A model generated the notes under the pieces. It saw only the letters and a program-made list of their open reading frames with translations, did no database searches and had not been told where the DNA came from. 64,000 nt of DNA from Streptomyces sp. NBC_01283 (GTDB lineage: Bacteria > Actinomycetota > Actinomycetes > Streptomycetales > Streptomycetaceae), in assembly GCF_041435335.1 (NCBI RefSeq), contig NZ_CP108430.1, positions 6,733,001 through 6,797,000 on the forward strand, read 5' to 3'. Position 1 is the first letter of the stretch; each line of letters begins with the position of its first letter. Shown piece after piece: positions 1-64,000 of the stretch. A program made the position numbers and the translations under genes.

Positions 1-115
1 GCGCGGGGTCGTGTTCGTAGGCGTGGACCGTGTAGTCGGCGCCCGCCGCGGTGAGGGCCACCGTCGCCGGAGTGCCGCCGGCGCCCGCCTGCTGTTTCTT
101 CTGCTTCTTCGCCAA
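1..115 (-). CDS. ybaK: YbaK/EbsC-type aminoacyl-tRNA deacylase, N-terminus only
   Basis: Only the first 38 codons lie in the window; the gene continues past base 1. From a TTG at 115 the peptide starts with a lysine-rich stretch and then TPATVALTAAGADYTVHAYE, which fits the N-terminus of YbaK-type Cys-tRNA(Pro) deacylases (usually about 160-170 residues), free-standing enzymes that hydrolyse mischarged tRNA. The TTG start has an AAGG about 10 nt upstream. It sits 17 bp downstream of the LON-domain gene on the same strand, so the two may be co-transcribed. The family call rests on the N-terminal motif alone. Confidence 0.7.
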   Translation of the reverse strand, partial: MAKKQKKQQAGAGGTPATVALTAAGADYTVHAYEHDPA

Positions 116-132
116 AGCGCTCGCGCCTTACG

Positions 133-873
133 TCAGTTGAGGCTCGTGGTGCCGCGCGTGAGGTCCGTCGCGGGCAACGACGGCAGATTACGGATGATCG
201 CGGTCTCGGCGCGAAGGACTTTCAGCTCGTCGTGCAGGCGCGACGCGGTGTCCGGCGCCTCAAGGAGCCGCTGCTTGGTGGGGGTGTCGAGGACGGCGGC
301 GGCCGCCACCAGATACGACACCACGGACGGGTCGTCCGGCAGCTCGGCGCCCGTGGACAGGGACCGCTCACGCGCCCCGGCCAGCCGCTTCTGGTAGGCG
401 CGGAAGGCCCGCAGGACGCCCTCGGCCAGCGCGCCCGCCTCCTCGCCGGGTTCCTCGGGCAGCTCCTCGACCTCCGCGGTCAGGAAGGCGCCCGACGCGT
501 CCACGGAGTGCAGCCGCACGCGGGAGGTGCCCGTGGCGAGCACCTCGAAGCCGCCGTCGGCGCGCTCCCTGATCGTCGCCGCGTCCGCGATGCAGCCCAC
601 CGCGTGGAAGGCCTTGAGCGGGTCGTCGCCGAAGCCGGCGGTCGGGCCCTGCTCGGGCTGCGCGGTGGGGTCCGGGAGGCCCGGGGCGCTCGGCGCGACC
701 TCCAGGCCGTCGCGGATGGCGACGACCGCGAAGAGGCGCTGCTCCTCGTCGGGAGTCTTGAGCAGATCGCGCATCATGGCGCGATAACGCTCCTCGAACA
801 CGTTCAGCGGGAGCACGAGCCCCGGGAACAGCACCGAGTTGAGCGGGAAGAGCGGAAGCCGGACGGTGGTCAC
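133..873 (-). CDS. LON substrate-binding-domain (PUA-like) protein
   Basis: A 246-aa protein with a GTG start at 873, chosen because homology begins immediately (TVRLPLFPLNSVLFPGLVLPL) and because it lies just after the preceding gene's stop at 885. The start 'LPLFPLNxVLFPG...LNVFEERYRAM' is the signature of the Lon protease N-terminal substrate-binding domain. The length shows that the AAA+ and protease domains are absent, so this is the stand-alone form widespread in actinobacteria. Its biochemical role is unknown; substrate or adaptor binding is a guess from the domain. It lies between a hypothetical gene and ybaK on the same strand. Confidence 0.85.
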   Translation of the reverse strand: MTTVRLPLFPLNSVLFPGLVLPLNVFEERYRAMMRDLLKTPDEEQRLFAVVAIRDGLEVAPSAPGLPDPTAQPEQGPTAGFGDDPLKAFHAVGCIADAATIRERADGGFEVLATGTSRVRLHSVDASGAFLTAEVEELPEEPGEEAGALAEGVLRAFRAYQKRLAGARERSLSTGAELPDDPSVVSYLVAAAAVLDTPTKQRLLEAPDTASRLHDELKVLRAETAIIRNLPSLPATDLTRGTTSLN

Positions 874-884
874 GAGCCTCAAGC

Positions 885-1892
885 CTAATGGTCGCCGGAG
901 CCCGGACGTCCGCGGCCGGTGCGCAGCGGGGTCCCGGCGGCCACCTCGATGCGTATGCCGTCGCGCAGTTCCAGGAACTGGCCGAGCGGATCGTCGGCCA
1001 TGCGGTCCCAGGGGAAGGACGTCGCATAGGGCCCGATGAGGCGCAGTTGTTCGAGGGCGTCGCTCCATCGCTCCAGGCGTACGAGGACGAAGGTGAGGAC
1101 GTTGCGGACCTCCGCGGGCCAGGGATCCCCGGCCTCGTACTCCTGGGACACGGCGATCCCGAGGTCGGCGGCGGCGTCCAGACGCTCGCGCGGCACGCTC
1201 CCCGAGGCGCTGGTGAGATACGCGAACGCGGCCCGCGCGGGCAGCGCCTGGATCAGCGATCCCGGCAGCGCGTCCCGCGCGGCGCGCTCGGCGAAGTCGA
1301 AGCACTGGCGGTGCGAGCCGTACCAGGCCGCCGACAGGTACTGGAGCGCCGAGGCGTGGCAGCCGTAGTGGTGCGAGGAGCGGTGCACCGCCTCGGCCCG
1401 GATCGCGTCGAAGACCGAGTGCGGGGCATGGGTGCCGCGCGCGTGGTCCAGGGCGATCCGCCACGGCACGGGGTCGCGCGGGTCGGCCTCGGCCGCCGCG
1501 GTGATCAGCGGCGCCGTCTCGCGGAGCAGTTCGGCGCGGGCCGGCGACTCCCAGCCGCGGACCACCGCGAGCTCGGCCTTGACGAGCAGCGCGTCGGGGT
1601 CGTGCGGAGCGGCGGCGAGCCAGTCGTCGAACCACTCGGGGCGGGAGCGGGCGAAGGTGGCAAGACGCGTCGTGTAGCGGTCGCGGGTCTCCCACTCGTT
1701 GCCCTCGCGGGTCATGGCGAGCAGTTTCGCGGCGGGGCCGTGGTCGCCCCGGCCCGCGGCGACGAGCGCGGGGCCGAGCCGGTCGTCGGGTGCGTCGAGG
1801 AGCACCTCGTCGTCGGGGGTCAGACCGGCGGAGAGGAGGGGGGTGTTCCTGACCATGCGTGCGGTGCGGATCAGGGCGCGCAGGAGTGCCAT
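885..1892 (-). CDS. Conserved hypothetical helical protein
   Basis: A 335-aa protein with no motif I can assign. It is rich in Ala, Arg, Trp and His and appears all alpha-helical, with TPR-like stretches such as WFDDWLAAAPHDPDALLVKAELAVVRGW and LRLIGPYATSFPWDRM. There is no signal peptide or membrane segment. The first segment (MALLRALIRTARMVRN) is basic and amphipathic. Start ATG 1892 has no clear Shine-Dalgarno sequence, and an internal Met at residue 13 is possible. It is 11 bp upstream of the LON-domain gene, consistent with one transcript. A TPR-like scaffold is inference only. Confidence 0.75.
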   Translation of the reverse strand: MALLRALIRTARMVRNTPLLSAGLTPDDEVLLDAPDDRLGPALVAAGRGDHGPAAKLLAMTREGNEWETRDRYTTRLATFARSRPEWFDDWLAAAPHDPDALLVKAELAVVRGWESPARAELLRETAPLITAAAEADPRDPVPWRIALDHARGTHAPHSVFDAIRAEAVHRSSHHYGCHASALQYLSAAWYGSHRQCFDFAERAARDALPGSLIQALPARAAFAYLTSASGSVPRERLDAAADLGIAVSQEYEAGDPWPAEVRNVLTFVLVRLERWSDALEQLRLIGPYATSFPWDRMADDPLGQFLELRDGIRIEVAAGTPLRTGRGRPGSGDH

Positions 1893-2049
1893 CGTGCGGT
1901 TATTGAAAGCCGCAGGTCGGGGCAGTGCCAGAGGATGGCGGGTGAAGCTTTCGCATCGATCGTCCGGTTGCCTGACACATGGTCAAGTAAAGGTAAAATC
2001 TCTGCTCCCGGTGGGCTCCGAGGCCCTTCTTTCAGCCCCTCACCCCTCC
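1893..2049. other. Intergenic spacer without a recognised gene
   Basis: These 157 bp separate the downstream hypothetical from the membrane protein, both read on the minus strand. They are less GC-rich than the neighbours and hold the likely promoter of the 885-1892 gene. I see no strong hairpin and no small gene. Confidence 0.5.
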
Positions 2050-3624
2050 TCAGTTCCTCCGCAGCAGCCTCGTCGCCCCCGCCGCGACGGTCGTCGCGAG
2101 GACCCAGCCGAGCAGGATGAGGATCGCCGCGAACCACTGCCAGCCGCCGCGCAGCTGCCAGTAGCTGTCCTGGCCCAGGTCGATGACCGGGAGCAGCAGG
2201 TCGAGGGAGAACAGGGCCGGGTTCCAGTTCGGATGCTCGCCCGGTTTGATCGCCGGGTGGTCGGCGCGCGCGAAGGCCACCGCGCTCACCGCCCAGAGCA
2301 CCGCCATCCACAGGGCGGCCCGGCCCGGCCGGTAGCCGTAGGCCACGGTCCAGTCCTGGGCGAAGCCCCAGAGCTTCGCCGCGATCGGCAGGGTCTCGCG
2401 GCGCCGGCGCTGCTTGGCGAGCAGCACCTCGCGGGCGTCGGCGTCCTCGCCGCCGTTGCGCAGGACGGCGGCCAGCTTCTCGTACGGCTCGGGGTTGTAC
2501 TCGGCGGTCGCGGCCGCCACCCAGGCCAGCCGCCGGGTGAGCGGGAAGCTGCCCTGCGGCACGAGGTTCTCGTAACTGAAGCCACCCATCTGGAGGCCGC
2601 CGGGACCCGGCCAGCTGGTCGACTTGTCGATGAGGGTGACGACCTTGGCGCCGGACAGGATGATCTTGCCGCGCTGCGGGGCCTCGCCGAGGAAGCGCAG
2701 CTCGGGGGTCTGCACGCGGCGCAGCGACACCTCCTGGTCGTTCTCCAGGGTGAAGCGCGCCTGGGCCAGGTCGACGGCGTCCCCGAAGCGCCCGTCGTCG
2801 AGCCGGACGCCGCCCTGGCACTCGAAGCGCTGGATGCGGGTGCCGCGCGGGGGCGTCATGCCGCTGGTCATGGGGGGATCGCCGAGCGCGGCGGGCGTCA
2901 TGTAGAGCGTGCGTTCCACGGTCATCTGCGGGGCGTTGAGCGCCCGCTGGCCGTACGGATTGGCGAGCTTGCTGCCGCGCAGGCTGAAGGAGACGCCGAC
3001 CTTCGCGCCGCGCAGACTGAGCTGGCCGTGCGACTCCATCATCTCGGCCTGCAGGTCCTGCCCGACCGAGAGCCCGTCGCCCATGATCGAGTTGCCGCGC
3101 CGGTCGCGGTAGATCACCGCCTGGTTGATCAGCAGGTCGGTGCCGATCTGGGCGTCCGTGAGCCGCATGCCGTTGTGGATCCGGCAGCGCGGCAGATGCA
3201 GGTCGCCCTCCGTGTGCACGCGGGCCGCCTCGACGCGCGGGATCGAGCAGTTGACGAGGCGCAGGGTGGTGAACTTGGCCTCGGGGACGAGTACTTCCTT
3301 CTCGAAGCGGCAGTGCTTCAGCTCGGCGTAGGGAACGACCTCGCCGCCCGCCAGATCCAGTACGTCCGTGATCTGGAGGCCCGAGAGCTTCAGTGACGAG
3401 ACCCGGCCCGAGAGTGCGGGCGGACCCTCCAGGAGCAGCCAGCACACGATGCGCGCGCGCACGCTGCGTTCCGGGCCCCAGGGGTGGCCGCCGTGGGGAT
3501 CGTCCTCCATCGCGTCCCCCGACCGGAGGTCATACACGCTGCCGTTGCGGAAGGCCTGCCACATGCCGATCTCGGCGGCGGTCAGTCCGTCCGGCGGGTC
3601 CCCGATGCCGGTGTCGTCGACCAC
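2050..3624 (-). CDS. Membrane protein with beta-helix/pentapeptide-like N-terminal domain
   Basis: About 524 aa from GTG 3624, chosen because a GGGGAGG sits about 9 nt upstream; an ATG at 3717 would add 31 basic residues without family character. Residues of roughly 80-330 repeat short strand-turn units (LRLVNCSI, LHLPRCRI, LSLRGAKVGVSFSLRGSKL), resembling pentapeptide-repeat or bactofilin-like beta-helices. A basic helical linker (AKQRRRRETLPIAAKLWGFAQDW) follows, then two or three hydrophobic segments (ALWMAVLWAVSAVAFA, WFAAILILLGWVLATTVAAGA). Relatives next to hisD in streptomycetes are often labelled 'membrane-associated oxidoreductase', but I see no Rossmann or flavin motif to support an oxidoreductase. 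Transcribed divergently from hisD. Confidence 0.75.
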   Translation of the reverse strand: MVDDTGIGDPPDGLTAAEIGMWQAFRNGSVYDLRSGDAMEDDPHGGHPWGPERSVRARIVCWLLLEGPPALSGRVSSLKLSGLQITDVLDLAGGEVVPYAELKHCRFEKEVLVPEAKFTTLRLVNCSIPRVEAARVHTEGDLHLPRCRIHNGMRLTDAQIGTDLLINQAVIYRDRRGNSIMGDGLSVGQDLQAEMMESHGQLSLRGAKVGVSFSLRGSKLANPYGQRALNAPQMTVERTLYMTPAALGDPPMTSGMTPPRGTRIQRFECQGGVRLDDGRFGDAVDLAQARFTLENDQEVSLRRVQTPELRFLGEAPQRGKIILSGAKVVTLIDKSTSWPGPGGLQMGGFSYENLVPQGSFPLTRRLAWVAAATAEYNPEPYEKLAAVLRNGGEDADAREVLLAKQRRRRETLPIAAKLWGFAQDWTVAYGYRPGRAALWMAVLWAVSAVAFARADHPAIKPGEHPNWNPALFSLDLLLPVIDLGQDSYWQLRGGWQWFAAILILLGWVLATTVAAGATRLLRRN

Positions 3625-3827
3625 TGCTGTTGTCCTCCCCGTACTGCCGTCCCGCACCGCGATCCGGTGCCGCTTGGCCGTGCTGCGGTGCGCTGGTCCC
3701 TCGCACACCTGTTTCATGCCCGCTCAGTGACGGGCTGAACGCTAGTGGTGAACGTGGTCTTCCGTGATTCATATCAGCCAGTGATACGGCGTCCGGCGCG
3801 GAATCAGGGTCTGAGAGAATTGGCCAC
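3625..3827. promoter_or_regulatory. Divergent promoter region upstream of hisD
   Basis: About 200 bp between the starts of the membrane protein and hisD, so both promoters must lie here. It has AT-richer sequence around 3765-3785 (TTCATATCA, GTGATACGG) that could hold -10 elements. I see no His-rich leader peptide or attenuator hairpin, so his regulation is not by a classical leader-peptide mechanism here. Confidence 0.45.
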
Positions 3828-5153
3828 GTGATCTCCCGAATCGATCTGCGCGGCGACGCCCTCCCCGAGGGCCCCGCCCTGCGCGCCCTGCTGCCCCGTG
3901 CCGACTTCGACGTCGCGGCCGCCCTGGAGAAGGTGCGGCCCATCTGCGAGGACGTGCATCATCGTGGCGACGCGGCGCTGATCGAATACGCGGAGAAGTT
4001 CGACGGAGTACGGCTGACGCAGGTCCGCGTCCCCGCGACCGCCATCGCCGACGCCCTGACCGGCCTCGACCCGGTCGTGCGCGAGGCCCTGGAGGAGTCG
4101 ATCCGCCGCGCCCGCATCGTCCACCGCGAGCAGCGCCGTGCCCCGCACACCACCCAGGTCGTGCCCGGCGGCACGGTCACCGAGAAGTGGGTGCCGGTCG
4201 AGCGCGTCGGCCTCTACGCACCGGGCGGACGCTCCGTCTACCCGTCCTCCGTGATCATGAACGCGGTTCCGGCGCAGGAGGCGGGCGTCGAGTCGATGGC
4301 GCTCGCGTCCCCGCCGCAGGCCGACTTCGACGGCCTTCCGCACCCCACGATCCTCGCCGCCTGCGCCCTCCTCGGCATCGACGAGGTGTACGCGGTGGGC
4401 GGCGCCCAGGCCGTCGCGATGTTCGCGTACGGCACCGAGACCTGCGCCCCGGCGAACATGGTCACCGGGCCCGGCAACATCTGGGTCGCCGCCGCCAAGC
4501 GGTACTTCACGGGACGCATCGGCATCGACACCGAAGCCGGGCCGACCGAGATCGCGGTCCTCGCCGACGACACCGCGGACGCCGTGCACGTCGCCTCCGA
4601 CCTGATCAGCCAGGCCGAGCACGACCCGCTGGCCGCCGCCGTCCTCGTCACCGACTCCATCGCGCTTGCCGACGCCGTCGCCAAGGAGCTGGAGCCGCAG
4701 GTCGCCGCGACCAAGCACGTCGAGGACCGGATCGTCCCCGCGCTCAGCGGCCGCCAGTCCGCGATCGTCCTGGTCGACGGCCTGGAGGAGGGCCTGCGCG
4801 TCGTCGACGCGTACGGCGCCGAGCACCTGGAGATCCAGACCGCCGACGCCGCCGCCGTCGCCGCCCGCGTCAAGAACGCGGGCGCGATCTTCGTCGGCCC
4901 CTGGGCCCCCGTCTCGCTCGGCGACTACTGCGCCGGCTCGAACCACGTGCTGCCGACCGGCGGCTGCGCCTGCCACTCCTCGGGCCTGTCCGTCCAGTCG
5001 TTCCTGCGCGGCATCCACATCGTCGACTACACCCGCGACGCGCTCGCCGACGTAGCCCGGCACGTGGTGACGCTCGCCGATGCCGAGGACCTGCCCGCGC
5101 ACGGTGCGGCCATCAAGGCGAGGTTCGGATGGAAGGTTCCGGAGAGCAAGTGA
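3828..5153 (+). CDS. hisD: Histidinol dehydrogenase
   Basis: A 441-aa full-length enzyme that oxidises L-histidinol to L-histidine in two NAD+-dependent steps, the last steps of the pathway. The sequence shows [24 protein letters not shown], the [15 protein letters not shown] nucleotide-binding stretch, the zinc-ligand region SQAEHDPLA, and the C-terminal signature [29 protein letters not shown] start at 3828. First gene of the his operon; its TGA overlaps the GTG of hisC by 4 nt, implying translational coupling. Confidence 0.97.
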
Positions 5154-6256
5154 CCCACATCGACGATCTCCCCGTACGCGACGAACTGCGCGGCAAGTCC
5201 CCCTACGGCGCCCCCCAGCTCGACGTACCCGTACGTCTGAACACGAACGAGAACCCGTACCCGCTCCCCGAGCCGCTCGTCGAGCGCATCGCCGAGCGCG
5301 TCCGCGAGGCGGCCCGCGACCTCAACCGCTACCCCGACCGCGACGCGGTCGAGCTGCGCACCGAGCTCGCGCGCTACCTCACGAACACCGGCGGCCACGA
5401 GGTCACCCTCGCCAACGTCTGGGCGGCCAACGGCTCGAACGAAGTCATCCAGCAGCTCCTGCAGACCTTCGGCGGGCCCGGCCGCACCGCCATCGGCTTC
5501 GAGCCCTCGTACTCGATGCACGGGCTCATCGCGCGCGGCACCGGCACCGGCTGGATCTCGGGCCCGCGCGGCGACGACTTCACGATCGACGTCGAAGCGG
5601 CGACGAAGACCATCGCCGAGAACCGGCCCGACGTCGTCTTCATCACCACCCCCAACAACCCCACGGGCAACGCCGTCTCCGGCGACACCGTCCTCGCGCT
5701 CTACGAAGCCGCGCAGGCCGCGAAGCCCTCGATGGTCGTGGTCGACGAGGCGTACGTGGAGTTCAGCCACGGCGACTCGCTGCTCCCGCTGCTCGCGGGC
5801 CGCCCGAACCTCGTCATCTCCCGCACCATGTCGAAGGCCTTCGGGGCCGCCGGGCTCCGCCTCGGCTACCTCGCCGCCGACCCCGCGGTCGTCGACGCCG
5901 TACAGCTCGTACGCCTGCCGTATCACCTGTCGGCCGTCACCCAGGCCACCGCGCTGGCCGCCCTGGAGCACACCGACACGCTCCTGAAGTACGTCGAGCA
6001 GCTGAAGCGGGAGCGCGACCGGCTGGTGAGCGAGCTGCGTGCGATCGGCTACGAGGTCACCGACTCCGACGCCAACTTCGTGCAGTTCGGGCGATTCGAA
6101 GATGCCCACGCGGTCTGGCAGCGGATCCTCGACCGGGGGGTCCTGGTCCGCGACAACGGCGTACCGGGGTGGCTGCGGGTCTCCGCGGGAACCCCCGACG
6201 AAAACGACGCGTTCCTCGATGCGGTACGCGAACTGAAGAAGGAGCAGCAGGCATGA
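5150..6256 (+). CDS. hisC: Histidinol-phosphate aminotransferase
   Basis: A 368-aa fold-type I PLP aminotransferase that transfers an amino group from glutamate to imidazole-acetol phosphate. Visible are [12 protein letters not shown] at the N-terminus, [18 protein letters not shown] and the Schiff-base lysine in [18 protein letters not shown] chose the GTG at 5150 that overlaps the hisD stop (GTGA); an in-frame ATG at 5129 lies inside hisD. The stop overlaps the hisB ATG. In streptomycetes HisC often also serves as an aromatic aminotransferase; that is family knowledge, not visible here. Confidence 0.96.
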
Positions 6257-6846
6257 GCCGCGTTGGACGGGTCGAACGGACCACCAAGGAGACGTCGGTC
6301 CTCGTCGAGATCGATCTCGACGGCAAGGGCGAGGTGGCAGTATCCACAGGGGTCGGCTTCTACGACCACATGCTCGACCAGCTCGGCCGCCACGGCCTCT
6401 TCGACCTCACGGTCAAGACCGAGGGCGACCTGCACATCGACACCCACCACACCATCGAGGACACCGCCCTCGCCCTGGGCGCCGCCTTCAAGCAGGCGCT
6501 CGGCGACAAGGTCGGCATCTACCGCTTCGGCAACTGCACGGTCCCGCTCGACGAGTCGCTCGCCCAGGTCACCGTCGACCTGAGCGGCCGTCCGTACCTC
6601 GTGCACACCGAGCCCGAGACCATGGCGCCGATGATCGGCACGTACGACACGACGATGACCCGGCACATCCTGGAGTCCTTCGTCGCGCAGGCCCAGATCG
6701 CCCTGCACGTGCACGTGCCCTACGGCCGCAACGCCCACCACATCGTGGAGTGCCAGTTCAAGGCCCTCGCCCGCGCGCTGCGTTACGCATCGGAGCGCGA
6801 CCCGCGCGCCGCCGGGATCCTCCCCTCCACGAAGGGCGCGCTGTAA
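6253..6846 (+). CDS. hisB: Imidazoleglycerol-phosphate dehydratase
   Basis: A 197-aa monofunctional HisB that dehydrates imidazoleglycerol phosphate to imidazoleacetol phosphate. Metal-binding histidine motifs are intact: [24 protein letters not shown] and [17 protein letters not shown]. There is no N-terminal HAD phosphatase domain as in the enterobacterial fusion, so histidinol phosphatase must be encoded elsewhere. ATG overlaps the hisC stop by 4 nt (ATGA). Confidence 0.97.
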
Positions 6847-6850
6847 AGCC

Positions 6851-7015
6851 ATGACCGGTCTCAACACCATCCTCATCGTCGTCGGGCTCTTCCTGATCGG
6901 CGGCATCATCTCCTTCGTCAAGCAGGGGATGCCCAAGGGCCTGATCACGCTGCTCTCCATCGGCGCGGCCATGTGCCTCGTCGCGGGGATCATGCGGCTC
7001 GACTACTGGAACTGA
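6851..7015 (+). CDS. 54-aa two-helix membrane peptide in the his operon
   Basis: A short ORF filling almost all of the 182-bp gap between hisB and hisH. It encodes 54 residues with two hydrophobic segments ([20 protein letters not shown] and [18 protein letters not shown]) joined by a KQGMPKG loop, and ends in RLDYWN. Codon third positions are G/C as in the neighbours. It starts 4 bp after hisB and ends 13 bp before hisH, so it should be on the his transcript. No function is recognisable; a small inner-membrane hairpin protein is all that can be said. Confidence 0.75.
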
Positions 7016-7028
7016 GGGGCGTACGCGA

Positions 7029-7682
7029 ATGAGCACTCCCCAGAATCCACGCAAGAAGGTCGTCGTCTTCGACTACGGCTTCGGGAACGTCCGTTCCGCC
7101 GAGCGCGCCCTCGCGCGCGCGGGCGCGGACGTCGAGATCACCCGTGACTACGACACGGCCATGAACGCCGACGGACTCCTCGTCCCCGGTGTCGGCGCCT
7201 TCGCCGCCTGCATGCAGGGGCTCAAGGAGGCGCGCGGCGACTGGATCGTGGGCCGCAGGCTCGCGGGCGGCCGACCCGTGATGGGCATCTGCGTCGGCAT
7301 GCAGATCCTCTTCGCGCGCGGCATCGAGCACGACGTGGAGGCCGAGGGCCTCGACGAGTGGCCCGGCACCGTCGAGCCGCTGAAGGCCGACATCGTCCCG
7401 CACATGGGCTGGAACACCGTCGAGGCGCCCGAGGGCTCCCAGCTCTTCGCGGGCCTCGACGCCGAAGCCCGCTACTACTTCGTGCACTCCTACGCCGTGC
7501 ACCACTGGGACTTCGAGGCCGGCAACCCCGCCTTCCGCGCGCCCAAGGTCGCCTGGACCACGCACGGCGAGCCCTTCGTGGCGGCCGTCGAGAACGGCGC
7601 TCTGTGGGCCACGCAGTTCCACCCCGAGAAGTCCGGCGACGCCGGCGCCCAGCTCCTCACCAACTGGATCGGAACCCTCTAG
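7029..7682 (+). CDS. hisH: Imidazole glycerol phosphate synthase, glutaminase subunit
   Basis: A 217-aa class I glutamine amidotransferase that supplies ammonia to HisF. The triad is visible: nucleophile Cys in [10 protein letters not shown], and His and Glu in [28 protein letters not shown] at the N-terminus is typical of HisH. ATG 7029 follows the 54-aa gene by 13 bp. Its partner hisF lies two genes downstream. Confidence 0.96.
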
Positions 7683-7699
7683 GAATGTCAGGGACCTCT

Positions 7700-8428
7700 G
7701 TGAGCAAGCTCGAACTCCTTCCCGCCGTCGACGTCCGCGACGGCCAGGCCGTACGTCTCGTCCATGGCGAGTCCGGATCGGAGACCTCCTACGGCTCCCC
7801 GCTGGAGGCCGCCCTCTCCTGGCAGCGGTCGGGCGCCGAGTGGCTGCACCTGGTCGACCTGGACGCCGCGTTCGGCACCGGCGACAACCGCGCGCTGATC
7901 CGCGAGGTCACCGAGGCCATGGACATCAAGGTGGAGCTGTCCGGCGGCATCCGCGACGACGACACGCTCGCCGCGGCCCTGGCCACCGGCTGCACCCGCG
8001 TGAACCTCGGCACCGCAGCCCTGGAGACCCCGGAGTGGGTCGCCAAGGTCATCGCCGAGCACGGCGACAAGATCGCGGTCGGCCTCGACGTACGCGGCAC
8101 GACGCTGCGCGGCCGCGGCTGGACCCGCGACGGCGGCGACCTCTACGAGACCCTGGAGCGCCTCAACTCCGAGGGCTGCGCCCGCTACGTCGTCACCGAC
8201 ATCGCCAAGGACGGCACGCTGCAGGGCCCGAACCTGGAGCTCCTGAAGAACGTCTGCGCGGCCACGGACCGTCCGGTCGTCGCCTCCGGCGGCGTCTCGT
8301 CCCTGGACGACCTGCGCGCCATCGCCGAGCTCGTCCCGCAGGGCGTCGAGGGCGCCATCGTCGGCAAGGCGCTGTACGCGAAGGCCTTCACGCTCGAAGA
8401 GGCCCTCGCCGCGGTGGCCTCGTCATGA
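7700..8428 (+). CDS. priA: Phosphoribosyl isomerase PriA (bifunctional HisA/TrpF)
   Basis: A 242-aa (beta-alpha)8 barrel. Actinobacterial HisA homologues of this type isomerise both ProFAR (histidine) and phosphoribosyl-anthranilate (tryptophan). Diagnostic pieces are [65 protein letters not shown] and [14 protein letters not shown] 7700 is preferred over ATG 7685 because AGGGA lies 5 nt upstream, whereas the ATG abuts the hisH stop without a usable ribosome site. No trpF exists among the trp genes further along, which supports the dual role. Confidence 0.95.
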
Positions 8429-8844
8429 GTGACATCGTCCGCAGGGTGAGCTCGGGCGGACCGTGGGAGGAGGCCATCGGGTACTCCCGCGCCGTCGAGC
8501 TGCCCAACGGCCTCGTCCTGGTGTCCGGTTGCACGTCGGTGGTGAACGGCGTCATAGACGCCGGAACCCCCTACGAGCAGGCGGCCAACGCCTTCCACGT
8601 CGCCGTCGAGGCGCTGAAGAAGCTGGGCCTTGGCCGGGAGCACGTCGTACGCACCCGCATGTACCTGACCCACGCGCGTGACGTGGAGGAGGTCGGCCGG
8701 GCCCACAAGGAGCTCTTCGACGATGTCCGCCCCGCCGCGTCGATGATCATCGTCTCCGGCTTCGTCGACCCGAGCCTGGTCGTCGAGGTCGAGGTCGAGG
8801 CGTACCGGTCCGACCGGGCCGATCGAGGAGCTGAGACGTCATGA
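8425..8844 (+). CDS. RidA/YjgF-family protein without the catalytic arginine
   Basis: A 139-aa member of the YjgF/YER057c/UK114 family. The ATG overlaps the priA stop and the end overlaps hisF, so it is tightly coupled within the his operon. RidA proteins hydrolyse reactive enamine/imine intermediates such as 2-aminoacrylate. The core is clear ([38 protein letters not shown]), but where canonical RidA has PARS with the substrate-binding arginine this protein has PAAS. That places it with the Rid subgroups lacking imine deaminase activity, so its reaction is unknown. Confidence 0.88.
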
Positions 8845-9596
8845 CCCTCGCGGTACGCGTGATCCCCTGCTTGGACGTGGACAACGGCCGGGTCGTCAAG
8901 GGTGTCAACTTCCAGAACCTCCGGGACGCGGGCGACCCCGTCGAGATGGCCAAGGTGTACGACGCCGAAGGCGCCGACGAGCTCACCTTCCTGGACATCA
9001 CCGCGTCCTCCGGCAACCGCGAGACCACGTACGACGTGGTGCGCCGCACCGCCGAGCAGGTCTTCATCCCGCTCACGGTGGGCGGCGGCGTCCGTACGGC
9101 GGAGGACGTCGACAAGCTGCTGCGCGCGGGCGCGGACAAGGTCGGGGTCAACACGGCCGCGATCGCGCGCCCCGAGCTGATCCGCGAGATCGCGGAGCGG
9201 TTCGGCCGCCAGGTGCTTGTCCTGTCGGTGGACGCGCGGCGCACCGAGTCCGGGAACTTCGAGGTGACGACCCACGGCGGCCGCAAGTCCGCCGGGATCG
9301 ACGCCGTCGAATGGGCGCACCAGGCCGCCGAGTTGGGCGCGGGGGAGATCCTGCTCAACTCGATGGACGCGGACGGCACCAAGGACGGCTACGACATCGA
9401 GATGATCGCGGCGGTACGCCGGCACGTCACCGTCCCGGTCATCGCCTCCGGCGGCGCGGGCCGCCTGGACCACTTCCCGCCCGCGATCGCCGCGGGCGCT
9501 GACGCGGTGCTCGCCGCGTCGGTCTTCCACTTCGGGGATCTGCGGATCGGCGAGGTCAAGGACACGCTGCGGGAGGCGGGCCACCCCGTCCGCTGA
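8841..9596 (+). CDS. hisF: Imidazole glycerol phosphate synthase, cyclase subunit
   Basis: A 251-aa (beta-alpha)8 barrel that uses ammonia from HisH to convert PRFAR to imidazole glycerol phosphate and AICAR. Motifs are [61 protein letters not shown] and [13 protein letters not shown]. Both catalytic Asp positions (CLDVD, SMDADG) are present. ATG 8841 overlaps the stop of the RidA-like gene. Last gene of this his block; a hairpin follows at 9612. Confidence 0.97.
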
Positions 9597-9611
9597 GCTT
9601 GTTCTGCGCGT

Positions 9612-9642
9612 AAGCCCTGGTCACTGGGTGGCCGGGGCTTTT
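9612..9642 (+). terminator. Rho-independent terminator after hisF
   Basis: A 6-bp AAGCCC/GGGCTT stem with further GG/CC pairing, an 11-nt loop and a short TTTT run lies 15 nt after the hisF stop. It should end the his operon before the ArsR-type gene. Confidence 0.65.
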
Positions 9643-9656
9643 CGCCGCCCTGTTGG

Positions 9657-9698
9657 GAAAGAAAACTTGCGCAATTTATATTGCGCAAGTTTTCTTTC
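9657..9698. promoter_or_regulatory. Perfect 18-bp inverted repeat, probable operator of the ArsR-type gene
   Basis: Two exactly complementary 18-nt arms (9657-9674 GAAAGAAAACTTGCGCAA; 9681-9698) flank a 6-nt TTTATA spacer. The block is far more AT-rich than its surroundings and ends 17 bp before the regulator's ATG (9716), with the ribosome site between. The inner part TTGCGCAA-like core plus AT spacer is a plausible binding site for the winged-helix regulator encoded next, overlapping its own promoter. An RNA hairpin acting on translation is an alternative. Confidence 0.75.
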
Positions 9699-9715
9699 GT
9701 ACCTACGGTGAAGGC

Positions 9716-10318
9716 ATGAACGACAAGCAGCCCGAGCCCGGCGAGCCCCGCCGCATCACCGATGTCGACACGCTCAAGGCCTTCGGGCACCCCCTGCGGC
9801 TGAAGATCTACAGCACGCTGCGGGTCGCGGGTCCGGCGACCGCCTCACAGATCGCCGCACAGGTCGACGAGGCGGTCTCGCTCGTCAGCTATCACCTGCG
9901 GAAGCTCGCCGAGCCCGGCCTCATCAGGGAGGCCGAGGTGCAGAGCGGGGACGCGCGGGAGCGGTGGTGGGAAGCCGCGCAGGAGACCGTGAGCTTCCGG
10001 CACGAGGACTTCAAGGACACCCCAGAGGGTGCCGCCGCGCACACGGCCGTCCTCCGCACGCTGATCGCACACCGCGAGGAGCAGTACCACACCTACCTCG
10101 CCCAGCAGTCGGCCTGGGGCGCCGAGTGGCGCAGGGCCGCGGACCAGTCGGACTTCCTCGCCCGCCTGAACCCCGCCGAACTCACACGGCTCAACGCCGA
10201 GATCTCCGCCCTGATCAAGACGTACGAGGAGCAGGGCAAGGCCGCCGAGGCGGCGGGCGACACCGAGGGGCGCGAGAACGTCGCCCTGCATCTGGCCAGC
10301 TTTCCGTTCCGGATCTGA
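9716..10318 (+). CDS. ArsR-type winged-helix transcriptional regulator
   Basis: A 200-aa regulator. Residues of about 15-80 form a winged helix (DTLKAFGHPLRLKIYSTLRVAG...ASQIAAQVDEAVSLVSYHLRKLAEPGLIREAE) of the ArsR/HTH_20 kind, followed by a helical C-terminal domain rich in Glu and Ala for dimerisation or ligand binding. No Cys metal-binding motif is visible, so metal sensing is unlikely. Start ATG 9716 has GAAGG 4 nt upstream. A very strong palindrome sits directly before it, and the MFS exporter gene starts 14 bp after it, suggesting self-regulation and control of the exporter. Confidence 0.9.
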   Translation: MNDKQPEPGEPRRITDVDTLKAFGHPLRLKIYSTLRVAGPATASQIAAQVDEAVSLVSYHLRKLAEPGLIREAEVQSGDARERWWEAAQETVSFRHEDFKDTPEGAAAHTAVLRTLIAHREEQYHTYLAQQSAWGAEWRRAADQSDFLARLNPAELTRLNAEISALIKTYEEQGKAAEAAGDTEGRENVALHLASFPFRI

Positions 10319-10332
10319 GAGGCCCGCCCCAC

Positions 10333-11604
10333 ATGACCACCACCGGCATACGTACGGCTCCCGTGACGGAGAGACCCGCGCACCGGGACGGCAATGTTCT
10401 TCGCTGGCTGGGCGCGTACAGCGCGTCCGCGATCGGCGACAACGTCTTCTACCTCGCCCTGTCCTGGGCCGCCATCAAGTCCGGCAGCCCCGCGCAGGCG
10501 GGCCTGGTCATGGCCGTCAGCGCAGTGCCGCGTGCGCTCCTGATGCTCGGCGGGGGAGTCGTGGCCGACCGGTTCGGGCCCCGCCGGGTCGTCATCGGCA
10601 GTGACGCGGTGCGGTGCGCCGCGGTGTTCGCGGTGGCGGCGCTGCTGGCCCTCGCGAGCCCCGGAGTGTGGCCGCTCGCCGCGCTCGGCTTCGTCTTCGG
10701 CACCGTCGACGCGCTGTTCATGCCCGCGGTGGGCGCCCTTCCGGCCCGCATCACGGCTCGGCACCAGCTCGCCCGGGTGCAGGGCATGCGCGGCCTGGTG
10801 ATCCGCCTCGCCAATGTCGTGGGGGCGCCCCTCGGAGGGCTCGGCATCGCACTCGGCGGGTCGGCCGCGGCGTTCGGCATCGCCGGGCTGCTCTTCGCGG
10901 CGTCGCTGCCGCTGCTGATGTCCGTCCGCATCGCGAAGCTGCCCGCCGAAGAGAGAGCCGGGGAGAGCGCCGGAGAGGGGACGGGCAGCGGGCGGACCGC
11001 GTGGAGGGAACTCGGCGACGGGCTCCGGTACATCCGGCGGCACCGGGTCCTCGCCCCGCTGATGGTGGTCGTCGCCCTGGGGGACCTCGGCTTCGTAGGA
11101 CCCCTGAACATCGGGCTCACTCTGCTGGCCGACGAGCGCGGCTGGGGAGCGTCGGGCGTGGGCCTCGTCCTCGCCGGGTTCGGGGCGGGAGCCGGCGGAT
11201 CGGCGCTCCTGCTGACCGTGCGGGGGCGGCTGCCGAGGGCGGGGCTCGTGCTGTCCGGGACGTGCGCCGTGGGAGCCGTGGGGATCGGCGCCGTGGCGTA
11301 TGTGCCGAGCCTGCCCGCCGCCGCCGGAGCGGCGCTGCTCGTCGGCCTCCTGGTGGGACTCACCGGAGCCCTGGCCTCGGCGCTCGCGCAGACGGAGGCG
11401 GACCCTGCGTACGTCGGCCGGGTCACCGCCGTCGGCGGCCTGGTCAGCCTGGGCGTGGCACCGCTGACGTTCCCGCTGACCGGGTGGGCCGTGGAGATCT
11501 GGGGGACGGCCCCCATCTTCACCGTCAGCGCGGCGACGTGCGCGCTCGCCGGTGTCTACGGGCTCAGCTCGCGGGGGCTGCGGGCGGCCGAACTGCCCCG
11601 CTGA
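10333..11604 (+). CDS. MFS efflux transporter
   Basis: A 423-aa protein with about 12 hydrophobic segments and the major facilitator signature after the second helix (GGGVVADRFGPRRVV), plus SASAIGDNVFYLALSW at the start, as in MFS_3/EntS-like exporters. A hydrophilic central loop (about residues 205-235) divides the two six-helix halves. ATG 10333 lies 14 bp after the ArsR-type gene, so the pair is probably a substrate-responsive export unit. The substrate cannot be told from sequence. It converges on the VOC gene with only 5 bp between stops and no terminator visible. Confidence 0.9.
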   Translation: MTTTGIRTAPVTERPAHRDGNVLRWLGAYSASAIGDNVFYLALSWAAIKSGSPAQAGLVMAVSAVPRALLMLGGGVVADRFGPRRVVIGSDAVRCAAVFAVAALLALASPGVWPLAALGFVFGTVDALFMPAVGALPARITARHQLARVQGMRGLVIRLANVVGAPLGGLGIALGGSAAAFGIAGLLFAASLPLLMSVRIAKLPAEERAGESAGEGTGSGRTAWRELGDGLRYIRRHRVLAPLMVVVALGDLGFVGPLNIGLTLLADERGWGASGVGLVLAGFGAGAGGSALLLTVRGRLPRAGLVLSGTCAVGAVGIGAVAYVPSLPAAAGAALLVGLLVGLTGALASALAQTEADPAYVGRVTAVGGLVSLGVAPLTFPLTGWAVEIWGTAPIFTVSAATCALAGVYGLSSRGLRAAELPR

Positions 11605-11609
11605 CGCCC

Positions 11610-12011
11610 CTACGCCCCCGGCGCCGCCTGCATCAGCTGGACCAGGTTGCCCACCGTGTCGTCGAGCACCGCGGTGATCACCGGGCCCTGCGCCTGAGGG
11701 CCGTGCGCGAACCGGACCCCCAGCCCCTTCAGCCGCTCGTGCTCGGCCCGCACATCGTCGACCCCGAGGACGATGCACGGGATCCCCGCCTCGTGCAGGG
11801 CCTTGTGATAGGGCTCCGCGATGGGCCCCTCGCCCGGTTCGAGCAGCAGCTCCACGTCACCGCGACCGCCCGCCGCCCCGACCGTGACGAAGGGCGTACC
11901 GCCGCCCGGCACCACGTGATGGCGGGTCTCGAAGCCCAGGACGTCCGTGTAGAAGGCGTGGGCCTTGGCCACGTCGTCCACGTACACCCCGGCCATCGCG
12001 ACCCTGATCAT
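11610..12011 (-). CDS. VOC (glyoxalase/bleomycin-resistance) superfamily protein
   Basis: A 133-aa single-module VOC protein: [38 protein letters not shown]...FVTVG...VELLLEPG, then a second half-module PCIVLGVDDVRAEHERLKGLGVRF and VITAVLDDTVGNLVQLMQ. Such dimers are metal-dependent lyases, dioxygenases or drug-binding proteins. The 'ITAVLDDTVGNLVQL' ending is typical of many uncharacterised members. Its start overlaps the stop of the preceding TIGR03085 gene (TGATG), so they are coupled. Specific function unknown. Confidence 0.88.
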   Translation of the reverse strand: MIRVAMAGVYVDDVAKAHAFYTDVLGFETRHHVVPGGGTPFVTVGAAGGRGDVELLLEPGEGPIAEPYHKALHEAGIPCIVLGVDDVRAEHERLKGLGVRFAHGPQAQGPVITAVLDDTVGNLVQLMQAAPGA

Positions 12012-12646
12012 CAGAGGCCCAGTTGCTTCGTCTCGTGCAGCCTGGCGATCGCGTCCTTGTCGCCGTCCAGCTCGACGTTGGCCGCGTCCTGGCGCCCGTG
12101 CGCGAACATCAGCAGCTCGGAGGGCTCACCGGTCACCGTCACCACGGGAGTACCGCGGTGCGCCACCACCGTCTGGCCGTCGGGGCGCCGCAGGACCACG
12201 CCCACCGGCGCCTTGCGGCCCACCAGGCGGGCCATCCGCTCGAGGCGCGACCACAGGGCGTCCGAGAACACCGGGTCCAGCTCGCGCGGCGTCCAGTCGG
12301 GCTGCGCGCGGCGCACGTCCTCGGTGTGGACGTAGAACTCGACGGCGTTCGACGCCTCGTCGATCTGCTTGAGGGAGAAGGGCGAGAAACGCGGCGGTCC
12401 CGTCCTGATCAGCTGGATCAGTTCCTCGTACGGCTTCGCGGCGAACTCGGCCTGCACCCGTTCGAGGCGCGAGGCGAGCTGTTTGATCAGCAGCCCGCCC
12501 GCGGCGTCCGCGCGGCGCTCGCGGACCACCACATGAGCTGCGAGATCGCGGGTGTTCCAGCCCTCGCAGAGGGTGGGGGCGTCGGGGCCCTCGGCCTCCA
12601 ACAGATCGGCCAGGAGAAGTCGTTCACGCTTGGCATGGGTCGACAT
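12011..12646 (-). CDS. TIGR03085-family (DinB/maleylpyruvate-isomerase-like) protein
   Basis: A 211-aa protein beginning [44 protein letters not shown]. This matches actinobacterial TIGR03085 'metal-binding' proteins of the DinB-like four-helix fold, where the histidine of DLAAHV and the [12 protein letters not shown] segment supply metal ligands. Family members are thought to include mycothiol-dependent enzymes. ATG 12646 was chosen as the first Met that starts the family homology. Coupled to the VOC gene and divergent from hisI. Confidence 0.85.
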
Positions 12647-12728
12647 ACGCCCCAGCGTACGACTCGCCCCCCGGTCCGCACAGTGGACAGGGCCCGGCGG
12701 TGTCACCCGGGCGCGGCACAATGGGGCC

Positions 12729-13109
12729 ATGACCGCCACGCCCCCGCCCAGCAGCCTCGACCCCGAGATCGCCGCCCGCCTCAAGCGCGGCGCGGACGGC
12801 CTCGTCCCCGCCGTCGCCCAGCAGTACGACACCGGCGAGGTGCTGATGCTGGGCTGGATGGACGACGAGGCGCTGCACCGCACGCTCACCACGGGGCGCT
12901 GCACGTACTGGTCGCGCAGCCGACAGGAGTACTGGGTCAAGGGCGACACGTCAGGCCACTTCCAGTACGTGAAGTCCGTGGCCCTCGACTGCGACGCGGA
13001 CACCGTCCTGGTCCAGGTCGACCAGCTCGGCGCCGCCTGTCACACCGGCACCCGCACCTGCTTCGACGCCGACACCCTCCCGGTCACCTTCACCGGCACC
13101 GAAGCGTGA
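12729..13109 (+). CDS. hisI: Phosphoribosyl-AMP cyclohydrolase
   Basis: A 126-aa zinc enzyme opening the adenine ring of PR-AMP in histidine synthesis. Motifs: [44 protein letters not shown], and the metal/cysteine signature [25 protein letters not shown]. It is HisI only, with no fused HisE domain. It is separated from the main his operon by the ArsR-MFS and VOC genes and lies just ahead of trpE. Its 3' end overlaps the opposing secreted-protein gene by 20 bp. Confidence 0.96.
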
Positions 13110-13557
13110 TCGTCTCGCCGTCCCGCAGCACGATGCGGGACGGATCGCCGGCCCAGCGGCGCCCGGCGACGTCGGCGCCGCACTTCTCCCGTACGCCGCT
13201 CACGCCCCACTCGGTCATGAACTGACCCAGGGTGAAGTCCCGCCAGCGCTCCGACTCCACGTGCAGGGTGCCCGTCGTGTCGTGCGTGTGCAGCGGGCTG
13301 TAGCGGGGCTTCGGGCCCGAGCGGTCGATGCCGATGTCCGCGGGGACCGTGACGGGGCTGCCGCCCGAGTAGACCTTCAGGGTGGTGTGGATGTGCATGT
13401 CCATCGCCTCGGAGTCGAGCATCTCCAGGCCCGCGGCGCGGACCCGCTCGGGCACGTCCTTGGGGGCGGGCCACACCACGGGGCCGGGCGCGGCGGCCGC
13501 GAACGCGGTCGAGGCGAGGAGGAGGGCAAAGGCGGTCAGCGTACGGCGGTTGGTCAT
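13090..13557 (-). CDS. Secreted hypothetical protein
   Basis: A 155-aa protein with a Sec signal peptide ([25 protein letters not shown], cleavage probably near residue 22). The mature part has an [15 protein letters not shown] segment, an [16 protein letters not shown] histidine-containing motif and one Cys pair (KCG, LRC). HTHD with the earlier HIH could bind metal. Relatives are uncharacterised actinobacterial exported proteins. It faces hisI tail to tail with a 20-bp overlap. Confidence 0.75.
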
Positions 13558-13635
13558 CGTCCCGTTCTAGTGGCAGACGTTCCGCCTGTCGGCCCGCGAC
13601 ACCGTCCGCCACCCACACGGCCGTAAGCTCCTCCC

Positions 13636-15138
13636 ATGGATCTCGAGACCTTCCGCAAGCTCGCGAGCGACCGCCGAGTGATCCCCGTCAGCCGCAGGCT
13701 CCTCGCGGACGGTGACACGCCCGTCGGCCTCTACCGCAAGCTCGCCGCAGAGCGGCCCGGCACGTTCCTCCTGGAGTCCGCGGAGAACGGCCGGTCGTGG
13801 TCTCGCTACTCCTTCGTCGGCGTCCGCAGCGCCGCCACCCTCACCACCCGGGACGGCGAGGCCCACTGGCTCGGCACCCCGCCCGTCGGCGTCCCCACGT
13901 CGGGCGACCCGCTCGACGCCCTGCGCGCGACCGTCGAGACCCTGCACACCCCGGGCGACCTGGCGTCCGGGATGCCGCCCTTCACCGGCGGGATGGTCGG
14001 GTACCTCGGCTACGACATCGTGCGCCGCCTGGAGAAGATCGGCCCCGGCGAGCGGGACGACCTCCAGCTGCCCGAGCTGACCATGCTGCTCACCAGCGAC
14101 CTCGCCGTCCTCGACCACTGGGACGGCTCCGTGCTCCTGATCGCCAACGCGATCAACCACAACGACCTGGAGACGGGCGTCGACGAGGCGTACACCGACG
14201 CGGTCGCCCGGCTCGACGCCATGGAGGCCGACCTGTCGCGGGCCGTCTCGCAGCCCCCGGCCGCCCTGCCGCCGTCCGAGCTCCCCGAGTACACCGCGCT
14301 GTGGGGCGGCGAGCAGTACCAAGAGGCCGTCGAGGACATCAAGGAGCGCATCCGCGCGGGCGAGGCCTTCCAGGTCGTCCCCTCGCAGCGCTTCGAAACC
14401 CCTTGTGAAGCAAGCGCGTTGGACGTGTACCGCGTGCTGCGGGCCACCAACCCGTCGCCGTACATGTACCTCTTCCGCTTCGAGGGATTCGACGTCGTCG
14501 GGTCGTCTCCCGAAGCCCTCGTCAAGGTCGAGGACGGGCGCGCCATGGTGCACCCCATCGCGGGCACCCGCCCGCGCGGCGCGACCCCGCAGGAGGACCA
14601 GGCCCTCGCCGACGAGCTGCTCGCCGACCCCAAGGAGCGGGCCGAGCACCTGATGCTCGTCGACCTGGGCCGCAACGACCTGGGGCGCGTCTGCGAGCCC
14701 GGCTCGGTCGAGGTCGTCGACTTCATGTCCATCGAGCGGTACTCCCACGTCATGCACATCGTGTCGACGGTCACCGGCCAGGTCGCCGACGGCCGCACCG
14801 CCTACGACGTCCTCACCGCCTGCTTCCCCGCGGGCACCCTCTCCGGCGCCCCCAAGCCCCGCGCGATGCAGATCATCGACGAGCTGGAGCCCTCCCGGCG
14901 CGGCCTGTACGGCGGCTGTGTCGGATATCTCGACTTCGCCGGCGACTCCGACACCGCCATCGCCATCCGCACCGCGCTCCTGCGCGACGGCACCGCATAC
15001 GTCCAGGCCGGAGCGGGGGTCGTCGCCGACTCCGATCCGGTGGCGGAGGACACCGAGTGCCGCAACAAGGCGGCCGCGGTGCTGCGGGCCATCCACACGG
15101 CGAACCGGCTGCGGCGTCCCGATGGACGTGAGGGATAG
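13636..15138 (+). CDS. trpE: Anthranilate synthase component I
   Basis: A 500-aa chorismate-utilising enzyme making anthranilate with ammonia from a TrpG partner not present here. The feedback-inhibition motif LLES is intact ([21 protein letters not shown]), as are the chorismate-binding core [28 protein letters not shown] and [21 protein letters not shown] 13636. No Trp-codon leader peptide or attenuator is visible in the 78 bp upstream. The next gene starts just after its stop. Confidence 0.97.
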
Positions 15139-15145
15139 TGGAGGG

Positions 15146-15826
15146 GTGACTTCTGCCGTACCACCGCCCCGCACCCAGGCTGCTGATCCCGCTGGTGCCG
15201 CCGAGGCCGACGCCGAGCCCGAGACCCGGGCCCAGCGCAGCGGTCGGCGCAGCATCGGCGTCGCCCTGCTGTTCGGCGCTGTCGGCGCGGCCCTCGCGCT
15301 GCTGGCGTCCCGCCAGACCTGGGCGAAGGGCACCGCTTCCGTGGCGGGCGGCGACCTGCCGCTGAGCGCCACGGGCAGCGACGTCACGGGCGTGCCCGCG
15401 GCCCTCGCGATAGTGGGCCTCGCCGCGCTCGTCGCCGTCTTCGCCGTCCGCAGGGCCGGGCGGATGCTCGTCTCGCTGCTGCTCGCGCTGAGCGGCGCGG
15501 GCACCGTGGCCGCCGCACTCCTCGCCGCGAACGACAGCGGCGCACTCGACGAGAAGGCCGCCGAGGCCTCCGGCGACACCGCCGCCACGATCGGTGACCT
15601 CAGCCACACGGCCTGGCCGTACGCCGCGGCCGCCGCGGGCGCGCTGATCCTGATCGCCGGGCTCCTCGCCCTGACGTACGGCAGGTCCTGGCCCGCGATG
15701 TCGGGACGCTACGAACGCGACGGCGCCCCGCGCCCGCGCAAGGCGCCGCCCAAGGTGGACCCGGACCGCCCCGAAGACCTGTGGAAGGCCCTCGACCGCG
15801 GTGAGGACCCGACGCGGGAGGCATGA
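15146..15826 (+). CDS. Trp-region-associated membrane protein (TIGR02234)
   Basis: About 226 aa from GTG 15146, which has GGAGG almost abutting; ATG 15122 or GTG 15128, overlapping trpE, are alternatives. The protein has a Pro/Ala-rich cytoplasmic start and four hydrophobic segments (VALLFGAVGAALALLA, ALAIVGLAALVAVFAV, LVSLLLALSGAGTVAAALLA, AAAAGALILIAGLLALTYG), then a basic tail with RPEDLWKALDRGEDPT. This matches the TIGR02234 family found beside trp genes in actinobacteria, whose function is unproven; a role with tryptophan or its precursors is inferred from position only. Confidence 0.85.
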   Translation: MTSAVPPPRTQAADPAGAAEADAEPETRAQRSGRRSIGVALLFGAVGAALALLASRQTWAKGTASVAGGDLPLSATGSDVTGVPAALAIVGLAALVAVFAVRRAGRMLVSLLLALSGAGTVAAALLAANDSGALDEKAAEASGDTAATIGDLSHTAWPYAAAAAGALILIAGLLALTYGRSWPAMSGRYERDGAPRPRKAPPKVDPDRPEDLWKALDRGEDPTREA

Positions 15827-15928
15827 CCCCGCGCTCACGGCACACCCGCGAGTACGGGACAATGGAGCGGTGAGCGTTCGGCTCACCCCACGCATCACCA
15901 CCACGCATACAGCAACGAGGAGCAAGTC

Positions 15929-16168
15929 ATGGCGGGCAGCAGCCACGGACACACCCCGGCCGCCTGGACCGGTGTCATCATCGCCTTCATCGGTTTCTGC
16001 GTATCGGGTGCCTTCATGGTGATGGCCAACCCGATGGGCTTCTGGGCCGGCATGGTCATCATCGCCGCCGGTGGCGTCGTGGGCCTGGTCATGCGCGCCG
16101 CGGGCCTCGGCCAGGCCAAGCGCCAGCCGCAGCAGAAGGCCGGACAGCTCGCGCACTCCGAGGGCTGA
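15929..16168 (+). CDS. HGxxPAAW-motif small membrane protein
   Basis: A 79-aa protein starting MAGSSHGHTPAAWTG, the HGxxPAAW motif that names a small actinobacterial membrane family. Two hydrophobic helices follow (VIIAFIGFCVSGAFMVMA, GMVIIAAGGVVGLVMRAAGLG) with a Lys/Gln-rich tail. ATG 15929 has GAGGAGC 6 nt upstream. Part of the cluster of trp-linked membrane proteins; a terminator follows. Confidence 0.85.
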   Translation: MAGSSHGHTPAAWTGVIIAFIGFCVSGAFMVMANPMGFWAGMVIIAAGGVVGLVMRAAGLGQAKRQPQQKAGQLAHSEG

Positions 16169-16187
16169 GTTCTCCAAGACGTACGAG

Positions 16188-16223
16188 GAGGCGGTACCGG
16201 CAGTGGCCGGGACCGCCTCTTTT
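16188..16223 (+). terminator. Rho-independent terminator
   Basis: An 8-bp perfect stem GAGGCGGT/ACCGCCTC, extended by inner CGGC/GCCG pairing, followed by TTTT. It ends the trpE-membrane-protein transcript. Confidence 0.85.
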
Positions 16224-16283
16224 CGCGTTTCCCTGCCGGGCACGGGCCGCCGCCGAAGGGCACAATGCATCGGGTGAAGGCTG

Positions 16284-16718
16284 ATGAACGCTGAACCCGG
16301 GAGCGCGGCACCACCCGTCGGAACCGCACTGCGGCGCCTCGCGGTGCCCGTCGGCGTGCTCGGCTCGGTGATCGCCGCCTTCGCCTACGTGGGGACGGTC
16401 GACCCGAACGAGCCGGGCCACTACCCCGCCTGCCCGCTGCTCCGGCTCACCGGCGTGTTCTGCCCCGGCTGCGGCGGACTGCGCAGCGCCCACGCGTTCA
16501 TCCACGGCGACCTCGCCACGGCACTGGGCGCCAACGCGCTCGCCGTCGTCGGGTACGGCGTCTTCGCGGTCCTGTGGACCCTCTGGGCGGCCCGCGCGGT
16601 GCGCGGACAACGCGTGCGGATCGAGTTGGGGCCCGCGCACCTGTACGGGATCGGGGTGCTCGTCGCGGTCTTCACCCTCGTACGCAATCTGCCGTTCGGG
16701 GCATGGCTGCACCCTTGA
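16284..16718 (+). CDS. DUF2752 membrane protein
   Basis: A 144-aa protein with three hydrophobic segments and the DUF2752 signature [32 protein letters not shown]. The paired cysteines in FCPGCGG resemble a redox or metal site, but no activity is established for the family. Start ATG 16284; a GTG 10 nt upstream is out of frame. It lies after a terminator and before the trpC promoter region. Confidence 0.87.
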
Positions 16719-16903
16719 TAATTCGAGAAAGCCCAGGCAGCGGGGGTACGGGGTGTCCAGGACGTGGGACTGGCGTCAACCGGATGCGGGGCCTTCGCCC
16801 TCCTGCGGATACCATCGCAGTGACCATCGGAATGCCTGATGAGGCAGCCGAACAGCCTGAGGTTCAAACAGCAGCTTCACCGTCAGGGAAGGGGACCGCT
16901 CGC
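16719..16903 (+). promoter_or_regulatory. Upstream region of trpC
   Basis: A 185-bp spacer that should hold the trpCMBA promoter; GGATACCAT near 16805-16813 could be a -10 element. No run of Trp codons with alternative hairpins is visible, so a classical trp attenuator is not supported. Confidence 0.4.
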
Positions 16904-17713
16904 GTGAGTGTGCTCGACGAGATCATCGACGGAGTCCGTGCCGACCTCGCGGAACGGCAGGCGCGCGTCAGCCTCGACGAGCTCAAGGAGCGCGCGGCGA
17001 AGGCTCCTGCGGCCAAGGACGGGGTCGCCGCGCTGCGCGGCGACGGCGTCAAGGTCATCTGTGAGGTCAAGCGCTCCAGCCCGTCCAAGGGCGCGCTCGC
17101 CGCGATCGCCGACCCGGCCGGACTCGCCGCCGACTACGAGGCGGGCGGCGCCGCCGTCATCTCCGTGCTCACCGAGCAGCGCCGCTTCGGCGGTTCGCTC
17201 GCCGACCTGGAGGCCGTCCGGGCCAAGGTCGACATCCCGGTGCTCCGCAAGGACTTCATCGTCACCTCGTACCAGCTGTGGGAGGCGCGTGCCTACGGCG
17301 CCGACCTCGCCCTGCTGATCGTCGCCGCCCTGGAGCAGCCCGCCCTGGAGTCGCTCATCGAGCGTGCCCATTCGATCGGCCTCACGCCGATCGTCGAGGT
17401 GCACGACGAGGACGAGGCCGAGCGGGCCGTGGACGCGGGCGCGCGGGTCATCGGCGTCAACAACCGTGACCTCAAGACCCTGAAGGTCGACCGCTCCACC
17501 TTCGAGCGCGTCGCGCCCGAGCTGCCGGACAGCGTCGTCAAGATCGCCGAGTCCGGTGTGCGCGGGCCGCACGACCTCATCGCGTTCGCCAACGCGGGCG
17601 CCGACGCGGTCCTCGTCGGGGAGTCCCTGGTGACCGGCCGCGACCCGAAGTCCGCGGTCTCCGATCTGGTCGCCGCGGGCGCACACCCGGCACTCCGCCA
17701 CGGGCGGAGCTGA
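16904..17713 (+). CDS. trpC: Indole-3-glycerol-phosphate synthase
   Basis: A 269-aa (beta-alpha)8 barrel closing the indole ring. Motifs: [72 protein letters not shown] and VLVGESLV. The catalytic Lys/Glu set ([16 protein letters not shown]) is complete. GTG 16904 is the conventional streptomycete start, with AAGGGGA 13 nt upstream. It heads trpC-trpM-trpB-trpA. Confidence 0.97.
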
Positions 17714-17722
17714 CCCCTCCCG

Positions 17723-17944
17723 ATGACCGCCTTCGCCCGCCTCGCACCCGGCTGCCGCCCCCGCGGCTGCCGGGCGCCCGCGCGGCGCGTGCACGGCCGC
17801 AGGGTGCGGTACGTCATCGGCGATGAGCCGGGTCAGGTGAACGGGATGCGATGGCCGAGCGCCCCGTCAGGGGCGCGGGGAACTGCGCGACCAGCCACGG
17901 CGTCGCGTCGGCCGGACGAACCGTCCGCCCTTCACGGCGCGTAG
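17723..17944 (+). CDS. trpM: TrpM/TrpX-like small protein
   Basis: A 73-aa Arg-rich ORF, 9 bp after trpC and before trpB, the place of the small trpM (trpX) gene in Streptomyces trpCXBA operons. The first about 44 residues (CRPRGCRAPARRVHGRRVRYV, IGDEPGQVNGMRW) look like the conserved part; TrpM has been reported to modulate tryptophan production and development in S. coelicolor. From codon 42 onward the reading frame runs into an interspersed inverted repeat (17846-18008), so the last about 30 residues are probably a species-specific extension. Confidence 0.75.
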   Translation: MTAFARLAPGCRPRGCRAPARRVHGRRVRYVIGDEPGQVNGMRWPSAPSGARGTARPATASRRPDEPSALHGA

Positions 17945-18008
17945 CCGTCCTCACCTCGGTGGGGCCTGCTCGCGCAGTTCCCCGCGCCCCTGGCGGGGTC
18001 GATCGCAT
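17846..18008. repeat. Interspersed inverted-repeat element between trpM and trpB
   Basis: Imperfect complementary arms of about 40-45 nt (17846-17890 and 17970-18008) enclose about 80 bp. Both contain the sequence GGGGCGCGGGGAACTGCGCGA or its complement and both end in ATGCGAT/ATCGCAT. This 'GGGGCGCGGGGAACTGCGCGA' sequence is, to my knowledge, a repeat found many times between genes in Streptomyces. It could form a strong transcript hairpin inside the trp operon. The trpM frame ends inside it. Confidence 0.8.
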
Positions 18009-18044
18009 AGCAGATCACCCATTCACGTCATGTGAGGTAGAGGC

Positions 18045-19331
18045 ATGTCCAGCGAGTACTTCCACCCAGACCCAGAGGGTCAAGTCCCCACCGCCGAGGG
18101 CTACTTCGGCGCATTCGGCGGCAAGTTCATCCCGGAGGCCCTCGTCGCCGCCGTGGACGAGGTCGCCGTCGAGTACGACAAGGCCAAGAACGACCCCGAG
18201 TTCGCCCGCGAGCTCGACGACCTCCTGGTCAACTACACCGGCCGCCCGAGCAGCCTCACCGAGGTGCCCCGGTTCGCCGAACACGCCGGTGGCGCCCGGA
18301 TCTTCCTCAAGCGCGAGGACCTGAACCACACCGGCTCGCACAAGATCAACAACGTGCTCGGCCAGGCCCTGCTCACCAAGCGCATGGGCAAGACCCGCGT
18401 CATCGCGGAGACCGGCGCCGGACAGCACGGCGTCGCCACGGCCACCGCCTGTGCGCTCTTCGGCCTCGAGTGCACCATCTACATGGGCGAGATCGACACC
18501 GAGCGCCAGGCCCTGAACGTGGCCCGCATGCGCATGCTCGGCGCCGAGGTCATCGCCGTGAAGTCCGGCAGTCGCACCCTGAAGGACGCCATCAACGAGG
18601 CGTTCCGCGACTGGGTCGCCAATGTGGACCGCACGCACTACCTCTTCGGGACCGTCGCGGGCCCGCATCCCTTCCCCGCCATGGTGCGCGACTTCCACCG
18701 CGTCATCGGCGTGGAGGCCCGCCGCCAGATCCTGGAGCGCGCCGGACGCCTGCCCGACGCCGCCGTGGCCTGCGTGGGCGGCGGCTCGAACGCCATCGGC
18801 CTCTTCCACGCCTTCATCCCGGACGCCGGTGTCCGCCTCATCGGGTGCGAGCCCGCGGGCCACGGCATCGAGACCGGCGAGCACGCGGCCACGCTGAGCG
18901 CCGGCGAGCCCGGCATCCTGCACGGCTCGCGGTCGTACGTCCTCCAGGACGAGGAAGGGCAGATCACCGAGCCCTACTCGATCTCCGCCGGACTCGACTA
19001 CCCGGGCATCGGTCCCGAGCACGCCTACCTCAAGGACAGCGGCCGCGGCGAGTACCGCGCGGTCACCGACGACGCGGCCATGCAGGCCCTGCGCCTCCTG
19101 TCGCGCACCGAGGGCATCATCCCGGCCATCGAGAGCGCCCACGCCCTCGCCGGGGCCCTGGAGATCGGCAAGGAGCTCGGCAAGGACGGGCTGCTGATCA
19201 TCAACCTGTCCGGGCGCGGCGACAAGGACATGGACACGGCCGCGCGCTACTTCGGCCTGTACGACACGGACGCCGCCGTGGAGGCGGACGCGGCCGGCAC
19301 CGGCGCGGAGATCGAGGGGGACGCGAAGTGA
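18045..19331 (+). CDS. trpB: Tryptophan synthase beta chain
   Basis: A 428-aa PLP enzyme condensing indole and serine. The start [16 protein letters not shown], the PLP lysine in [34 protein letters not shown] and the phosphate-binding [11 protein letters not shown] are intact. ATG 18045 has TGAGGTAGAGGC upstream. TGA overlaps the GTG of trpA by 4 nt. Confidence 0.97.
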
Positions 19332-20152
19332 GCGGCAACATCAGGCTGTTGGACGACACCCTCGCGGCGGCGAAGTCCGAGGGACGCTCCGCCCTCATCG
19401 CCTACCTCCCGGCCGGGTTCCCGACCGTGGACGGCGGCATCGCGGCGATCAAGGCCGTCTTCGAGGGCGGCGCCGACGTCGTGGAGGTCGGCCTCCCGCA
19501 CAGCGACCCGGTCCTCGACGGCCCCGTCATCCAGACCGCCGACGACATCGCGCTCAAGGCGGGCCTCAAGATCGCCGACGTGATGCGCACGGTGCGCGAG
19601 GCGTACGAGGCGACCGGCAAGCCGGTGCTCGTCATGACGTACTGGAACCCGATCGACCGCTATGGCGTCGAGCGCTTCACCGCCGAGCTCGCCGAGGCGG
19701 GCGGCGCGGGCTGCATCCTGCCCGACCTGCCCGTCCAGGAGTCGGGCCTGTGGAGGGAGCACGCCGAGAAGCACGGCCTTGCGACGGTCTTCGTCGTCGC
19801 GCCGAGCAGCAAGGACGAGCGCCTCGCCACCATCACGGCGGCCGGTTCCGGCTTCGTGTACGCGGCGTCGCTGATGGGCGTCACGGGCACCCGTGAGTCC
19901 GTCGGCGAGCAGGCGCAGGAACTGGTGCGGCGCACCAAGGCCACCACCGACCTGCCGGTCTGTGTCGGCCTCGGGGTCTCCAACGCCCGCCAGGCCGCCG
20001 AGGTCGCGGGCTTCGCCGACGGCGTGATCGTCGGTTCGGCCTTCGTCCAGCGGATGCTGGACGCCGAGAACGCCAACGACACGGCCGCAGGCCTTGCCGC
20101 CGTCCGTGCGCTCGCGAGTGACCTCGCCCAGGGAGTTCGCGGCAACGCGTAA
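19328..20152 (+). CDS. trpA: Tryptophan synthase alpha chain
   Basis: A 274-aa barrel cleaving indole-3-glycerol phosphate to indole for channelling to TrpB. Catalytic Glu and Asp are seen in [26 protein letters not shown] and [11 protein letters not shown] are further landmarks. His replaces the more usual Phe in PHSDP, a common actinobacterial variant. GTG 19328 overlaps trpB. A 13-14-bp hairpin follows the stop. Confidence 0.97.
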
Positions 20153-20172
20153 CTCGTACGGGTGGACCTGGG

Positions 20173-20202
20173 ACCGGGGAGGCACGCTCGTGCCTCCCCG
20201 GT
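20173..20202 (+). terminator. Strong hairpin terminator after trpA
   Basis: A 14-bp perfect stem, ACCGGGGAGGCACG and its complement, with a tiny loop, begins 20 nt after the trpA stop. There is no T-run, as is usual in streptomycetes. Confidence 0.8.
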
Positions 20203-20215
20203 TCGTTGGCGGGGT

Positions 20216-20992
20216 GTGAGTGAGAAGAACCGTGAGGGAAAGCGCGCGGCCCGCGACCGGCTGGCGGAAGAGCGAGAGCGGCAGAAGTCGCGGGACAAGC
20301 AGCGCAGGGTGTTGATCGTGAGCGCTGCCGTCGTCGGCGTGCTCGCGCTCGCCGCCGTGGCCGGTCTGGTCGCTGCCAACTCGGGTGACGACAAGGACAC
20401 TTCGGGTCCCTTGGCGGTCCCCAAGGGAGCGACCGGCGAGGATCAGCTCGCGATCCCCGTCGGCAAGGACAGCGCCAGGTCCACCCTCACCATCTGGGAG
20501 GACTTCCGCTGCCCCGCCTGCAAGCAGTTCGAGGACATGTACCGCAAGACGATCCACGAGCTCACCGACAAGGGTCAGCTCAAGGTCGAGTACCACCTGG
20601 CGACGATCATCGACGGGAACATGGGCGGCAGCGGCTCCCTGCGCGCGGCCAACGCGGCCGCCTGCGCCCAGGACGCCGGGAAGTTCACCCCGTACCACGA
20701 CGTGCTGTACACGAACCAGCCGCCGGAGACGGACGACGCGTTCAGCAAGAACAGCAAGCTGATCGAGCTCGCGGGCAAGGTGAACGGGCTCGTCGACGAC
20801 ACGTTCAAGAAGTGCGTGGACGACGGCAAGCACGACAGCTGGGCCACGAAGTCGAACAAGGCCTTCCAGGAATCGGGCCTGAAGGGCACGCCGAGCGTGC
20901 TGCTCGACGGCAAGGACATCTTCGGTGACCAGAAGAATCCGCTGACCCCGGCGAAGCTGAAGGCGAAGGTCGAGGAAGCCAGCAAGGGCTAG
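20216..20992 (+). CDS. Membrane-anchored DsbA-like thioredoxin
   Basis: A 258-aa protein: a highly charged cytoplasmic N-terminus (SEKNREGKRAARDRLAEERERQ), one transmembrane segment at about residues 37-60 (VLIVSAAVVGVLALAAVAGLVAAN), then an extracytoplasmic thioredoxin fold with the redox motif CPAC in LTIWEDFRCPACKQFEDMY and cis-Pro region GLKGTPSVLLDGKDI. A second Cys pair lies in AAACAQ and KKCVDD. GTG 20216 was chosen, as an overlapping GTG at 20214 hits a stop. Likely a disulfide oxidase or isomerase for exported proteins. Upstream of lgt on the same strand. Confidence 0.92.
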   Translation: MSEKNREGKRAARDRLAEERERQKSRDKQRRVLIVSAAVVGVLALAAVAGLVAANSGDDKDTSGPLAVPKGATGEDQLAIPVGKDSARSTLTIWEDFRCPACKQFEDMYRKTIHELTDKGQLKVEYHLATIIDGNMGGSGSLRAANAAACAQDAGKFTPYHDVLYTNQPPETDDAFSKNSKLIELAGKVNGLVDDTFKKCVDDGKHDSWATKSNKAFQESGLKGTPSVLLDGKDIFGDQKNPLTPAKLKAKVEEASKG

Positions 20993-21119
20993 CCGCGCCT
21001 GGTCGCGCCTCGCGCCTCGCGGCGGGGTCCTCGCGGGCCCCGCCACGAGGTCCTGTTATGGAGACGTAGCCGGGCTGGTTGCCTCGGGCACCACCCGGCA
21101 CGGTAGCGTCGGACCTGCC

Positions 21120-22076
21120 ATGGACCTTGCCTTCATTCCCAGCCCGTCGCGCGGTGTGGTCGAACTCGGACCCATTCCGCTGCGCGGCTACGCGTTCTGC
21201 ATCATCATCGGCGTCTTCGTCGCCGTCTGGCTCGGCAACAAGCGGTGGATCGCTCGCGGGGGCCGCCCAGGCACCGTGGCCGACATCTCCGTCTGGGCCG
21301 TGCCGTTCGGCCTCGTCGGCGGGCGTCTCTACCACGTGATCACGGACTACCAGCTGTACTTCAGCGAGGGCCGTGACTGGGTGGACGCCTTCAAGATCTG
21401 GGAGGGCGGCCTCGGTATCTGGGGCGCGATCGCGTTCGGCGCGGTCGGCGCCTGGATCGGCTGTCGCCGGCGCGGCATCCCGCTGCCCGCCTGGGCCGAC
21501 GCCCTCGCCCCCGGCATCGCCTTCGCCCAGGCCATCGGCCGCTGGGGCAACTGGTTCAACCAGGAGCTGTACGGCAAGGCCACGGATCTGCCGTGGGCGC
21601 TGAAGATCACGTCGGCGGAGGACGGCCGGGTCCCCGGCACGTACCACCCGACGTTCCTCTACGAGTCGCTCTGGTGCATCGGCGTCGGCTTCCTCGTCAT
21701 CTGGGCCGACCGCCGCTTCAAGCTGGGCCACGGCCGGGCGTTCGCACTGTACGTCGCCTCGTACTGCGCCGGGCGCGGCTGGATCGAGTACATGCGCGTC
21801 GACGACGCGCACCACGTGCTCGGCCTGCGCCTGAACGTCTGGACCGCCATCGCGGTGTTCATCCTCGCCGTCGTGTACTTCGTGCTCTCCGCGAAGAAGC
21901 GCCCCGGACGCGAGGAGATCGTCGAGCCCGTGCCTGACGGCGAGGGCGCCTCGGACGACGACCACAACAAGGACGCGGCCAAGGCCGACCTGTCCCAGGA
22001 CTCCAAGGAACCCGAGGACTCCAAGGACTCCAAGGACAAGGACGGCGCAGGAGCCGAGTCCGCCAAGAAGGGCTGA
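21120..22076 (+). CDS. lgt: Prolipoprotein diacylglyceryl transferase
   Basis: A 318-aa polytopic membrane enzyme adding diacylglycerol to lipobox cysteines. Seven hydrophobic segments and the Lgt signature GRWGNWFNQELYGKATDLPW are present, as are the HPTFLYESLW motif and GGLGIWGAI. The C-terminus is an unusually acidic, Lys/Asp/Ser-rich cytoplasmic tail of about 50 residues (SKEPEDSKDSKDKDGAG), seen in actinobacterial Lgt. It would process lipoproteins such as the sugar-binding protein at 37.5 kb. A strong terminator lies downstream. Confidence 0.96.
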   Translation: MDLAFIPSPSRGVVELGPIPLRGYAFCIIIGVFVAVWLGNKRWIARGGRPGTVADISVWAVPFGLVGGRLYHVITDYQLYFSEGRDWVDAFKIWEGGLGIWGAIAFGAVGAWIGCRRRGIPLPAWADALAPGIAFAQAIGRWGNWFNQELYGKATDLPWALKITSAEDGRVPGTYHPTFLYESLWCIGVGFLVIWADRRFKLGHGRAFALYVASYCAGRGWIEYMRVDDAHHVLGLRLNVWTAIAVFILAVVYFVLSAKKRPGREEIVEPVPDGEGASDDDHNKDAAKADLSQDSKEPEDSKDSKDKDGAGAESAKKG

Positions 22077-22090
22077 CGCGCCTCCTCCCT

Positions 22091-22114
22091 CGTACGCCCG
22101 TACGCCCGTACGCC
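22091..22114. repeat. Three tandem CGTACGCC units
   Basis: Exactly three 8-bp copies of CGTACGCC in a row just before the lgt terminator hairpin. Short, probably slippage-derived; no function apparent. Confidence 0.85.
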
Positions 22115-22151
22115 GATGGGGCCGCCGGATCACCGATCCGGCGGCCCCATC
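22115..22151. terminator. Bidirectional terminator between lgt and the CitE gene
   Basis: A perfect 17-bp stem (GATGGGGCCGCCGGATC and its complement) with a 3-nt ACC loop lies between the convergent stops of lgt (22076) and the CitE-like gene (22163). It can act on both transcripts. Confidence 0.88.
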
Positions 22152-22162
22152 GCCATGAACGG

Positions 22163-22996
22163 CTAGAGGCGCCGCCGCGCCAGGTCCAGGACCCGCCGCG
22201 CGCCCTCCACCACGGCCTTGTCCACGAACGTGCCGTCCGGGAGTGCCAGGGCGCCCTCCTGTGTGGTGGACGCCTTGACGACCTGCTCGGCGTGGTCGAT
22301 CTCCTCCGGCGTGGGCAGATAGGCCCGCTCGATGGCGGGGAGCTGGCGGGGGTGGATCGCGGCGCGGCCCAGGAAGCCCAGGGAGCGGCCGTGCGCGCAG
22401 GACGCCGCCAGGCCCCGCAGGTCACGGATGTCGGTGTACACGGACTGCGCGGGCGGTGCCAGGCCCGCGGCCCTGGCGGCCACCACCACCCGCGCACGGG
22501 ACCAGTCGAGGCCCGCGTCGTCACGTACCCCCAGGTCCGCGCGGAGGTCCGCCTCGCCGAGGGAGAGCCCGTGCAGGGCCGGGTGCGCGGTGGCGATGGC
22601 GAAGGCGTGCTCCAGGCCGAGGGCCGATTCGATGAGGGCGTGCAGGGCGGGGGCGCCGCCGTCCGCGGGCGCCGACCGCTCCGCGACACGGACGACGTCG
22701 GTGGGGCAGGTCACCTTGGGCAGGCGAAGACCGGAGACGCCGGGCAGGTGCGCGATCGCCCCGAGGTCGGCATCGGCCAAGGGACCGTCCAGGGCGTTCA
22801 CGCGGACGTGGACCGGGACGGCGGGAGTCTCGGAGAGCAGTTCGGCCGTCGCCGCTCGCGCGTACTCCTTGCGGTCCGGGCCGACCGCGTCCTCCAGGTC
22901 GACGATGACGGCGTCGGCGCCCGCGAGCAGCGCCTTCGCCACCACGGCCGGCCGGTCGCCGGGCGCGTACAACCAGGTCAAGGGCGTGTCTTTCAC
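22163..22996 (-). CDS. CitE/HpcH-type CoA-ester lyase
   Basis: A 277-aa protein of the HpcH/HpaI aldolase superfamily, CitE branch. WLYAPGDRPAVVAKALLAGADAVIVDLEDAV, LRLPKV, HALIESALGLEHAFAIA, LSLGEADLRADLG and GFLGRAAIHPRQL match Mg2+-dependent malyl-, methylmalyl- or citramalyl-CoA lyases. It is the last gene of the ADP-ribosylglycohydrolase operon, its GTG overlapping the CoA-transferase stop (GTGA). The pair CoA-transferase plus CitE lyase suggests activation of a hydroxy-acid to its CoA ester and cleavage to an acyl-CoA and a 2-oxo acid. The exact substrate is unknown. Confidence 0.9.
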   Translation of the reverse strand: MKDTPLTWLYAPGDRPAVVAKALLAGADAVIVDLEDAVGPDRKEYARAATAELLSETPAVPVHVRVNALDGPLADADLGAIAHLPGVSGLRLPKVTCPTDVVRVAERSAPADGGAPALHALIESALGLEHAFAIATAHPALHGLSLGEADLRADLGVRDDAGLDWSRARVVVAARAAGLAPPAQSVYTDIRDLRGLAASCAHGRSLGFLGRAAIHPRQLPAIERAYLPTPEEIDHAEQVVKASTTQEGALALPDGTFVDKAVVEGARRVLDLARRRL

Positions 22997-24180
22997 AGCG
23001 CGCCCTCCTCGCGCAGGTCCGCGATCTCCCCTTCCGTCAGGCCCAGTTCGGTCAGAACCTCCGCCGTGTCCGCTCCATGCGGGCGGCCCGCCCAGTCGAT
23101 CGAGCCCGGGGTCTCCGAGAGGCGGAAGAGGACGTTCTGCATGCGCAGCGGGCCGAGCTCCGGGTCGTCGACGGTGGTGACGGTGTCCAGAGCGGCGTAC
23201 TGGGGATCGGTCATCACGTCCCGTACGTCCTGGATGGGGGCGACCGCCGCCTCCGCCTTCTCGAAGGCCTCGATCACCTCGGCGCGGGTGTGCAGGGCGA
23301 TCCAGCCGCCGACGGCGCCGTCGAGCTCGTCCGCGTGGGCCGCGCGCTCCGCGCCCGTCGCGAACCAGGGTTCGGAGATCAGCTCCGATCGGCCCACCAG
23401 GCGCATCACGCGCTCCGCGATCGACTGGGCCGAAGTGGAGACGGCGACCCAACTGCCGTCCGCGGTGCGGTAGGTGTTGCGGGGCGCGTTGTTCGTGGAG
23501 CGGTTGCCCGTGCGGGGCTGGACGTGGCCGAGCTGGTCGTACCAGGTGGGCTGCGGGCCAAGGACCGTGAGGATCGGCTCGATGATCGCCATGTCCACCA
23601 CCTGGCCCCTGCCGGTCCGGTCACGGGCCGCGAGCGCCGTCATCACCGCGTACGCCGTCGCCAGGCCCGCGATCGAGTCGGCGAGGCCGAAGGGCGGCAG
23701 GGTCGGCGGCCCGTCCGGCTCGCCGGTGATCGCGGCGAAGCCGCTCATCGCCTCCGCGAGGGTGCCGAAGCCGGGGCGGCGGGAGTACGGGCCGAACTGG
23801 CCGAAGCCCGTGACGCGGGTAAGGACGAGACGCGGGTTCGCCTCGCTCAGCTCCTCCCAGCCCAGGTCCCACTTCTCCAGGGTGCCCGGACGGAAGTTCT
23901 CGACGATCACGTCCGCCGTCGCGGCCAGCCGCAGGAGGGTCTCGCGACCGCCGGGAGTGGAGAGGTCGAGGGTCATCGTGCGTTTGTTGCGGCCCAGGAG
24001 CTTCCACCAGAGTCCGACGCCGTCCTTCGACGGGCCGTGCCCACGGGACGGGTCGGGCTTGCGCGGGTGCTCGACCTTGATGACCTCCGCGCCGAAGTCG
24101 CCGAGCATCGTGGCGGCGAGCGGGCCCGCGAAGAGCGTCGCAAGATCGAGGACGCGCAGGCCGCCGAGGGGTGACGTCAT
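22993..24180 (-). CDS. Class III (CaiB/BaiF) CoA-transferase
   Basis: A 395-aa family III CoA-transferase. LGGLRVLDLATLFAGPLAATMLGDFGAEVIKVEHP, GRNKRTMTLDLSTPGGRE, the catalytic-Asp region PPFGLADSIAGLATAYAV and NNAPRNTYRTADGSWVAVS are typical. Such enzymes move CoA between carboxylic acids. ATG 24180 overlaps the ribokinase-family stop (ATGA) and its own stop overlaps the CitE start, so it is translationally coupled on both sides. Likely makes the CoA ester that the downstream lyase splits. Confidence 0.92.
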   Translation of the reverse strand: MTSPLGGLRVLDLATLFAGPLAATMLGDFGAEVIKVEHPRKPDPSRGHGPSKDGVGLWWKLLGRNKRTMTLDLSTPGGRETLLRLAATADVIVENFRPGTLEKWDLGWEELSEANPRLVLTRVTGFGQFGPYSRRPGFGTLAEAMSGFAAITGEPDGPPTLPPFGLADSIAGLATAYAVMTALAARDRTGRGQVVDMAIIEPILTVLGPQPTWYDQLGHVQPRTGNRSTNNAPRNTYRTADGSWVAVSTSAQSIAERVMRLVGRSELISEPWFATGAERAAHADELDGAVGGWIALHTRAEVIEAFEKAEAAVAPIQDVRDVMTDPQYAALDTVTTVDDPELGPLRMQNVLFRLSETPGSIDWAGRPHGADTAEVLTELGLTEGEIADLREEGAL

Positions 24181-25085
24181 GACGCGCCGCCGTTCGTCTG
24201 GGTGTCGATCTCGGAGCGGAACGGCATGGACGCCGACGCCCCCGGGCGCTGGACGGAGAGCGCGGCGGCGGACGACGCCCACGCGAGCGCGTCCGGCACG
24301 GTTCCGCCTTCGGCCAGCGCCACCGCGAGGGTGCCGACGAAGGTGTCGCCGGCGCCGGTCGTGTCGACGGCGGTGACGTGCGGGGCCGCCACCATGACCG
24401 GCTCGGCGTCCCGGGCCGCGTACAGGCTGCCGCGCGAGCCGAGCGTGACGACGACCTCGGGGACCTGGGAGAGGAGCGAGCGGGCGGCGGCGTGCGGGTC
24501 GGTCAGGCCGGTGAGGGTGGCCGCCTCGTGCTCGTTCGGCACCAACAAGTCGATGGCGTCGAGGAGTTCGGGAGGCAGCGGCTGGGCGGGCGCAGGTGTG
24601 AGGACGGTGCGCACGCCGTGCCTGCGGGCGGCCCGCGCGGCGGCGAGCACCCCCTCGACGGGGATCTCCAGCTGGAGCAGCAGGGTGTCGGCGGAGGCGA
24701 TCAGGCCCTCGTCGCCGGGGGCGAGCGCGGTGAGCGTGGCGTTGGCGCCGGGGATGACGACGATGGCGTTGCCGCCCTCGTCGTCGACCACGATGTGCGC
24801 GGTGCCGGTGGTCGCGGTGTCGACGGTGCGCAGGAGGTCGGTGTCGACCCCGGAGTGTTCGAGTGCGCTGCGCAGTTGGGCGCCGAAAGCGTCGGCGCCG
24901 ACCGCGCCGATCATCGACACGGCGTCGGCGCCCGCGCGGGCCGCGGCGACGGCCTGGTTGGCGCCCTTGCCGCCGGGGAGCGTACGGAACTCGCGCCCGG
25001 TGATGGTCTCCCCGCGCTGCGGTGCCTTGGCGACGTACGCGACGAGGTCCATGTTCGTGCTGCCGAGCACGGCGATGTGGGTCAT
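24177..25085 (-). CDS. Ribokinase-family (PfkB) sugar kinase
   Basis: A 302-aa PfkB kinase very like RbsK: IAVLGSTNMDLVAYVAKAPQRGETITGREFRTLPGGKGANQAVAAARAG (first signature), LLVPNEHEAATLTG, and the second signature VTAVDTTGAGDTFVGTLAVALAEGG with the catalytic Asp in GAGD. Ribokinases phosphorylate ribose at O5, and close relatives act on nucleosides or deoxyribose. ATG 25085 overlaps the stop of ADP-ribosylglycohydrolase 1. Its place right after four predicted N-ribosyl hydrolases suggests it phosphorylates the released ribose or riboside. No rbs transporter or RbsD lies nearby. Confidence 0.93.
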   Translation of the reverse strand: MTHIAVLGSTNMDLVAYVAKAPQRGETITGREFRTLPGGKGANQAVAAARAGADAVSMIGAVGADAFGAQLRSALEHSGVDTDLLRTVDTATTGTAHIVVDDEGGNAIVVIPGANATLTALAPGDEGLIASADTLLLQLEIPVEGVLAAARAARRHGVRTVLTPAPAQPLPPELLDAIDLLVPNEHEAATLTGLTDPHAAARSLLSQVPEVVVTLGSRGSLYAARDAEPVMVAAPHVTAVDTTGAGDTFVGTLAVALAEGGTVPDALAWASSAAALSVQRPGASASMPFRSEIDTQTNGGAS

Positions 25086-26449
25086 GGGTGGGGTCTCTCC
25101 TGGGCGAGTGCGGTGGCGAGTTCGGTGGTGAGGTCGGCGAGGGTGTCGAAGCCGGTGCCGTCGAAGCCCGGGACGGAGCTGGCGAGGCGGTTCTTGAGCG
25201 GGGACGTCCAGCGGTCGGGCAGCGCGTCCGGGTGGCCCGCGAGCAGACCCGCGATCGACCCCGCGGTCGCGCCGTTCGAGTCGGTGTCCCAGCCGCCGGA
25301 GACGGCGCGCGTGATGGAGCCGGTGAAGTCGCCGTCGGCGTGGGTGAGGGAGGCGGCCAGGAGGGCGGCGTTGGGGATGACGTGCACCCAGTGGTGGTGG
25401 CCGTAGGCGGCGTGCAGGGTGTCCACGACCCGGTCGAAGTCCCTTTCCCCCGATGCGAGTTGGATGCCGTGGCGAACCGCGCGGGACAGACGTGAGTCCG
25501 GCGGTACGACGGTGAGGCCCGCGCGCAGGCAGTGGTGGACGTCTCCGGTGCCTGCCGCCGCCTCGGAGATGGTGGCCGCCGCGAACATCGCGCCGTACAC
25601 GCCGTTGGCGGTGTGGGTGAGGCACGCGTCGCGGTACGCGCTGTCGGCTGCCGCCGCGGGGGCGCCGGGGTGGGTCCAGCCGTGGACGTCGGCGCGGATC
25701 AGGGCGCCGATCCATTCGCGGAAGGGGTTGTGGTGGGTGGCGGTGTGCGGGGGCTCGATGCCGCCGAGGAGGTTGCGGTAGGCGATGCGTTCGGCGGTGA
25801 AGGTGCGGGCGGCGGGCAGCTCGTCCAGCCAGAGCCTCGCCACGTCCGCGGTGGTGAAGTCCCTGCCGTGGCGCTGGAGGAGACGGAGGTTGAGGAGGGG
25901 GTAGTTGAGGTCGTCGTCCTCGGGCATGCCGTCGATGTTCTCGGCGAGGGAGGTGGGCGCGGAGCGCTTGTTCCAGGGATAGGCCGTGGCGAGCTCCGGG
26001 GGGAGGCCCTTCGCCGTGAACCACGTGGTCAGGGGCCAGTTGCCGGTGGCTTTGGCGAGACTCCTGATGCCTTCCAGCGGGAGCTTTTCCACTGGTTTGC
26101 CCAGGAGGCAGCCCGCTGCCCTGCCCAGCCAGGCGGCGTGCAGGCGGTGGCGCAGGGCCCTTCTTTCCCCGATCCCGCTCCTTCCCGAAACCGCCTGCCG
26201 CGGGGCTCTGTTCTCCGGTGCGGCCCACAACGGGGGGAGCTGGGACAGCTCCGTCAGCAGCTCTTCCGCGAAGGCCCGTAGCTCCGGAGAGGGCGGGGCC
26301 GGGGACGCGCCCGCTCTGGCGGGCGCCAGGTGGCCGCCCGCCGCCAGCCAGCGGGACCGGATCGCCCGCGCGTCCTTGCCCTCCTCCTCCGCCTGGCGCA
26401 GCTCGTGGCCCACCAGGTCCTCCGGCTGGACCCAGGTGAGGCGGATCAC
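25082..26449 (-). CDS. ADP-ribosylglycohydrolase-family protein 1
   Basis: A 455-aa protein from GTG 26449, which overlaps the previous stop (GTGA). About 100 N-terminal residues (WVQPEDLVGHELRQAEEEGKDARAIRSRWLAAGG...) precede the hydrolase domain, which starts at LHAAWLGRAAGCLLGKPVEK. Metal ligands are present: EDDDLNY for the N-terminal Asp motif and SGGWDTDSNGATAGSIAGLLAG for the C-terminal DTD motif. The family removes ADP-ribose from proteins or splits related N-ribosides with two Mg2+ ions. The linker (about residues 86-98, RQAVSGRSGIGERRAL) is encoded by sequence resembling an interspersed repeat. Confidence 0.9.
   Translation of the reverse strand: MIRLTWVQPEDLVGHELRQAEEEGKDARAIRSRWLAAGGHLAPARAGASPAPPSPELRAFAEELLTELSQLPPLWAAPENRAPRQAVSGRSGIGERRALRHRLHAAWLGRAAGCLLGKPVEKLPLEGIRSLAKATGNWPLTTWFTAKGLPPELATAYPWNKRSAPTSLAENIDGMPEDDDLNYPLLNLRLLQRHGRDFTTADVARLWLDELPAARTFTAERIAYRNLLGGIEPPHTATHHNPFREWIGALIRADVHGWTHPGAPAAAADSAYRDACLTHTANGVYGAMFAAATISEAAAGTGDVHHCLRAGLTVVPPDSRLSRAVRHGIQLASGERDFDRVVDTLHAAYGHHHWVHVIPNAALLAASLTHADGDFTGSITRAVSGGWDTDSNGATAGSIAGLLAGHPDALPDRWTSPLKNRLASSVPGFDGTGFDTLADLTTELATALAQERPHP
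26164..26195. repeat. Interspersed-repeat arm inside the ADP-ribosylglycohydrolase 1 gene
   Basis: The stretch TTTCCCCGATCCCGCTCC followed by TTCCCGAAACCGCC closely matches the left arm of the inverted repeat at 43061-43204. Here it lies in frame in the inter-domain linker of a coding sequence. Confidence 0.6.
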
Positions 26450-27633
26450 GGGGTGGCCGTGAGGGCGGCGTACGCCGACTCGTGGGCGCGGCGGCGCCGC
26501 ACGTCGCGGGTGAAGATCTCCCGGGTGACCTCCGTGAGCGTAGCCGCGGGGGCGTGCAGGTCCAGACGGCTCGCCTCCGCGACCGTCTTCGACCACTCGG
26601 GCGGGGCGCCCGACCCCAGGGCGCCGGCGATCGCACCGCTCATCGTCGCGATGGAGTCGCAGTCACGGCCGTAGTTGACCGAGCCGAGCACCGTATGGCG
26701 GTAGTCGCCGTCGCCCACCAGGAGCATGCCGAGCGCGATCGGGAGCTCCTCGATGGAGTGCAGACGGGAGGGGCGGCGGGCGCCGAGGGACGGGGCGCGG
26801 TAGTCCTGGCCGACCGTGTCGAAGGGGATGACGGCGGTGCGCAGGGGGGCCAGTGCCGACTCGAAGTCCCGGTGGTGCGCGGCCACTTCGGCCGCCGACT
26901 CGATCGCGGCGCGCGTTCCGTCCTTCGCGAGGGACAGGGCGGTGTCGATCACCGAGGTCGGTGTCGCGCCCGGCGCGCAGGCCGCCGCCACCGCCGCCGC
27001 GAAGACTCCGGCGGCCTCACGCCCGTACGACGACTGGTGCGCGCCCGCGATGTCCAGGGCCTCGGCGTACGCGGCCGCCGGGTTCGCCGCGTTGACCAGG
27101 CCGACCGGTGCCATGTACATCGAGGCACCGCAGTTGACGATGTTTCCGGTGCCCGCCTCGCGCGGGTCGACGTGGCCGTAGTGGATGCGGGCGACGATCC
27201 ACTTCTCGGCGAGGAAGACGCGGTGCAGCGGAATGGCCTCCGTCTCCAGTTCCGGGATCCAGCGGGGGTTCGTCATGAGGTCGGGGACCAGGTGGTCGGC
27301 GACCGCGTAGGCGTCCAAGTGGTCGCGGACGGTGGCGTACACGCGGATCAGCGCGTGCGTCATCAGGGTGTCGTCGGTGACGTGTCCGTCGCCCTTGTGG
27401 TAGGGCGCGATCGGGCGGGCGGTGCGCCACTGGTCGCCGTTCCAGGGGCCGACGATGCCGTGTACGCGACCGCCGTGCCGTTCGACGATCTGCTCGGGGG
27501 AGTAGCCCTCGACGGGACCGCCGAGTGCGTCTCCGACGGCCGCTCCGACCAGGCAGGCGGTGATGCGCTCGGAGAGGGGCAGGTCGGTGGGGAGCAGCTC
27601 AGTGGCGAGGCCCCGGGGCGTTGGTGACGTCAT
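26446..27633 (-). CDS. ADP-ribosylglycohydrolase-family protein 2
   Basis: A 395-aa full-length family member. N-terminal glycine motif ITACLVGAAVGDALGGPVEGYSPEQIVERHGG, first metal motif DDTLMTHALIRVY, GNIVNCGASMYMAPVGLVNAANP, and C-terminal metal motif VNYGRDCDSIATMSGAIAGALGSG are all intact, so it should be catalytically competent. ATG 27633 has GGGAGGA about 10 nt upstream; the gene overlaps the preceding one by 35 nt and the next by 4 nt. Substrate unknown: ADP-ribosylated protein, ADP-ribose derivatives or an N-riboside are all possible. Confidence 0.92.
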   Translation of the reverse strand: MTSPTPRGLATELLPTDLPLSERITACLVGAAVGDALGGPVEGYSPEQIVERHGGRVHGIVGPWNGDQWRTARPIAPYHKGDGHVTDDTLMTHALIRVYATVRDHLDAYAVADHLVPDLMTNPRWIPELETEAIPLHRVFLAEKWIVARIHYGHVDPREAGTGNIVNCGASMYMAPVGLVNAANPAAAYAEALDIAGAHQSSYGREAAGVFAAAVAAACAPGATPTSVIDTALSLAKDGTRAAIESAAEVAAHHRDFESALAPLRTAVIPFDTVGQDYRAPSLGARRPSRLHSIEELPIALGMLLVGDGDYRHTVLGSVNYGRDCDSIATMSGAIAGALGSGAPPEWSKTVAEASRLDLHAPAATLTEVTREIFTRDVRRRRAHESAYAALTATP

Positions 27634-28930
27634 GTCGGAATTGTCCTCCCGGAGCGCTCAGTTCCGTGGCTGCGAGATGCCCGGCGAGTTCCACCAGGTC
27701 GGTGCCCGCGAGACGGGGGAGCGCGCAGCCGGAGAGGGTGCGGCAGGCGTCGCGCCAGGCCTCGGGGACGGCGGTGGCCGTGCCGAGCGCCCCGGTCAGC
27801 GCCCCGGCCAGGGCGGGGGCGGAGTCGGCGACCCGGGAGAGGCAGGCGGCGGCGGGCACCGCGTCACGGATACGGCCGCGGGCCGCGGTGGTCAGGGCGA
27901 GGGCGACCGGGACGGTCTCGGCGGCGGCGATGCCGTAGCTGTAGACGTGGTCGACGATCTGGTGCTCCAGGAGCGGGACGAGACCGAAGGCGCCGTCCTC
28001 CGGCTGGGTGCGGGCGAGCTTGACGGCGTGCCAGGCGTTGCGGCCGATCTCGGTGTGCTCCGGGAGCTGGGCGAGAGCGGCGTCCACGGTCGCGTCGACG
28101 TCCGCGCCGCCGAGCGCCGCCGCGATCGCCGCGGCCATCGCGCGGGCGCCGTGCACGCCGTCGCCGTCCTGGGTGTAGCGGGCGTCGAACTCGGCCAGGG
28201 CGGCGGCCTGTTCGGGGTCGCCCGGATGCACCAGAGCAAGCACGCAGGCGCGTACGCAGGCGGCGTCGTCGAAGAAGTGGGGGTTGTCGTGGCCGGTGGC
28301 GGGCGGGCGCAGGCCGGTGGCGAGGTTGCCGAGGCCCGCGCGCACGGAGATGCGGGCGCGCAGGGGGAGTACCGCGGACTCGACCTCGGGGGCGCGGGCC
28401 GCCGCCGCGGCGATCTCGCTGGCGAGGGTGTTCCAGGCGAGGTCGAGGGCCGCGCGGACCCGGCGGTCCGGGGACAGCCGGGCGTCGAGGGTCCCGTCCG
28501 CCGCGCGGAGCAGCGACTCGGCGGCGAAGGCGGCCCATTCGGCGTCGTCGGAGGGGCCCAGGCGCAGGGGTTCCGGGGGCTGGTTCAGCGCGATGGGTAC
28601 GGGGAGGGTGGTGGTGGCGTTCTGCTCGGCGAAGGTGTCCAGCTCGCGGGTCAGCCTGCGGGTCCACTCGGGCATGCGGGCGGCGCGGTGCCTGGCAGCG
28701 GGCCATCCTGCGGCGTCGCCTGCGGCGAGGCCGAGGAGGAGCCCCTCGATGCGGGACCCGGGCGCCTCGCTTTGACTGGCACCCGGCATCAAGGGCTGTG
28801 CCCACCCTGCCCACCCTCCCCCTGCGGAACGCCTGCCCACAGCGGGTCCGGCAGCGGGAGCCGCTGCGGGGTGAACGGGTGGGTGGGCGGGAGAAATCCG
28901 CCGCGAAGCGGCGGGCTCGTTCGCGCTCAC
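27599..28930 (-). CDS. ADP-ribosylglycohydrolase-family protein 3, degenerate metal site
   Basis: A 443-aa protein from GTG 28930 (GTGA overlap with gene 4). The first about 55 residues are a low-complexity Ala/Pro/Gly extension (HPPVHPAAAPAAGPAVGRR). The domain begins SRIEGLLLGLAAGDAAGWP, has GPSDDAEWAAF at the first Asp motif, and ACLSRVADSAPALAGALTGAL where the others have GRDADT or WDTDS. The first Asp of that C-terminal DxD is thus replaced by Val. Either activity is altered or this is a non-catalytic partner of its neighbours. Confidence 0.88.
   Translation of the reverse strand: MSANEPAASRRISPAHPPVHPAAAPAAGPAVGRRSAGGGWAGWAQPLMPGASQSEAPGSRIEGLLLGLAAGDAAGWPAARHRAARMPEWTRRLTRELDTFAEQNATTTLPVPIALNQPPEPLRLGPSDDAEWAAFAAESLLRAADGTLDARLSPDRRVRAALDLAWNTLASEIAAAAARAPEVESAVLPLRARISVRAGLGNLATGLRPPATGHDNPHFFDDAACVRACVLALVHPGDPEQAAALAEFDARYTQDGDGVHGARAMAAAIAAALGGADVDATVDAALAQLPEHTEIGRNAWHAVKLARTQPEDGAFGLVPLLEHQIVDHVYSYGIAAAETVPVALALTTAARGRIRDAVPAAACLSRVADSAPALAGALTGALGTATAVPEAWRDACRTLSGCALPRLAGTDLVELAGHLAATELSAPGGQFRHDVTNAPGPRH
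28801..28892. repeat. GC-rich inverted repeat in the 5' part of ADP-ribosylglycohydrolase gene 3
   Basis: Arms rich in CCCACCC (28801-28818) and GGGTGGG (28877-28892) flank about 60 bp containing AGCGGG/CCGCT pairs. It encodes the low-complexity N-terminal extension and resembles intergenic repeats I associate with Streptomyces genomes. Membership of a repeat family is inferred. Confidence 0.45.
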
Positions 28931-29925
28931 GAGACCCCCCGGTCAGAAACAAGCAACTCCGCGACATCCAGCACATGGTGACCCCGCATGGAAGGGAGAC
29001 AGCTGCCCCGCGCAGGGCCGATCGCCGCCGCCCACGGCGGGGGAATCGCCGAAGCCCCACAGGACGCGCCGGACAATGCCCCGGCCACAGCGGCAGTCGT
29101 ATCCGCGTCCCGCCCCATGTTCACGGCGGTCAGCACCGCGTCGGGGAACCGGCCGGAGGCCGCCGCGTACGCCCCGAAGGCGAGCCCCACCGCCTCGGGG
29201 GCGAGGTCGGTCCAGGGATAGCCGCCGATCACCACCGCGGAGCGCACCGCGCGCTCGCCCCGGTGGGCCACCGCCACCGCCCGCCGCAGCGAACGCGACG
29301 TCCAGCAGTCCTCCGGGATGACGGCCAGGGCAGCGGCCACCACGGAGTCCACCGGCGCCCCGCCCATCGCCGCCGAAACCCCCGCGGCCACCGCCTGCCC
29401 GCCGTAGATTCCCTCGCCGTCATGGCTGACCGAGCCGTCGATCGCGACGAGCCGGGCCGCTTCGGCGGGCCGCCCCGCGGCGAAGACCCCGAATGGCGCG
29501 GCCCGCATCGCGAGGCCGTCGCTCCACGCGTGCCGGTGCTGCGCCGAGATGGGCGCCGCGAGGCCGCGGCGCAGGTTCTCCAGGGTGCCGCGTTCGCTGA
29601 AGCCCGCGCCCCGGAAGGGGCCCTCGTCGAGGTCGGCGATCCACTCGTGCCAGGCCGCCTCGACATGCGCGACGGTCAGCGCCGAGCCGTGCCGTGCGAG
29701 CAGCAGCCCCGAGAAGATCGCGTACTCGGTGTCGTCCGTGCCCGAGGGATGCTCGGCGACGTAACCGGTGATGCGTCCCCAGCGGCGGCGGATCTCCGAC
29801 GGCTTCATGTTCTCGGCGGGCGCGCCCAGCGCGTCGCCGACCGCGAGGCCGAGAAGGGCGCCACGCGCCCGCTCTCTCAAGCCGATCGCGCCGGTCACTC
29901 CTGTCACACCGGTCAAGCCCGTCAT
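28927..29925 (-). CDS. ADP-ribosylglycohydrolase-family protein 4
   Basis: A 332-aa compact family member and the first gene of the operon. ATG 29925 has a GGGAGG 5-6 nt upstream; the upstream GTG/ATG at 29970 lacks one. After a GVTGVTGAIG start comes ERARGALLGLAVGDALGAPAE, then ITGYVAEHPSGTDDTEYAIFSGLLL (first metal motif), GSVSHDGEGIYGGQAVAAGVSAAMGG, and VNMGRDADTTAAVAGALSGA (second metal motif). All metal ligands are present. The stop overlaps gene 3. Divergent from the VIT1 transporter gene. Confidence 0.93.
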   Translation of the reverse strand: MTGLTGVTGVTGAIGLRERARGALLGLAVGDALGAPAENMKPSEIRRRWGRITGYVAEHPSGTDDTEYAIFSGLLLARHGSALTVAHVEAAWHEWIADLDEGPFRGAGFSERGTLENLRRGLAAPISAQHRHAWSDGLAMRAAPFGVFAAGRPAEAARLVAIDGSVSHDGEGIYGGQAVAAGVSAAMGGAPVDSVVAAALAVIPEDCWTSRSLRRAVAVAHRGERAVRSAVVIGGYPWTDLAPEAVGLAFGAYAAASGRFPDAVLTAVNMGRDADTTAAVAGALSGASCGASAIPPPWAAAIGPARGSCLPSMRGHHVLDVAELLVSDRGVS

Positions 29926-30151
29926 GCTGTGCCTCCCTGGTGCCGAGACGTGTGGCTGTATCCCTGCCACGCGGCACCCCTGACGCGAGCATCCGCACCG
30001 CCGACGTCACCCCTCAGGACGCATGCGGTCACCGGTTCGAGGAACCCCCGTTCACATGCGCGCAAGCGCAGGTAAGTACGGCCTTCCTTGCTGGCGAGAG
30101 CGTTTTTTCGCGCGTACTTTCGAGATCGTCCAAGTACTGAGGGGGCCCATC
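29926..30151. promoter_or_regulatory. Divergent promoter region, ADP-ribosylglycohydrolase operon / VIT1 gene
   Basis: A 226-bp spacer that must drive the seven-gene minus-strand operon and the plus-strand transporter gene. It is AT-richer near 30075-30135 (GTAAGTACGG, GCGTTTTTTCGCG, CAAGTACTGAGG). I looked for a DtxR/DmdR iron box and did not find a convincing one. Confidence 0.45.
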
Positions 30152-30883
30152 ATGGCGATCATCGAGACCGAAGCGGCACTGCACGAGGCACACCGCGACA
30201 ACCACACCCACCGCGACGTCAACGGCGGCTGGCTGCGCCCCGCCGTCTTCGGTGCGATGGACGGCCTGGTGTCCAACCTGGCCCTGATGACCGGTGTCGC
30301 CGGCGGGGCCGTCTCGCAGCGGACCATCGTCGTGACGGGCTTGGTCGGTCTCGCCGCCGGTGCCTTCTCCATGGCGGCCGGTGAGTACACCTCCGTGGCT
30401 TCGCAGCGTGAGCTCGTGGAGGCCGAACTCGACGTGGAGCGGCGCGAGTTGCGCAAGCACCCCGCGGACGAGGAGAAGGAGCTCGCCGAGCTGTACGAGT
30501 CGCGTGGCGTCGAGCCCGGCCTCGCCCGTGAGGTCGCCAAGCAGCTGTCCAAGGACCCCGAGCAGGCCCTGGAGATCCACGCGCGCGAGGAGCTGGGCAT
30601 CGATCCCGGCGATCTGCCCTCCCCGCTCGTCGCCGCGGTCTCCTCCTTCGGCGCCTTCGCGCTTGGCGCCCTGCTCCCCGTCCTGCCGTACCTGCTCGGT
30701 GCCGACACGTTCTGGCCCGCGCTGCTGCTCGCGCTGATCGGGCTCTTCGGCTGCGGTGCCGTAGTGGCGAAGGTGACCGCGCGGTCCTGGTGGTTCAGCG
30801 GACTGAGGCAGCTCGCGCTCGGCGGGGCGGCGGCTGGTGTGACGTACGCCCTGGGCAGCTTGTTCGGTACCGCCGTAGGATGA
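30152..30883 (+). CDS. VIT1/CCC1-family transporter
   Basis: A 243-aa membrane protein. RPAVFGAMDGLVSNLALMTGVAGG, LAAGAFSMAAGEYTSVASQRELVEAE and EELGIDPGDLPSPLVAAVSSFGAFALGALLPVLPYLL are hallmarks of the CCC1/VIT1 family of Fe2+/Mn2+ transporters, with five predicted helices and a soluble Glu-rich helical segment (about residues 90-160) between helices 2 and 3 that binds metal in plant VIT1. ATG 30152 has CTGAGGGGG upstream. Likely moves Fe/Mn out of the cytosol. No DtxR box seen. Confidence 0.92.
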   Translation: MAIIETEAALHEAHRDNHTHRDVNGGWLRPAVFGAMDGLVSNLALMTGVAGGAVSQRTIVVTGLVGLAAGAFSMAAGEYTSVASQRELVEAELDVERRELRKHPADEEKELAELYESRGVEPGLAREVAKQLSKDPEQALEIHAREELGIDPGDLPSPLVAAVSSFGAFALGALLPVLPYLLGADTFWPALLLALIGLFGCGAVVAKVTARSWWFSGLRQLALGGAAAGVTYALGSLFGTAVG

Positions 30884-30921
30884 ACGCTTGCAGTCCTATG
30901 CGGGACTCTGCATAAGTAGCC

Positions 30922-30948
30922 GTTACTCGGCGGTTTCGAATCCTTAAC
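30922..30948 (-). promoter_or_regulatory. GlnR-box-like site (three half-sites)
   Basis: Read on the minus strand, half-sites GTTAA, GAAAC and GTAAC are each separated by exactly 6 nt. The published Streptomyces GlnR consensus is gTnAc-n6-GaAAc repeated, so 14 of 15 half-site positions fit. It overlaps the start region of the predicted promoter at 30888-30916, a position expected for repression. Confidence 0.6.
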
Positions 30949-31114
30949 CACCGGGCATGAGCCGTAAGCGCTGCGGGCAATGAGGCCTGTGCCGCGCTCG
31001 GGCCTTCGGTCATTGATCTGTCCGCATGGGTCCCCTCCCTACCGCTCTCCACGGGTATGAGCGGTGTCCACATGGTGGAATGAGCTATCCGCTTTTCGAG
31101 AAGCGTTCCATCAT

Positions 31115-31130
31115 GTAACCTGCACGAAAT
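31115..31130 (+). promoter_or_regulatory. Second, shorter GlnR-like site
   Basis: GTAAC, 6 nt, GAAAT: one a-b half-site pair of the GlnR consensus, 62 bp upstream of the gltB ATG and immediately before a possible -35 element. No further half-sites extend it. Confidence 0.4.
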
Positions 31131-31192
31131 TTTGCCTGGGCCAACGTCGTCCCTCGCTTATTGCATATGCCACGACGACGACGGGAGAGCCA

Positions 31193-35771
<4,579 letters not shown>

Positions 35772-35779
<8 letters not shown>

Positions 35780-37232
35780 TCCCAAGGGCTTTCTGAACCA
35801 TGGCCGCGAGGTCGCGCAGACCCGCCCGGTCGGTGAGCGCGTCCAGGACTGGAACGAGGTCTACGTTCCCGGCTCGCTCCTCCCGATCATCTCCAAGCAG
35901 GCGTCGCGCTGCATGGACTGCGGTATCCCGTTCTGCCACCAGGGCTGTCCGCTGGGCAACCTGATCCCGGAGTGGAACGACTTCGCGTACCGCGAGGACT
36001 GGTCGGCCGCCTCCGAGCGACTGCACGCCACGAACAACTTCCCGGAGTTCACCGGGCGTCTCTGCCCGGCGCCCTGTGAGTCGGCGTGTGTGCTCGGCAT
36101 CAACCAGCCGGCCGTCACCATCAAGAACGTCGAAGTCTCGATCATCGACAAGGCGTGGGACGCCAACGACGTGCTGCCCCAGGCGCCCGACCGGCTCTCC
36201 GGCAAGACCGTCGCCGTCATCGGCTCGGGCCCGGCGGGTCTGGCCGCCGCCCAGCAGCTGACGCGGGCCGGTCACACGGTCGTCGTGTACGAGCGTGCCG
36301 ACCGCATCGGCGGCCTCCTGCGCTACGGCATCCCCGAGTTCAAGATGGAGAAGCGCCACATCAACCGCCGCATCGAGCAGATGCGCGCGGAGGGCACCAA
36401 GTTCCGTACGGGCGTGGAGATCGGCCGCGACATCGACGCGGTGAAGCTGCGCAAGCGGCACGACGCGGTGGTCATCGCCGCGGGCGCCACCATCTCCCGC
36501 GACCTGCCGGTGCCGGGCCGTGAGCTGAACGGCATCCACTTCGCCATGGAGTACCTGCCGCTCGCCAACAAGGTCCAGGAGGGCGACTTCGTGGCGCCCC
36601 CCATCACCGCCGAGGGCAAGCACGTCGTGGTCATCGGCGGCGGCGACACCGGCGCGGACTGCGTGGGCACCGCCCACCGCCAGGGCGCGGCCTCCGTGAC
36701 GCAGCTGGAGATCATGCCGCGGCCGGGCGAGGAGCGCAGCGCCAACCAGCCGTGGCCGACCTTCCCCATGCTCTACAAGGTGACCTCCGCCCACGAGGAG
36801 GGCGGCGAGCGGGTCTACGCCGTCTCGACCACCCACTTCGAGGGCGACGAGGACGGGAACGTCCAGTTCCTGCACCTCACCGAGGTCGAGTTCATCGACG
36901 GCAAGCTGACCCCGAAGCCGGGCACGGAGCGCAAGATTCCGGCCCAGCTGGTCACCCTCGCCATGGGCTTCACGGGCACGGACCGCGAGAACGGTCTGGT
37001 GGACCAGTTCTCCCTGGACCTCGACGAGCGCGGCAACGTCGCGCGCGACGCGGAGTTCCAGACGAACGTCCCCGGCGTGTTCGTCGCCGGTGACGCCGGC
37101 CGCGGTCAGTCGCTCATCGTCTGGGCGATCGCCGAGGGCCGCTCGGCCGCGCGGGGCGTGGACCGTTTCCTCACCGGTGCGAGTGACCTCCCGTCGCCGA
37201 TTCGCCCCACGGACCGATCTCTGATGGTCTGA
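35772..37232 (+). CDS. gltD: Glutamate synthase (NADPH) small subunit
   Basis: A 486-aa beta subunit passing electrons from NADPH through FAD and Fe-S clusters to GltB. Cysteine clusters [17 protein letters not shown] and [12 protein letters not shown] bind 4Fe-4[14 protein letters not shown] is the FAD dinucleotide fold and [14 protein letters not shown] the NADPH fold; [23 protein letters not shown] is the C-terminal FAD motif. ATG 35772 lies inside the gltB end (8-nt overlap), so the subunits are translationally coupled. A hairpin terminator follows. Confidence 0.98.
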
Positions 37233-37283
37233 TTCCAGCACAACCCCTCATACGTCCCGTACAACGGCGTACGGAACTGATGC

Positions 37284-37322
37284 GACGCCCGCCTCGTCCC
37301 CGACCGGACCTGGGCGGGCGTC
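37284..37322 (+). terminator. Terminator after gltD
   Basis: A 10-bp perfect stem, GACGCCCGCC and its complement, with a 19-nt loop, about 50 nt after the gltD stop. Confidence 0.75.
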
Positions 37323-37357
37323 GTGGCGTTTCCGGGCCGTGGTGGCGGGGCATCCCT

Positions 37358-37395
37358 GCGTTGCAGTGTGCGCAACGCGCATTGCTTGCAACGCA
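37358..37395. promoter_or_regulatory. Clustered TTGCAACGC-type operator repeats
   Basis: Inverted repeat GCGTTGC-n7-GCAACGC (37358-37378), followed at once by GCATTGC-TT-GCAACGC (37379-37394). Repeated TTGC/GCAA half-sites of this sort are typical operators of LacI-family sugar regulators. They lie about 120-155 bp upstream of the sugar-binding-protein gene, but no LacI gene is adjacent. Confidence 0.55.
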
Positions 37396-37422
37396 AATCA
37401 CGTTTCGGCCCCGCTTAGCCGA

Positions 37423-37438
37423 ATGGGTCTAGACCGCA
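37423..37438. promoter_or_regulatory. DasR (dre)-like site
   Basis: Contains the perfect 10-bp palindrome GGTCTAGACC (37426-37435), which is the core of the published DasR consensus A(C/G)TGGTCTAGACCA(C/G)T. The three flanking bases on each side fit only partly, so 12 of 16 positions agree. It sits 75 bp before the ABC importer start. DasR controls aminosugar uptake and chitin/chitosan use in Streptomyces. Confidence 0.5.
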
Positions 37439-37512
37439 CCGAGCCCCTGTGACCACAATCGCTCCCACAACGGATCGGCGCAGTTACAGCACGTACCCAT
37501 GAGGGGGCCGGT

Positions 37513-38814
37513 ATGAAGCGACGGGTCATCGCGGCAGGTATCGCCATGACGCTCGGACTGACCGCGACGGCATGCGGCAGCGATGACGGGAGCGACAGCG
37601 GCGACAAGGCGACCGACGGCAAGGGCAAGACCCTCACCGTATGGATCATGGAGGGGACCAACCCCGACGCCAGGCCCTTCTTCAAGGAGGCCGGGAAGGC
37701 GTTCCAGAAGAAGACCGGCGCCAAGATCCACGTCGAGTACCAGCAGTGGGCCACCGCGCAGAAGAAGTTCACCACCGCCATCGAGGGCGGCGAGGACCAG
37801 GTCCCGGACGTGGCCGAGGTCGGTACGACCTGGGTGCCGCAGTTCGCCGAGACCGGCGCCCTCGTCGACGTGACCGACGACGTCAAGAAGTCGGGCCTGG
37901 GCGGCGACCTCGTCGAGGGCCTCAAGGACGCGGGCACGCTCGACGGCAAGCAGTACGGCATGCCCTGGTACGCGGGCGTGCGCGGCATCGTGTACCGCAA
38001 GGACATCTTCGAGAAGCACAAGCTGAAGGCCCCGACCACCTGGAAGGAGCTCCAGTCCACGGCGAAGACGCTGAAGGACAAGGAGCCCGGGATGATCCCC
38101 TTCCCGGTCGCGGGCGGCGCCGAAATGTACGCCACCCCCTTCATCTGGGGCGCCGGAGGCGAACTCGCCACCGAGCAGGGCGGCAAGTGGAAGTCCGGCA
38201 TCAACTCGCCCGAGGCCGTGAAGGGCATCGAGTTCTACACGGGCCTCGCCACCAAGGACAAGGTCTCCCCGGCCAAGGTCAACACCTGGACGGAGAAGGA
38301 GGTCGGCGACGCCTGGGGCAAGGGCCAGGTCGCCATGTCCGTCAACGGCAACTGGACCCCGAAGGCCATCGTCGAGGCCAACCCCGACCTCAAGGGAAAG
38401 CTCGGCGCCGTGCCGATCCCCGGCCAGACCGGCGGCATGAGCAAGTCCTTCCTCGGCGGCTCCTACCTGTCCACGTTCAACACGGACAAGAAGGACCTCG
38501 CCTGGGAGTTCGTGAAGATGCTGACCACGGGTGACTTCGCGGCCAAGTGGGCCGAGGAGACCAACTACTTCCCGGGCCAGAACTCCGAGCTGAAGAAGAT
38601 CGAGGCGAAGAAGGACCCGCTGGTCGAGCCGTTCGCCAAGCAGATGCTGGAGGCCGGCGCGACCGTCCCCAAGACCAAGGCGTACGGCGAGATCCAGGCA
38701 TCGAAGGTCATCCCCGGCATGGTGCAGTCCATCCTGACCGGGAAGTCCTCCGTCCAGGAAGCGGCGGACAAGGCCGCCAAGGACATGGACGCGATCTTCG
38801 CCAAGGACAAGTAG
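37513..38814 (+). CDS. Sugar ABC transporter, lipoprotein substrate-binding protein
   Basis: A 433-aa family 1 extracellular solute-binding protein. Signal peptide and lipobox end at Cys 21 (MTLGLTATACGS), so Lgt should lipidate it. The mature part shows LTVWIMEGTNPDARPFFKEAGKAFQKKTGAKIHVEYQQW, DVAEVGTTWVPQFAETGALVDVTD, YGMPWYAGVRGIVYRKDIF and a C-terminal helical lobe, as in maltose/cellobiose/chitobiose-binding proteins. First gene of a three-gene importer. The neighbouring chitosanase and the dre-like core hint at an aminosugar oligosaccharide, but sequence alone does not fix the ligand. Confidence 0.93.
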   Translation: MKRRVIAAGIAMTLGLTATACGSDDGSDSGDKATDGKGKTLTVWIMEGTNPDARPFFKEAGKAFQKKTGAKIHVEYQQWATAQKKFTTAIEGGEDQVPDVAEVGTTWVPQFAETGALVDVTDDVKKSGLGGDLVEGLKDAGTLDGKQYGMPWYAGVRGIVYRKDIFEKHKLKAPTTWKELQSTAKTLKDKEPGMIPFPVAGGAEMYATPFIWGAGGELATEQGGKWKSGINSPEAVKGIEFYTGLATKDKVSPAKVNTWTEKEVGDAWGKGQVAMSVNGNWTPKAIVEANPDLKGKLGAVPIPGQTGGMSKSFLGGSYLSTFNTDKKDLAWEFVKMLTTGDFAAKWAEETNYFPGQNSELKKIEAKKDPLVEPFAKQMLEAGATVPKTKAYGEIQASKVIPGMVQSILTGKSSVQEAADKAAKDMDAIFAKDK

Positions 38815-38833
38815 GCAAGGGCGAGCCGGCACC

Positions 38834-39823
38834 GTGAAAGACACGCTGATCGGCGACGGGCCCAAAGAAACGAAGGCCCGTCGCCCCGCCCCCCGTCCGG
38901 AACACGAAACGGCCCTCCGCAAGAAGAAGCTGATCGGCCTCACCCGGCCGTGGCTGCTCCTCGCACCCTCCCTCCTGGTCCTCGCGGGCCTGCTCCTCTG
39001 GCCGCTGATCCAGGTCGGCAAGCTCTCCATGCAGGACTACGCCGTCAAGTTCGGCGGCGGAGTGGGCACGTACACGGGATTCGACCACTACACCGACCTG
39101 CTCGGCAGTGCACTCCTGTGGAAGACGGTCCTGCCCAACACGGCGTTCTTCGCGATCGCCTGCGTCGGCCTCACCGTCGCCCTCGGCACGCTCGTCGCTC
39201 TGCTCCTCAACCGCCTCGGCCCGGCCTGGCGGCTCATCTGCTCCATCGCCGTCCTCGCGGCCTGGGCGATGCCCGCCGTCACCGGCACGTACGTCTGGAT
39301 CTGGCTCTTCCAGCCGCAGGACGGCATGGTCAGCCAGATCGCGGGCTCGATGGGGCTCATCGATCCCGAGACCACCAACTGGTTCACCGAGCGCGGGCCG
39401 TTCTACGCGATCGCGACCCTGAACGTCGTCCACCACGGCTTCCCGTTCGTCGCCATCACCGTCCTCGCCGGCCTGATGACGATTCCCAAGGAGCTCTACG
39501 AGGCGGGCGAGCTGGACGGCGCCAACGCCTGGCAGCGGTTCTGGAGGATCACGGTGCCGACGATCAAGCCCGTCTTCCTCGTCGTGACCATCCTCTCCAC
39601 CATCTGGGACTTCAAGGTCTTCACCCAGATCTATCTGATGCCGGGCGGCGACGGCGCCAACGAAGAGGTCTACAACCTCGGCGTCTTCTCCTACATCCAG
39701 GCCTTCGCCAAGAACGACTACGGCACGGGCGCGGCGGCCGCGGTACTGCTGACCCTGCTGCTCCTGGCCATCACGGTTGTCTACATCCGCACGCTGTTCC
39801 GGCAGGGGGAGGAGGACCTGTGA
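38834..39823 (+). CDS. Sugar ABC transporter permease (MalF type)
   Basis: A 329-aa inner-membrane permease with six helices after a charged cytoplasmic start. The EAA loop that contacts the ATPase is ELYEAGELDGANAWQRFWRITVPTIKP. GTG 38834 follows the binding-protein stop by 19 bp. Its stop overlaps the second permease (GTGA). No ATP-binding gene is in the cluster; in Streptomyces such importers commonly share the MsiK ATPase encoded elsewhere. Confidence 0.93.
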   Translation: MKDTLIGDGPKETKARRPAPRPEHETALRKKKLIGLTRPWLLLAPSLLVLAGLLLWPLIQVGKLSMQDYAVKFGGGVGTYTGFDHYTDLLGSALLWKTVLPNTAFFAIACVGLTVALGTLVALLLNRLGPAWRLICSIAVLAAWAMPAVTGTYVWIWLFQPQDGMVSQIAGSMGLIDPETTNWFTERGPFYAIATLNVVHHGFPFVAITVLAGLMTIPKELYEAGELDGANAWQRFWRITVPTIKPVFLVVTILSTIWDFKVFTQIYLMPGGDGANEEVYNLGVFSYIQAFAKNDYGTGAAAAVLLTLLLLAITVVYIRTLFRQGEEDL

Positions 39824-40653
39824 GCGTCCGTCGCACCACACTCGCCGCACGCATCGGGCTGCCCGTCGGGGTCATCGCCCTGCTGGTCTTCGCGCTCTTC
39901 CCCGTGTACTGGATGATCTCCACGGCGCTCGACCCGAAGGCGGTCACCCGCGGTTCGGACGTGCTGCCGAGCGGCCTCAGCTTCGAGCACTTCACCTATG
40001 TGTTCGAGAAGGGCAACTTCGGCACGTACCTGTTGAACTCGGCGATCGTCGGCTTCGGCACGATCCTCGCCGCCGGGGTGCTCTCGCTCTTCGCGGCGAT
40101 CGCGGTGGCCCGCTTCAAGTTCCGGTTCCGCACCTCCGTACTGATCATGGTCCTGATAGTGCAGATGGTGCCGCTGGAGGCGCTCGTCATCCCGCTCTTC
40201 ATCCAGATGCGGGACTACGACATGCTCAACTCGCTGCTCGGCCTGACGATCGTCTACGTCGCGCTCTCGCTGCCCTTCGCGATCTGGACCCTGCGCGGCT
40301 TCGTCCAGACCGTGCCCAAGGAGGTCGAGGAGGCCGCGTACATCGACGGGGCGTCCTGGTTCCGGATGTTCCGGTCGGTGCTGCTTCCGCTGGTGGCGCC
40401 CGGACTCGTCGCGACCTCGATCTTCGCCTTCATCACGGCGTGGAACGAGTTCGTCTTCGCGTACACGTTCATGAAGGGCAGCGACAAGTACACCGCCGCC
40501 GTGGGCATCTACCAGTTCTTCGGTGAGAACTCCACGGCCTGGGGCCCGGTCATGGCCAGCTCCACGCTGGTCACCGTGCCGGTGATGATCTTCTTCGTGA
40601 TCGTGCACCGGAAGCTGGGCTCGGGCCTGGCGGCGGGCGCCGTCAAGGGCTGA
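39820..40653 (+). CDS. Sugar ABC transporter permease (MalG type)
   Basis: A 277-aa permease with six hydrophobic helices and the EAA loop EVEEAAYIDGASWFRMFRSVLLPLVAPG, partner of the preceding MalF-type subunit. GTG 39820 is translationally coupled to it. The C-terminus ends KLGSGLAAGAVKG, a usual MalG-type ending. It converges on the chitosanase gene 38 bp away, with only a weak hairpin between. Confidence 0.94.
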   Translation: MSVRRTTLAARIGLPVGVIALLVFALFPVYWMISTALDPKAVTRGSDVLPSGLSFEHFTYVFEKGNFGTYLLNSAIVGFGTILAAGVLSLFAAIAVARFKFRFRTSVLIMVLIVQMVPLEALVIPLFIQMRDYDMLNSLLGLTIVYVALSLPFAIWTLRGFVQTVPKEVEEAAYIDGASWFRMFRSVLLPLVAPGLVATSIFAFITAWNEFVFAYTFMKGSDKYTAAVGIYQFFGENSTAWGPVMASSTLVTVPVMIFFVIVHRKLGSGLAAGAVKG

Positions 40654-40691
40654 TCCCCTCTCCCGGCGGGGGGGCGTTCAGGGCCGCGGAA

Positions 40692-41597
40692 CTACGGAAC
40701 CCTGAACGTCTCCCCGTACACCTTCCAGGTCAGCGGCGTCTTCAGGCTCAGATTGCCGTCGTAGAGAAACTGGCGCTGCGCCGTGTCCACGCGCGTCGTG
40801 TCGCGGTGCGCCTTCTCGGACTTCATCGCCGAGCGGCGGATGTCCAGGAAGATGTCGAGGTACGCCTTCTCCTTGCCGCCCTGCGCGGGCGTGTCCGCCT
40901 CCTTCAGGGCCGCCTCGCGCAGGCCGTAGAAGCCGCGCGGTCCGGTGCCGGGGCCGTGCAGCACCATCGCGTCGTAGTAGATGAACTGCCCCAGCGTGCC
41001 GAGCCCGTCGAGCTTGGCGAGGCGGACCGCCGGGTCGAAGTAGATGCGGTCGCGCGCGCTGTTCTGGGCCTTGCGGAAGCCGGGCTCGTCGGCCTCCGCC
41101 TTCCAGGCCTTGGTGAAGCCGGGGTCGAGGCCCTCGTGCGAGTCGGTGCCGTCGACCTTGCGCAGGGCGGGCAGATAGCGGGCCAGGCCGTTGTCCGGGT
41201 GGTCCTTCGTGTACCGCTCGACGAGGGTGAGCAGGTCGTGCGTGCCGGTGCAGAAGCCGATGATCCCGGCGGTGTAGCCGTGCCCGTCGTCGATGTCCTC
41301 GATGTAGCCGTACTGCCCGCGCCAGTTCAGCGTGGAGTTCTCCGCGCTGGCGATCAACTGCGAGGCCAGCTCCTTCTTGGCGGGCGCCGCGAGGCCCGGG
41401 GGGAGGTCCGCGATCAGCTCGTCGTCGGCCTTGATCTCGGCCGCCGACTTGTCCCGGTCGTAGGGCCGCTGGGTGCTGGTCCCTTTCCCGTCGGCTCCGG
41501 GGGCATCGCTGTCCGAGTCCCCGCCGAGGAGGTACACGGCGACCGTGGCGACCGGGGCGACGGCGAGAAGGAGGAGGCCTGCGCGTTTCATTCGCAC
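40692..41597 (-). CDS. csn: Secreted GH46 chitosanase
   Basis: A 301-aa exported endo-chitosanase. N-terminal hydrophobic signal (RAGLLLLAVAPVATVAVYLL), a Ser/Asp/Gly linker, then a GH46 domain: KKELASQLIASAENSTLNWRG with the catalytic Glu, YGYIEDIDDGHGYTAGIIGFCTGTHDLL with the catalytic Asp, and LGQFIYYDAMVLHGPG. It cleaves beta-1,4 bonds in chitosan. GTG 41597 or ATG 41591 could start it; neither has a clear ribosome site, and a 7-bp inverted repeat covers the start. It lies beside the sugar importer, which could take up its products. Confidence 0.93.
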   Translation of the reverse strand: MRMKRAGLLLLAVAPVATVAVYLLGGDSDSDAPGADGKGTSTQRPYDRDKSAAEIKADDELIADLPPGLAAPAKKELASQLIASAENSTLNWRGQYGYIEDIDDGHGYTAGIIGFCTGTHDLLTLVERYTKDHPDNGLARYLPALRKVDGTDSHEGLDPGFTKAWKAEADEPGFRKAQNSARDRIYFDPAVRLAKLDGLGTLGQFIYYDAMVLHGPGTGPRGFYGLREAALKEADTPAQGGKEKAYLDIFLDIRRSAMKSEKAHRDTTRVDTAQRQFLYDGNLSLKTPLTWKVYGETFRVP

Positions 41598-41618
41598 AAG
41601 ATTACGTGCGGTTGTGCG
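41593..41618. repeat. Inverted repeat over the chitosanase start
   Basis: Perfect 7-bp arms CGCACAA (41593-41599) and TTGTGCG (41612-41618) with a 12-nt spacer cover the possible GTG start. It could be an operator or an mRNA hairpin affecting initiation. Confidence 0.45.
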
Positions 41619-41644
41619 GTAGCGCGCCTTCCGGATCCGGCTCT

Positions 41645-41661
41645 ATTGACTATTAGTCAAT
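41645..41661. promoter_or_regulatory. Perfect 17-nt palindrome between divergent genes
   Basis: ATTGACTATTAGTCAAT is an exact palindrome around a central T, AT-rich in a GC-rich genome. It sits between the chitosanase gene (minus) and the 72-aa gene (plus). Size and symmetry fit MarR- or TetR-type operators, and TTGACT can double as a -35 in either direction. No such regulator is adjacent. Confidence 0.6.
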
Positions 41662-41704
41662 TTCGCACCAGTCTCGGGAGCCGTACCCGGTCATGGGAGG
41701 CCCT

Positions 41705-41923
41705 ATGAGCACCGAAGCGCGGGAGCAGCTCAGCAAGGAGCTGCGGGACGAACCACCGGAATCCTTCGGGCAGTTGGCGCCCGAGCAGTCGGCCCTGCTG
41801 GCCGACGCGCTGCACCGCGAACGCGAGAGCCGCGCCTCGGGTCTGAACGAAGCCGCCGAGGAGGCGCTGAAACTGGTGCCCGCGCTCGCCCGCGGTCCCG
41901 TGCGCCGGATTCTGTTCCGATAG
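41705..41923 (+). CDS. 72-aa hypothetical protein
   Basis: Small, charged, helical, soluble protein (STEAREQLSKELRDEPPESFGQLAPEQSALLADALHRER..., ending ARGPVRRILFR). ATG 41705 has GGGAGG 5 nt upstream and is preferred to ATG 41693. It is followed after 24 bp by a larger unknown gene on the same strand, so the two form a likely operon behind the palindrome at 41645. No family recognised. Confidence 0.7.
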   Translation: MSTEAREQLSKELRDEPPESFGQLAPEQSALLADALHRERESRASGLNEAAEEALKLVPALARGPVRRILFR

Positions 41924-41947
41924 CCCGACACGAAGAGGGGACAGGCC

Positions 41948-43048
41948 ATGGACAAGCTGCGGAGCAGGGCGGAGACCCTGAAGATCGCGCGTCTTCTGGA
42001 CGTGGACCCGGACGGGCTCGCGTTCCTGCGGACCCTCCCCGTCGAGGACGTACGCCGCTTCCGCGAGCAGTGCGTCGCGGCGCTCTTCGACCGTACGCCC
42101 GAGATGCTGGACCGGATCGCGTCCGCGACGAAGCTGGTGCCGGCCGGGGTCGCCGCCGCGATCTCGCAGAAGGCCCTGGGTCCGCGGCTCGCCGCCGGGG
42201 TCGCCGGGCGCCTGGAAGCGACGCGGGCCGCGGACATCATCGAGAAGCTGCCGGTGCCGTTCACCGCGGAGTCGTGCGGGCATCTCGACCCGCGCAAGAT
42301 CAAGGGCATCGTCGACCGGCTCGACGAGGGCCTGGTGGTGCGGATCGCGGTGGCGCTCGCCGAGCGCGGCGACCACCTGACCATGGGCCGCTTCGTCGGC
42401 TACCTGCGCGACTCCGCACTGAGCCGCATCCTGCCGCAGGTGGACGACGCCGCCGTCCTGCGGACCGGCTTCATGATCGACGTGCCCGGACGGCTCGGCC
42501 AGATCATCGACCTGATGGGCGCGGAGCGGCTCGCGTCGGTCATCGCCTCGGCGCCGGGGGAGGGCCTGTGGCCGGAGGCGCTGGCCGTCGCCGGGATGGT
42601 GACGGGCGAGCAGCGTGGCCGCATCGCCTCGCTCGCCGCGGCGCGCCCGCAGGAGCAACTCGACTCCCTGGTCGTGACGGTGAGCGAGCAGGACCTGTGG
42701 GAGTCGCTGCTGCCGCTGGTCGCGCTGCTGGGGGAGGAGGAGCGCCGGGCGGTCGCCGTGCTCCCTTCCCTGCGGGATGCCGAGGTGCTGGGCGGGGTGG
42801 TGCGGGCGGTGGTGGCGACGGGGCTCTGGGCGGAGTTCCTGCCGCTCGTGGGCTTGCTGCCGGAGGAGTCCCGGAAGGTCGTCGCGGACGCGGCCGGGGC
42901 GCTGCCCGCGCCCGACCTGGACGCGCTCGCCCGGGAGGTCGACAAGCAGGACCTGTGGGACCTGGTCATGCCGCTGGTGGAACTGATGGACGACGAGGCG
43001 AAGACCCGGATCTTTGAGCTGCCGGCGTTCCAGGAACAGGTGGGGTAA
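41948..43048 (+). CDS. Helical-repeat hypothetical protein
   Basis: A 366-aa soluble protein made of repeated amphipathic helix pairs. The pattern 'DLWE/DxLxPLVxLLxxEER/SR' recurs (SEQDLWESLLPLVALLGEEERRAV, GLWAEFLPLVGLLPEESRKVV, KQDLWDLVMPLVELMDDEAKTR), reminiscent of HEAT-like or MgtE-N-type superhelices. No catalytic motif, signal peptide or membrane helix. ATG 41948 has AAGAGGGG upstream. Probably a scaffold or interaction protein; function unknown. Confidence 0.75.
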   Translation: MDKLRSRAETLKIARLLDVDPDGLAFLRTLPVEDVRRFREQCVAALFDRTPEMLDRIASATKLVPAGVAAAISQKALGPRLAAGVAGRLEATRAADIIEKLPVPFTAESCGHLDPRKIKGIVDRLDEGLVVRIAVALAERGDHLTMGRFVGYLRDSALSRILPQVDDAAVLRTGFMIDVPGRLGQIIDLMGAERLASVIASAPGEGLWPEALAVAGMVTGEQRGRIASLAAARPQEQLDSLVVTVSEQDLWESLLPLVALLGEEERRAVAVLPSLRDAEVLGGVVRAVVATGLWAEFLPLVGLLPEESRKVVADAAGALPAPDLDALAREVDKQDLWDLVMPLVELMDDEAKTRIFELPAFQEQVG

Positions 43049-43060
43049 GGGCGATTTCTC

Positions 43061-43204
43061 TTCCCCAACCCCGCCCCTTCCCGAAAACCCGCCGGTGCGG
43101 GGGCCTTGGCTGCCGTCATCACCGGCTTCGCCGAGTTCGTCCTCATCCTTTCGGGGGTCCAGGGGCGGAGCCCCACGGTTTCGGGAAGGGGTGGGATTGG
43201 GGAA
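43061..43204. repeat. Interspersed inverted-repeat element
   Basis: Arms TTCCCCAACCCCGCCCC... (43061-43088) and the near-complement ...GGGATTGGGGAA (43177-43204) enclose a core containing GGTCCAGGGGCGGAGCCCC. Both are sequences I recognise as frequently repeated between genes in Streptomyces. It lies between convergent genes and can serve as a bidirectional terminator. Confidence 0.75.
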
Positions 43205-43222
43205 AGCCCCGCAGGGCCCGCC

Positions 43223-43957
43223 CTACCCCGCCGTCGACCCGCCGTCGACGGCGAACTCCGCCCCCGTGATGTACGACGACGCCTCCGACGCAAGGAAGAG
43301 GACCAGCTCCCCGACCTCCTCGGGGCGGCCCACCCTGCCGAGCGGCAGATGCGACCAGTCCCGCCCGGCGGAGGCCGAGGAGATCATCGGAGTGTCGATC
43401 GCCCCGGGGTGCACGGAGTTGACCCGCACCCCATACTCCGCCAGATCCAGCGCCGCGCTCCGCGTCAGCCCCCGCAACCCGAACTTCGTCGACCCGTAAG
43501 CCGCATGCCCCCGTATCCCCACGAGCCCCGCCGTCGACGAGACGTTCACGATCGAGCCGCCCCCCGCGTCCCGCAACGCGGGCAGCACCGCCTGGATGCC
43601 CAGGAACGGGCCGAGGAGATTGACCCGGATCAGCGTCTCGAAGTTCTCGTACGTCTCCTTCTCCACGGACGCCGTCCGCCACAGCGCGGCGTTGTTCACG
43701 AGCGCGTCCAGGCGGCCGAAGGCCGCCACCCCGGCCGCTACGGCCGACGCCCAGCTCTCCGCCTCCGTGACGTCATGACGTACGAAAAGGCCCTGCTCGC
43801 CCAGGGACTTGGCGACCTCGCGCCCCTCCTCCTCGCGCACGTCCGTGACCACCACCCGCGCCCCGGCCTCGGCGAAGAGCCGCGCCTCCGCCGCACCCTG
43901 CCCACGGCCCGCACCGGTGATCAGTACGGCCTTGCCCTCCAGTCCGTAAGAGATCAC
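43223..43957 (-). CDS. Short-chain dehydrogenase/reductase
   Basis: A 244-aa classical SDR: cofactor motif LITGAGRGQGAAEARLFAEAGARVVVTDV (TGxxxGxG, with Asp favouring NAD+), DALVNNAALW (NNA), catalytic Ser in IVNVSSTAGLVG and YGSTK as YxxxK. PGAIDTPM and ITGAEFAVDGGSTAG complete the family pattern, close to 3-alpha(or 20-beta)-hydroxysteroid dehydrogenase-like enzymes. GTG 43957 was chosen because the Rossmann fold starts within ten residues; longer upstream frames look spurious. Substrate unknown. Confidence 0.92.
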   Translation of the reverse strand: MISYGLEGKAVLITGAGRGQGAAEARLFAEAGARVVVTDVREEEGREVAKSLGEQGLFVRHDVTEAESWASAVAAGVAAFGRLDALVNNAALWRTASVEKETYENFETLIRVNLLGPFLGIQAVLPALRDAGGGSIVNVSSTAGLVGIRGHAAYGSTKFGLRGLTRSAALDLAEYGVRVNSVHPGAIDTPMISSASAGRDWSHLPLGRVGRPEEVGELVLFLASEASSYITGAEFAVDGGSTAG

Positions 43958-44021
43958 GTCACGCCACCCGCCTCTCCCGTACGCTCGGCGTTTTGGGACG
44001 GACGGGAGAGTGGAGCCGCAC

Positions 44022-44747
44022 ATGGGACCGGCGATCAGCCTGAGCAAGGTGGAAGAGGCGGCGCCCGCGCTCGTGAGCCTCTACAAGTCCGCCGGGGTCA
44101 GCCTGCGCAAGTACGGCCTGGAGGGCGAACGCGCCGCCGTCTACCTCGTCGTCGACTACTCCGGATCCATGAAGCCGTACTACAAGGACGGCACCGTCCA
44201 GGCCCTCGCGGACCGCGTCCTCGGTCTGTCCGCGCACTTCGACGACGACGGCAACGTGCCCACGGTCTTCTTCTCCACGGACGTCGACGCCGTCACGGAG
44301 ATCGCCCTCGACCGCCACCACGGGCGGATCGAGGAGATCGTCGCCGGGCTCGGTCACATGGGCAAGACCAGCTACCACCTGGCGATGGACGCCGTCATCG
44401 ACCACTACGTGGACAGCGGTTCCACCGCGCCCGCCCTGGTCGTCTTCCAGACCGACGGCGGCCCCATCAACAAGCTCGCCGCCGAGCGGTATCTGTGCAA
44501 GGCGTCGAAGCTGCCGCTGTTCTGGCAGTTCATCGGCTTCGGTGACGCGAAGAGCAAGCAGTTCGACTACCTCCGCAAGCTCGACGACCTCGCTGTCCCC
44601 GCCAAGCGTGCCGTCGACAACGCGGGCTTCTTCCACGCGGGGCACGACCCCCGGACCGTCTCCGACGACCGCCTGTACGACCAGTTGGTGGGCGAGTTCC
44701 CGGCCTGGCTCGCGGCGGCGCGGGCGCAGGGGATCGTGACCACCTGA
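44022..44747 (+). CDS. VWA-domain protein (TerF-like)
   Basis: A 241-aa protein consisting essentially of a von Willebrand A domain. The MIDAS metal site is visible as DYSGSM (VYLVVDYSGSMKPYYKDGTVQ), with a Thr in GKTSYHLAMD and Asp in VFQTDGGPINK. This arrangement matches the vWA domain found at the C-terminus of TerF-type tellurium-resistance proteins. ATG 44022 has GGAG 8 nt upstream; GTG 44010 is an alternative. No other ter gene is adjacent. Confidence 0.88.
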   Translation: MGPAISLSKVEEAAPALVSLYKSAGVSLRKYGLEGERAAVYLVVDYSGSMKPYYKDGTVQALADRVLGLSAHFDDDGNVPTVFFSTDVDAVTEIALDRHHGRIEEIVAGLGHMGKTSYHLAMDAVIDHYVDSGSTAPALVVFQTDGGPINKLAAERYLCKASKLPLFWQFIGFGDAKSKQFDYLRKLDDLAVPAKRAVDNAGFFHAGHDPRTVSDDRLYDQLVGEFPAWLAAARAQGIVTT

Positions 44748-44775
44748 GCCCCGCCGTCCTCCCGCGCCGCGTGCC

Positions 44776-45723
44776 CTAGCCGACCATCCGCTCCCGCAGC
44801 GCGAGAATCGTCCGTGCGTCAAGCCCGAGTCCCTTCGTCAGATAGCCGCTGAGGCTGCCGTACTCCGCCTTGACCTCGGTCAGTGCCGCTTCCAGGTAGC
44901 CGGTGCGGACCTCCTGGAGGGGGATGAGGAGGTCGGGGTTCTGCATCAGGCCGCTCTGCTTCAGGCCCTCGCGCACCTTCGCGTCGTACGCGGCCCGGTA
45001 GGTGTTGGACGCCAGGAAGTCATCGACGACGGTGCTCTCGGGGACGCCCACGGCGCGCAGCAGCAGATAACTGGTCCAGCCGGTGCGGTCCTTGCCGGCC
45101 GTGCAGTGGTAGAGCAGCGGTGACGTCTTGCCGCCCTGGGCGATGTCGCGCAGGGTCGCCGCGAACTGGGCGCGGTTGGGGCCGTCGGTGACGAAGGTGC
45201 GGTAGACGGCGCGCATGAAGGCGTCCGCCTTGCCGTTGCCCAGCATCTCCTCCTGTTTGACGGGGTCCCTGGAGCCGATCACGGTCATCAGCGTCGTGAA
45301 GAGGCCGTTGTCGTTGATCGCCCGGGACGTGACGGCGAGCCCGGCGGGCAGCCGGTCGGCCCCGTCGTACCGCACCTCCGCGGGCACCCGGAAGTCGACG
45401 ACCTTCTTCAGGCGCAGCCCGGAGAGGGTGGCGACATCGGCGTCCGTGAGCTTGGCCAGGGCGTCGGCGCGGAAGACCTGGCCGTACCGGACCCGCTCGC
45501 CGTCGTAGGTGCGGTAGCCGCCCAGGTCTCTTACGTTCACGGCGCCCTGGAGAGGTATCTGCCGCACGCCGTCGGCCATGGCGCGGGGGTGGTGCGGGGC
45601 GTGCCGGGCCGTGCCGCGCTCGGGTGCGGCGGGCTCGGCGTGGGCCGCCCAGACGGGCAGGGTGCCGAGCGCGAGCGCGGAGACCGTGACTCCGACCGCC
45701 GTACGGGTTCGGGTGATGCGCAT
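44776..45723 (-). CDS. Secreted tyrosine/phosphoinositide phosphatase-like protein
   Basis: A 315-aa exported protein. Signal peptide [31 protein letters not shown], then [27 protein letters not shown], typical of the Y_phosphatase3 family, and the P-loop [10 protein letters not shown] (HCx5R) near residue 206. The Lys and Asp in the loop (TAGKD) resemble the dual protein-tyrosine/phosphoinositide phosphatases of the LipA/MptpB type. The C-terminal [28 protein letters not shown] is also family-typical. ATG 45723 has AAGGAGGCGG upstream. Confidence 0.92.
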
Positions 45724-46153
45724 CGGGCCGCCTTCCTTTGAGAGCGGTCGCCATGGCCACACGTCGATCAACCAAGCGATTGTTTGGCAGAAGGTAGCGG
45801 GGTGTCCCGGCAGGGGGAAGGCACGTCTAGTTGCTGTCCGGCGGAGCGTTACAGCGGCGGCGCCTCGGAGGGGCCTGCGCCGCGTGCTGTCACGGCGGGC
45901 GATGGGGCGGGTGGCGCAAGGGGGGCGGCCTTGTGTCGTGCGGCACGTGGGCCCCGGAAACAACGGGTCCCTCGTCCGTGTTAGGCTTATGCGTCGCAGT
46001 TTTGGTACCCATGAACTTTATGTGCGCCTGACGGGAATGCTCCGAGGGCGCATTATTGTTTTTTTCCGGTCTCTCCGGGATGGGGGTCATTGCAGCGCTT
46101 GGAATCCACAATTCCGTGGCTTTCCTTACTCTGCCCCTGTTGAGGAGATTGAC
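45724..46153 (+). promoter_or_regulatory. 430-bp leader region of the cold-shock gene
   Basis: No credible gene. The left part holds the phosphatase promoter. The right part (about 45980-46150) is unusually AT-rich and should hold the cold-shock promoter and a long 5' leader. It includes a terminator-like hairpin with a T7 run at 46036-46065 and a GGAAT/ATTCC stem at 46101-46115. Streptomycete csp genes with long leaders are expected to be controlled after transcription. Confidence 0.5.
46036..46065 (+). terminator. Terminator-like hairpin in the csp leader
   Basis: AATGC (46036-46040), 9-nt loop, GCATT (46050-46054), then ATTGTTTTTTT. A run of seven T is rare in this genome. The stem is short, so temperature-sensitive attenuation is possible but unproven. 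Confidence 0.4.
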
Positions 46154-46357
46154 ATGGCAACTGGCACCGTTAAGTGGTTCAACGCTGAAAAGGGCTTCGG
46201 CTTCATCGAGCAGGACGGCGGCGGCCCCGACGTCTTCGCCCACTACTCGAACATCGCGTCCTCGGGCTTCCGTGAGCTCCTCGAGGGCCAGAAGGTCTCC
46301 TTCGACGTCACGCAGGGCCAGAAGGGCCTGCAGGCCGAGAACATCGTTCCCGCCTGA
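46154..46357 (+). CDS. Cold-shock protein (CspA family)
   Basis: A 67-aa single-domain nucleic-acid-binding OB fold: [34 protein letters not shown] with RNP1 (KGFGFIE) and RNP2 (DVFAHYS) motifs, ending QAENIVPA. It binds single-stranded RNA/DNA and melts mRNA structure. ATG 46154 has GAGGAG 6 nt upstream. A long AT-rich leader precedes it and a DEAD-box helicase gene follows, a functional pair in RNA unwinding. Confidence 0.97.
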
Positions 46358-46380
46358 TCGTCGTAGCACGCGAACCTCAT

Positions 46381-46417
46381 AGCCGGGGCCCGCACCAGAA
46401 AGGTGCGGGTCCCGGCT
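46381..46417 (+). terminator. Terminator/attenuator between csp and the helicase gene
   Basis: A 16-nt stem (AGCCGGGGCCCGCACC and a one-mismatch complement) with an AGAAA loop, 35 bp before the helicase start. May terminate most csp transcripts while letting some read into the helicase gene. Confidence 0.75.
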
Positions 46418-46451
46418 TGTGCTGTCACCAGGTCCAGGAAGGCATTTCCGT

Positions 46452-48098
46452 ATGAATCGCTCCGAACGCCCTGCACGTCCTGCCCGCGGGCGCTCCACGA
46501 ACGCACGCGGAAAGGCCCCGGTGGCCGGCGGCGGCCAGGCGAAGGGCGCCGCGAAGAAGCCGGGCCGTGCCAAGCCCAGGCCCGTCGGCGGTGAATTCGC
46601 GCTGCCCGAGAGCATCACGCCCGCACTGCCCGCGGTCGAGGCGTTCGCCGACCTGGACATGCCCGAGGCCCTCCTGAAGACGCTGGCCGCGCAGGGCGTC
46701 ACCGAGCCCTTCCCGATCCAGGCAGCCACGCTCCCCAACTCCCTCGCGGGCCGCGACATCCTCGGCCGTGGCCGCACCGGCTCCGGCAAGACCCTCGCCT
46801 TCGGCCTCGCGCTCCTCGCCCGCACCGCGGGCCGCCGCGCCGAGCCGCGCTCCCCCCTCGCCCTGGTGCTCGTCCCCACGCGTGAGCTCGCGCAGCAGGT
46901 GACGGACGCGCTGACGCCGTACGCGACGTCCGTGAACCTGCGCATGTCGACGGTGGTCGGCGGTCTCTCGATCACCAAGCAGGCGAACACGCTCCGCCGC
47001 GGCGCCGAGATCATGGTGGCGACCCCCGGCCGTCTCAAGGACCTCATCGAGCGCGGCGACGCCGATCTCTCGCAGGTGCGGACGACGGTCCTCGACGAGG
47101 CCGACCAGATGGCCGACATGGGCTTCATGCCGCAGGTCACCGCGCTCCTCAAGCAGGTCGAGCAGGGCGGTCAGACCATGCTCTTCTCCGCGACGCTGGA
47201 CAAGAACATCGACCGCCTGGTCCGGATGTTCCTGACGGATCCGGTGGTGCACTCGGTCGACCCGTCCGCGGGTGCGGTCACGACGATGGAACACCACGTT
47301 CTGTACGTCGCCGACGAGACCGACAAGAAGGCGGTGGCCCTCCGTATCGCCGCCCGTGAGGGCCGGGTGATCCTCTTCCTGGACACCAAGCGTGCGGTGG
47401 ACCGCTTCACCAAGCGGCTGCTCGCCAACGGTGTAAGGGCCTCGGGTCTGCACGGCGGCCGTTCGCAGCCGCAGCGCAACCGGACCCTGGACCAGTTCAA
47501 GACCGGTCTGGTGACCGCGCTGGTCGCCACCAACGTGGCGGCCCGCGGGATCCACGTCGACGACCTCGACCTGGTCGTGAACGTCGACCCGCCCACCGAC
47601 CACAAGGACTACCTCCACCGCGGCGGCCGTACGGCCCGCGCAGGTGAGTCCGGCAGCGTCGTCACGCTCGTCCTCCCGGACGAGAAGCGGGAGATGACGC
47701 GTCTGATGTCCGACGCGGAGATCAGCCCGAAGACGGCGCGCGTGAAGTCCACGGACGAGGAGCTGGCGCGGATCACCGGTGCGCGCGAGCCGTCCGGGGT
47801 GCCGGTCGTGGTCGAGGTTCCGCAGCAGCAGCAGGCTTCGCCGCAGCGGGGGCGCCGTCGTCCTGCCGGGCAGGGAGGCGGCGGCCAGCGTCGCTCTCGT
47901 CCGCAGGGGCAGTCGTCCTCCCAGGGGCAGGGTCAGTCCCAGGGCGGCCAGTCCAGGGGCCAGTCCCAGGGCGGCCAGTCCAGGTCCCAGTCGCAGGGTG
48001 GCGGCAGGCCTTCCGCCGGGGGCGGCGCCGCCGGCGGTGGCCGTGCCAGGCGTGGCGGCGGGCGCCCCAGCGGGGGCGCGGGGCGCCGGGCCGCGTAG
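46452..48098 (+). CDS. DEAD-box RNA helicase
   Basis: A 548-aa ATP-dependent RNA helicase. Q-motif region FADLDMPEALLKTLAAQGVTEPFPIQAATLP, Walker A GRGRTGSGKT, PTRELAQQ, TPGRLKDL, DEAD box in VLDEADQMADMGF, SAT in LFSATLDKN, and the helicase C domain with ARGIHVDDLDLVVNVDPP and HRGGRTARAG. A basic Arg/Pro N-terminus and an about 100-aa Gly/Gln/Ser/Arg-rich tail likely bind RNA. The tail contains near-identical QSQGGQSRG-type repeats. ATG 46452 was chosen; it lies 95 bp after csp. Confidence 0.96.
   Translation: MNRSERPARPARGRSTNARGKAPVAGGGQAKGAAKKPGRAKPRPVGGEFALPESITPALPAVEAFADLDMPEALLKTLAAQGVTEPFPIQAATLPNSLAGRDILGRGRTGSGKTLAFGLALLARTAGRRAEPRSPLALVLVPTRELAQQVTDALTPYATSVNLRMSTVVGGLSITKQANTLRRGAEIMVATPGRLKDLIERGDADLSQVRTTVLDEADQMADMGFMPQVTALLKQVEQGGQTMLFSATLDKNIDRLVRMFLTDPVVHSVDPSAGAVTTMEHHVLYVADETDKKAVALRIAAREGRVILFLDTKRAVDRFTKRLLANGVRASGLHGGRSQPQRNRTLDQFKTGLVTALVATNVAARGIHVDDLDLVVNVDPPTDHKDYLHRGGRTARAGESGSVVTLVLPDEKREMTRLMSDAEISPKTARVKSTDEELARITGAREPSGVPVVVEVPQQQQASPQRGRRRPAGQGGGGQRRSRPQGQSSSQGQGQSQGGQSRGQSQGGQSRSQSQGGGRPSAGGGAAGGGRARRGGGRPSGGAGRRAA
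47934..48000 (+). repeat. 27-bp-period tandem repeat in the helicase tail
   Basis: Two identical 24-nt blocks at 47934-47957 and 47961-47984, followed by a partial third copy, encode the repeats SQGGQSRG/SQGGQSRS. A likely site of length variation between strains. Confidence 0.85.
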
Positions 48099-48184
48099 TC
48101 CGTGCCCCGGCGGGGGCGCCTTGCCCCTGCTGGGGTGGCTCTCCCGCCCGTCCACCTGATCACCCCGCATTCACCCTGACCGAA

Positions 48185-48235
48185 CAGGCCTTTCCCACCC
48201 CCCCCCACCCGATTGCCCCGTAGCGGCGGATGGTT
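48185..48235. other. Poly-C stretch upstream of the pentapeptide gene
   Basis: CCCA followed by nine C and then ACCC near 48194-48208. Homopolymers of this length are prone to slippage, but this one is outside a coding sequence. Confidence 0.6.
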
Positions 48236-48271
48236 GGAGCGGGTGGGGAACCTGCCCCGAGGGAGGCCCTG

Positions 48272-49186
48272 ATGTCTGAGAAGTCGAGCCGTATGGAGCC
48301 CCGGGCGGAATCCGGCGAGCGGCAGGTGCTTCCCCTCGTCGAGCGCGACGACCGGGCGGAACTGCGCGCCGACTGCGGCAGTTGCTTCGGGCTCTGCTGC
48401 GTGGCCCTCACCTTCTCCAAGTCCGCGGACTTTCCCGTCGACAAGGCGGCCGGCACCCCCTGCACCAACCTCCAGCAGGACTTCCGCTGCGGCATCCACC
48501 AGAAGCTGCGCCGGACGGGCTTCTCGGGCTGCACGGTCTACGACTGCTTCGGCGCGGGACAGAAGGTTTCCCAGGAGACCTACGGCGGCACCGACTGGCG
48601 GCAGGACCCCGACAGCGCCCGCCAGATGTTCGACGTCTTCCCGGTGATGCGCCAACTCCACGAACTGCTCTGGTACTTGACCGAGGCGCTCACCCTTCCC
48701 GAGACCCTCCCGATCCGGGCGGATCTCCAGCGCGCGCTGGACAGGACCGAGCACCTCACCCAGGGCACCCCCGCCGCCGTGGCCGCGACGGACGTCGCCG
48801 CGCACCGTGAGGACGTCAACGTCCTCCTCCTGCGCACCAGCGACCTCGCGCGCGCGGACATCCGCCGTAAGAAGAAGGACCGCCGAGGAGCCGACCTCTT
48901 CGGCGCCCGGTTGCGAGGCGCCGATCTCCGGGGCGTCACCCTGCGCGGTGCCTACCTCATCGCCGCCGACCTCCGTGGCGCCGACCTCCGCAGGGCCGAT
49001 CTGATCGGCGCGGACTTCCGGGACGCGGACCTGCGGGGCGCGGACCTCACCGGCAGTATCTTCCTGACGCAGTCGCAGGTGAACGCGGCGAAGGGCGACG
49101 CCGACACGAAGCTGCCGCCGTCCCTGGAGCGCCCCGGCCACTGGGGCCAGGCCTCCGCGAAGCCCCGCGAACGCACCCTCACGTAA
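48272..49186 (+). CDS. Cys-rich protein with C-terminal pentapeptide repeats
   Basis: A 304-aa protein. Residues of about 30-90 are Cys-rich: ELRADCGSCFGLCCVALTF, GTPCTNLQQDFRCGIHQKLRRTGFSGCTVYDCFGAGQ, eight Cys plus His that could bind a metal or Fe-S cluster. A helical middle (RQMFDVFPVMRQLHELLWYLTEAL) follows, then pentapeptide repeats at about residues 205-265 (ADLFGARLRGADLRGVTLRGAYLIAADLRGADLRRADL), forming a right-handed beta-helix. ATG 48272 has GGGAGG 6 nt upstream. The family is known in actinobacteria but without assigned function. Confidence 0.88.
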   Translation: MSEKSSRMEPRAESGERQVLPLVERDDRAELRADCGSCFGLCCVALTFSKSADFPVDKAAGTPCTNLQQDFRCGIHQKLRRTGFSGCTVYDCFGAGQKVSQETYGGTDWRQDPDSARQMFDVFPVMRQLHELLWYLTEALTLPETLPIRADLQRALDRTEHLTQGTPAAVAATDVAAHREDVNVLLLRTSDLARADIRRKKKDRRGADLFGARLRGADLRGVTLRGAYLIAADLRGADLRRADLIGADFRDADLRGADLTGSIFLTQSQVNAAKGDADTKLPPSLERPGHWGQASAKPRERTLT

Positions 49187-49198
49187 CGCGCCGCGCCC

Positions 49199-50113
49199 TC
49201 ACGTATCGCACTCAAGCACCGTCCGGCACAACGTGCACCGCGCCCGCATCCGCCCCCGGGCAGGCAGCCGGATCCGCTGCTGACACGTCGGGCAGGGGAA
49301 CGAGACCCGCAGCGGCTCCGCCCCGGCCGGTCCACGGGAGAACGAGTACGCCCCGCCCCCGGCGCCGGAGACCCCCGCTCCATCCGGGCCGCGCTCCAGC
49401 GCGTACCGCCGGTCCTTCGCGTACCGCCGCCGCCCCGTCCAGCCCGCGGCCGTCAGCGGAGGCTGCTGCTCGTCGCGCCTGGCCTGCGCGAGTCCCTTCG
49501 TATAGGCGGTGTACGCCTGGGCGCTGGTGAACCACGTCTCCGGCGCCTCACCGAAGGCGATGGCCCGCTTGGCCAGGACGTACCCGAACTCCTCCGGCGT
49601 GAGATAGCCGAGCTTCTGGGACGAGGCGCCGTCCTCGCGGTAGGCGTCCAGGAGGAGCCAGCCCGCGCCCAGATAGGTGGTGGCGGTGTCCGTGAGGATC
49701 TCGTTGTCGCGCGTGCCGGGGAACGTCAGATCAAGCCGGTGCAGATACACGTGCATGACCTCGTGGGCGAGCGCCGCGCCGATGTCCCTGCGATGCGTGC
49801 GGAACCGGTCGTTGAGCTCGATGAAGTACTCGGGCCCCGCGGTGAGTTCGACGTTCGCCGCGTGTTCCATCTCCCGGAAGCCGACGATCATGCGGGCGTC
49901 CGGCAGCCGGAGGTGCCGCACCATCTCGCGGGCCACGCGCTGCACGCCCAGGTACAGGTCGTCCTGGTCGGAGAAGGCGACGTCGGCGGGGGCGATGCTG
50001 GCGTCGAAGGTGTGGACGCTGTCGTACGACAGGCGTTTGTAGAGCGCGGTGATCGCGGAGCGCACCGTCTCCAGATGGGGGTAGCCGTGCACCACCGGCC
50101 CGCCGTCCGCCAT
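49199..50113 (-). CDS. Zinc metalloprotease-like protein with C-terminal zinc ribbon
   Basis: A 304-aa soluble protein. ALAHEVMHVYLHRLDLTFPGTRDNEILTDTATTYLGAGWLLL contains the HExxH zinc motif (HEVMH) with a downstream Glu/Asp cluster as third ligand, as in gluzincins. The C-terminus CPTCQQRIRLPARGRMRARCTLCRTVLEC is a four-Cys zinc ribbon after a low-complexity linker. ATG 50113 was chosen over TTG 50140 because GGGGGT precedes it. No signal peptide, so it is cytoplasmic. Physiological substrate unknown. Confidence 0.85.
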   Translation of the reverse strand: MADGGPVVHGYPHLETVRSAITALYKRLSYDSVHTFDASIAPADVAFSDQDDLYLGVQRVAREMVRHLRLPDARMIVGFREMEHAANVELTAGPEYFIELNDRFRTHRRDIGAALAHEVMHVYLHRLDLTFPGTRDNEILTDTATTYLGAGWLLLDAYREDGASSQKLGYLTPEEFGYVLAKRAIAFGEAPETWFTSAQAYTAYTKGLAQARRDEQQPPLTAAGWTGRRRYAKDRRYALERGPDGAGVSGAGGGAYSFSRGPAGAEPLRVSFPCPTCQQRIRLPARGRMRARCTLCRTVLECDT

Positions 50114-50190
50114 GCCGGCACCCCCAGGAGACGTCTTCAACCCGCCTCCACTGTAAGGCCGGTCCTCGTCGGCAGGATGGGGCGCCGTGA

Positions 50191-51150
<960 letters not shown>

Positions 51151-51161
51151 GTTCTCGCTGT

Positions 51162-51198
51162 ACGCGGGGCCGGACCAGCCACTGGTCCGGCCCCGCGT
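51162..51198 (+). terminator. Terminator after the trypsin gene
   Basis: A perfect 17-bp stem (ACGCGGGGCCGGACCAG and its complement) with a CCA loop, starting 11 nt after the stop. Confidence 0.9.
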
Positions 51199-51347
51199 TC
51201 GTGTCGGCACGGTCCGCCCCGCGAGGCGGACACCCCCCGGCGGCGGACCCCCGTTAGTCCAAGACCTGCCTCCCCTTTGTCCATGGGCGCACCCGTCCCT
51301 TCCGGCGCAGGGTGACCGCACCGAGATCCGTCCCACGGAGGGGTGCC

Positions 51348-54300
51348 ATGCAGCCGTCAGACACGTCCGGCCCAAGCCGCAGAGCCGTAGTCGCCACGGG
51401 CGCGCTGGCCGGGGTCGGCGCCGCCGTCGGCCTCGGGGGCGCGGCAGCCGCGTCGGCGCGGCCCGCGGCGGCGGGCGAAGCCGTCCTTCGCTCCGCCGAC
51501 CTCGAGGTGCGCGTCGCCACCGACTTCCCCCGCGTCGTCTCGTACACGGACCGCGCATCCAAAGCGGTCCTGCACGCACAGCCGGAAGCCGTCACCACGC
51601 TGCTGGTGGACGACGTCCCGCACACCCCGACGGTGACCGTCACCCACCAGGGGAGTGACCGCGTCGCATACGTCCTGGCGCTCGGCGGCGGCACCTCCCT
51701 CACCGTCGAGATCGCCCTCAAGGGGCGCCAGGTGCACTGGCGCGTGACGGAGATCGACGACACCGATGCCCTGCGCGTCGGCACGCTGCGCATCCCCGGG
51801 CTCACCCTCCTCGCCGTACGCAGCGACCAGCCGGGCGCCACCCTCCTCGCCGCCAAGGTCCAGCTCGACAAGGCCAAGAGCGGCGACACGGAGGTGAAGC
51901 CGACCCCGGACACCGCGGCGGAAGCGGCCACCGGATGCGCCTACGCCGTCGTCGCGCACGACACGCTGGGCGGCGCCGTCGAGACCAACACCGTCTACGA
52001 CAAGCCCACCACCGAGGCCGGGACCACCTGGGACAACGGCAGGCTCCGGCGGGAGACCGTCAGGAAGAGCGGCTACGTGGAGGCCCGCCTCGCCCCCGGC
52101 CAGTGGACGCACCGCGCGGCCACCGCCGCCGTCGGCGACACCGAACCACTGCCGTACGCCACCGTCGTCATCACCGGCGACCGCAACGGCGACGGCAAGG
52201 TCGACTGGCAGGACGCCGCCATCGCGTTCCGCGACATCATGGTGAAGCCGCTCGGCGCGGACGAGCAGCATCTGCGCGTCGTCCCGCACATCCCGTTCAA
52301 CTTCGCCTCGCAGGCCACGAATCCGTTCCTCGCGACCCTCGACAACGTCAAGCGGATCCACCTCGCCACGGACGGCCTGCGGCAGTACACGCTGCTCAAG
52401 GGCTACCAGTCCGAGGGCCACGACTCCGCCCACCCCGACTACGCGGGCAACTACAACACGCGCGCGGGCGGCCTCGACGACCTCAACACCCTGGTCAGGG
52501 AAGGCAAGAAGTGGAACAGCGACTTCAGCGTGCATGTGAATGCCACGGAGTCCTATCCCGTCGCGAACGCCTTCTCCGAGAAGCTCGTCGACAAGGGCAA
52601 TGAGCAGTGGGACTGGCTGGATCAGAGCTATCGCATCGATCAGCGGCGCGACCTGGTCTCGGGTGACATCGCCCAGCGGTTCGGTGATCTGCGGGACGAG
52701 GCCGACGGCGCGCTCAACGCCCTCTACATCGACGTGTTCCGCGAGTCCGGATGGACCTCCGACCGGTTGCAGCGCACCCTGCGCGAGCAGGGCTGGATCG
52801 TCACCAGCGAGTGGGGGCACGGCTTCGAGCGCTCGTCCGTCTGGTCGCACTGGGCGACGGAAACGGATTACGGTCCCGATACCTCGCGGGGCATCAATTC
52901 CCGGCTCATCCGCTTCGTCCGGAATCACCAGAAGGATGTTTTCGCCGACAAATGGCCGACCCTTCTGGGTATTGCCCGCATGGGCAATTTCGAGGGCTGG
53001 GTCGGCAAGACGGACTGGTCGTATTTCTACGATCTGATCTGGACCGACTCACTGCCCGCCAAGTATCTCCAGGCCTATCCCATCAAGTCCTGGGGCGAGC
53101 ACGAGATCAGTTTCTTCGGGGAGAGCGCGACGACGGTCTCCGACACGGGCGGCACCCGCCGGATCGTGACCGACGGCCGTGTCGTCTACGACGGGGGCAG
53201 CTATCTGCTTCCCTGGGAGCCGCGCAAGGCCACCGACCCCGCCAAGCTCTACCACTACAACCCCCAGGGCGGTAAGGGGAGTTGGCGGCTGCCCCGCGGC
53301 TGGTCCGGGCTCTCCACGGTCGCGCTGTACCGGCTCACCGACCAGGGCCGGGTCTTCGTCGCCGATGTCCCGGTGCGCGGCGGCAAGGTCACCCTCGACG
53401 CCAAGGCCAAGCAGCCCTACGTCCTCTACCGCCGACGCGCCGCCGCGCTGCCCGACCCCGGCTGGGGGCAGGCCACCCCACTGCACGACCCCGGCTTCAA
53501 CTCCGGTTCGCTGCGCGGCTGGAAGGTCTCCGGGCCCGCCTCCGTCGAGCTCAGCAAACTCGGCGACCACGAGCTCGTCATCGCCCCGGGCGGCAAGGCC
53601 GCCGTCGGGCAGCGGCTGCGCCGCCTGAAGGCGGGGGCGTACGTCGCCTCCGTACAGGTCGAGGTCGGGGAGAAGGCCGGCGACGAGCGCAGGGCCGCCC
53701 TGGAGGTGCGCACCGCCGACGGTGTCACCGCCGCCAATTGGACGCAGACCTCCACGGCGGGCAACTACGTGGCGGCCGACCGCAAGCACGGCACCCGCTT
53801 CCAGCGGATGTTCGTGCCCTTCACCGTCCCCGACGGCGGCGGACCGGTCGAGCTGACACTGCGGGCCGACGCGGGCGACGCGCGCGTGCGCTTCGACAAC
53901 GTACGCGTCGTCCCCGCCACCCGTGGCAGCTCACTCGCGGAGGGCAAGCTCGCCGCCGAGGACTTCGAGCACGTTCCGCAGGGCTGGGGGCCGTTCGTGA
54001 AGGGCGACGCGGGGGATGTCACCGACCCGCGCACGCACATCGCGCAACGCCACGCCCCCTACACGCAGCGCGGCTGGAACGGCAAGGCCATCGACGACGT
54101 CATCGACGGCTCCCAGTCCCTCAAGTCCCGCGGCGAGAACGCCGGGCTCGTCTACCGCACCGTCCCGCACACCGTCCGTTTCGAGGCGGGCAAGCGCTAC
54201 CGCGTCTCCTTCCGCTACGAGAACGAGAAGGCGGGGCAGTACGCGTGGATCACCGCCGTCGACGAGCCCGCGGCGCGCGAGACCGACCGCAAGGAGCTGC

Positions 54301-54440
54301 CCGTCGCGACCCAACCCACCGTCCTGACCTATGAGTTCACCGCACCCGCCAAGGGCGAGGCGTGGGTCGGGTTGCGCAAGAGCGGGGACGACGGCACCGC
54401 GGAGTTCACCCTCGACGCCTTCGAGGTACGGGAGATCTGA
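51348..54440 (+). CDS. Secreted GH101 endo-alpha-N-acetylgalactosaminidase
   Basis: A 1030-aa exported enzyme. The N-terminus SRRAVVATGALAGVGAAVG is a twin-arginine signal. The central part matches GH101, which releases the core 1 disaccharide Gal-beta-1,3-GalNAc from Ser/Thr of mucin-type glycoproteins: EGHDSAHPDYAGNYNTRAGGLDDL, HVNATESYPVANAF, the proposed nucleophile Asp in LYIDVFRESGW (about residue 462) and acid/base Glu in VTSEWGHGFERSS (about 488). C-terminal beta-sandwich/carbohydrate-binding-like modules follow (GFNSGSLRGWKVSG, FEHVPQGWGPFVKG). Convergent with GH35. Confidence 0.88.
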   Translation: MQPSDTSGPSRRAVVATGALAGVGAAVGLGGAAAASARPAAAGEAVLRSADLEVRVATDFPRVVSYTDRASKAVLHAQPEAVTTLLVDDVPHTPTVTVTHQGSDRVAYVLALGGGTSLTVEIALKGRQVHWRVTEIDDTDALRVGTLRIPGLTLLAVRSDQPGATLLAAKVQLDKAKSGDTEVKPTPDTAAEAATGCAYAVVAHDTLGGAVETNTVYDKPTTEAGTTWDNGRLRRETVRKSGYVEARLAPGQWTHRAATAAVGDTEPLPYATVVITGDRNGDGKVDWQDAAIAFRDIMVKPLGADEQHLRVVPHIPFNFASQATNPFLATLDNVKRIHLATDGLRQYTLLKGYQSEGHDSAHPDYAGNYNTRAGGLDDLNTLVREGKKWNSDFSVHVNATESYPVANAFSEKLVDKGNEQWDWLDQSYRIDQRRDLVSGDIAQRFGDLRDEADGALNALYIDVFRESGWTSDRLQRTLREQGWIVTSEWGHGFERSSVWSHWATETDYGPDTSRGINSRLIRFVRNHQKDVFADKWPTLLGIARMGNFEGWVGKTDWSYFYDLIWTDSLPAKYLQAYPIKSWGEHEISFFGESATTVSDTGGTRRIVTDGRVVYDGGSYLLPWEPRKATDPAKLYHYNPQGGKGSWRLPRGWSGLSTVALYRLTDQGRVFVADVPVRGGKVTLDAKAKQPYVLYRRRAAALPDPGWGQATPLHDPGFNSGSLRGWKVSGPASVELSKLGDHELVIAPGGKAAVGQRLRRLKAGAYVASVQVEVGEKAGDERRAALEVRTADGVTAANWTQTSTAGNYVAADRKHGTRFQRMFVPFTVPDGGGPVELTLRADAGDARVRFDNVRVVPATRGSSLAEGKLAAEDFEHVPQGWGPFVKGDAGDVTDPRTHIAQRHAPYTQRGWNGKAIDDVIDGSQSLKSRGENAGLVYRTVPHTVRFEAGKRYRVSFRYENEKAGQYAWITAVDEPAARETDRKELPVATQPTVLTYEFTAPAKGEAWVGLRKSGDDGTAEFTLDAFEVREI

Positions 54441-54465
54441 GGCGCCCTCCAAGACGCCATGAAGA

Positions 54466-54497
54466 AGCCGGAGAGGCCCTCCGCGGCCTCTCCGGCT
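54466..54497. terminator. Terminator between GH101 and GH35 genes
   Basis: A perfect 13-bp stem AGCCGGAGAGGCC/GGCCTCTCCGGCT with a 6-nt loop, between convergent genes. Confidence 0.88.
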
Positions 54498-54517
54498 CAA
54501 CCAGTCCCCTACGGCCC

Positions 54518-56290
54518 CTACGGCATGCGCGGGACCGGGGAGAGCGAGAGCTCCCCGGCACCCGCCCCCTCCATCTCGAGCACCCACACCTCGTTCACGC
54601 CCTCCCGCAGCACCGGCCCGGGAACGAACAGCGAACCCTGCGGGCCCACCGACCAGTAGCGGCCCACATTGAAGCCGTTCACCCAGACGAACCCCCGCCT
54701 CCAGGAAGGGAGTTCGACGACCGCGTCCCCCGGCCGCCCCGCCACCTCCACCGTGCCCCGGTACAGGCCGGGCAGACCCGCAGCCGCATCTGTGGACGCC
54801 GGAACGCCCCGCACGGCCGACGGCACGTCGAACGCGTCGAGCCGCAGCCCCCTGGCCGCCACCCCGTGCAGATACTGCCGCTCGTGCAGCACCCCGCCGG
54901 TGATGCCCTTCGTCTCCCCGGTCCGCGGCCCGTAGTTGACCCTCCCCAGGGACTCCACCCAGAGCTCCACGCGCGCGTGCCCCGCGACGGGCTCGGGGAG
55001 CGCCGGCTCCGCCTCGCTGAGGACACCGGCCCGCACCCCGTCCACGTACACCACGGCCAGGTCCCGCAGCCCCCGCACCCGCAGTGGATACGGCCGCCGC
55101 GGGCCCGGCACCGTCACCGTGTACTGGACCAGGCCGCGGTCGACATCGAGCTCCTCGAAGGTGGGCGGCACGGCGTACTCCGCCAGAGGACCGCCGAGCG
55201 ACTCCATGACCGCGGACAACGGCGCCCACTCCGTGAGGGCGACCCGAGCGGACTCCCCGAGCGCAGGCAGCGGCGCGGGCGGCTCCGGCAGCGGGCCGTC
55301 CGCGTACGCGGCGAGCACCTCGCGGAAGAGCCAGAACTTCTCCGTGGGACGCCCGGCCTCGTCGATGGGCGCGTCATAGTCGTACGAGGTGACGTCCGGC
55401 TCCAGGACACCGTCATGGAGCGCGCCACCGCCCCGGTTCGCCCCCGCCCACCCGGCGAAGTTCGTGCCACCGTGCGCCATGTAGAGGTTCACCGACGCCC
55501 CGCACTCCAGGATCTCGCGCAACGCGTCCGCGGCGTCGGCGGCCCCCCGCGTGACATGCTCCGCGCCCCAGTGGTCGAACCAGCCGCACCAGAACTCCAT
55601 GCACATCAACGGCCCCTTGGAACGGTGCCTGCGCAGCGTCTCGAAGCCCGCACGGGCCTGCGAGCCGAAGTTGGCCGTCGCCAGGATGCCGGGAACGGAC
55701 CCACCCGTCAGCATGTGGTCCTCGGGGCCGTCGGACGTGAACAGCGGCACGGTGACGCCCTCGGCGCGCAGCAGATCGGCGAGATGACGGAGGTAGACCT
55801 GGTCCGAGCCGTAGCTGCCGTACTCGTTCTCCACCTGCACCATGACCACCGGGCCGCCCCGGTCGTGCTGGCGCGGGACGACCTCCCCCAGGAGGCGGCC
55901 GAACCAGCGGTCCACATGCCCCAGATACTCCGCGTCACGGGTCCGCGCCCGCGGACCCACCGCACCCGTCAGCCAGTGCGGAAGCCCGCCGTTCTCCCAC
56001 TCGGCGCAGATGTACGGGCCCGGCCGGACGATCGCCCACAGGCCCGCTTCGTGCGCCGCGTCCAGGAAGCGACCGAGCGCCCCCACGTCCCTGAACTCCC
56101 CGGGGCGCGGCTCGTGCAGGTTCCACGGAACGTACGTCTCCACGCAGTTGAGCCCCATCGCCCGCAGCATCGCGAGGCGGTGGCCCCACTGCGCCTCGTG
56201 CACCCGGAAGTAGTGCAGCGCACCGGACAGCAGCCGTACGGGCCGCCCGTCCAGTTCGAAATCGTCCTCGCCCACCCTGAAGCCGTTCAT
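54518..56290 (-). CDS. GH35 beta-galactosidase
   Basis: A 590-aa GH35 enzyme without a signal peptide, so intracellular. RLLSGALHYFRVHEAQWGHRLAMLRAMGLNCVETYVPWNLHEP and RPGPYICAEWENGGLPHWL are family signatures; the acid/base Glu is in MVQVENEYGSYG and the nucleophile Glu in MCMEFWCGWFDHWG. C-terminal jelly-roll domains end FVWVNGFNVGRYWSVGPQ. ATG 56290 has GAGAGGGA 5 nt upstream; in-frame GTGs further up lack one. It could hydrolyse galactose from imported Gal-beta-1,3-GalNAc produced by the neighbouring GH101. Confidence 0.94.
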   Translation of the reverse strand: MNGFRVGEDDFELDGRPVRLLSGALHYFRVHEAQWGHRLAMLRAMGLNCVETYVPWNLHEPRPGEFRDVGALGRFLDAAHEAGLWAIVRPGPYICAEWENGGLPHWLTGAVGPRARTRDAEYLGHVDRWFGRLLGEVVPRQHDRGGPVVMVQVENEYGSYGSDQVYLRHLADLLRAEGVTVPLFTSDGPEDHMLTGGSVPGILATANFGSQARAGFETLRRHRSKGPLMCMEFWCGWFDHWGAEHVTRGAADAADALREILECGASVNLYMAHGGTNFAGWAGANRGGGALHDGVLEPDVTSYDYDAPIDEAGRPTEKFWLFREVLAAYADGPLPEPPAPLPALGESARVALTEWAPLSAVMESLGGPLAEYAVPPTFEELDVDRGLVQYTVTVPGPRRPYPLRVRGLRDLAVVYVDGVRAGVLSEAEPALPEPVAGHARVELWVESLGRVNYGPRTGETKGITGGVLHERQYLHGVAARGLRLDAFDVPSAVRGVPASTDAAAGLPGLYRGTVEVAGRPGDAVVELPSWRRGFVWVNGFNVGRYWSVGPQGSLFVPGPVLREGVNEVWVLEMEGAGAGELSLSPVPRMP

Positions 56291-56419
56291 CGTGTCCCTC
56301 TCGCTCACGTACTGCTCCGCCACGATCACCTCTGGCGGGCGGCAGGGTCCATGGACAAAGATCTAGGCGGGTTGGACGCAGCGAGCGGGCCGCGGCCCGG
56401 ATGAAAGGGGCATCAGCGG
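56291..56419. promoter_or_regulatory. Divergent promoter region GH35 / AraC regulator
   Basis: A 129-bp spacer between the divergent starts, the expected binding place of the AraC-type protein. No clear direct-repeat operator can be named by eye. Confidence 0.45.
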
Positions 56420-57328
56420 ATGTACCACACGTGGATGCGGTATTTCACGCCGAGCCCGGCCCACCACCGCCTCGGCCTCGCCTGCCTCGGCGTCGGCCTG
56501 CAGCACGGCCTCCTGCCGACCGTGGGCCCGCGCACCCTCGACCACCACGTCGCGGTCGTCGTGAGCGCGGGCGGCGGCTGGTTCCAGGGCCCCGACGGCC
56601 GGCGCACGACGGTGACGGCGCCCGCGCTGATCTGGCTCACCCCCGGAGTGCGCCACCACTACGGGCCCGACCCGGAGAGCGGCTGGGACGAGTGCTTCGT
56701 CGACTTCACCGGGCCCGCCACGGCGACGTACACCGAACTCGGCTACATAGAACCCAGCCGGCCCGTGGTGCCGCTCTCCGACGCCACCGGGGCGCGGGCC
56801 GCCGTCGGGCGCATCGCGCGCGCCGCACGCCGCGGCAACCCGCTCCTGGAGGTCGAGACGGGCGCCGCCGTCCACGAACTCCTCGTCGCGCTGCGCAGGG
56901 CCCGCGCCGACATCGCCCCCGACGGCGACCCCGTCCTCCAGGCACTGGCCCGCGATGCCTTCCAGCCACTTTCCGTCGCCGAGCACGCGGCACGGCACGG
57001 CATGACACCCGCGGAGCTGCGCACGGCGGTGCGCAGGGGCGCGGGCTGCAGCCCCAAGGACTACCTCCTCGGCATCCGCCTGGGCCGCGCCAAGGAACTC
57101 CTCGCCGCCACGGAACTGCCGGTCGCGGCCGTCGCGCGCCGCGTCGGCTACGACGACCCCGCGTACTTCTCGCGGCTGTTCACACGCCGCGTGGGCACGG
57201 CACCCGTCCGCTTCCGCGAGCAGCAGGGGCGTGCCGTCCCGGGCGGCTGGTCGCAGCAGATCCCCGACCCGGACCACCCGCCGATTTTGCGCTCTTCCGC
57301 CGTCGGCGGCGAAGGACCGGCAACGTAG
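56420..57328 (+). CDS. AraC-family transcriptional regulator
   Basis: A 302-aa regulator with an N-terminal cupin-like sugar-sensing domain (VVVSAGGGWFQGPDGRRTTVTAPALIWLTPGVRHHYGPD) and a C-terminal AraC double helix-turn-helix (PLSVAEHAARHGMTPAELRTAVRRGAGCSPKDYLLGIRLGRAKELLAATELPVAAVARRVGYDDPAYFSRLFTRRVGTAP). Divergent from the GH35 gene, 129 bp apart, so it probably activates it in response to a galactoside or GalNAc sugar. ATG 56420. Confidence 0.93.
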   Translation: MYHTWMRYFTPSPAHHRLGLACLGVGLQHGLLPTVGPRTLDHHVAVVVSAGGGWFQGPDGRRTTVTAPALIWLTPGVRHHYGPDPESGWDECFVDFTGPATATYTELGYIEPSRPVVPLSDATGARAAVGRIARAARRGNPLLEVETGAAVHELLVALRRARADIAPDGDPVLQALARDAFQPLSVAEHAARHGMTPAELRTAVRRGAGCSPKDYLLGIRLGRAKELLAATELPVAAVARRVGYDDPAYFSRLFTRRVGTAPVRFREQQGRAVPGGWSQQIPDPDHPPILRSSAVGGEGPAT

Positions 57329-57339
57329 GCTCGTCGACC

Positions 57340-57684
57340 ATGACCACCAGCCACACAAGTGACGCGAACGGCGCCGGGGCCACAGACGCCACGGACGCAG
57401 CCGTGGCCGCCGAGCTGTCCCGCCTGCGCGACAGCATCGACAACATCGACGCCGCCGTCGTCCACATGCTCGCCGAGCGCTTCAAGTGCACCCAGCAGGT
57501 CGGCCACCTCAAGGCCAACCACCACCTGCCGCCCGCCGACCCGGCCCGCGAGGCCCGCCAGATCGCGCGCCTGCGCGAGCTCGCGGAGAACGCGAAGCTC
57601 GATCCGGCGTTCGCCGAGAAGCTCCTGAACTTCATCATCGCGGAGGTCATCCGCCACCACGAGACGATCGCCAAGTCGTCGTGA
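57340..57684 (+). CDS. Chorismate mutase (AroQ class)
   Basis: A 114-aa all-helical AroQ-type chorismate mutase, cytoplasmic, converting chorismate to prephenate. LSRLRDSIDNIDAAVVHMLAERFKCTQQVGHLKANHHLPPADPAREARQIARLRELAENAKLDPAFAEKLLNFIIAEVIRHHETIA contains the active-site Arg, Arg, Lys and Gln/Glu pattern. A 25-residue low-complexity start precedes the domain. No fusion to prephenate dehydratase. It competes with TrpE (13.6 kb) for chorismate. Confidence 0.92.
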   Translation: MTTSHTSDANGAGATDATDAAVAAELSRLRDSIDNIDAAVVHMLAERFKCTQQVGHLKANHHLPPADPAREARQIARLRELAENAKLDPAFAEKLLNFIIAEVIRHHETIAKSS

Positions 57685-57769
57685 CGCGGGCCCGCGGCAT
57701 CGCTCAGGGCTGAGCCCCGATGTCCGGGCACCCCGCATGACCGGCGCGGGGATCAGGCAGCATGGACCC

Positions 57770-60283
57770 ATGTCCGTCCTGACGCGCGACGAAGCGCAGA
57801 CCCGAGCCCGGCTCATCGAGGTCCAGCGGTACACGGTCGAGCTCGACCTGACCCGCGGGACCGAGACCTTCGACTCCCGTACCGTCATCCGGTTCACGGC
57901 GCTCGGGGAGCCCGCGGCCACGGTCGACACCTTCGTCGAGGTCAAGCCCGCCGAGCTGCGCTCCGTCACCCTGGACGGGCAGGCGATCGACCCGGCGCGC
58001 CTCGACGGGAACCGGCTCGCGCTCACCGGGCTCACCGCGGGCGAACACGAACTGCGCGTCGACGCGGCCATGCGCTACTCGCACACCGGCGAGGGCATGC
58101 ACCGCTTCACCGACCCCACGGACGGCGAGACGTACACGTACACGCAGCTGTTCATGGAGGACGTACAGCGCGTCTTCGCCGCCTTCGACCAGCCCGACCT
58201 GAAGTCCGTATTCGAGCTGACCGTCACCGCCCCCGAAGGCTGGACCGTCCTCGCGAACGGCGTCACCGAGCACGTCGGCGGCGGCACCTGGCGCGCCGCC
58301 GCCACCCCGCTGATCTCCACGTACCTCGTCGCCGTCGCCGCGGGCCCCTGGCACTCGGTGCACACCGAACACCGCGGCCTGCCCTTCGGCATCCACTGCC
58401 GCCGTTCACTCGCGCCCTTCCTGGACGCCGACGCCGACGAGATCCTCGACGTGACGCGCGCCTGCTACGACCGCTACCACGAGAAGTTCGAGGAGCCCTA
58501 CCCCTTCGACTCGTACGACCAGGCGTTCGTCCCGGAGTTCAACGCGGGCGCGATGGAGAACCCCGGGCTCGTCACCTTCCGCGACGAGTTCATCTACCGC
58601 TCCGCCGTCACCGAGACCGAGCGGCAGACCCGCGCCATGGTCATCGCGCACGAGATGGCCCACATGTGGTTCGGCGACCTCGTCACCCTGCGATGGTGGG
58701 ACGACATCTGGCTGAACGAGTCCTTCGCCGAGTACATGGGCTTCCAGACCACGGCCGAGGCCACCCGCTTCACGGACACCTGGACGGACTTCGGCGTCGC
58801 CCGCAAGTCCTGGGGATACGACGCCGACCAGCGCCCCTCCACCCACCCCGTCGCGCCCGACCCGGACGCCGTGCCCGACACCGCCTCCGCGATGCTCAAC
58901 TTCGACGGCATCTCGTACGCCAAGGGCGCGTCCGCCCTGCGCCAGCTCGTCGCCTGGCTCGGCGAGAAGGACTTCCTCGCCGGCATCAACACTCACATCG
59001 CCCGGCACAAGTTCTCCAACGCCACCCTCGCCGACTTCATCGAGTCCCTCGCCCACGCCACCGACCGCGACGTGCACGCCTGGGCCGACCAGTGGCTGCG
59101 CACCACCGGCGTCGACACCCTCACCCCGGCCGTCACGCACGACGCCCGCGAATGGACCCTGGCCGTCGACCGCGACGGCAGCCGCCCCCACCGCATCGCC
59201 GTAGGCGTGTACGACCGCGACCTCACCGACACCCAGGGCCTGGTCCTGCGCGAGCGCTACGAGAGCGACGTCCCGCACACCGGGACCGACACACCCCGCG
59301 ACGGCGGCCGCCCCGCCCTGATCGTCCCGAACGACCAGGACCTCACGTACGCCAAGATCCGCCTCGACGAGGTCTCCATGGAGACGGCCCTGCGCAGCCT
59401 CTCCCGCGTCCCCGACGCCCTCACCCGCGCCGTCCTGTGGAACAGCCTGCGCGACATGGTCCGCGACGGCGAACTCGACGGCATGACCTACCTGGAGACG
59501 GCCCGCGCGCATCTGCCCGACGAGACCGACCTCGCCCTCGTCCAGGGCGTCCTCGCCTTCGCCACCACCCACATCGCGGGCCGCTTCCTGACCCCGGAGC
59601 GGCGGGCCGTCGCCCTCACCACCCTCACCGAACTGTGCCGCGACCTGATCCGGCGCACGGAGGACGGCTCACACCCGGGCCTGCGGCTCACCGCCGTGCG
59701 CGGCTTCATCGACGTGGCGACGCGCCCCGACCCGCTCCAGGAGTGGCTCTCCGAGGGCACCGTCCCCGGCGGCCCCGAGCTCGACCCCGAGCTGCGCTGG
59801 CGCGCCCTGACCCGCCTCGCCGTCCTGGGCACCGCCGACGAGTCCGCGATCGCCGCCGAGCTGGAGCGCGACCCCAGCGCCACCGGCCAGGAGGGCGCGG
59901 CCCGCTGCCGTGCCGCGTTGCCCGACCCGGAGGCCAAACGCCGCGCGTGGGAGGCGATGTTCGCCTCCGACGACCTCTCCAACTACCTCCTCACCGCCAC
60001 CGCCCAGGGCTTCTGGCAGCCCGAACAGGCCGATCTCGTACGGGAGTACATCCCCCGCTACTACGAGGACGCGGTCGCCGTCGCCGCCCGGCGCGGCCCC
60101 GCCATCGCCGACGTCGCAGGACGGTGGGCCTTCCCGGCATCCGCGGTGGACGCCGAGACGCTCCGCCTGGGCGAGGAGTGCCTCCGCGGCGCCGACCTCA
60201 TCCCCGCCCTGCGCCGCAAGCTGGCCGACCAACTGGATGACCTGGCACGGGCGTTGCGGGTGAGGGAGGCGACGGGGGTCTAA
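57770..60283 (+). CDS. pepN: Aminopeptidase N
   Basis: An 837-aa M1 zinc aminopeptidase, cytoplasmic. The exopeptidase motif GAMEN is at residues 260-264 and the zinc motif HEMAHMWFGDL at about 294, with the third ligand in NESFAEYMG. The N-terminal beta-saddle (RYTVELDLTRGTETFDSRTVIRF) and C-terminal ERAP1-like helical domain give the normal length for actinobacterial PepN. ATG 57770. Downstream of chorismate mutase but with its own 85-bp spacer. Confidence 0.96.
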   Translation: MSVLTRDEAQTRARLIEVQRYTVELDLTRGTETFDSRTVIRFTALGEPAATVDTFVEVKPAELRSVTLDGQAIDPARLDGNRLALTGLTAGEHELRVDAAMRYSHTGEGMHRFTDPTDGETYTYTQLFMEDVQRVFAAFDQPDLKSVFELTVTAPEGWTVLANGVTEHVGGGTWRAAATPLISTYLVAVAAGPWHSVHTEHRGLPFGIHCRRSLAPFLDADADEILDVTRACYDRYHEKFEEPYPFDSYDQAFVPEFNAGAMENPGLVTFRDEFIYRSAVTETERQTRAMVIAHEMAHMWFGDLVTLRWWDDIWLNESFAEYMGFQTTAEATRFTDTWTDFGVARKSWGYDADQRPSTHPVAPDPDAVPDTASAMLNFDGISYAKGASALRQLVAWLGEKDFLAGINTHIARHKFSNATLADFIESLAHATDRDVHAWADQWLRTTGVDTLTPAVTHDAREWTLAVDRDGSRPHRIAVGVYDRDLTDTQGLVLRERYESDVPHTGTDTPRDGGRPALIVPNDQDLTYAKIRLDEVSMETALRSLSRVPDALTRAVLWNSLRDMVRDGELDGMTYLETARAHLPDETDLALVQGVLAFATTHIAGRFLTPERRAVALTTLTELCRDLIRRTEDGSHPGLRLTAVRGFIDVATRPDPLQEWLSEGTVPGGPELDPELRWRALTRLAVLGTADESAIAAELERDPSATGQEGAARCRAALPDPEAKRRAWEAMFASDDLSNYLLTATAQGFWQPEQADLVREYIPRYYEDAVAVAARRGPAIADVAGRWAFPASAVDAETLRLGEECLRGADLIPALRRKLADQLDDLARALRVREATGV

Positions 60284-60407
60284 CGTCCCGCCGGTTAGGG
60301 GGACTAGGTCCGGGGACCCATGCGGACCTGGTCCCAGCCGACGATCGCGCGGGCCCGCGGGCCCGCCTAGGCTCGAAGATCCGTCACGAGATCCTCAGGA
60401 GCCCGCA

Positions 60408-61253
60408 GTGATCGTCATCACCGGTGCCACCGGAAACGTGGGCCGCGCCCTCGCCGCCCAGCTCACCGCCGTGGAGGCCCCCGTCCGCGCGCTGACCCGC
60501 GATCCGCTGCGGGCACGCCTGCCCACCGGCGCCGAGGCGGCGCGCTTCGACCCCGCCGCCGAACCCGCGGACCTCGCCCCGCTGTTCGACGGCGCGTCCG
60601 CGCTGTTCCTGCACGCGGCGGCCGTCGGCGAGCACGGCGACGCGGTCCTCGCGGCGGCCCGCGAGGGCGGCGTCCGGCACGTCGTCATGCTGTCGTCGGG
60701 AATCATCGCAAAGGGCGCCGACGAGACCAACCCCATCTACGTCATGCACGCGGACCTGGAGGAGCGGGTGCGCCGCAGCGGTCTCGCCCCGACCTTCCTG
60801 CGGCCCAACGCCTTCGCCACCAACTCCTTCCAGTGGGCGGAGCAGATCCGCGCGGGCGACACCGTGCGCGGCCCCTTCGCGGGAGCCCTGACCGCGCCGA
60901 TCCACGAGGCCGACATCGCCGCCGTCGCCGCCCGCGCCCTGCTGGACGACGGGCACCGCGGTCTCGCCCATCGCCTCACGGGGCCCGCCGCGGTGTCGAC
61001 CGAGGAGCAGATACACGCCATCGGGCAGGCACTCGGGCGCGACCTGCAATTCGTCGAGGTGCCGCCGGAGGACGTGACCGCGGACATGTTCCCGCACGTC
61101 CCCGCGGGGATGCTGCCGGCCATCCTGGCGGCCTTCGCCGCCACCGTCGGTGTCGCGCCGGAGATCACCTCCACGGTGGAGACGGTGACGGGCACACCGG
61201 CGCGGACCTTCACCGAGTGGGCAGGGGACCACGCGGACGACTTCCGGGCCTGA
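60408..61253 (+). CDS. NmrA-like NAD(P)-binding protein
   Basis: A 281-aa atypical SDR: IVITGATGNVGRALAAQL (GxxGxxG), RALTRDP, VVMLSSGIIAKG, FLRPNAFATNSFQWAEQI and PIHEADIAAVAARALLDD are characteristic of the NmrA/NAD(P)H-binding group, which lacks the YxxxK dyad and may sense redox state or act as a reductase. GTG 60408. Followed by a hairpin and the siderophore genes. Substrate unknown. Confidence 0.9.
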   Translation: MIVITGATGNVGRALAAQLTAVEAPVRALTRDPLRARLPTGAEAARFDPAAEPADLAPLFDGASALFLHAAAVGEHGDAVLAAAREGGVRHVVMLSSGIIAKGADETNPIYVMHADLEERVRRSGLAPTFLRPNAFATNSFQWAEQIRAGDTVRGPFAGALTAPIHEADIAAVAARALLDDGHRGLAHRLTGPAAVSTEEQIHAIGQALGRDLQFVEVPPEDVTADMFPHVPAGMLPAILAAFAATVGVAPEITSTVETVTGTPARTFTEWAGDHADDFRA

Positions 61254-61421
61254 GCCACCGGCGAGTCATGAGGGGCGCTTAGCACCCCTGCCCGTGCCGA
61301 CACGCTTTCTCCGCGCGGCAGTACCACTTTCGGGTTCGGATCGTTGTGCTCCCCGGGCGTGCCGTCAATTCGGCAGACAGGCTGGTTGTCCCCGCCCGAG
61401 CGCACCCGAAGGACGTCGCCC
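61254..61421 (+). promoter_or_regulatory. Upstream region of the putative siderophore operon
   Basis: A 168-bp spacer. It contains the near-perfect inverted repeat AGGGGCGC-TTA-GCACCCCT (61271-61289), a possible terminator or operator. No good match to the DmdR/DtxR iron-box consensus was found, though iron control would be expected for these genes. Confidence 0.45.
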
Positions 61422-62825
61422 ATGAGCACTCCGCCGCCCCTCGCCGGAGGAGCCCAAGGCCCTGACGCGCTGCGGCCGTTGCTCACCGCCGCCCTCGACG
61501 CCCTGCGCACCGGGGCGACCGCCCGCGGGGGACCGCTCCCTGCGGGCGGTCCCACCGCGGTGGCCGCCCGGGTGCGCGAAGCCACCGGCGAGATCCTGCC
61601 CGACCGGGGCACGGGCGCCGAAGCGGCCCTGCGCACGCTCGTCCACGCGCTCGCCGAGGGGGCCGCCGACCCCGCGGACGCCCTGTGCGCCGCCCATCTG
61701 CACTGCCCGCCGCTCGCCCTGGCCGTCGCCGCCGACCTGGCCGCCTCCGCGCTCAACCCCTCGATGGACTCCTGGGACCAGGCGCCCGCCGCCTCGGAGA
61801 TCGAGGCCCTGGTCACCCGCGCGCTGGCCGCCGAGGCCTACGGAACCGGCAACGGAACCGGCAGGGGAGACGCCCTCGTCACCACCGGCGGCACCGAAGC
61901 CAACCAGCTCGCCCTGCTCCTGGCCCGCGAGCGCACCGCCGCGCACGGCCCCGTCCAGCTCGTCGTCGGCGAGAACGCCCACCACTCGCTCGGCCGCGCC
62001 GCCTGGCTCCTCGGCATGCCGGACCCCGTCACCGTGCCCGCGCCCGCCGGCGCCCTCGACCCCGCCGCGCTCGACGAAGCGCTCTCCCAACTCACCGGGC
62101 CGCCCGGCTCGTTCCTCGTCGCCGCCACCGCGGGCACCACCGACGCCGGACTCATCGACCCCCTAGACCAGATCGCCGACCTCTGCGCGGAGCACGGCGC
62201 CCGACTGCACGTCGACGCCGCATACGGCGGTCCGCTCCTCTTCAGCGGCGTACGAAGAGGGCTGCTGCACGGCATGGAGCGCGCCGACAGCATCACCTTC
62301 GACCTGCACAAGCTGGGCTGGCAGCCCGTCGCCGCCGGACTGCTCCTGGTCCGCGACCCGCACGACCTAGCGGCGCTCGGCCACCACGCCGACTACCTCA
62401 ACGCGGACGACGACACCGAAGCGGGCCTCCCCGACCTCCTCGGGCGTTCCCTGCGCACCACGCGCCGACCCGACGTCCTGAAGATCGCCGTCACCCTCAA
62501 GGCCCTCGGGCGGACGGGCATCGGCGCACTCGTCGACCAGGTCTGCGACCAGGCAAAGGAGTTCGCGGCCCTCATCGCCACACACCCCGGCTTCGAGCTG
62601 TATGACCGGCCCGCCCTCAGCACGGTCCTGTTCCGTCCCCTCGGCGCCGACGACGACCACATCGCGTACGTCAGGCGCGAACTGCTCGGCCAGGGCCGCG
62701 CCGTCCTCGGGCGGGCCACGATCGACGGACGCCGCTGGCTCAAGGCCACCCTGCTCAACCCGCACACCCGGCCCGGCGACCTCGCCGAGATCCTGAAGCT
62801 CGTGGAAGGAACCACCCCCCGATGA
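61422..62825 (+). CDS. PLP-dependent (group II) amino-acid decarboxylase
   Basis: A 467-aa fold-type I PLP decarboxylase. Landmarks: LNPSMDSWDQAPAASEIEALV, TTGGTEANQLALLLARERT, ENAHHSLGRAAWLLG, TAGTTDAGLIDPLDQIADLC, HVDAAYGGPLLF and the PLP lysine in DSITFDLHKLGWQPVAAGLLLVRD. It resembles lysine or diaminobutyrate decarboxylases of NRPS-independent siderophore pathways, giving cadaverine or 1,3-diaminopropane. It is clearly diverged from the DesA type I recall from desferrioxamine clusters. ATG 61422; its stop overlaps the monooxygenase start. Confidence 0.88.
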   Translation: MSTPPPLAGGAQGPDALRPLLTAALDALRTGATARGGPLPAGGPTAVAARVREATGEILPDRGTGAEAALRTLVHALAEGAADPADALCAAHLHCPPLALAVAADLAASALNPSMDSWDQAPAASEIEALVTRALAAEAYGTGNGTGRGDALVTTGGTEANQLALLLARERTAAHGPVQLVVGENAHHSLGRAAWLLGMPDPVTVPAPAGALDPAALDEALSQLTGPPGSFLVAATAGTTDAGLIDPLDQIADLCAEHGARLHVDAAYGGPLLFSGVRRGLLHGMERADSITFDLHKLGWQPVAAGLLLVRDPHDLAALGHHADYLNADDDTEAGLPDLLGRSLRTTRRPDVLKIAVTLKALGRTGIGALVDQVCDQAKEFAALIATHPGFELYDRPALSTVLFRPLGADDDHIAYVRRELLGQGRAVLGRATIDGRRWLKATLLNPHTRPGDLAEILKLVEGTTPR

Positions 62826-64000
62826 CCGGCCAGAACGACAAGCCCGCCCCGCCGCTCACCACCCCCGAGGACCCCCGGGACCTGGTCGGCATCGGCATCG
62901 GCCCGTTCAACCTCTCCCTCGCCGCCCTCGCCCAGCCCCTGGCCGGACTCGACGCCGCCTTCTACGAACAGCGGCCCGCCTTCCACTGGCACCCCGGGCT
63001 CCTCATCGACGGCGCCAGTCTCCAAGTGCCGTTCCTCGCCGACCTGGTGACCCTCGCCGACCCGGCGAACCCCTGGTCGTTCCTCAGCTACCTCAAGACC
63101 CGTGAGCGGCTCTTCCCCTTCTACTTCGCCGAGCGGTTCCACATCCAGCGCGCCGAGTACGACGCGTACTGCCGCTGGGTCAGCGAGAACCTGACCTCGC
63201 TGCACTTCGGGCACCAGATCGACGCGGTGCGCTGGAACCCCGAACGCGACCTCTTCGAGGTCGACTTCACGCAGCTCGACGCCGAAGGGGAGGCCGAGGC
63301 GCTCGGCCGTACGTACACGAAGAACATCGCCGTCGGCGTCGGCACCGCGCCCCACATCCCCGAACCGCTCAAGCCCCTCGCGGACGCCCCCACCGTCCCC
63401 GTGATCCACTCCGCGGACTATCTCCTGCACCGCGACCGGCTGCTCGCCGCCGAGCACATCACCGTCATCGGCTCCGGCCAGTCCGGCGCCGAAGTCTTCC
63501 TCGACCTGCTCAAGCACCGCCCGGTGGGCGCCGAGAAGATCCACTGGCTGGCCCGCACCGAGGCCTTCGCGCCCATGGAGTACTCCAAGCTCGGCCTGGA
63601 GCACTTCACCCCCGACTACACCCGCTACTTCCACTCCCTGCCCGAAGCCGTGCGTGACGGACTCGTCCCCCACCAGTGGCAGCTCCACAAGGGCATCGAC
63701 GCCGACACCATCGCCGCCATCCACGACGAGCTCTACCAGCGCACCCTGCACGGCGGCTGGCCCGACGCCGTCCTCACCCCCGGCGTCTCCGTGCGCACCG
63801 CGGGCCGCGTCGCCACCACCCGCGTGGAACTCCACCTGGAACACCTCCAGCAGGGCACCCGCTCCCGCCTCACCACCGACGCCGTCGTGCTCGCCACCGG
63901 CTACCGCGAACGCCCCCTCGACCAGCTCCTCGCGGGCCTCGACCCCTACATGCGCCGGGACTCCTCGGAGCGCCCCCGGGTCGACGAGCGGTACCGCCTC
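62822..64000 (+). CDS. Lysine/ornithine/diamine N-monooxygenase, 3' end outside window
   Basis: The first 393 codons of an FAD/NADPH N-hydroxylating monooxygenase. LVGIGIGPFNLSLAAL is the FAD-binding GxGxxN motif, FHWHPGLLIDGASLQVPFLADLVTLADP is diagnostic, ITVIGSGQSGAEVFLDLL is the NADPH-binding fold, and AVVLATGYRERPLDQLL is the L-ATGY motif. Such enzymes make the hydroxamate nitrogen of siderophores from lysine, ornithine or a diamine. ATG 62822 overlaps the decarboxylase stop (ATGA). With a decarboxylase before it, a diamine such as cadaverine or diaminopropane is the likely substrate. Confidence 0.9.
   Translation, partial: MTGQNDKPAPPLTTPEDPRDLVGIGIGPFNLSLAALAQPLAGLDAAFYEQRPAFHWHPGLLIDGASLQVPFLADLVTLADPANPWSFLSYLKTRERLFPFYFAERFHIQRAEYDAYCRWVSENLTSLHFGHQIDAVRWNPERDLFEVDFTQLDAEGEAEALGRTYTKNIAVGVGTAPHIPEPLKPLADAPTVPVIHSADYLLHRDRLLAAEHITVIGSGQSGAEVFLDLLKHRPVGAEKIHWLARTEAFAPMEYSKLGLEHFTPDYTRYFHSLPEAVRDGLVPHQWQLHKGIDADTIAAIHDELYQRTLHGGWPDAVLTPGVSVRTAGRVATTRVELHLEHLQQGTRSRLTTDAVVLATGYRERPLDQLLAGLDPYMRRDSSERPRVDERYRL

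Follow-up and report, generated by a model that had tools for sequence, protein, structure and literature searches.

Operons for glycoside utilization in which a LacI regulator controls a CUT1-type ABC importer are a known kind of system, and pairs of a CoA-transferase and a malyl/citramalyl-CoA lyase are known from, for example, the 3-hydroxypropionate bicycle and itaconate degradation. The block of genes described here combines parts of both with enzymes of the ADP-ribosylglycohydrolase family, and its homologues in Streptomyces coelicolor are, we assume, SCO2028-2031. Published lists, in the portions available, enter the S. coelicolor homologues as uncharacterised ADP-ribosyl hydrolase (DraG/ARH) homologues, and the many putative ADP-ribosyl hydrolase genes of Streptomyces are taken, in the accessible part of one article, as pointing to 'a lively ADP-ribosylation metabolism' (PMC5087735). 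A partial literature search, mostly at the level of abstracts and covering few subscription journals, did not find a description of the operon.

Organization of the seven-gene block

The window, meaning the whole stretch of DNA that was analysed, comprises 64,000 nt of the soil bacterium Streptomyces sp. NBC_01283 (GCF_041435335.1, NZ_CP108430.1, positions 6,733,001-6,797,000, forward strand). Its minus strand carries seven ORFs between 22163 and 29925 which overlap at all six junctions, by 4 nt at five of them and by 35 nt between genes 2 and 3; the coordinates confirm the initial annotation on this point. Each gene starts at its higher coordinate and stops at its lower one. Four ADP_ribosyl_GH genes come first, namely G1 (28927-29925, ATG start), G2 (27599-28930, GTG), G3 (26446-27633, ATG) and G4 (25082-26449, GTG). 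They are followed by a ribokinase gene (G5; 24177-25085, ATG), a gene for a family III (CaiB/Frc) CoA-transferase (G6; 22993-24180, ATG) and a gene for a CitE-type C-C lyase (G7; 22163-22996, GTG). These are the families that had been assigned from the sequence before, and Pfam (ADP_ribosyl_GH for G1-G4, PfkB for G5, CoA_transf_3 for G6 and HpcH_HpaI for G7) agrees with them, as does NCBIfam for G5.

Between G7 and the convergent lgt gene, whose product is LGT according to Pfam, lies an 18-bp hairpin (22114-22152) that is a likely bidirectional terminator; folding of the region 22100-22170 gave -50.7 kcal/mol with a z of -5.96. The hairpin has no T-run and was therefore absent from the terminator-scan output, and scans of the block for promoters and terminators, which used consensus patterns that fit Streptomyces poorly, yielded no match. 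On the other side, G1 is preceded by a divergent intergenic region (29926-30151) with a VIT1 gene on its far side. The seven genes are probably co-transcribed.

Conservation of the block in related loci

Relatives were found through G3 and the best 80 of 556 were taken; counts over 61 refer to those among these 80 that span 19.8 kb or more. The block is collinear in 59 of the 61 loci, and 55 of them contain both G6 and G7. Conservation in relatives had been put forward as one of two tests of the earlier proposal that the block is one unit, and the proposal passes this one: that the seven genes form one functional unit is strongly supported. Judged from these comparisons, the block is not restricted to Streptomyces and looks like a widely shared operon. 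Overlaps of 4 nt recur in the related loci at the hydrolase junctions (G1/G2 32/51, G2/G3 29/53, G3/G4 36/78) and at the later ones (G4/G5 37/51, G5/G6 19/26, G6/G7 47/62). This is more than chance would give, although the start nearest the stop was chosen, which favours short distances, and the counts were made without a random control.

G1 and G2 occur together in 43 and are both absent in 18 of the 61 loci from the best 80 of 556, and neither is ever found alone. G6 and G7 are likewise inseparable, both being absent from the six loci that do not contain the pair. Such loci would be expected if two pathways shared one operon, one for a glycoside (importer and G1-G5) and the other, unrelated to it, for an organic acid (G6-G7). 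Sister G6-G7 pairs that stand alone elsewhere, and that an unrooted tree places among the linked pairs as a clade of their own (100/98), point the same way. Given the separate clade, the idea that these detached pairs are moved orthologues is not supported. The two-pathway explanation is nevertheless unlikely: in the 55 loci, which come from two phyla, the pair ends the block, except in L152, where the GH-like barrel protein C12 comes last, and the junction to the preceding gene is often a 4-nt overlap (G4/G6 12/13, C12/G6 20/23).

The LacI regulator and the importer

A LacI gene, two permease genes and a gene for a sugar-type binding protein head the block in all 42 loci (from the best 80 of 556) that lie outside the trp/glt site. 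The importer is of the CUT1 type, and its constant presence points to a glycoside from outside the cell as the probable substrate. At the trp/glt site, which is the site of the window, 18 of 19 loci from the same 80 lack the importer, and one intermediate keeps it. The window's own operon contains neither regulator nor importer, and its lineage has probably lost both from the neighbourhood.

An operator-like repeat, defined after the data had been seen, precedes 65 of 72 LacI genes and is missing before the other seven. It may be the LacI operator, with GTAAACGTTTAC as the candidate binding sequence for the linked LacI. No such repeat was found in the intergenic region before G1 of the window, and a search of the whole genome for the repeat CTGKAAACGTTTMCAG with up to 2 mismatches returned 0 sites. 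No convincing LacI orthologue was found elsewhere in the genome, the best candidate being 38% identical. A substrate-binding protein and a permease encoded within the window at 37.5-39.8 kb were considered as the missing importer and rejected, since the binding protein shares only 27% identity with the operon type, and that along just a portion of the protein. A paralogous importer is encoded in the same genome, 4.3 Mb from the block. In Streptomyces, an unlinked importer paralogue is present in 32 of 43 genomes with the block and in 8 of 18 without it (p 0.027), a weak co-occurrence, and in genome G059 an importer copy near the block (64%) coexists with one on another contig (84%). For these two reasons the importer in the window's genome, previously regarded as a moved importer, was downgraded to a paralogue.

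The hydrolases G1-G4

All four hydrolases are members of the ADP-ribosylglycohydrolase family (PF03747, cut-off 26.2 bits), of which the genome encodes eight. G1 (332 aa, 202 bits) is compact, G2 (443 aa, 124 bits) is N-extended, G3 (395 aa) and G4 (455 aa) both score 162 bits, and the N-extension of G4 is covered by aligned matches in five non-Streptomyces families. The [T/S]DD and DxDT motifs and the catalytic Glu are present in 86/86 aligned G1 proteins. In the G3 alignment TDDT and the catalytic Glu are found in 115/115 and DxDS in 114/115 (one gap), and in the G4 alignment the catalytic Glu and EDDD are found in 99/99 and DTDS in 98/99. G1, G3 and G4 thus have the Mg ligands and the catalytic Glu of a catalytically competent (ADP-ribosyl)hydrolase and are predicted to be active. 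G2 lacks the catalytic Glu and the first Asp of the C-terminal DxD in all of its 67 aligned orthologues. In hARH1 and LchARH3, mutation of a single Mg ligand leads to loss of activity, according to the accessible part of the report (PMC6309922). By its residue pattern G2 is a conserved pseudoenzyme, and G1 and G2 may form a complex of an active and an inactive partner. The initial annotation was right that the four hydrolases are built differently and that one is degenerate; if its descriptions followed gene order, it placed the degenerate one at gene 3, which keeps the metal ligands and the catalytic Glu, instead of gene 2.

At the pyrophosphate site, the counterpart of LchARH3 Gly138 is kept in G1, G3 and G4, and that of His168 in 73/86 G1 and all aligned G3 and G4 proteins. 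The counterpart of Asn137 is Asp in G1 and G2, Cys in G3 as in ARH1, and Ile in G4; the register of G3 at this site was read by eye. The notion that all four hydrolases miss the GNG phosphate loop was dropped, as G3 has Cys-Gly like ARH1 and the Gly is retained in G1 and G4. With the ADP-ribose-binding residues of ARH1/ARH3 partly kept in G1, G3 and G4, binding of ADP-ribose is possible. This partial retention, together with the fold, the family name and the DraG/ARH labels in the published lists cited above, would suit hydrolases that undo the ADP-ribosylation of nucleic acids or proteins, with the other three genes as passengers. We consider this quite improbable, given the LacI and CUT1-type importer genes in all 42 blocks outside the trp/glt site, the linkage of the hydrolases to the CoA-transferase and lyase genes, and the absence of an ADP-ribosyltransferase domain from all seven genes in Pfam searches. 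In addition, SCO2028 and SCO2030 were inactive on U-ADPr, the one substrate given in the accessible part of that study (PMC13036486).

The kinase, CoA-transferase and lyase

G5 scores 326.7-327.1 bits against the ribokinase equivalog TIGR02152 (cut-off 299.65) and is the only protein of the genome to pass it, the next reaching 285.3; against a second ribokinase model, NF008353, its score falls short of the cut-off (278.2 vs 341). G6 (PF02515, 414 bits) keeps Asp168 in 15/15 proteins, as expected of a family III CoA-transferase, and we take this residue to correspond to the catalytic Asp of formyl-CoA transferase. In G7 (PF03328, 122 bits) Arg65, Glu123 and Asp150, which presumably fill the catalytic roles expected of a lyase, are also kept in 15/15; its nearest NCBIfam models are both below cut-off (RipC_Ccl 163 vs 375, citE 152 vs 443).

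A ribokinase in the operon would be in keeping with salvage of ADP-ribose, NAD or a nucleoside, in which an N-riboside is hydrolysed and the ribose recycled, and G4-like paralogues do have a gene for a nucleoside hydrolase (L076) or a Nudix protein (L184) in their vicinity. However, the substrate of ribokinase is free ribose and not ADP-ribose, Nudix salvage of ADP-ribose yields ribose 5-phosphate directly so that no ribokinase is needed, and the seven genes do not include a Nudix gene. Importers of the Bmp type are known for nucleosides, whereas the importer here is of the CUT1 sugar type, and it is not evident what a CoA-transferase and a lyase would do with purine or pyrimidine bases. Salvage is therefore improbable, and both it and reversal of ADP-ribosylation fit worse than an imported glycoside. 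ADP-ribose, which the initial annotation had named as a possible substrate, is not supported on these grounds; its broader suggestion of a catabolic route for another riboside, part of whose carbon enters as an acyl-CoA, survives as the best reading.

A proposed catabolic pathway

We favour, as the reasonably probable interpretation, that the block represents the enzyme-coding half of an operon that breaks down an imported glycoside, and that the linked importer and LacI of this operon have been lost. The gene content and order, their conservation, the repeat before LacI and the residue patterns are observed; the individual reactions of G1-G7 are predicted from them. In relatives outside the trp/glt site, the conjugate would be taken up by the LacI-controlled CUT1-type ABC importer. 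It would be cut by glycosidases with the ADP-ribosylglycohydrolase fold, G3 and G4 being the central ones, and a further cut would be made by G1 together with the inactive G2, which in other lineages C12 may replace or join. The replacement of G1-G2 by C12 is not strict, since in a larger set of 59 off-site loci both are present in 9 and neither in 1. G5 would convert released ribose to ribose 5-phosphate, G6 would load CoA onto the acid, and G7 would split the CoA ester, yielding an oxo-acid along with acetyl-CoA or a homologue of it.

The most likely substrate is a hydroxy-carboxylic acid conjugated to a ribofuranosyl (or other pentofuranosyl) group. Because the ribokinase is missing from 16 of the 61 loci from the best 80 of 556, ribose is a candidate for the sugar, and a different pentose is possible. 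The data suggest that enzymes of the ADP-ribosylglycohydrolase family, commonly associated with the removal of a protein modification, here digest a sugar-acid compound from outside the cell. Only tentatively, and with some doubt, do we extend this to a widespread catabolic operon for a ribosyl-hydroxyacid conjugate found outside the cell, in which active G1 and inactive G2 are an obligate pair replaceable by C12, and to which SCO2028-2031 belong without acting on ADP-ribosylated targets.

If the operon does serve catabolism, four of this genome's eight family members have a different role, and evolution has adapted an enzyme fold of ADP-ribosylation to yield several nutritional glycosidases. 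PF03747 proteins should accordingly not be annotated by default as erasers of a modification. The block also offers a natural pseudoenzyme pair and a testable hunt for the substrate, through the binding protein and the LacI effector.

Comparison with known systems

With DraG, ARH1 and ARH3, G1, G3 and G4 share the Pfam family, the di-magnesium ligands and the catalytic Glu. Matches to PDB sequences are distant, however: G1 has DraG as its best match, with 68 bits, G3 reaches at most 33 bits, and G4, searched alongside them, had no match among PDB sequences at E 0.001. The hydrolases of the block are far below the DraG and Tri1 equivalogs (best 75.7 vs 337 and 45.7 vs 490, respectively), and their operon context, unlike that of DraG/ARH1/ARH3, is sugar import. 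With LacI-CUT1 glycoside operons, the related blocks share a LacI gene in first position, two permeases, an SBP_bac_1 protein, hydrolases and a sugar kinase. They differ in that the hydrolases are ADP-ribosylglycohydrolase family members, one of them a pseudoenzyme partner, and in having a CoA-transferase/lyase pair, and the copy in the window differs further in having no regulator and importer. The chemistry expected of G6 and G7, conversion of a hydroxy acid to its CoA ester followed by a retro-Claisen cleavage, would resemble that of CoA-transferase/malyl-citramalyl-CoA lyase pairs, in line with the conserved residues. Both proteins score below every equivalog cut-off compared, however, the itaconyl-CoA hydratase of itaconate degradation is absent from the seven genes, and, unlike in those pairs, G6 and G7 are linked to candidate glycosidases.

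Organization and conservation of the seven-gene block

The initial annotation read seven overlapping minus-strand genes (G1 to G7 in transcription order, from 29925 to 22163) as one operon, and both the genes and their overlaps were borne out by the open reading frames of the window. Pfam assigns G1-G4 to ADP_ribosyl_GH, G5 to PfkB, G6 to CoA_transf_3 and G7 to HpcH_HpaI; G5 also scores above the ribokinase equivalog cut-off, which no other gene of the genome passes. By Pfam, the gene across the divergent region on the 5' side of the block is a VIT1 gene, and gltB comes after it. At its 3' end a hairpin (-50.7 kcal/mol for the region) lies against the convergent lgt gene, and no terminator-like sites were found within the block. 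The genome (9.6 Mb) contains eight ADP_ribosyl_GH genes.

Of 61 Streptomyces genomes, 48 have a match to G4 (E <= 0.001, paralogues counted), and at class level 52 of 296 genomes have one at E <= 1e-40. Forty neighbourhoods picked by hand from these two lists showed that the block also occurs in other families and at other chromosomal places; three of them (L076-L078) carry G4-like paralogues only. When named genomes were searched with a G3 alignment, 80 loci were obtained, the best 80 of 556 relatives, and the 61 of these that span at least 19.8 kb were used for counting. Because the loci were found through G3 and are the best 80 of 556, the sample is biased towards G3 holders and the query-leading lineage. 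G3 is present in all 61 loci by construction, G4 in 60, G1 and G2 in 43 each, G5 in 45, and G6 and G7 in 55 each. The gene order is collinear in 59 of the 61 loci, so that the block is conserved among relatives, as a single operon would predict; the exceptions are L083, with a different order, and L109, with one additional permease match. We consider it very likely that the block is a real, conserved and single unit.

Several loci deserve separate mention. In Kribbella (L138, L150) about 2.5 kb of additional sequence separates G3 from G4, and in one Streptomyces genome (G012, locus L052) the block is broken, with G2 and G3 adjoining and a G4 match about 37 kb away. Block genes on two Trueperaceae (Deinococcota) MAG contigs (L095, L152) suggest, if these contigs are correctly binned, that the genes have moved between phyla. 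Two record titles look wrong: the G3 of a 'Bifidobacterium breve' MAG (L080) is 87% identical to that of an uncultured lake actinobacterium (L079), and 'Sphaerisporangium cinnabarinum' ATCC 31213 (L132) falls within Cellulosimicrobium.

Regulator and importer

The trp/glt site is the chromosomal place of the block in the window. In all 42 loci off this site, genes for LacI and a CUT1-type ABC importer (two permeases and a binding protein, SBP) precede the block. Among the 19 trp/glt-site loci, the importer is kept in L136 only and LacI in L136 and L149 only. An inverted repeat, GTAAACGTTTAC, was found in 33 of 233 upstream regions and its variant GGAAACGTTTCC in 18 of 233, preceding LacI in the regions listed. 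The looser pattern G.AA.CG.TT.C, defined after the data had been seen, precedes LacI at 65 of 72 loci (a few of the 72 are duplicates) and is absent from all 161 other upstream regions analysed. The genome of the window has neither a 16-base repeat site with up to 2 mismatches nor a LacI orthologue (best match 38%).

A paralogous CUT1 importer, a close relative of the operon type (SBP 62%, permease 74%), lies 4.3 Mb from the block in the same genome (G000:C1:2423685-2426679), with no LacI gene adjoining. In the genus it tracks the block only weakly, being present in 32 of 43 genomes with the block compared to 8 of 18 without it (Fisher p 0.027). A second sugar-type ABC system (SBP_bac_1 and BPD_transp_1), downstream of gltB at 37513-39820 of the window, is only distantly related to the importer of the operon.

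The G1-G2 pair and C12

G1 and G2 occur together in 43 of the 61 loci and are both absent from 18, with no locus carrying one alone. In a larger set of 94 loci, including four duplicates, 74 have both, 18 neither and two a single gene (L052, L053), and in these two further block genes are split or absent. In an alignment of 67 G2 sequences, read with the residue roles given in the available part of a study of ARH proteins (PMC6309922), the first Asp pair is kept in 65, and the catalytic Glu and one C-terminal Asp are lost in all 67. G2 is therefore very probably inactive but under constraint, and since it is almost never found without G1, the simplest idea is a putative complex of an active and an inactive subunit.

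Some related blocks encode C12, a GH-like protein of about 620-780 amino acids. Its structure model (pLDDT 76, pTM 0.82) has a GH129/GH13-like barrel, with Foldseek TM-scores of 0.26-0.34 among the matches listed; the single copy scanned has an FGE-sulfatase-type domain. Off the trp/glt site, 22 of the 42 loci have G1-G2 only, 18 C12 only, two both and none neither; for a larger set of 59 loci these numbers are 31, 18, nine and one. This alternation points to related or equivalent roles of G1-G2 and C12 in cutting a glycosidic bond, but it may be partly driven by phylogeny, and some lineages retain both.

The CoA branch

G6 and G7 are likewise found together (55 loci) or not at all (six), never singly. 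Aligned sequences of both keep the residues expected for activity in their families. All six blocks without G6-G7 come from genomes with an adjoining sister pair elsewhere. Five sister-pair contexts were inspected, and Pfam analysis of ten neighbours from four of them identified GntR/FCD regulators in three (L191, L193, L194); two contexts (L194, L195) have DctM, and two (L191, L193) have CUT2-type transporter genes. From these neighbours, a pair of this type may by itself serve the use of organic or sugar acids, which is what its place in the operon would call for, should the conjugate taken up contain an acid.

Proposed function and published homologues

The block is likely to be an operon that breaks down a sugar conjugate after its import. 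In the proposed route, the conjugate would be taken up by the importer found in relatives of the operon and hydrolysed by G3/G4 and by G1-G2 or C12; G5 would phosphorylate the released ribose, G6 would transfer CoA and G7 would cleave a C-C bond. Ribose as the sugar is suggested by G5, which is missing in 16 of the 61 loci, and the acid moiety by G6-G7. A ribosyl-hydroxyacid conjugate is our working guess for the substrate.

G4-like paralogues also occur outside the block. The genome of the window encodes one (45%; L184, 8490-10082) adjoining a Nudix gene, and these two are more plausible as an ADP-ribose salvage pair. L076 has a paralogue within a sugar cluster that also encodes a nucleoside hydrolase, a ROK-type regulator, a GH36 protein and MocA-type oxidoreductases. 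Another, in L077, is near a ribokinase-like gene (42% to G5) and, as judged by eye, an oligopeptide-type ABC importer, a DapA-family aldolase and a sialidase-like protein.

The initial annotation had proposed catabolism of ADP-ribose or another N-riboside. That the block, with its four ADP_ribosyl_GH proteins, instead reverses ADP-ribosylation is unlikely. In S. coelicolor, SCO2028-2031 are described as uncharacterised DraG/ARH homologues in the accessible text of PMC9411070, and SCO2028-2030 are listed as such in that of PMC5087735; SCO2038 is trpX according to an excerpt of PMC5036795. As four consecutive family members near trp genes, SCO2028-2031 are probably the orthologues of G1-G4, and in the portion of PMC13036486 consulted, SCO2028 and SCO2030 are reported to be inactive on uracil-linked ADP-ribose.
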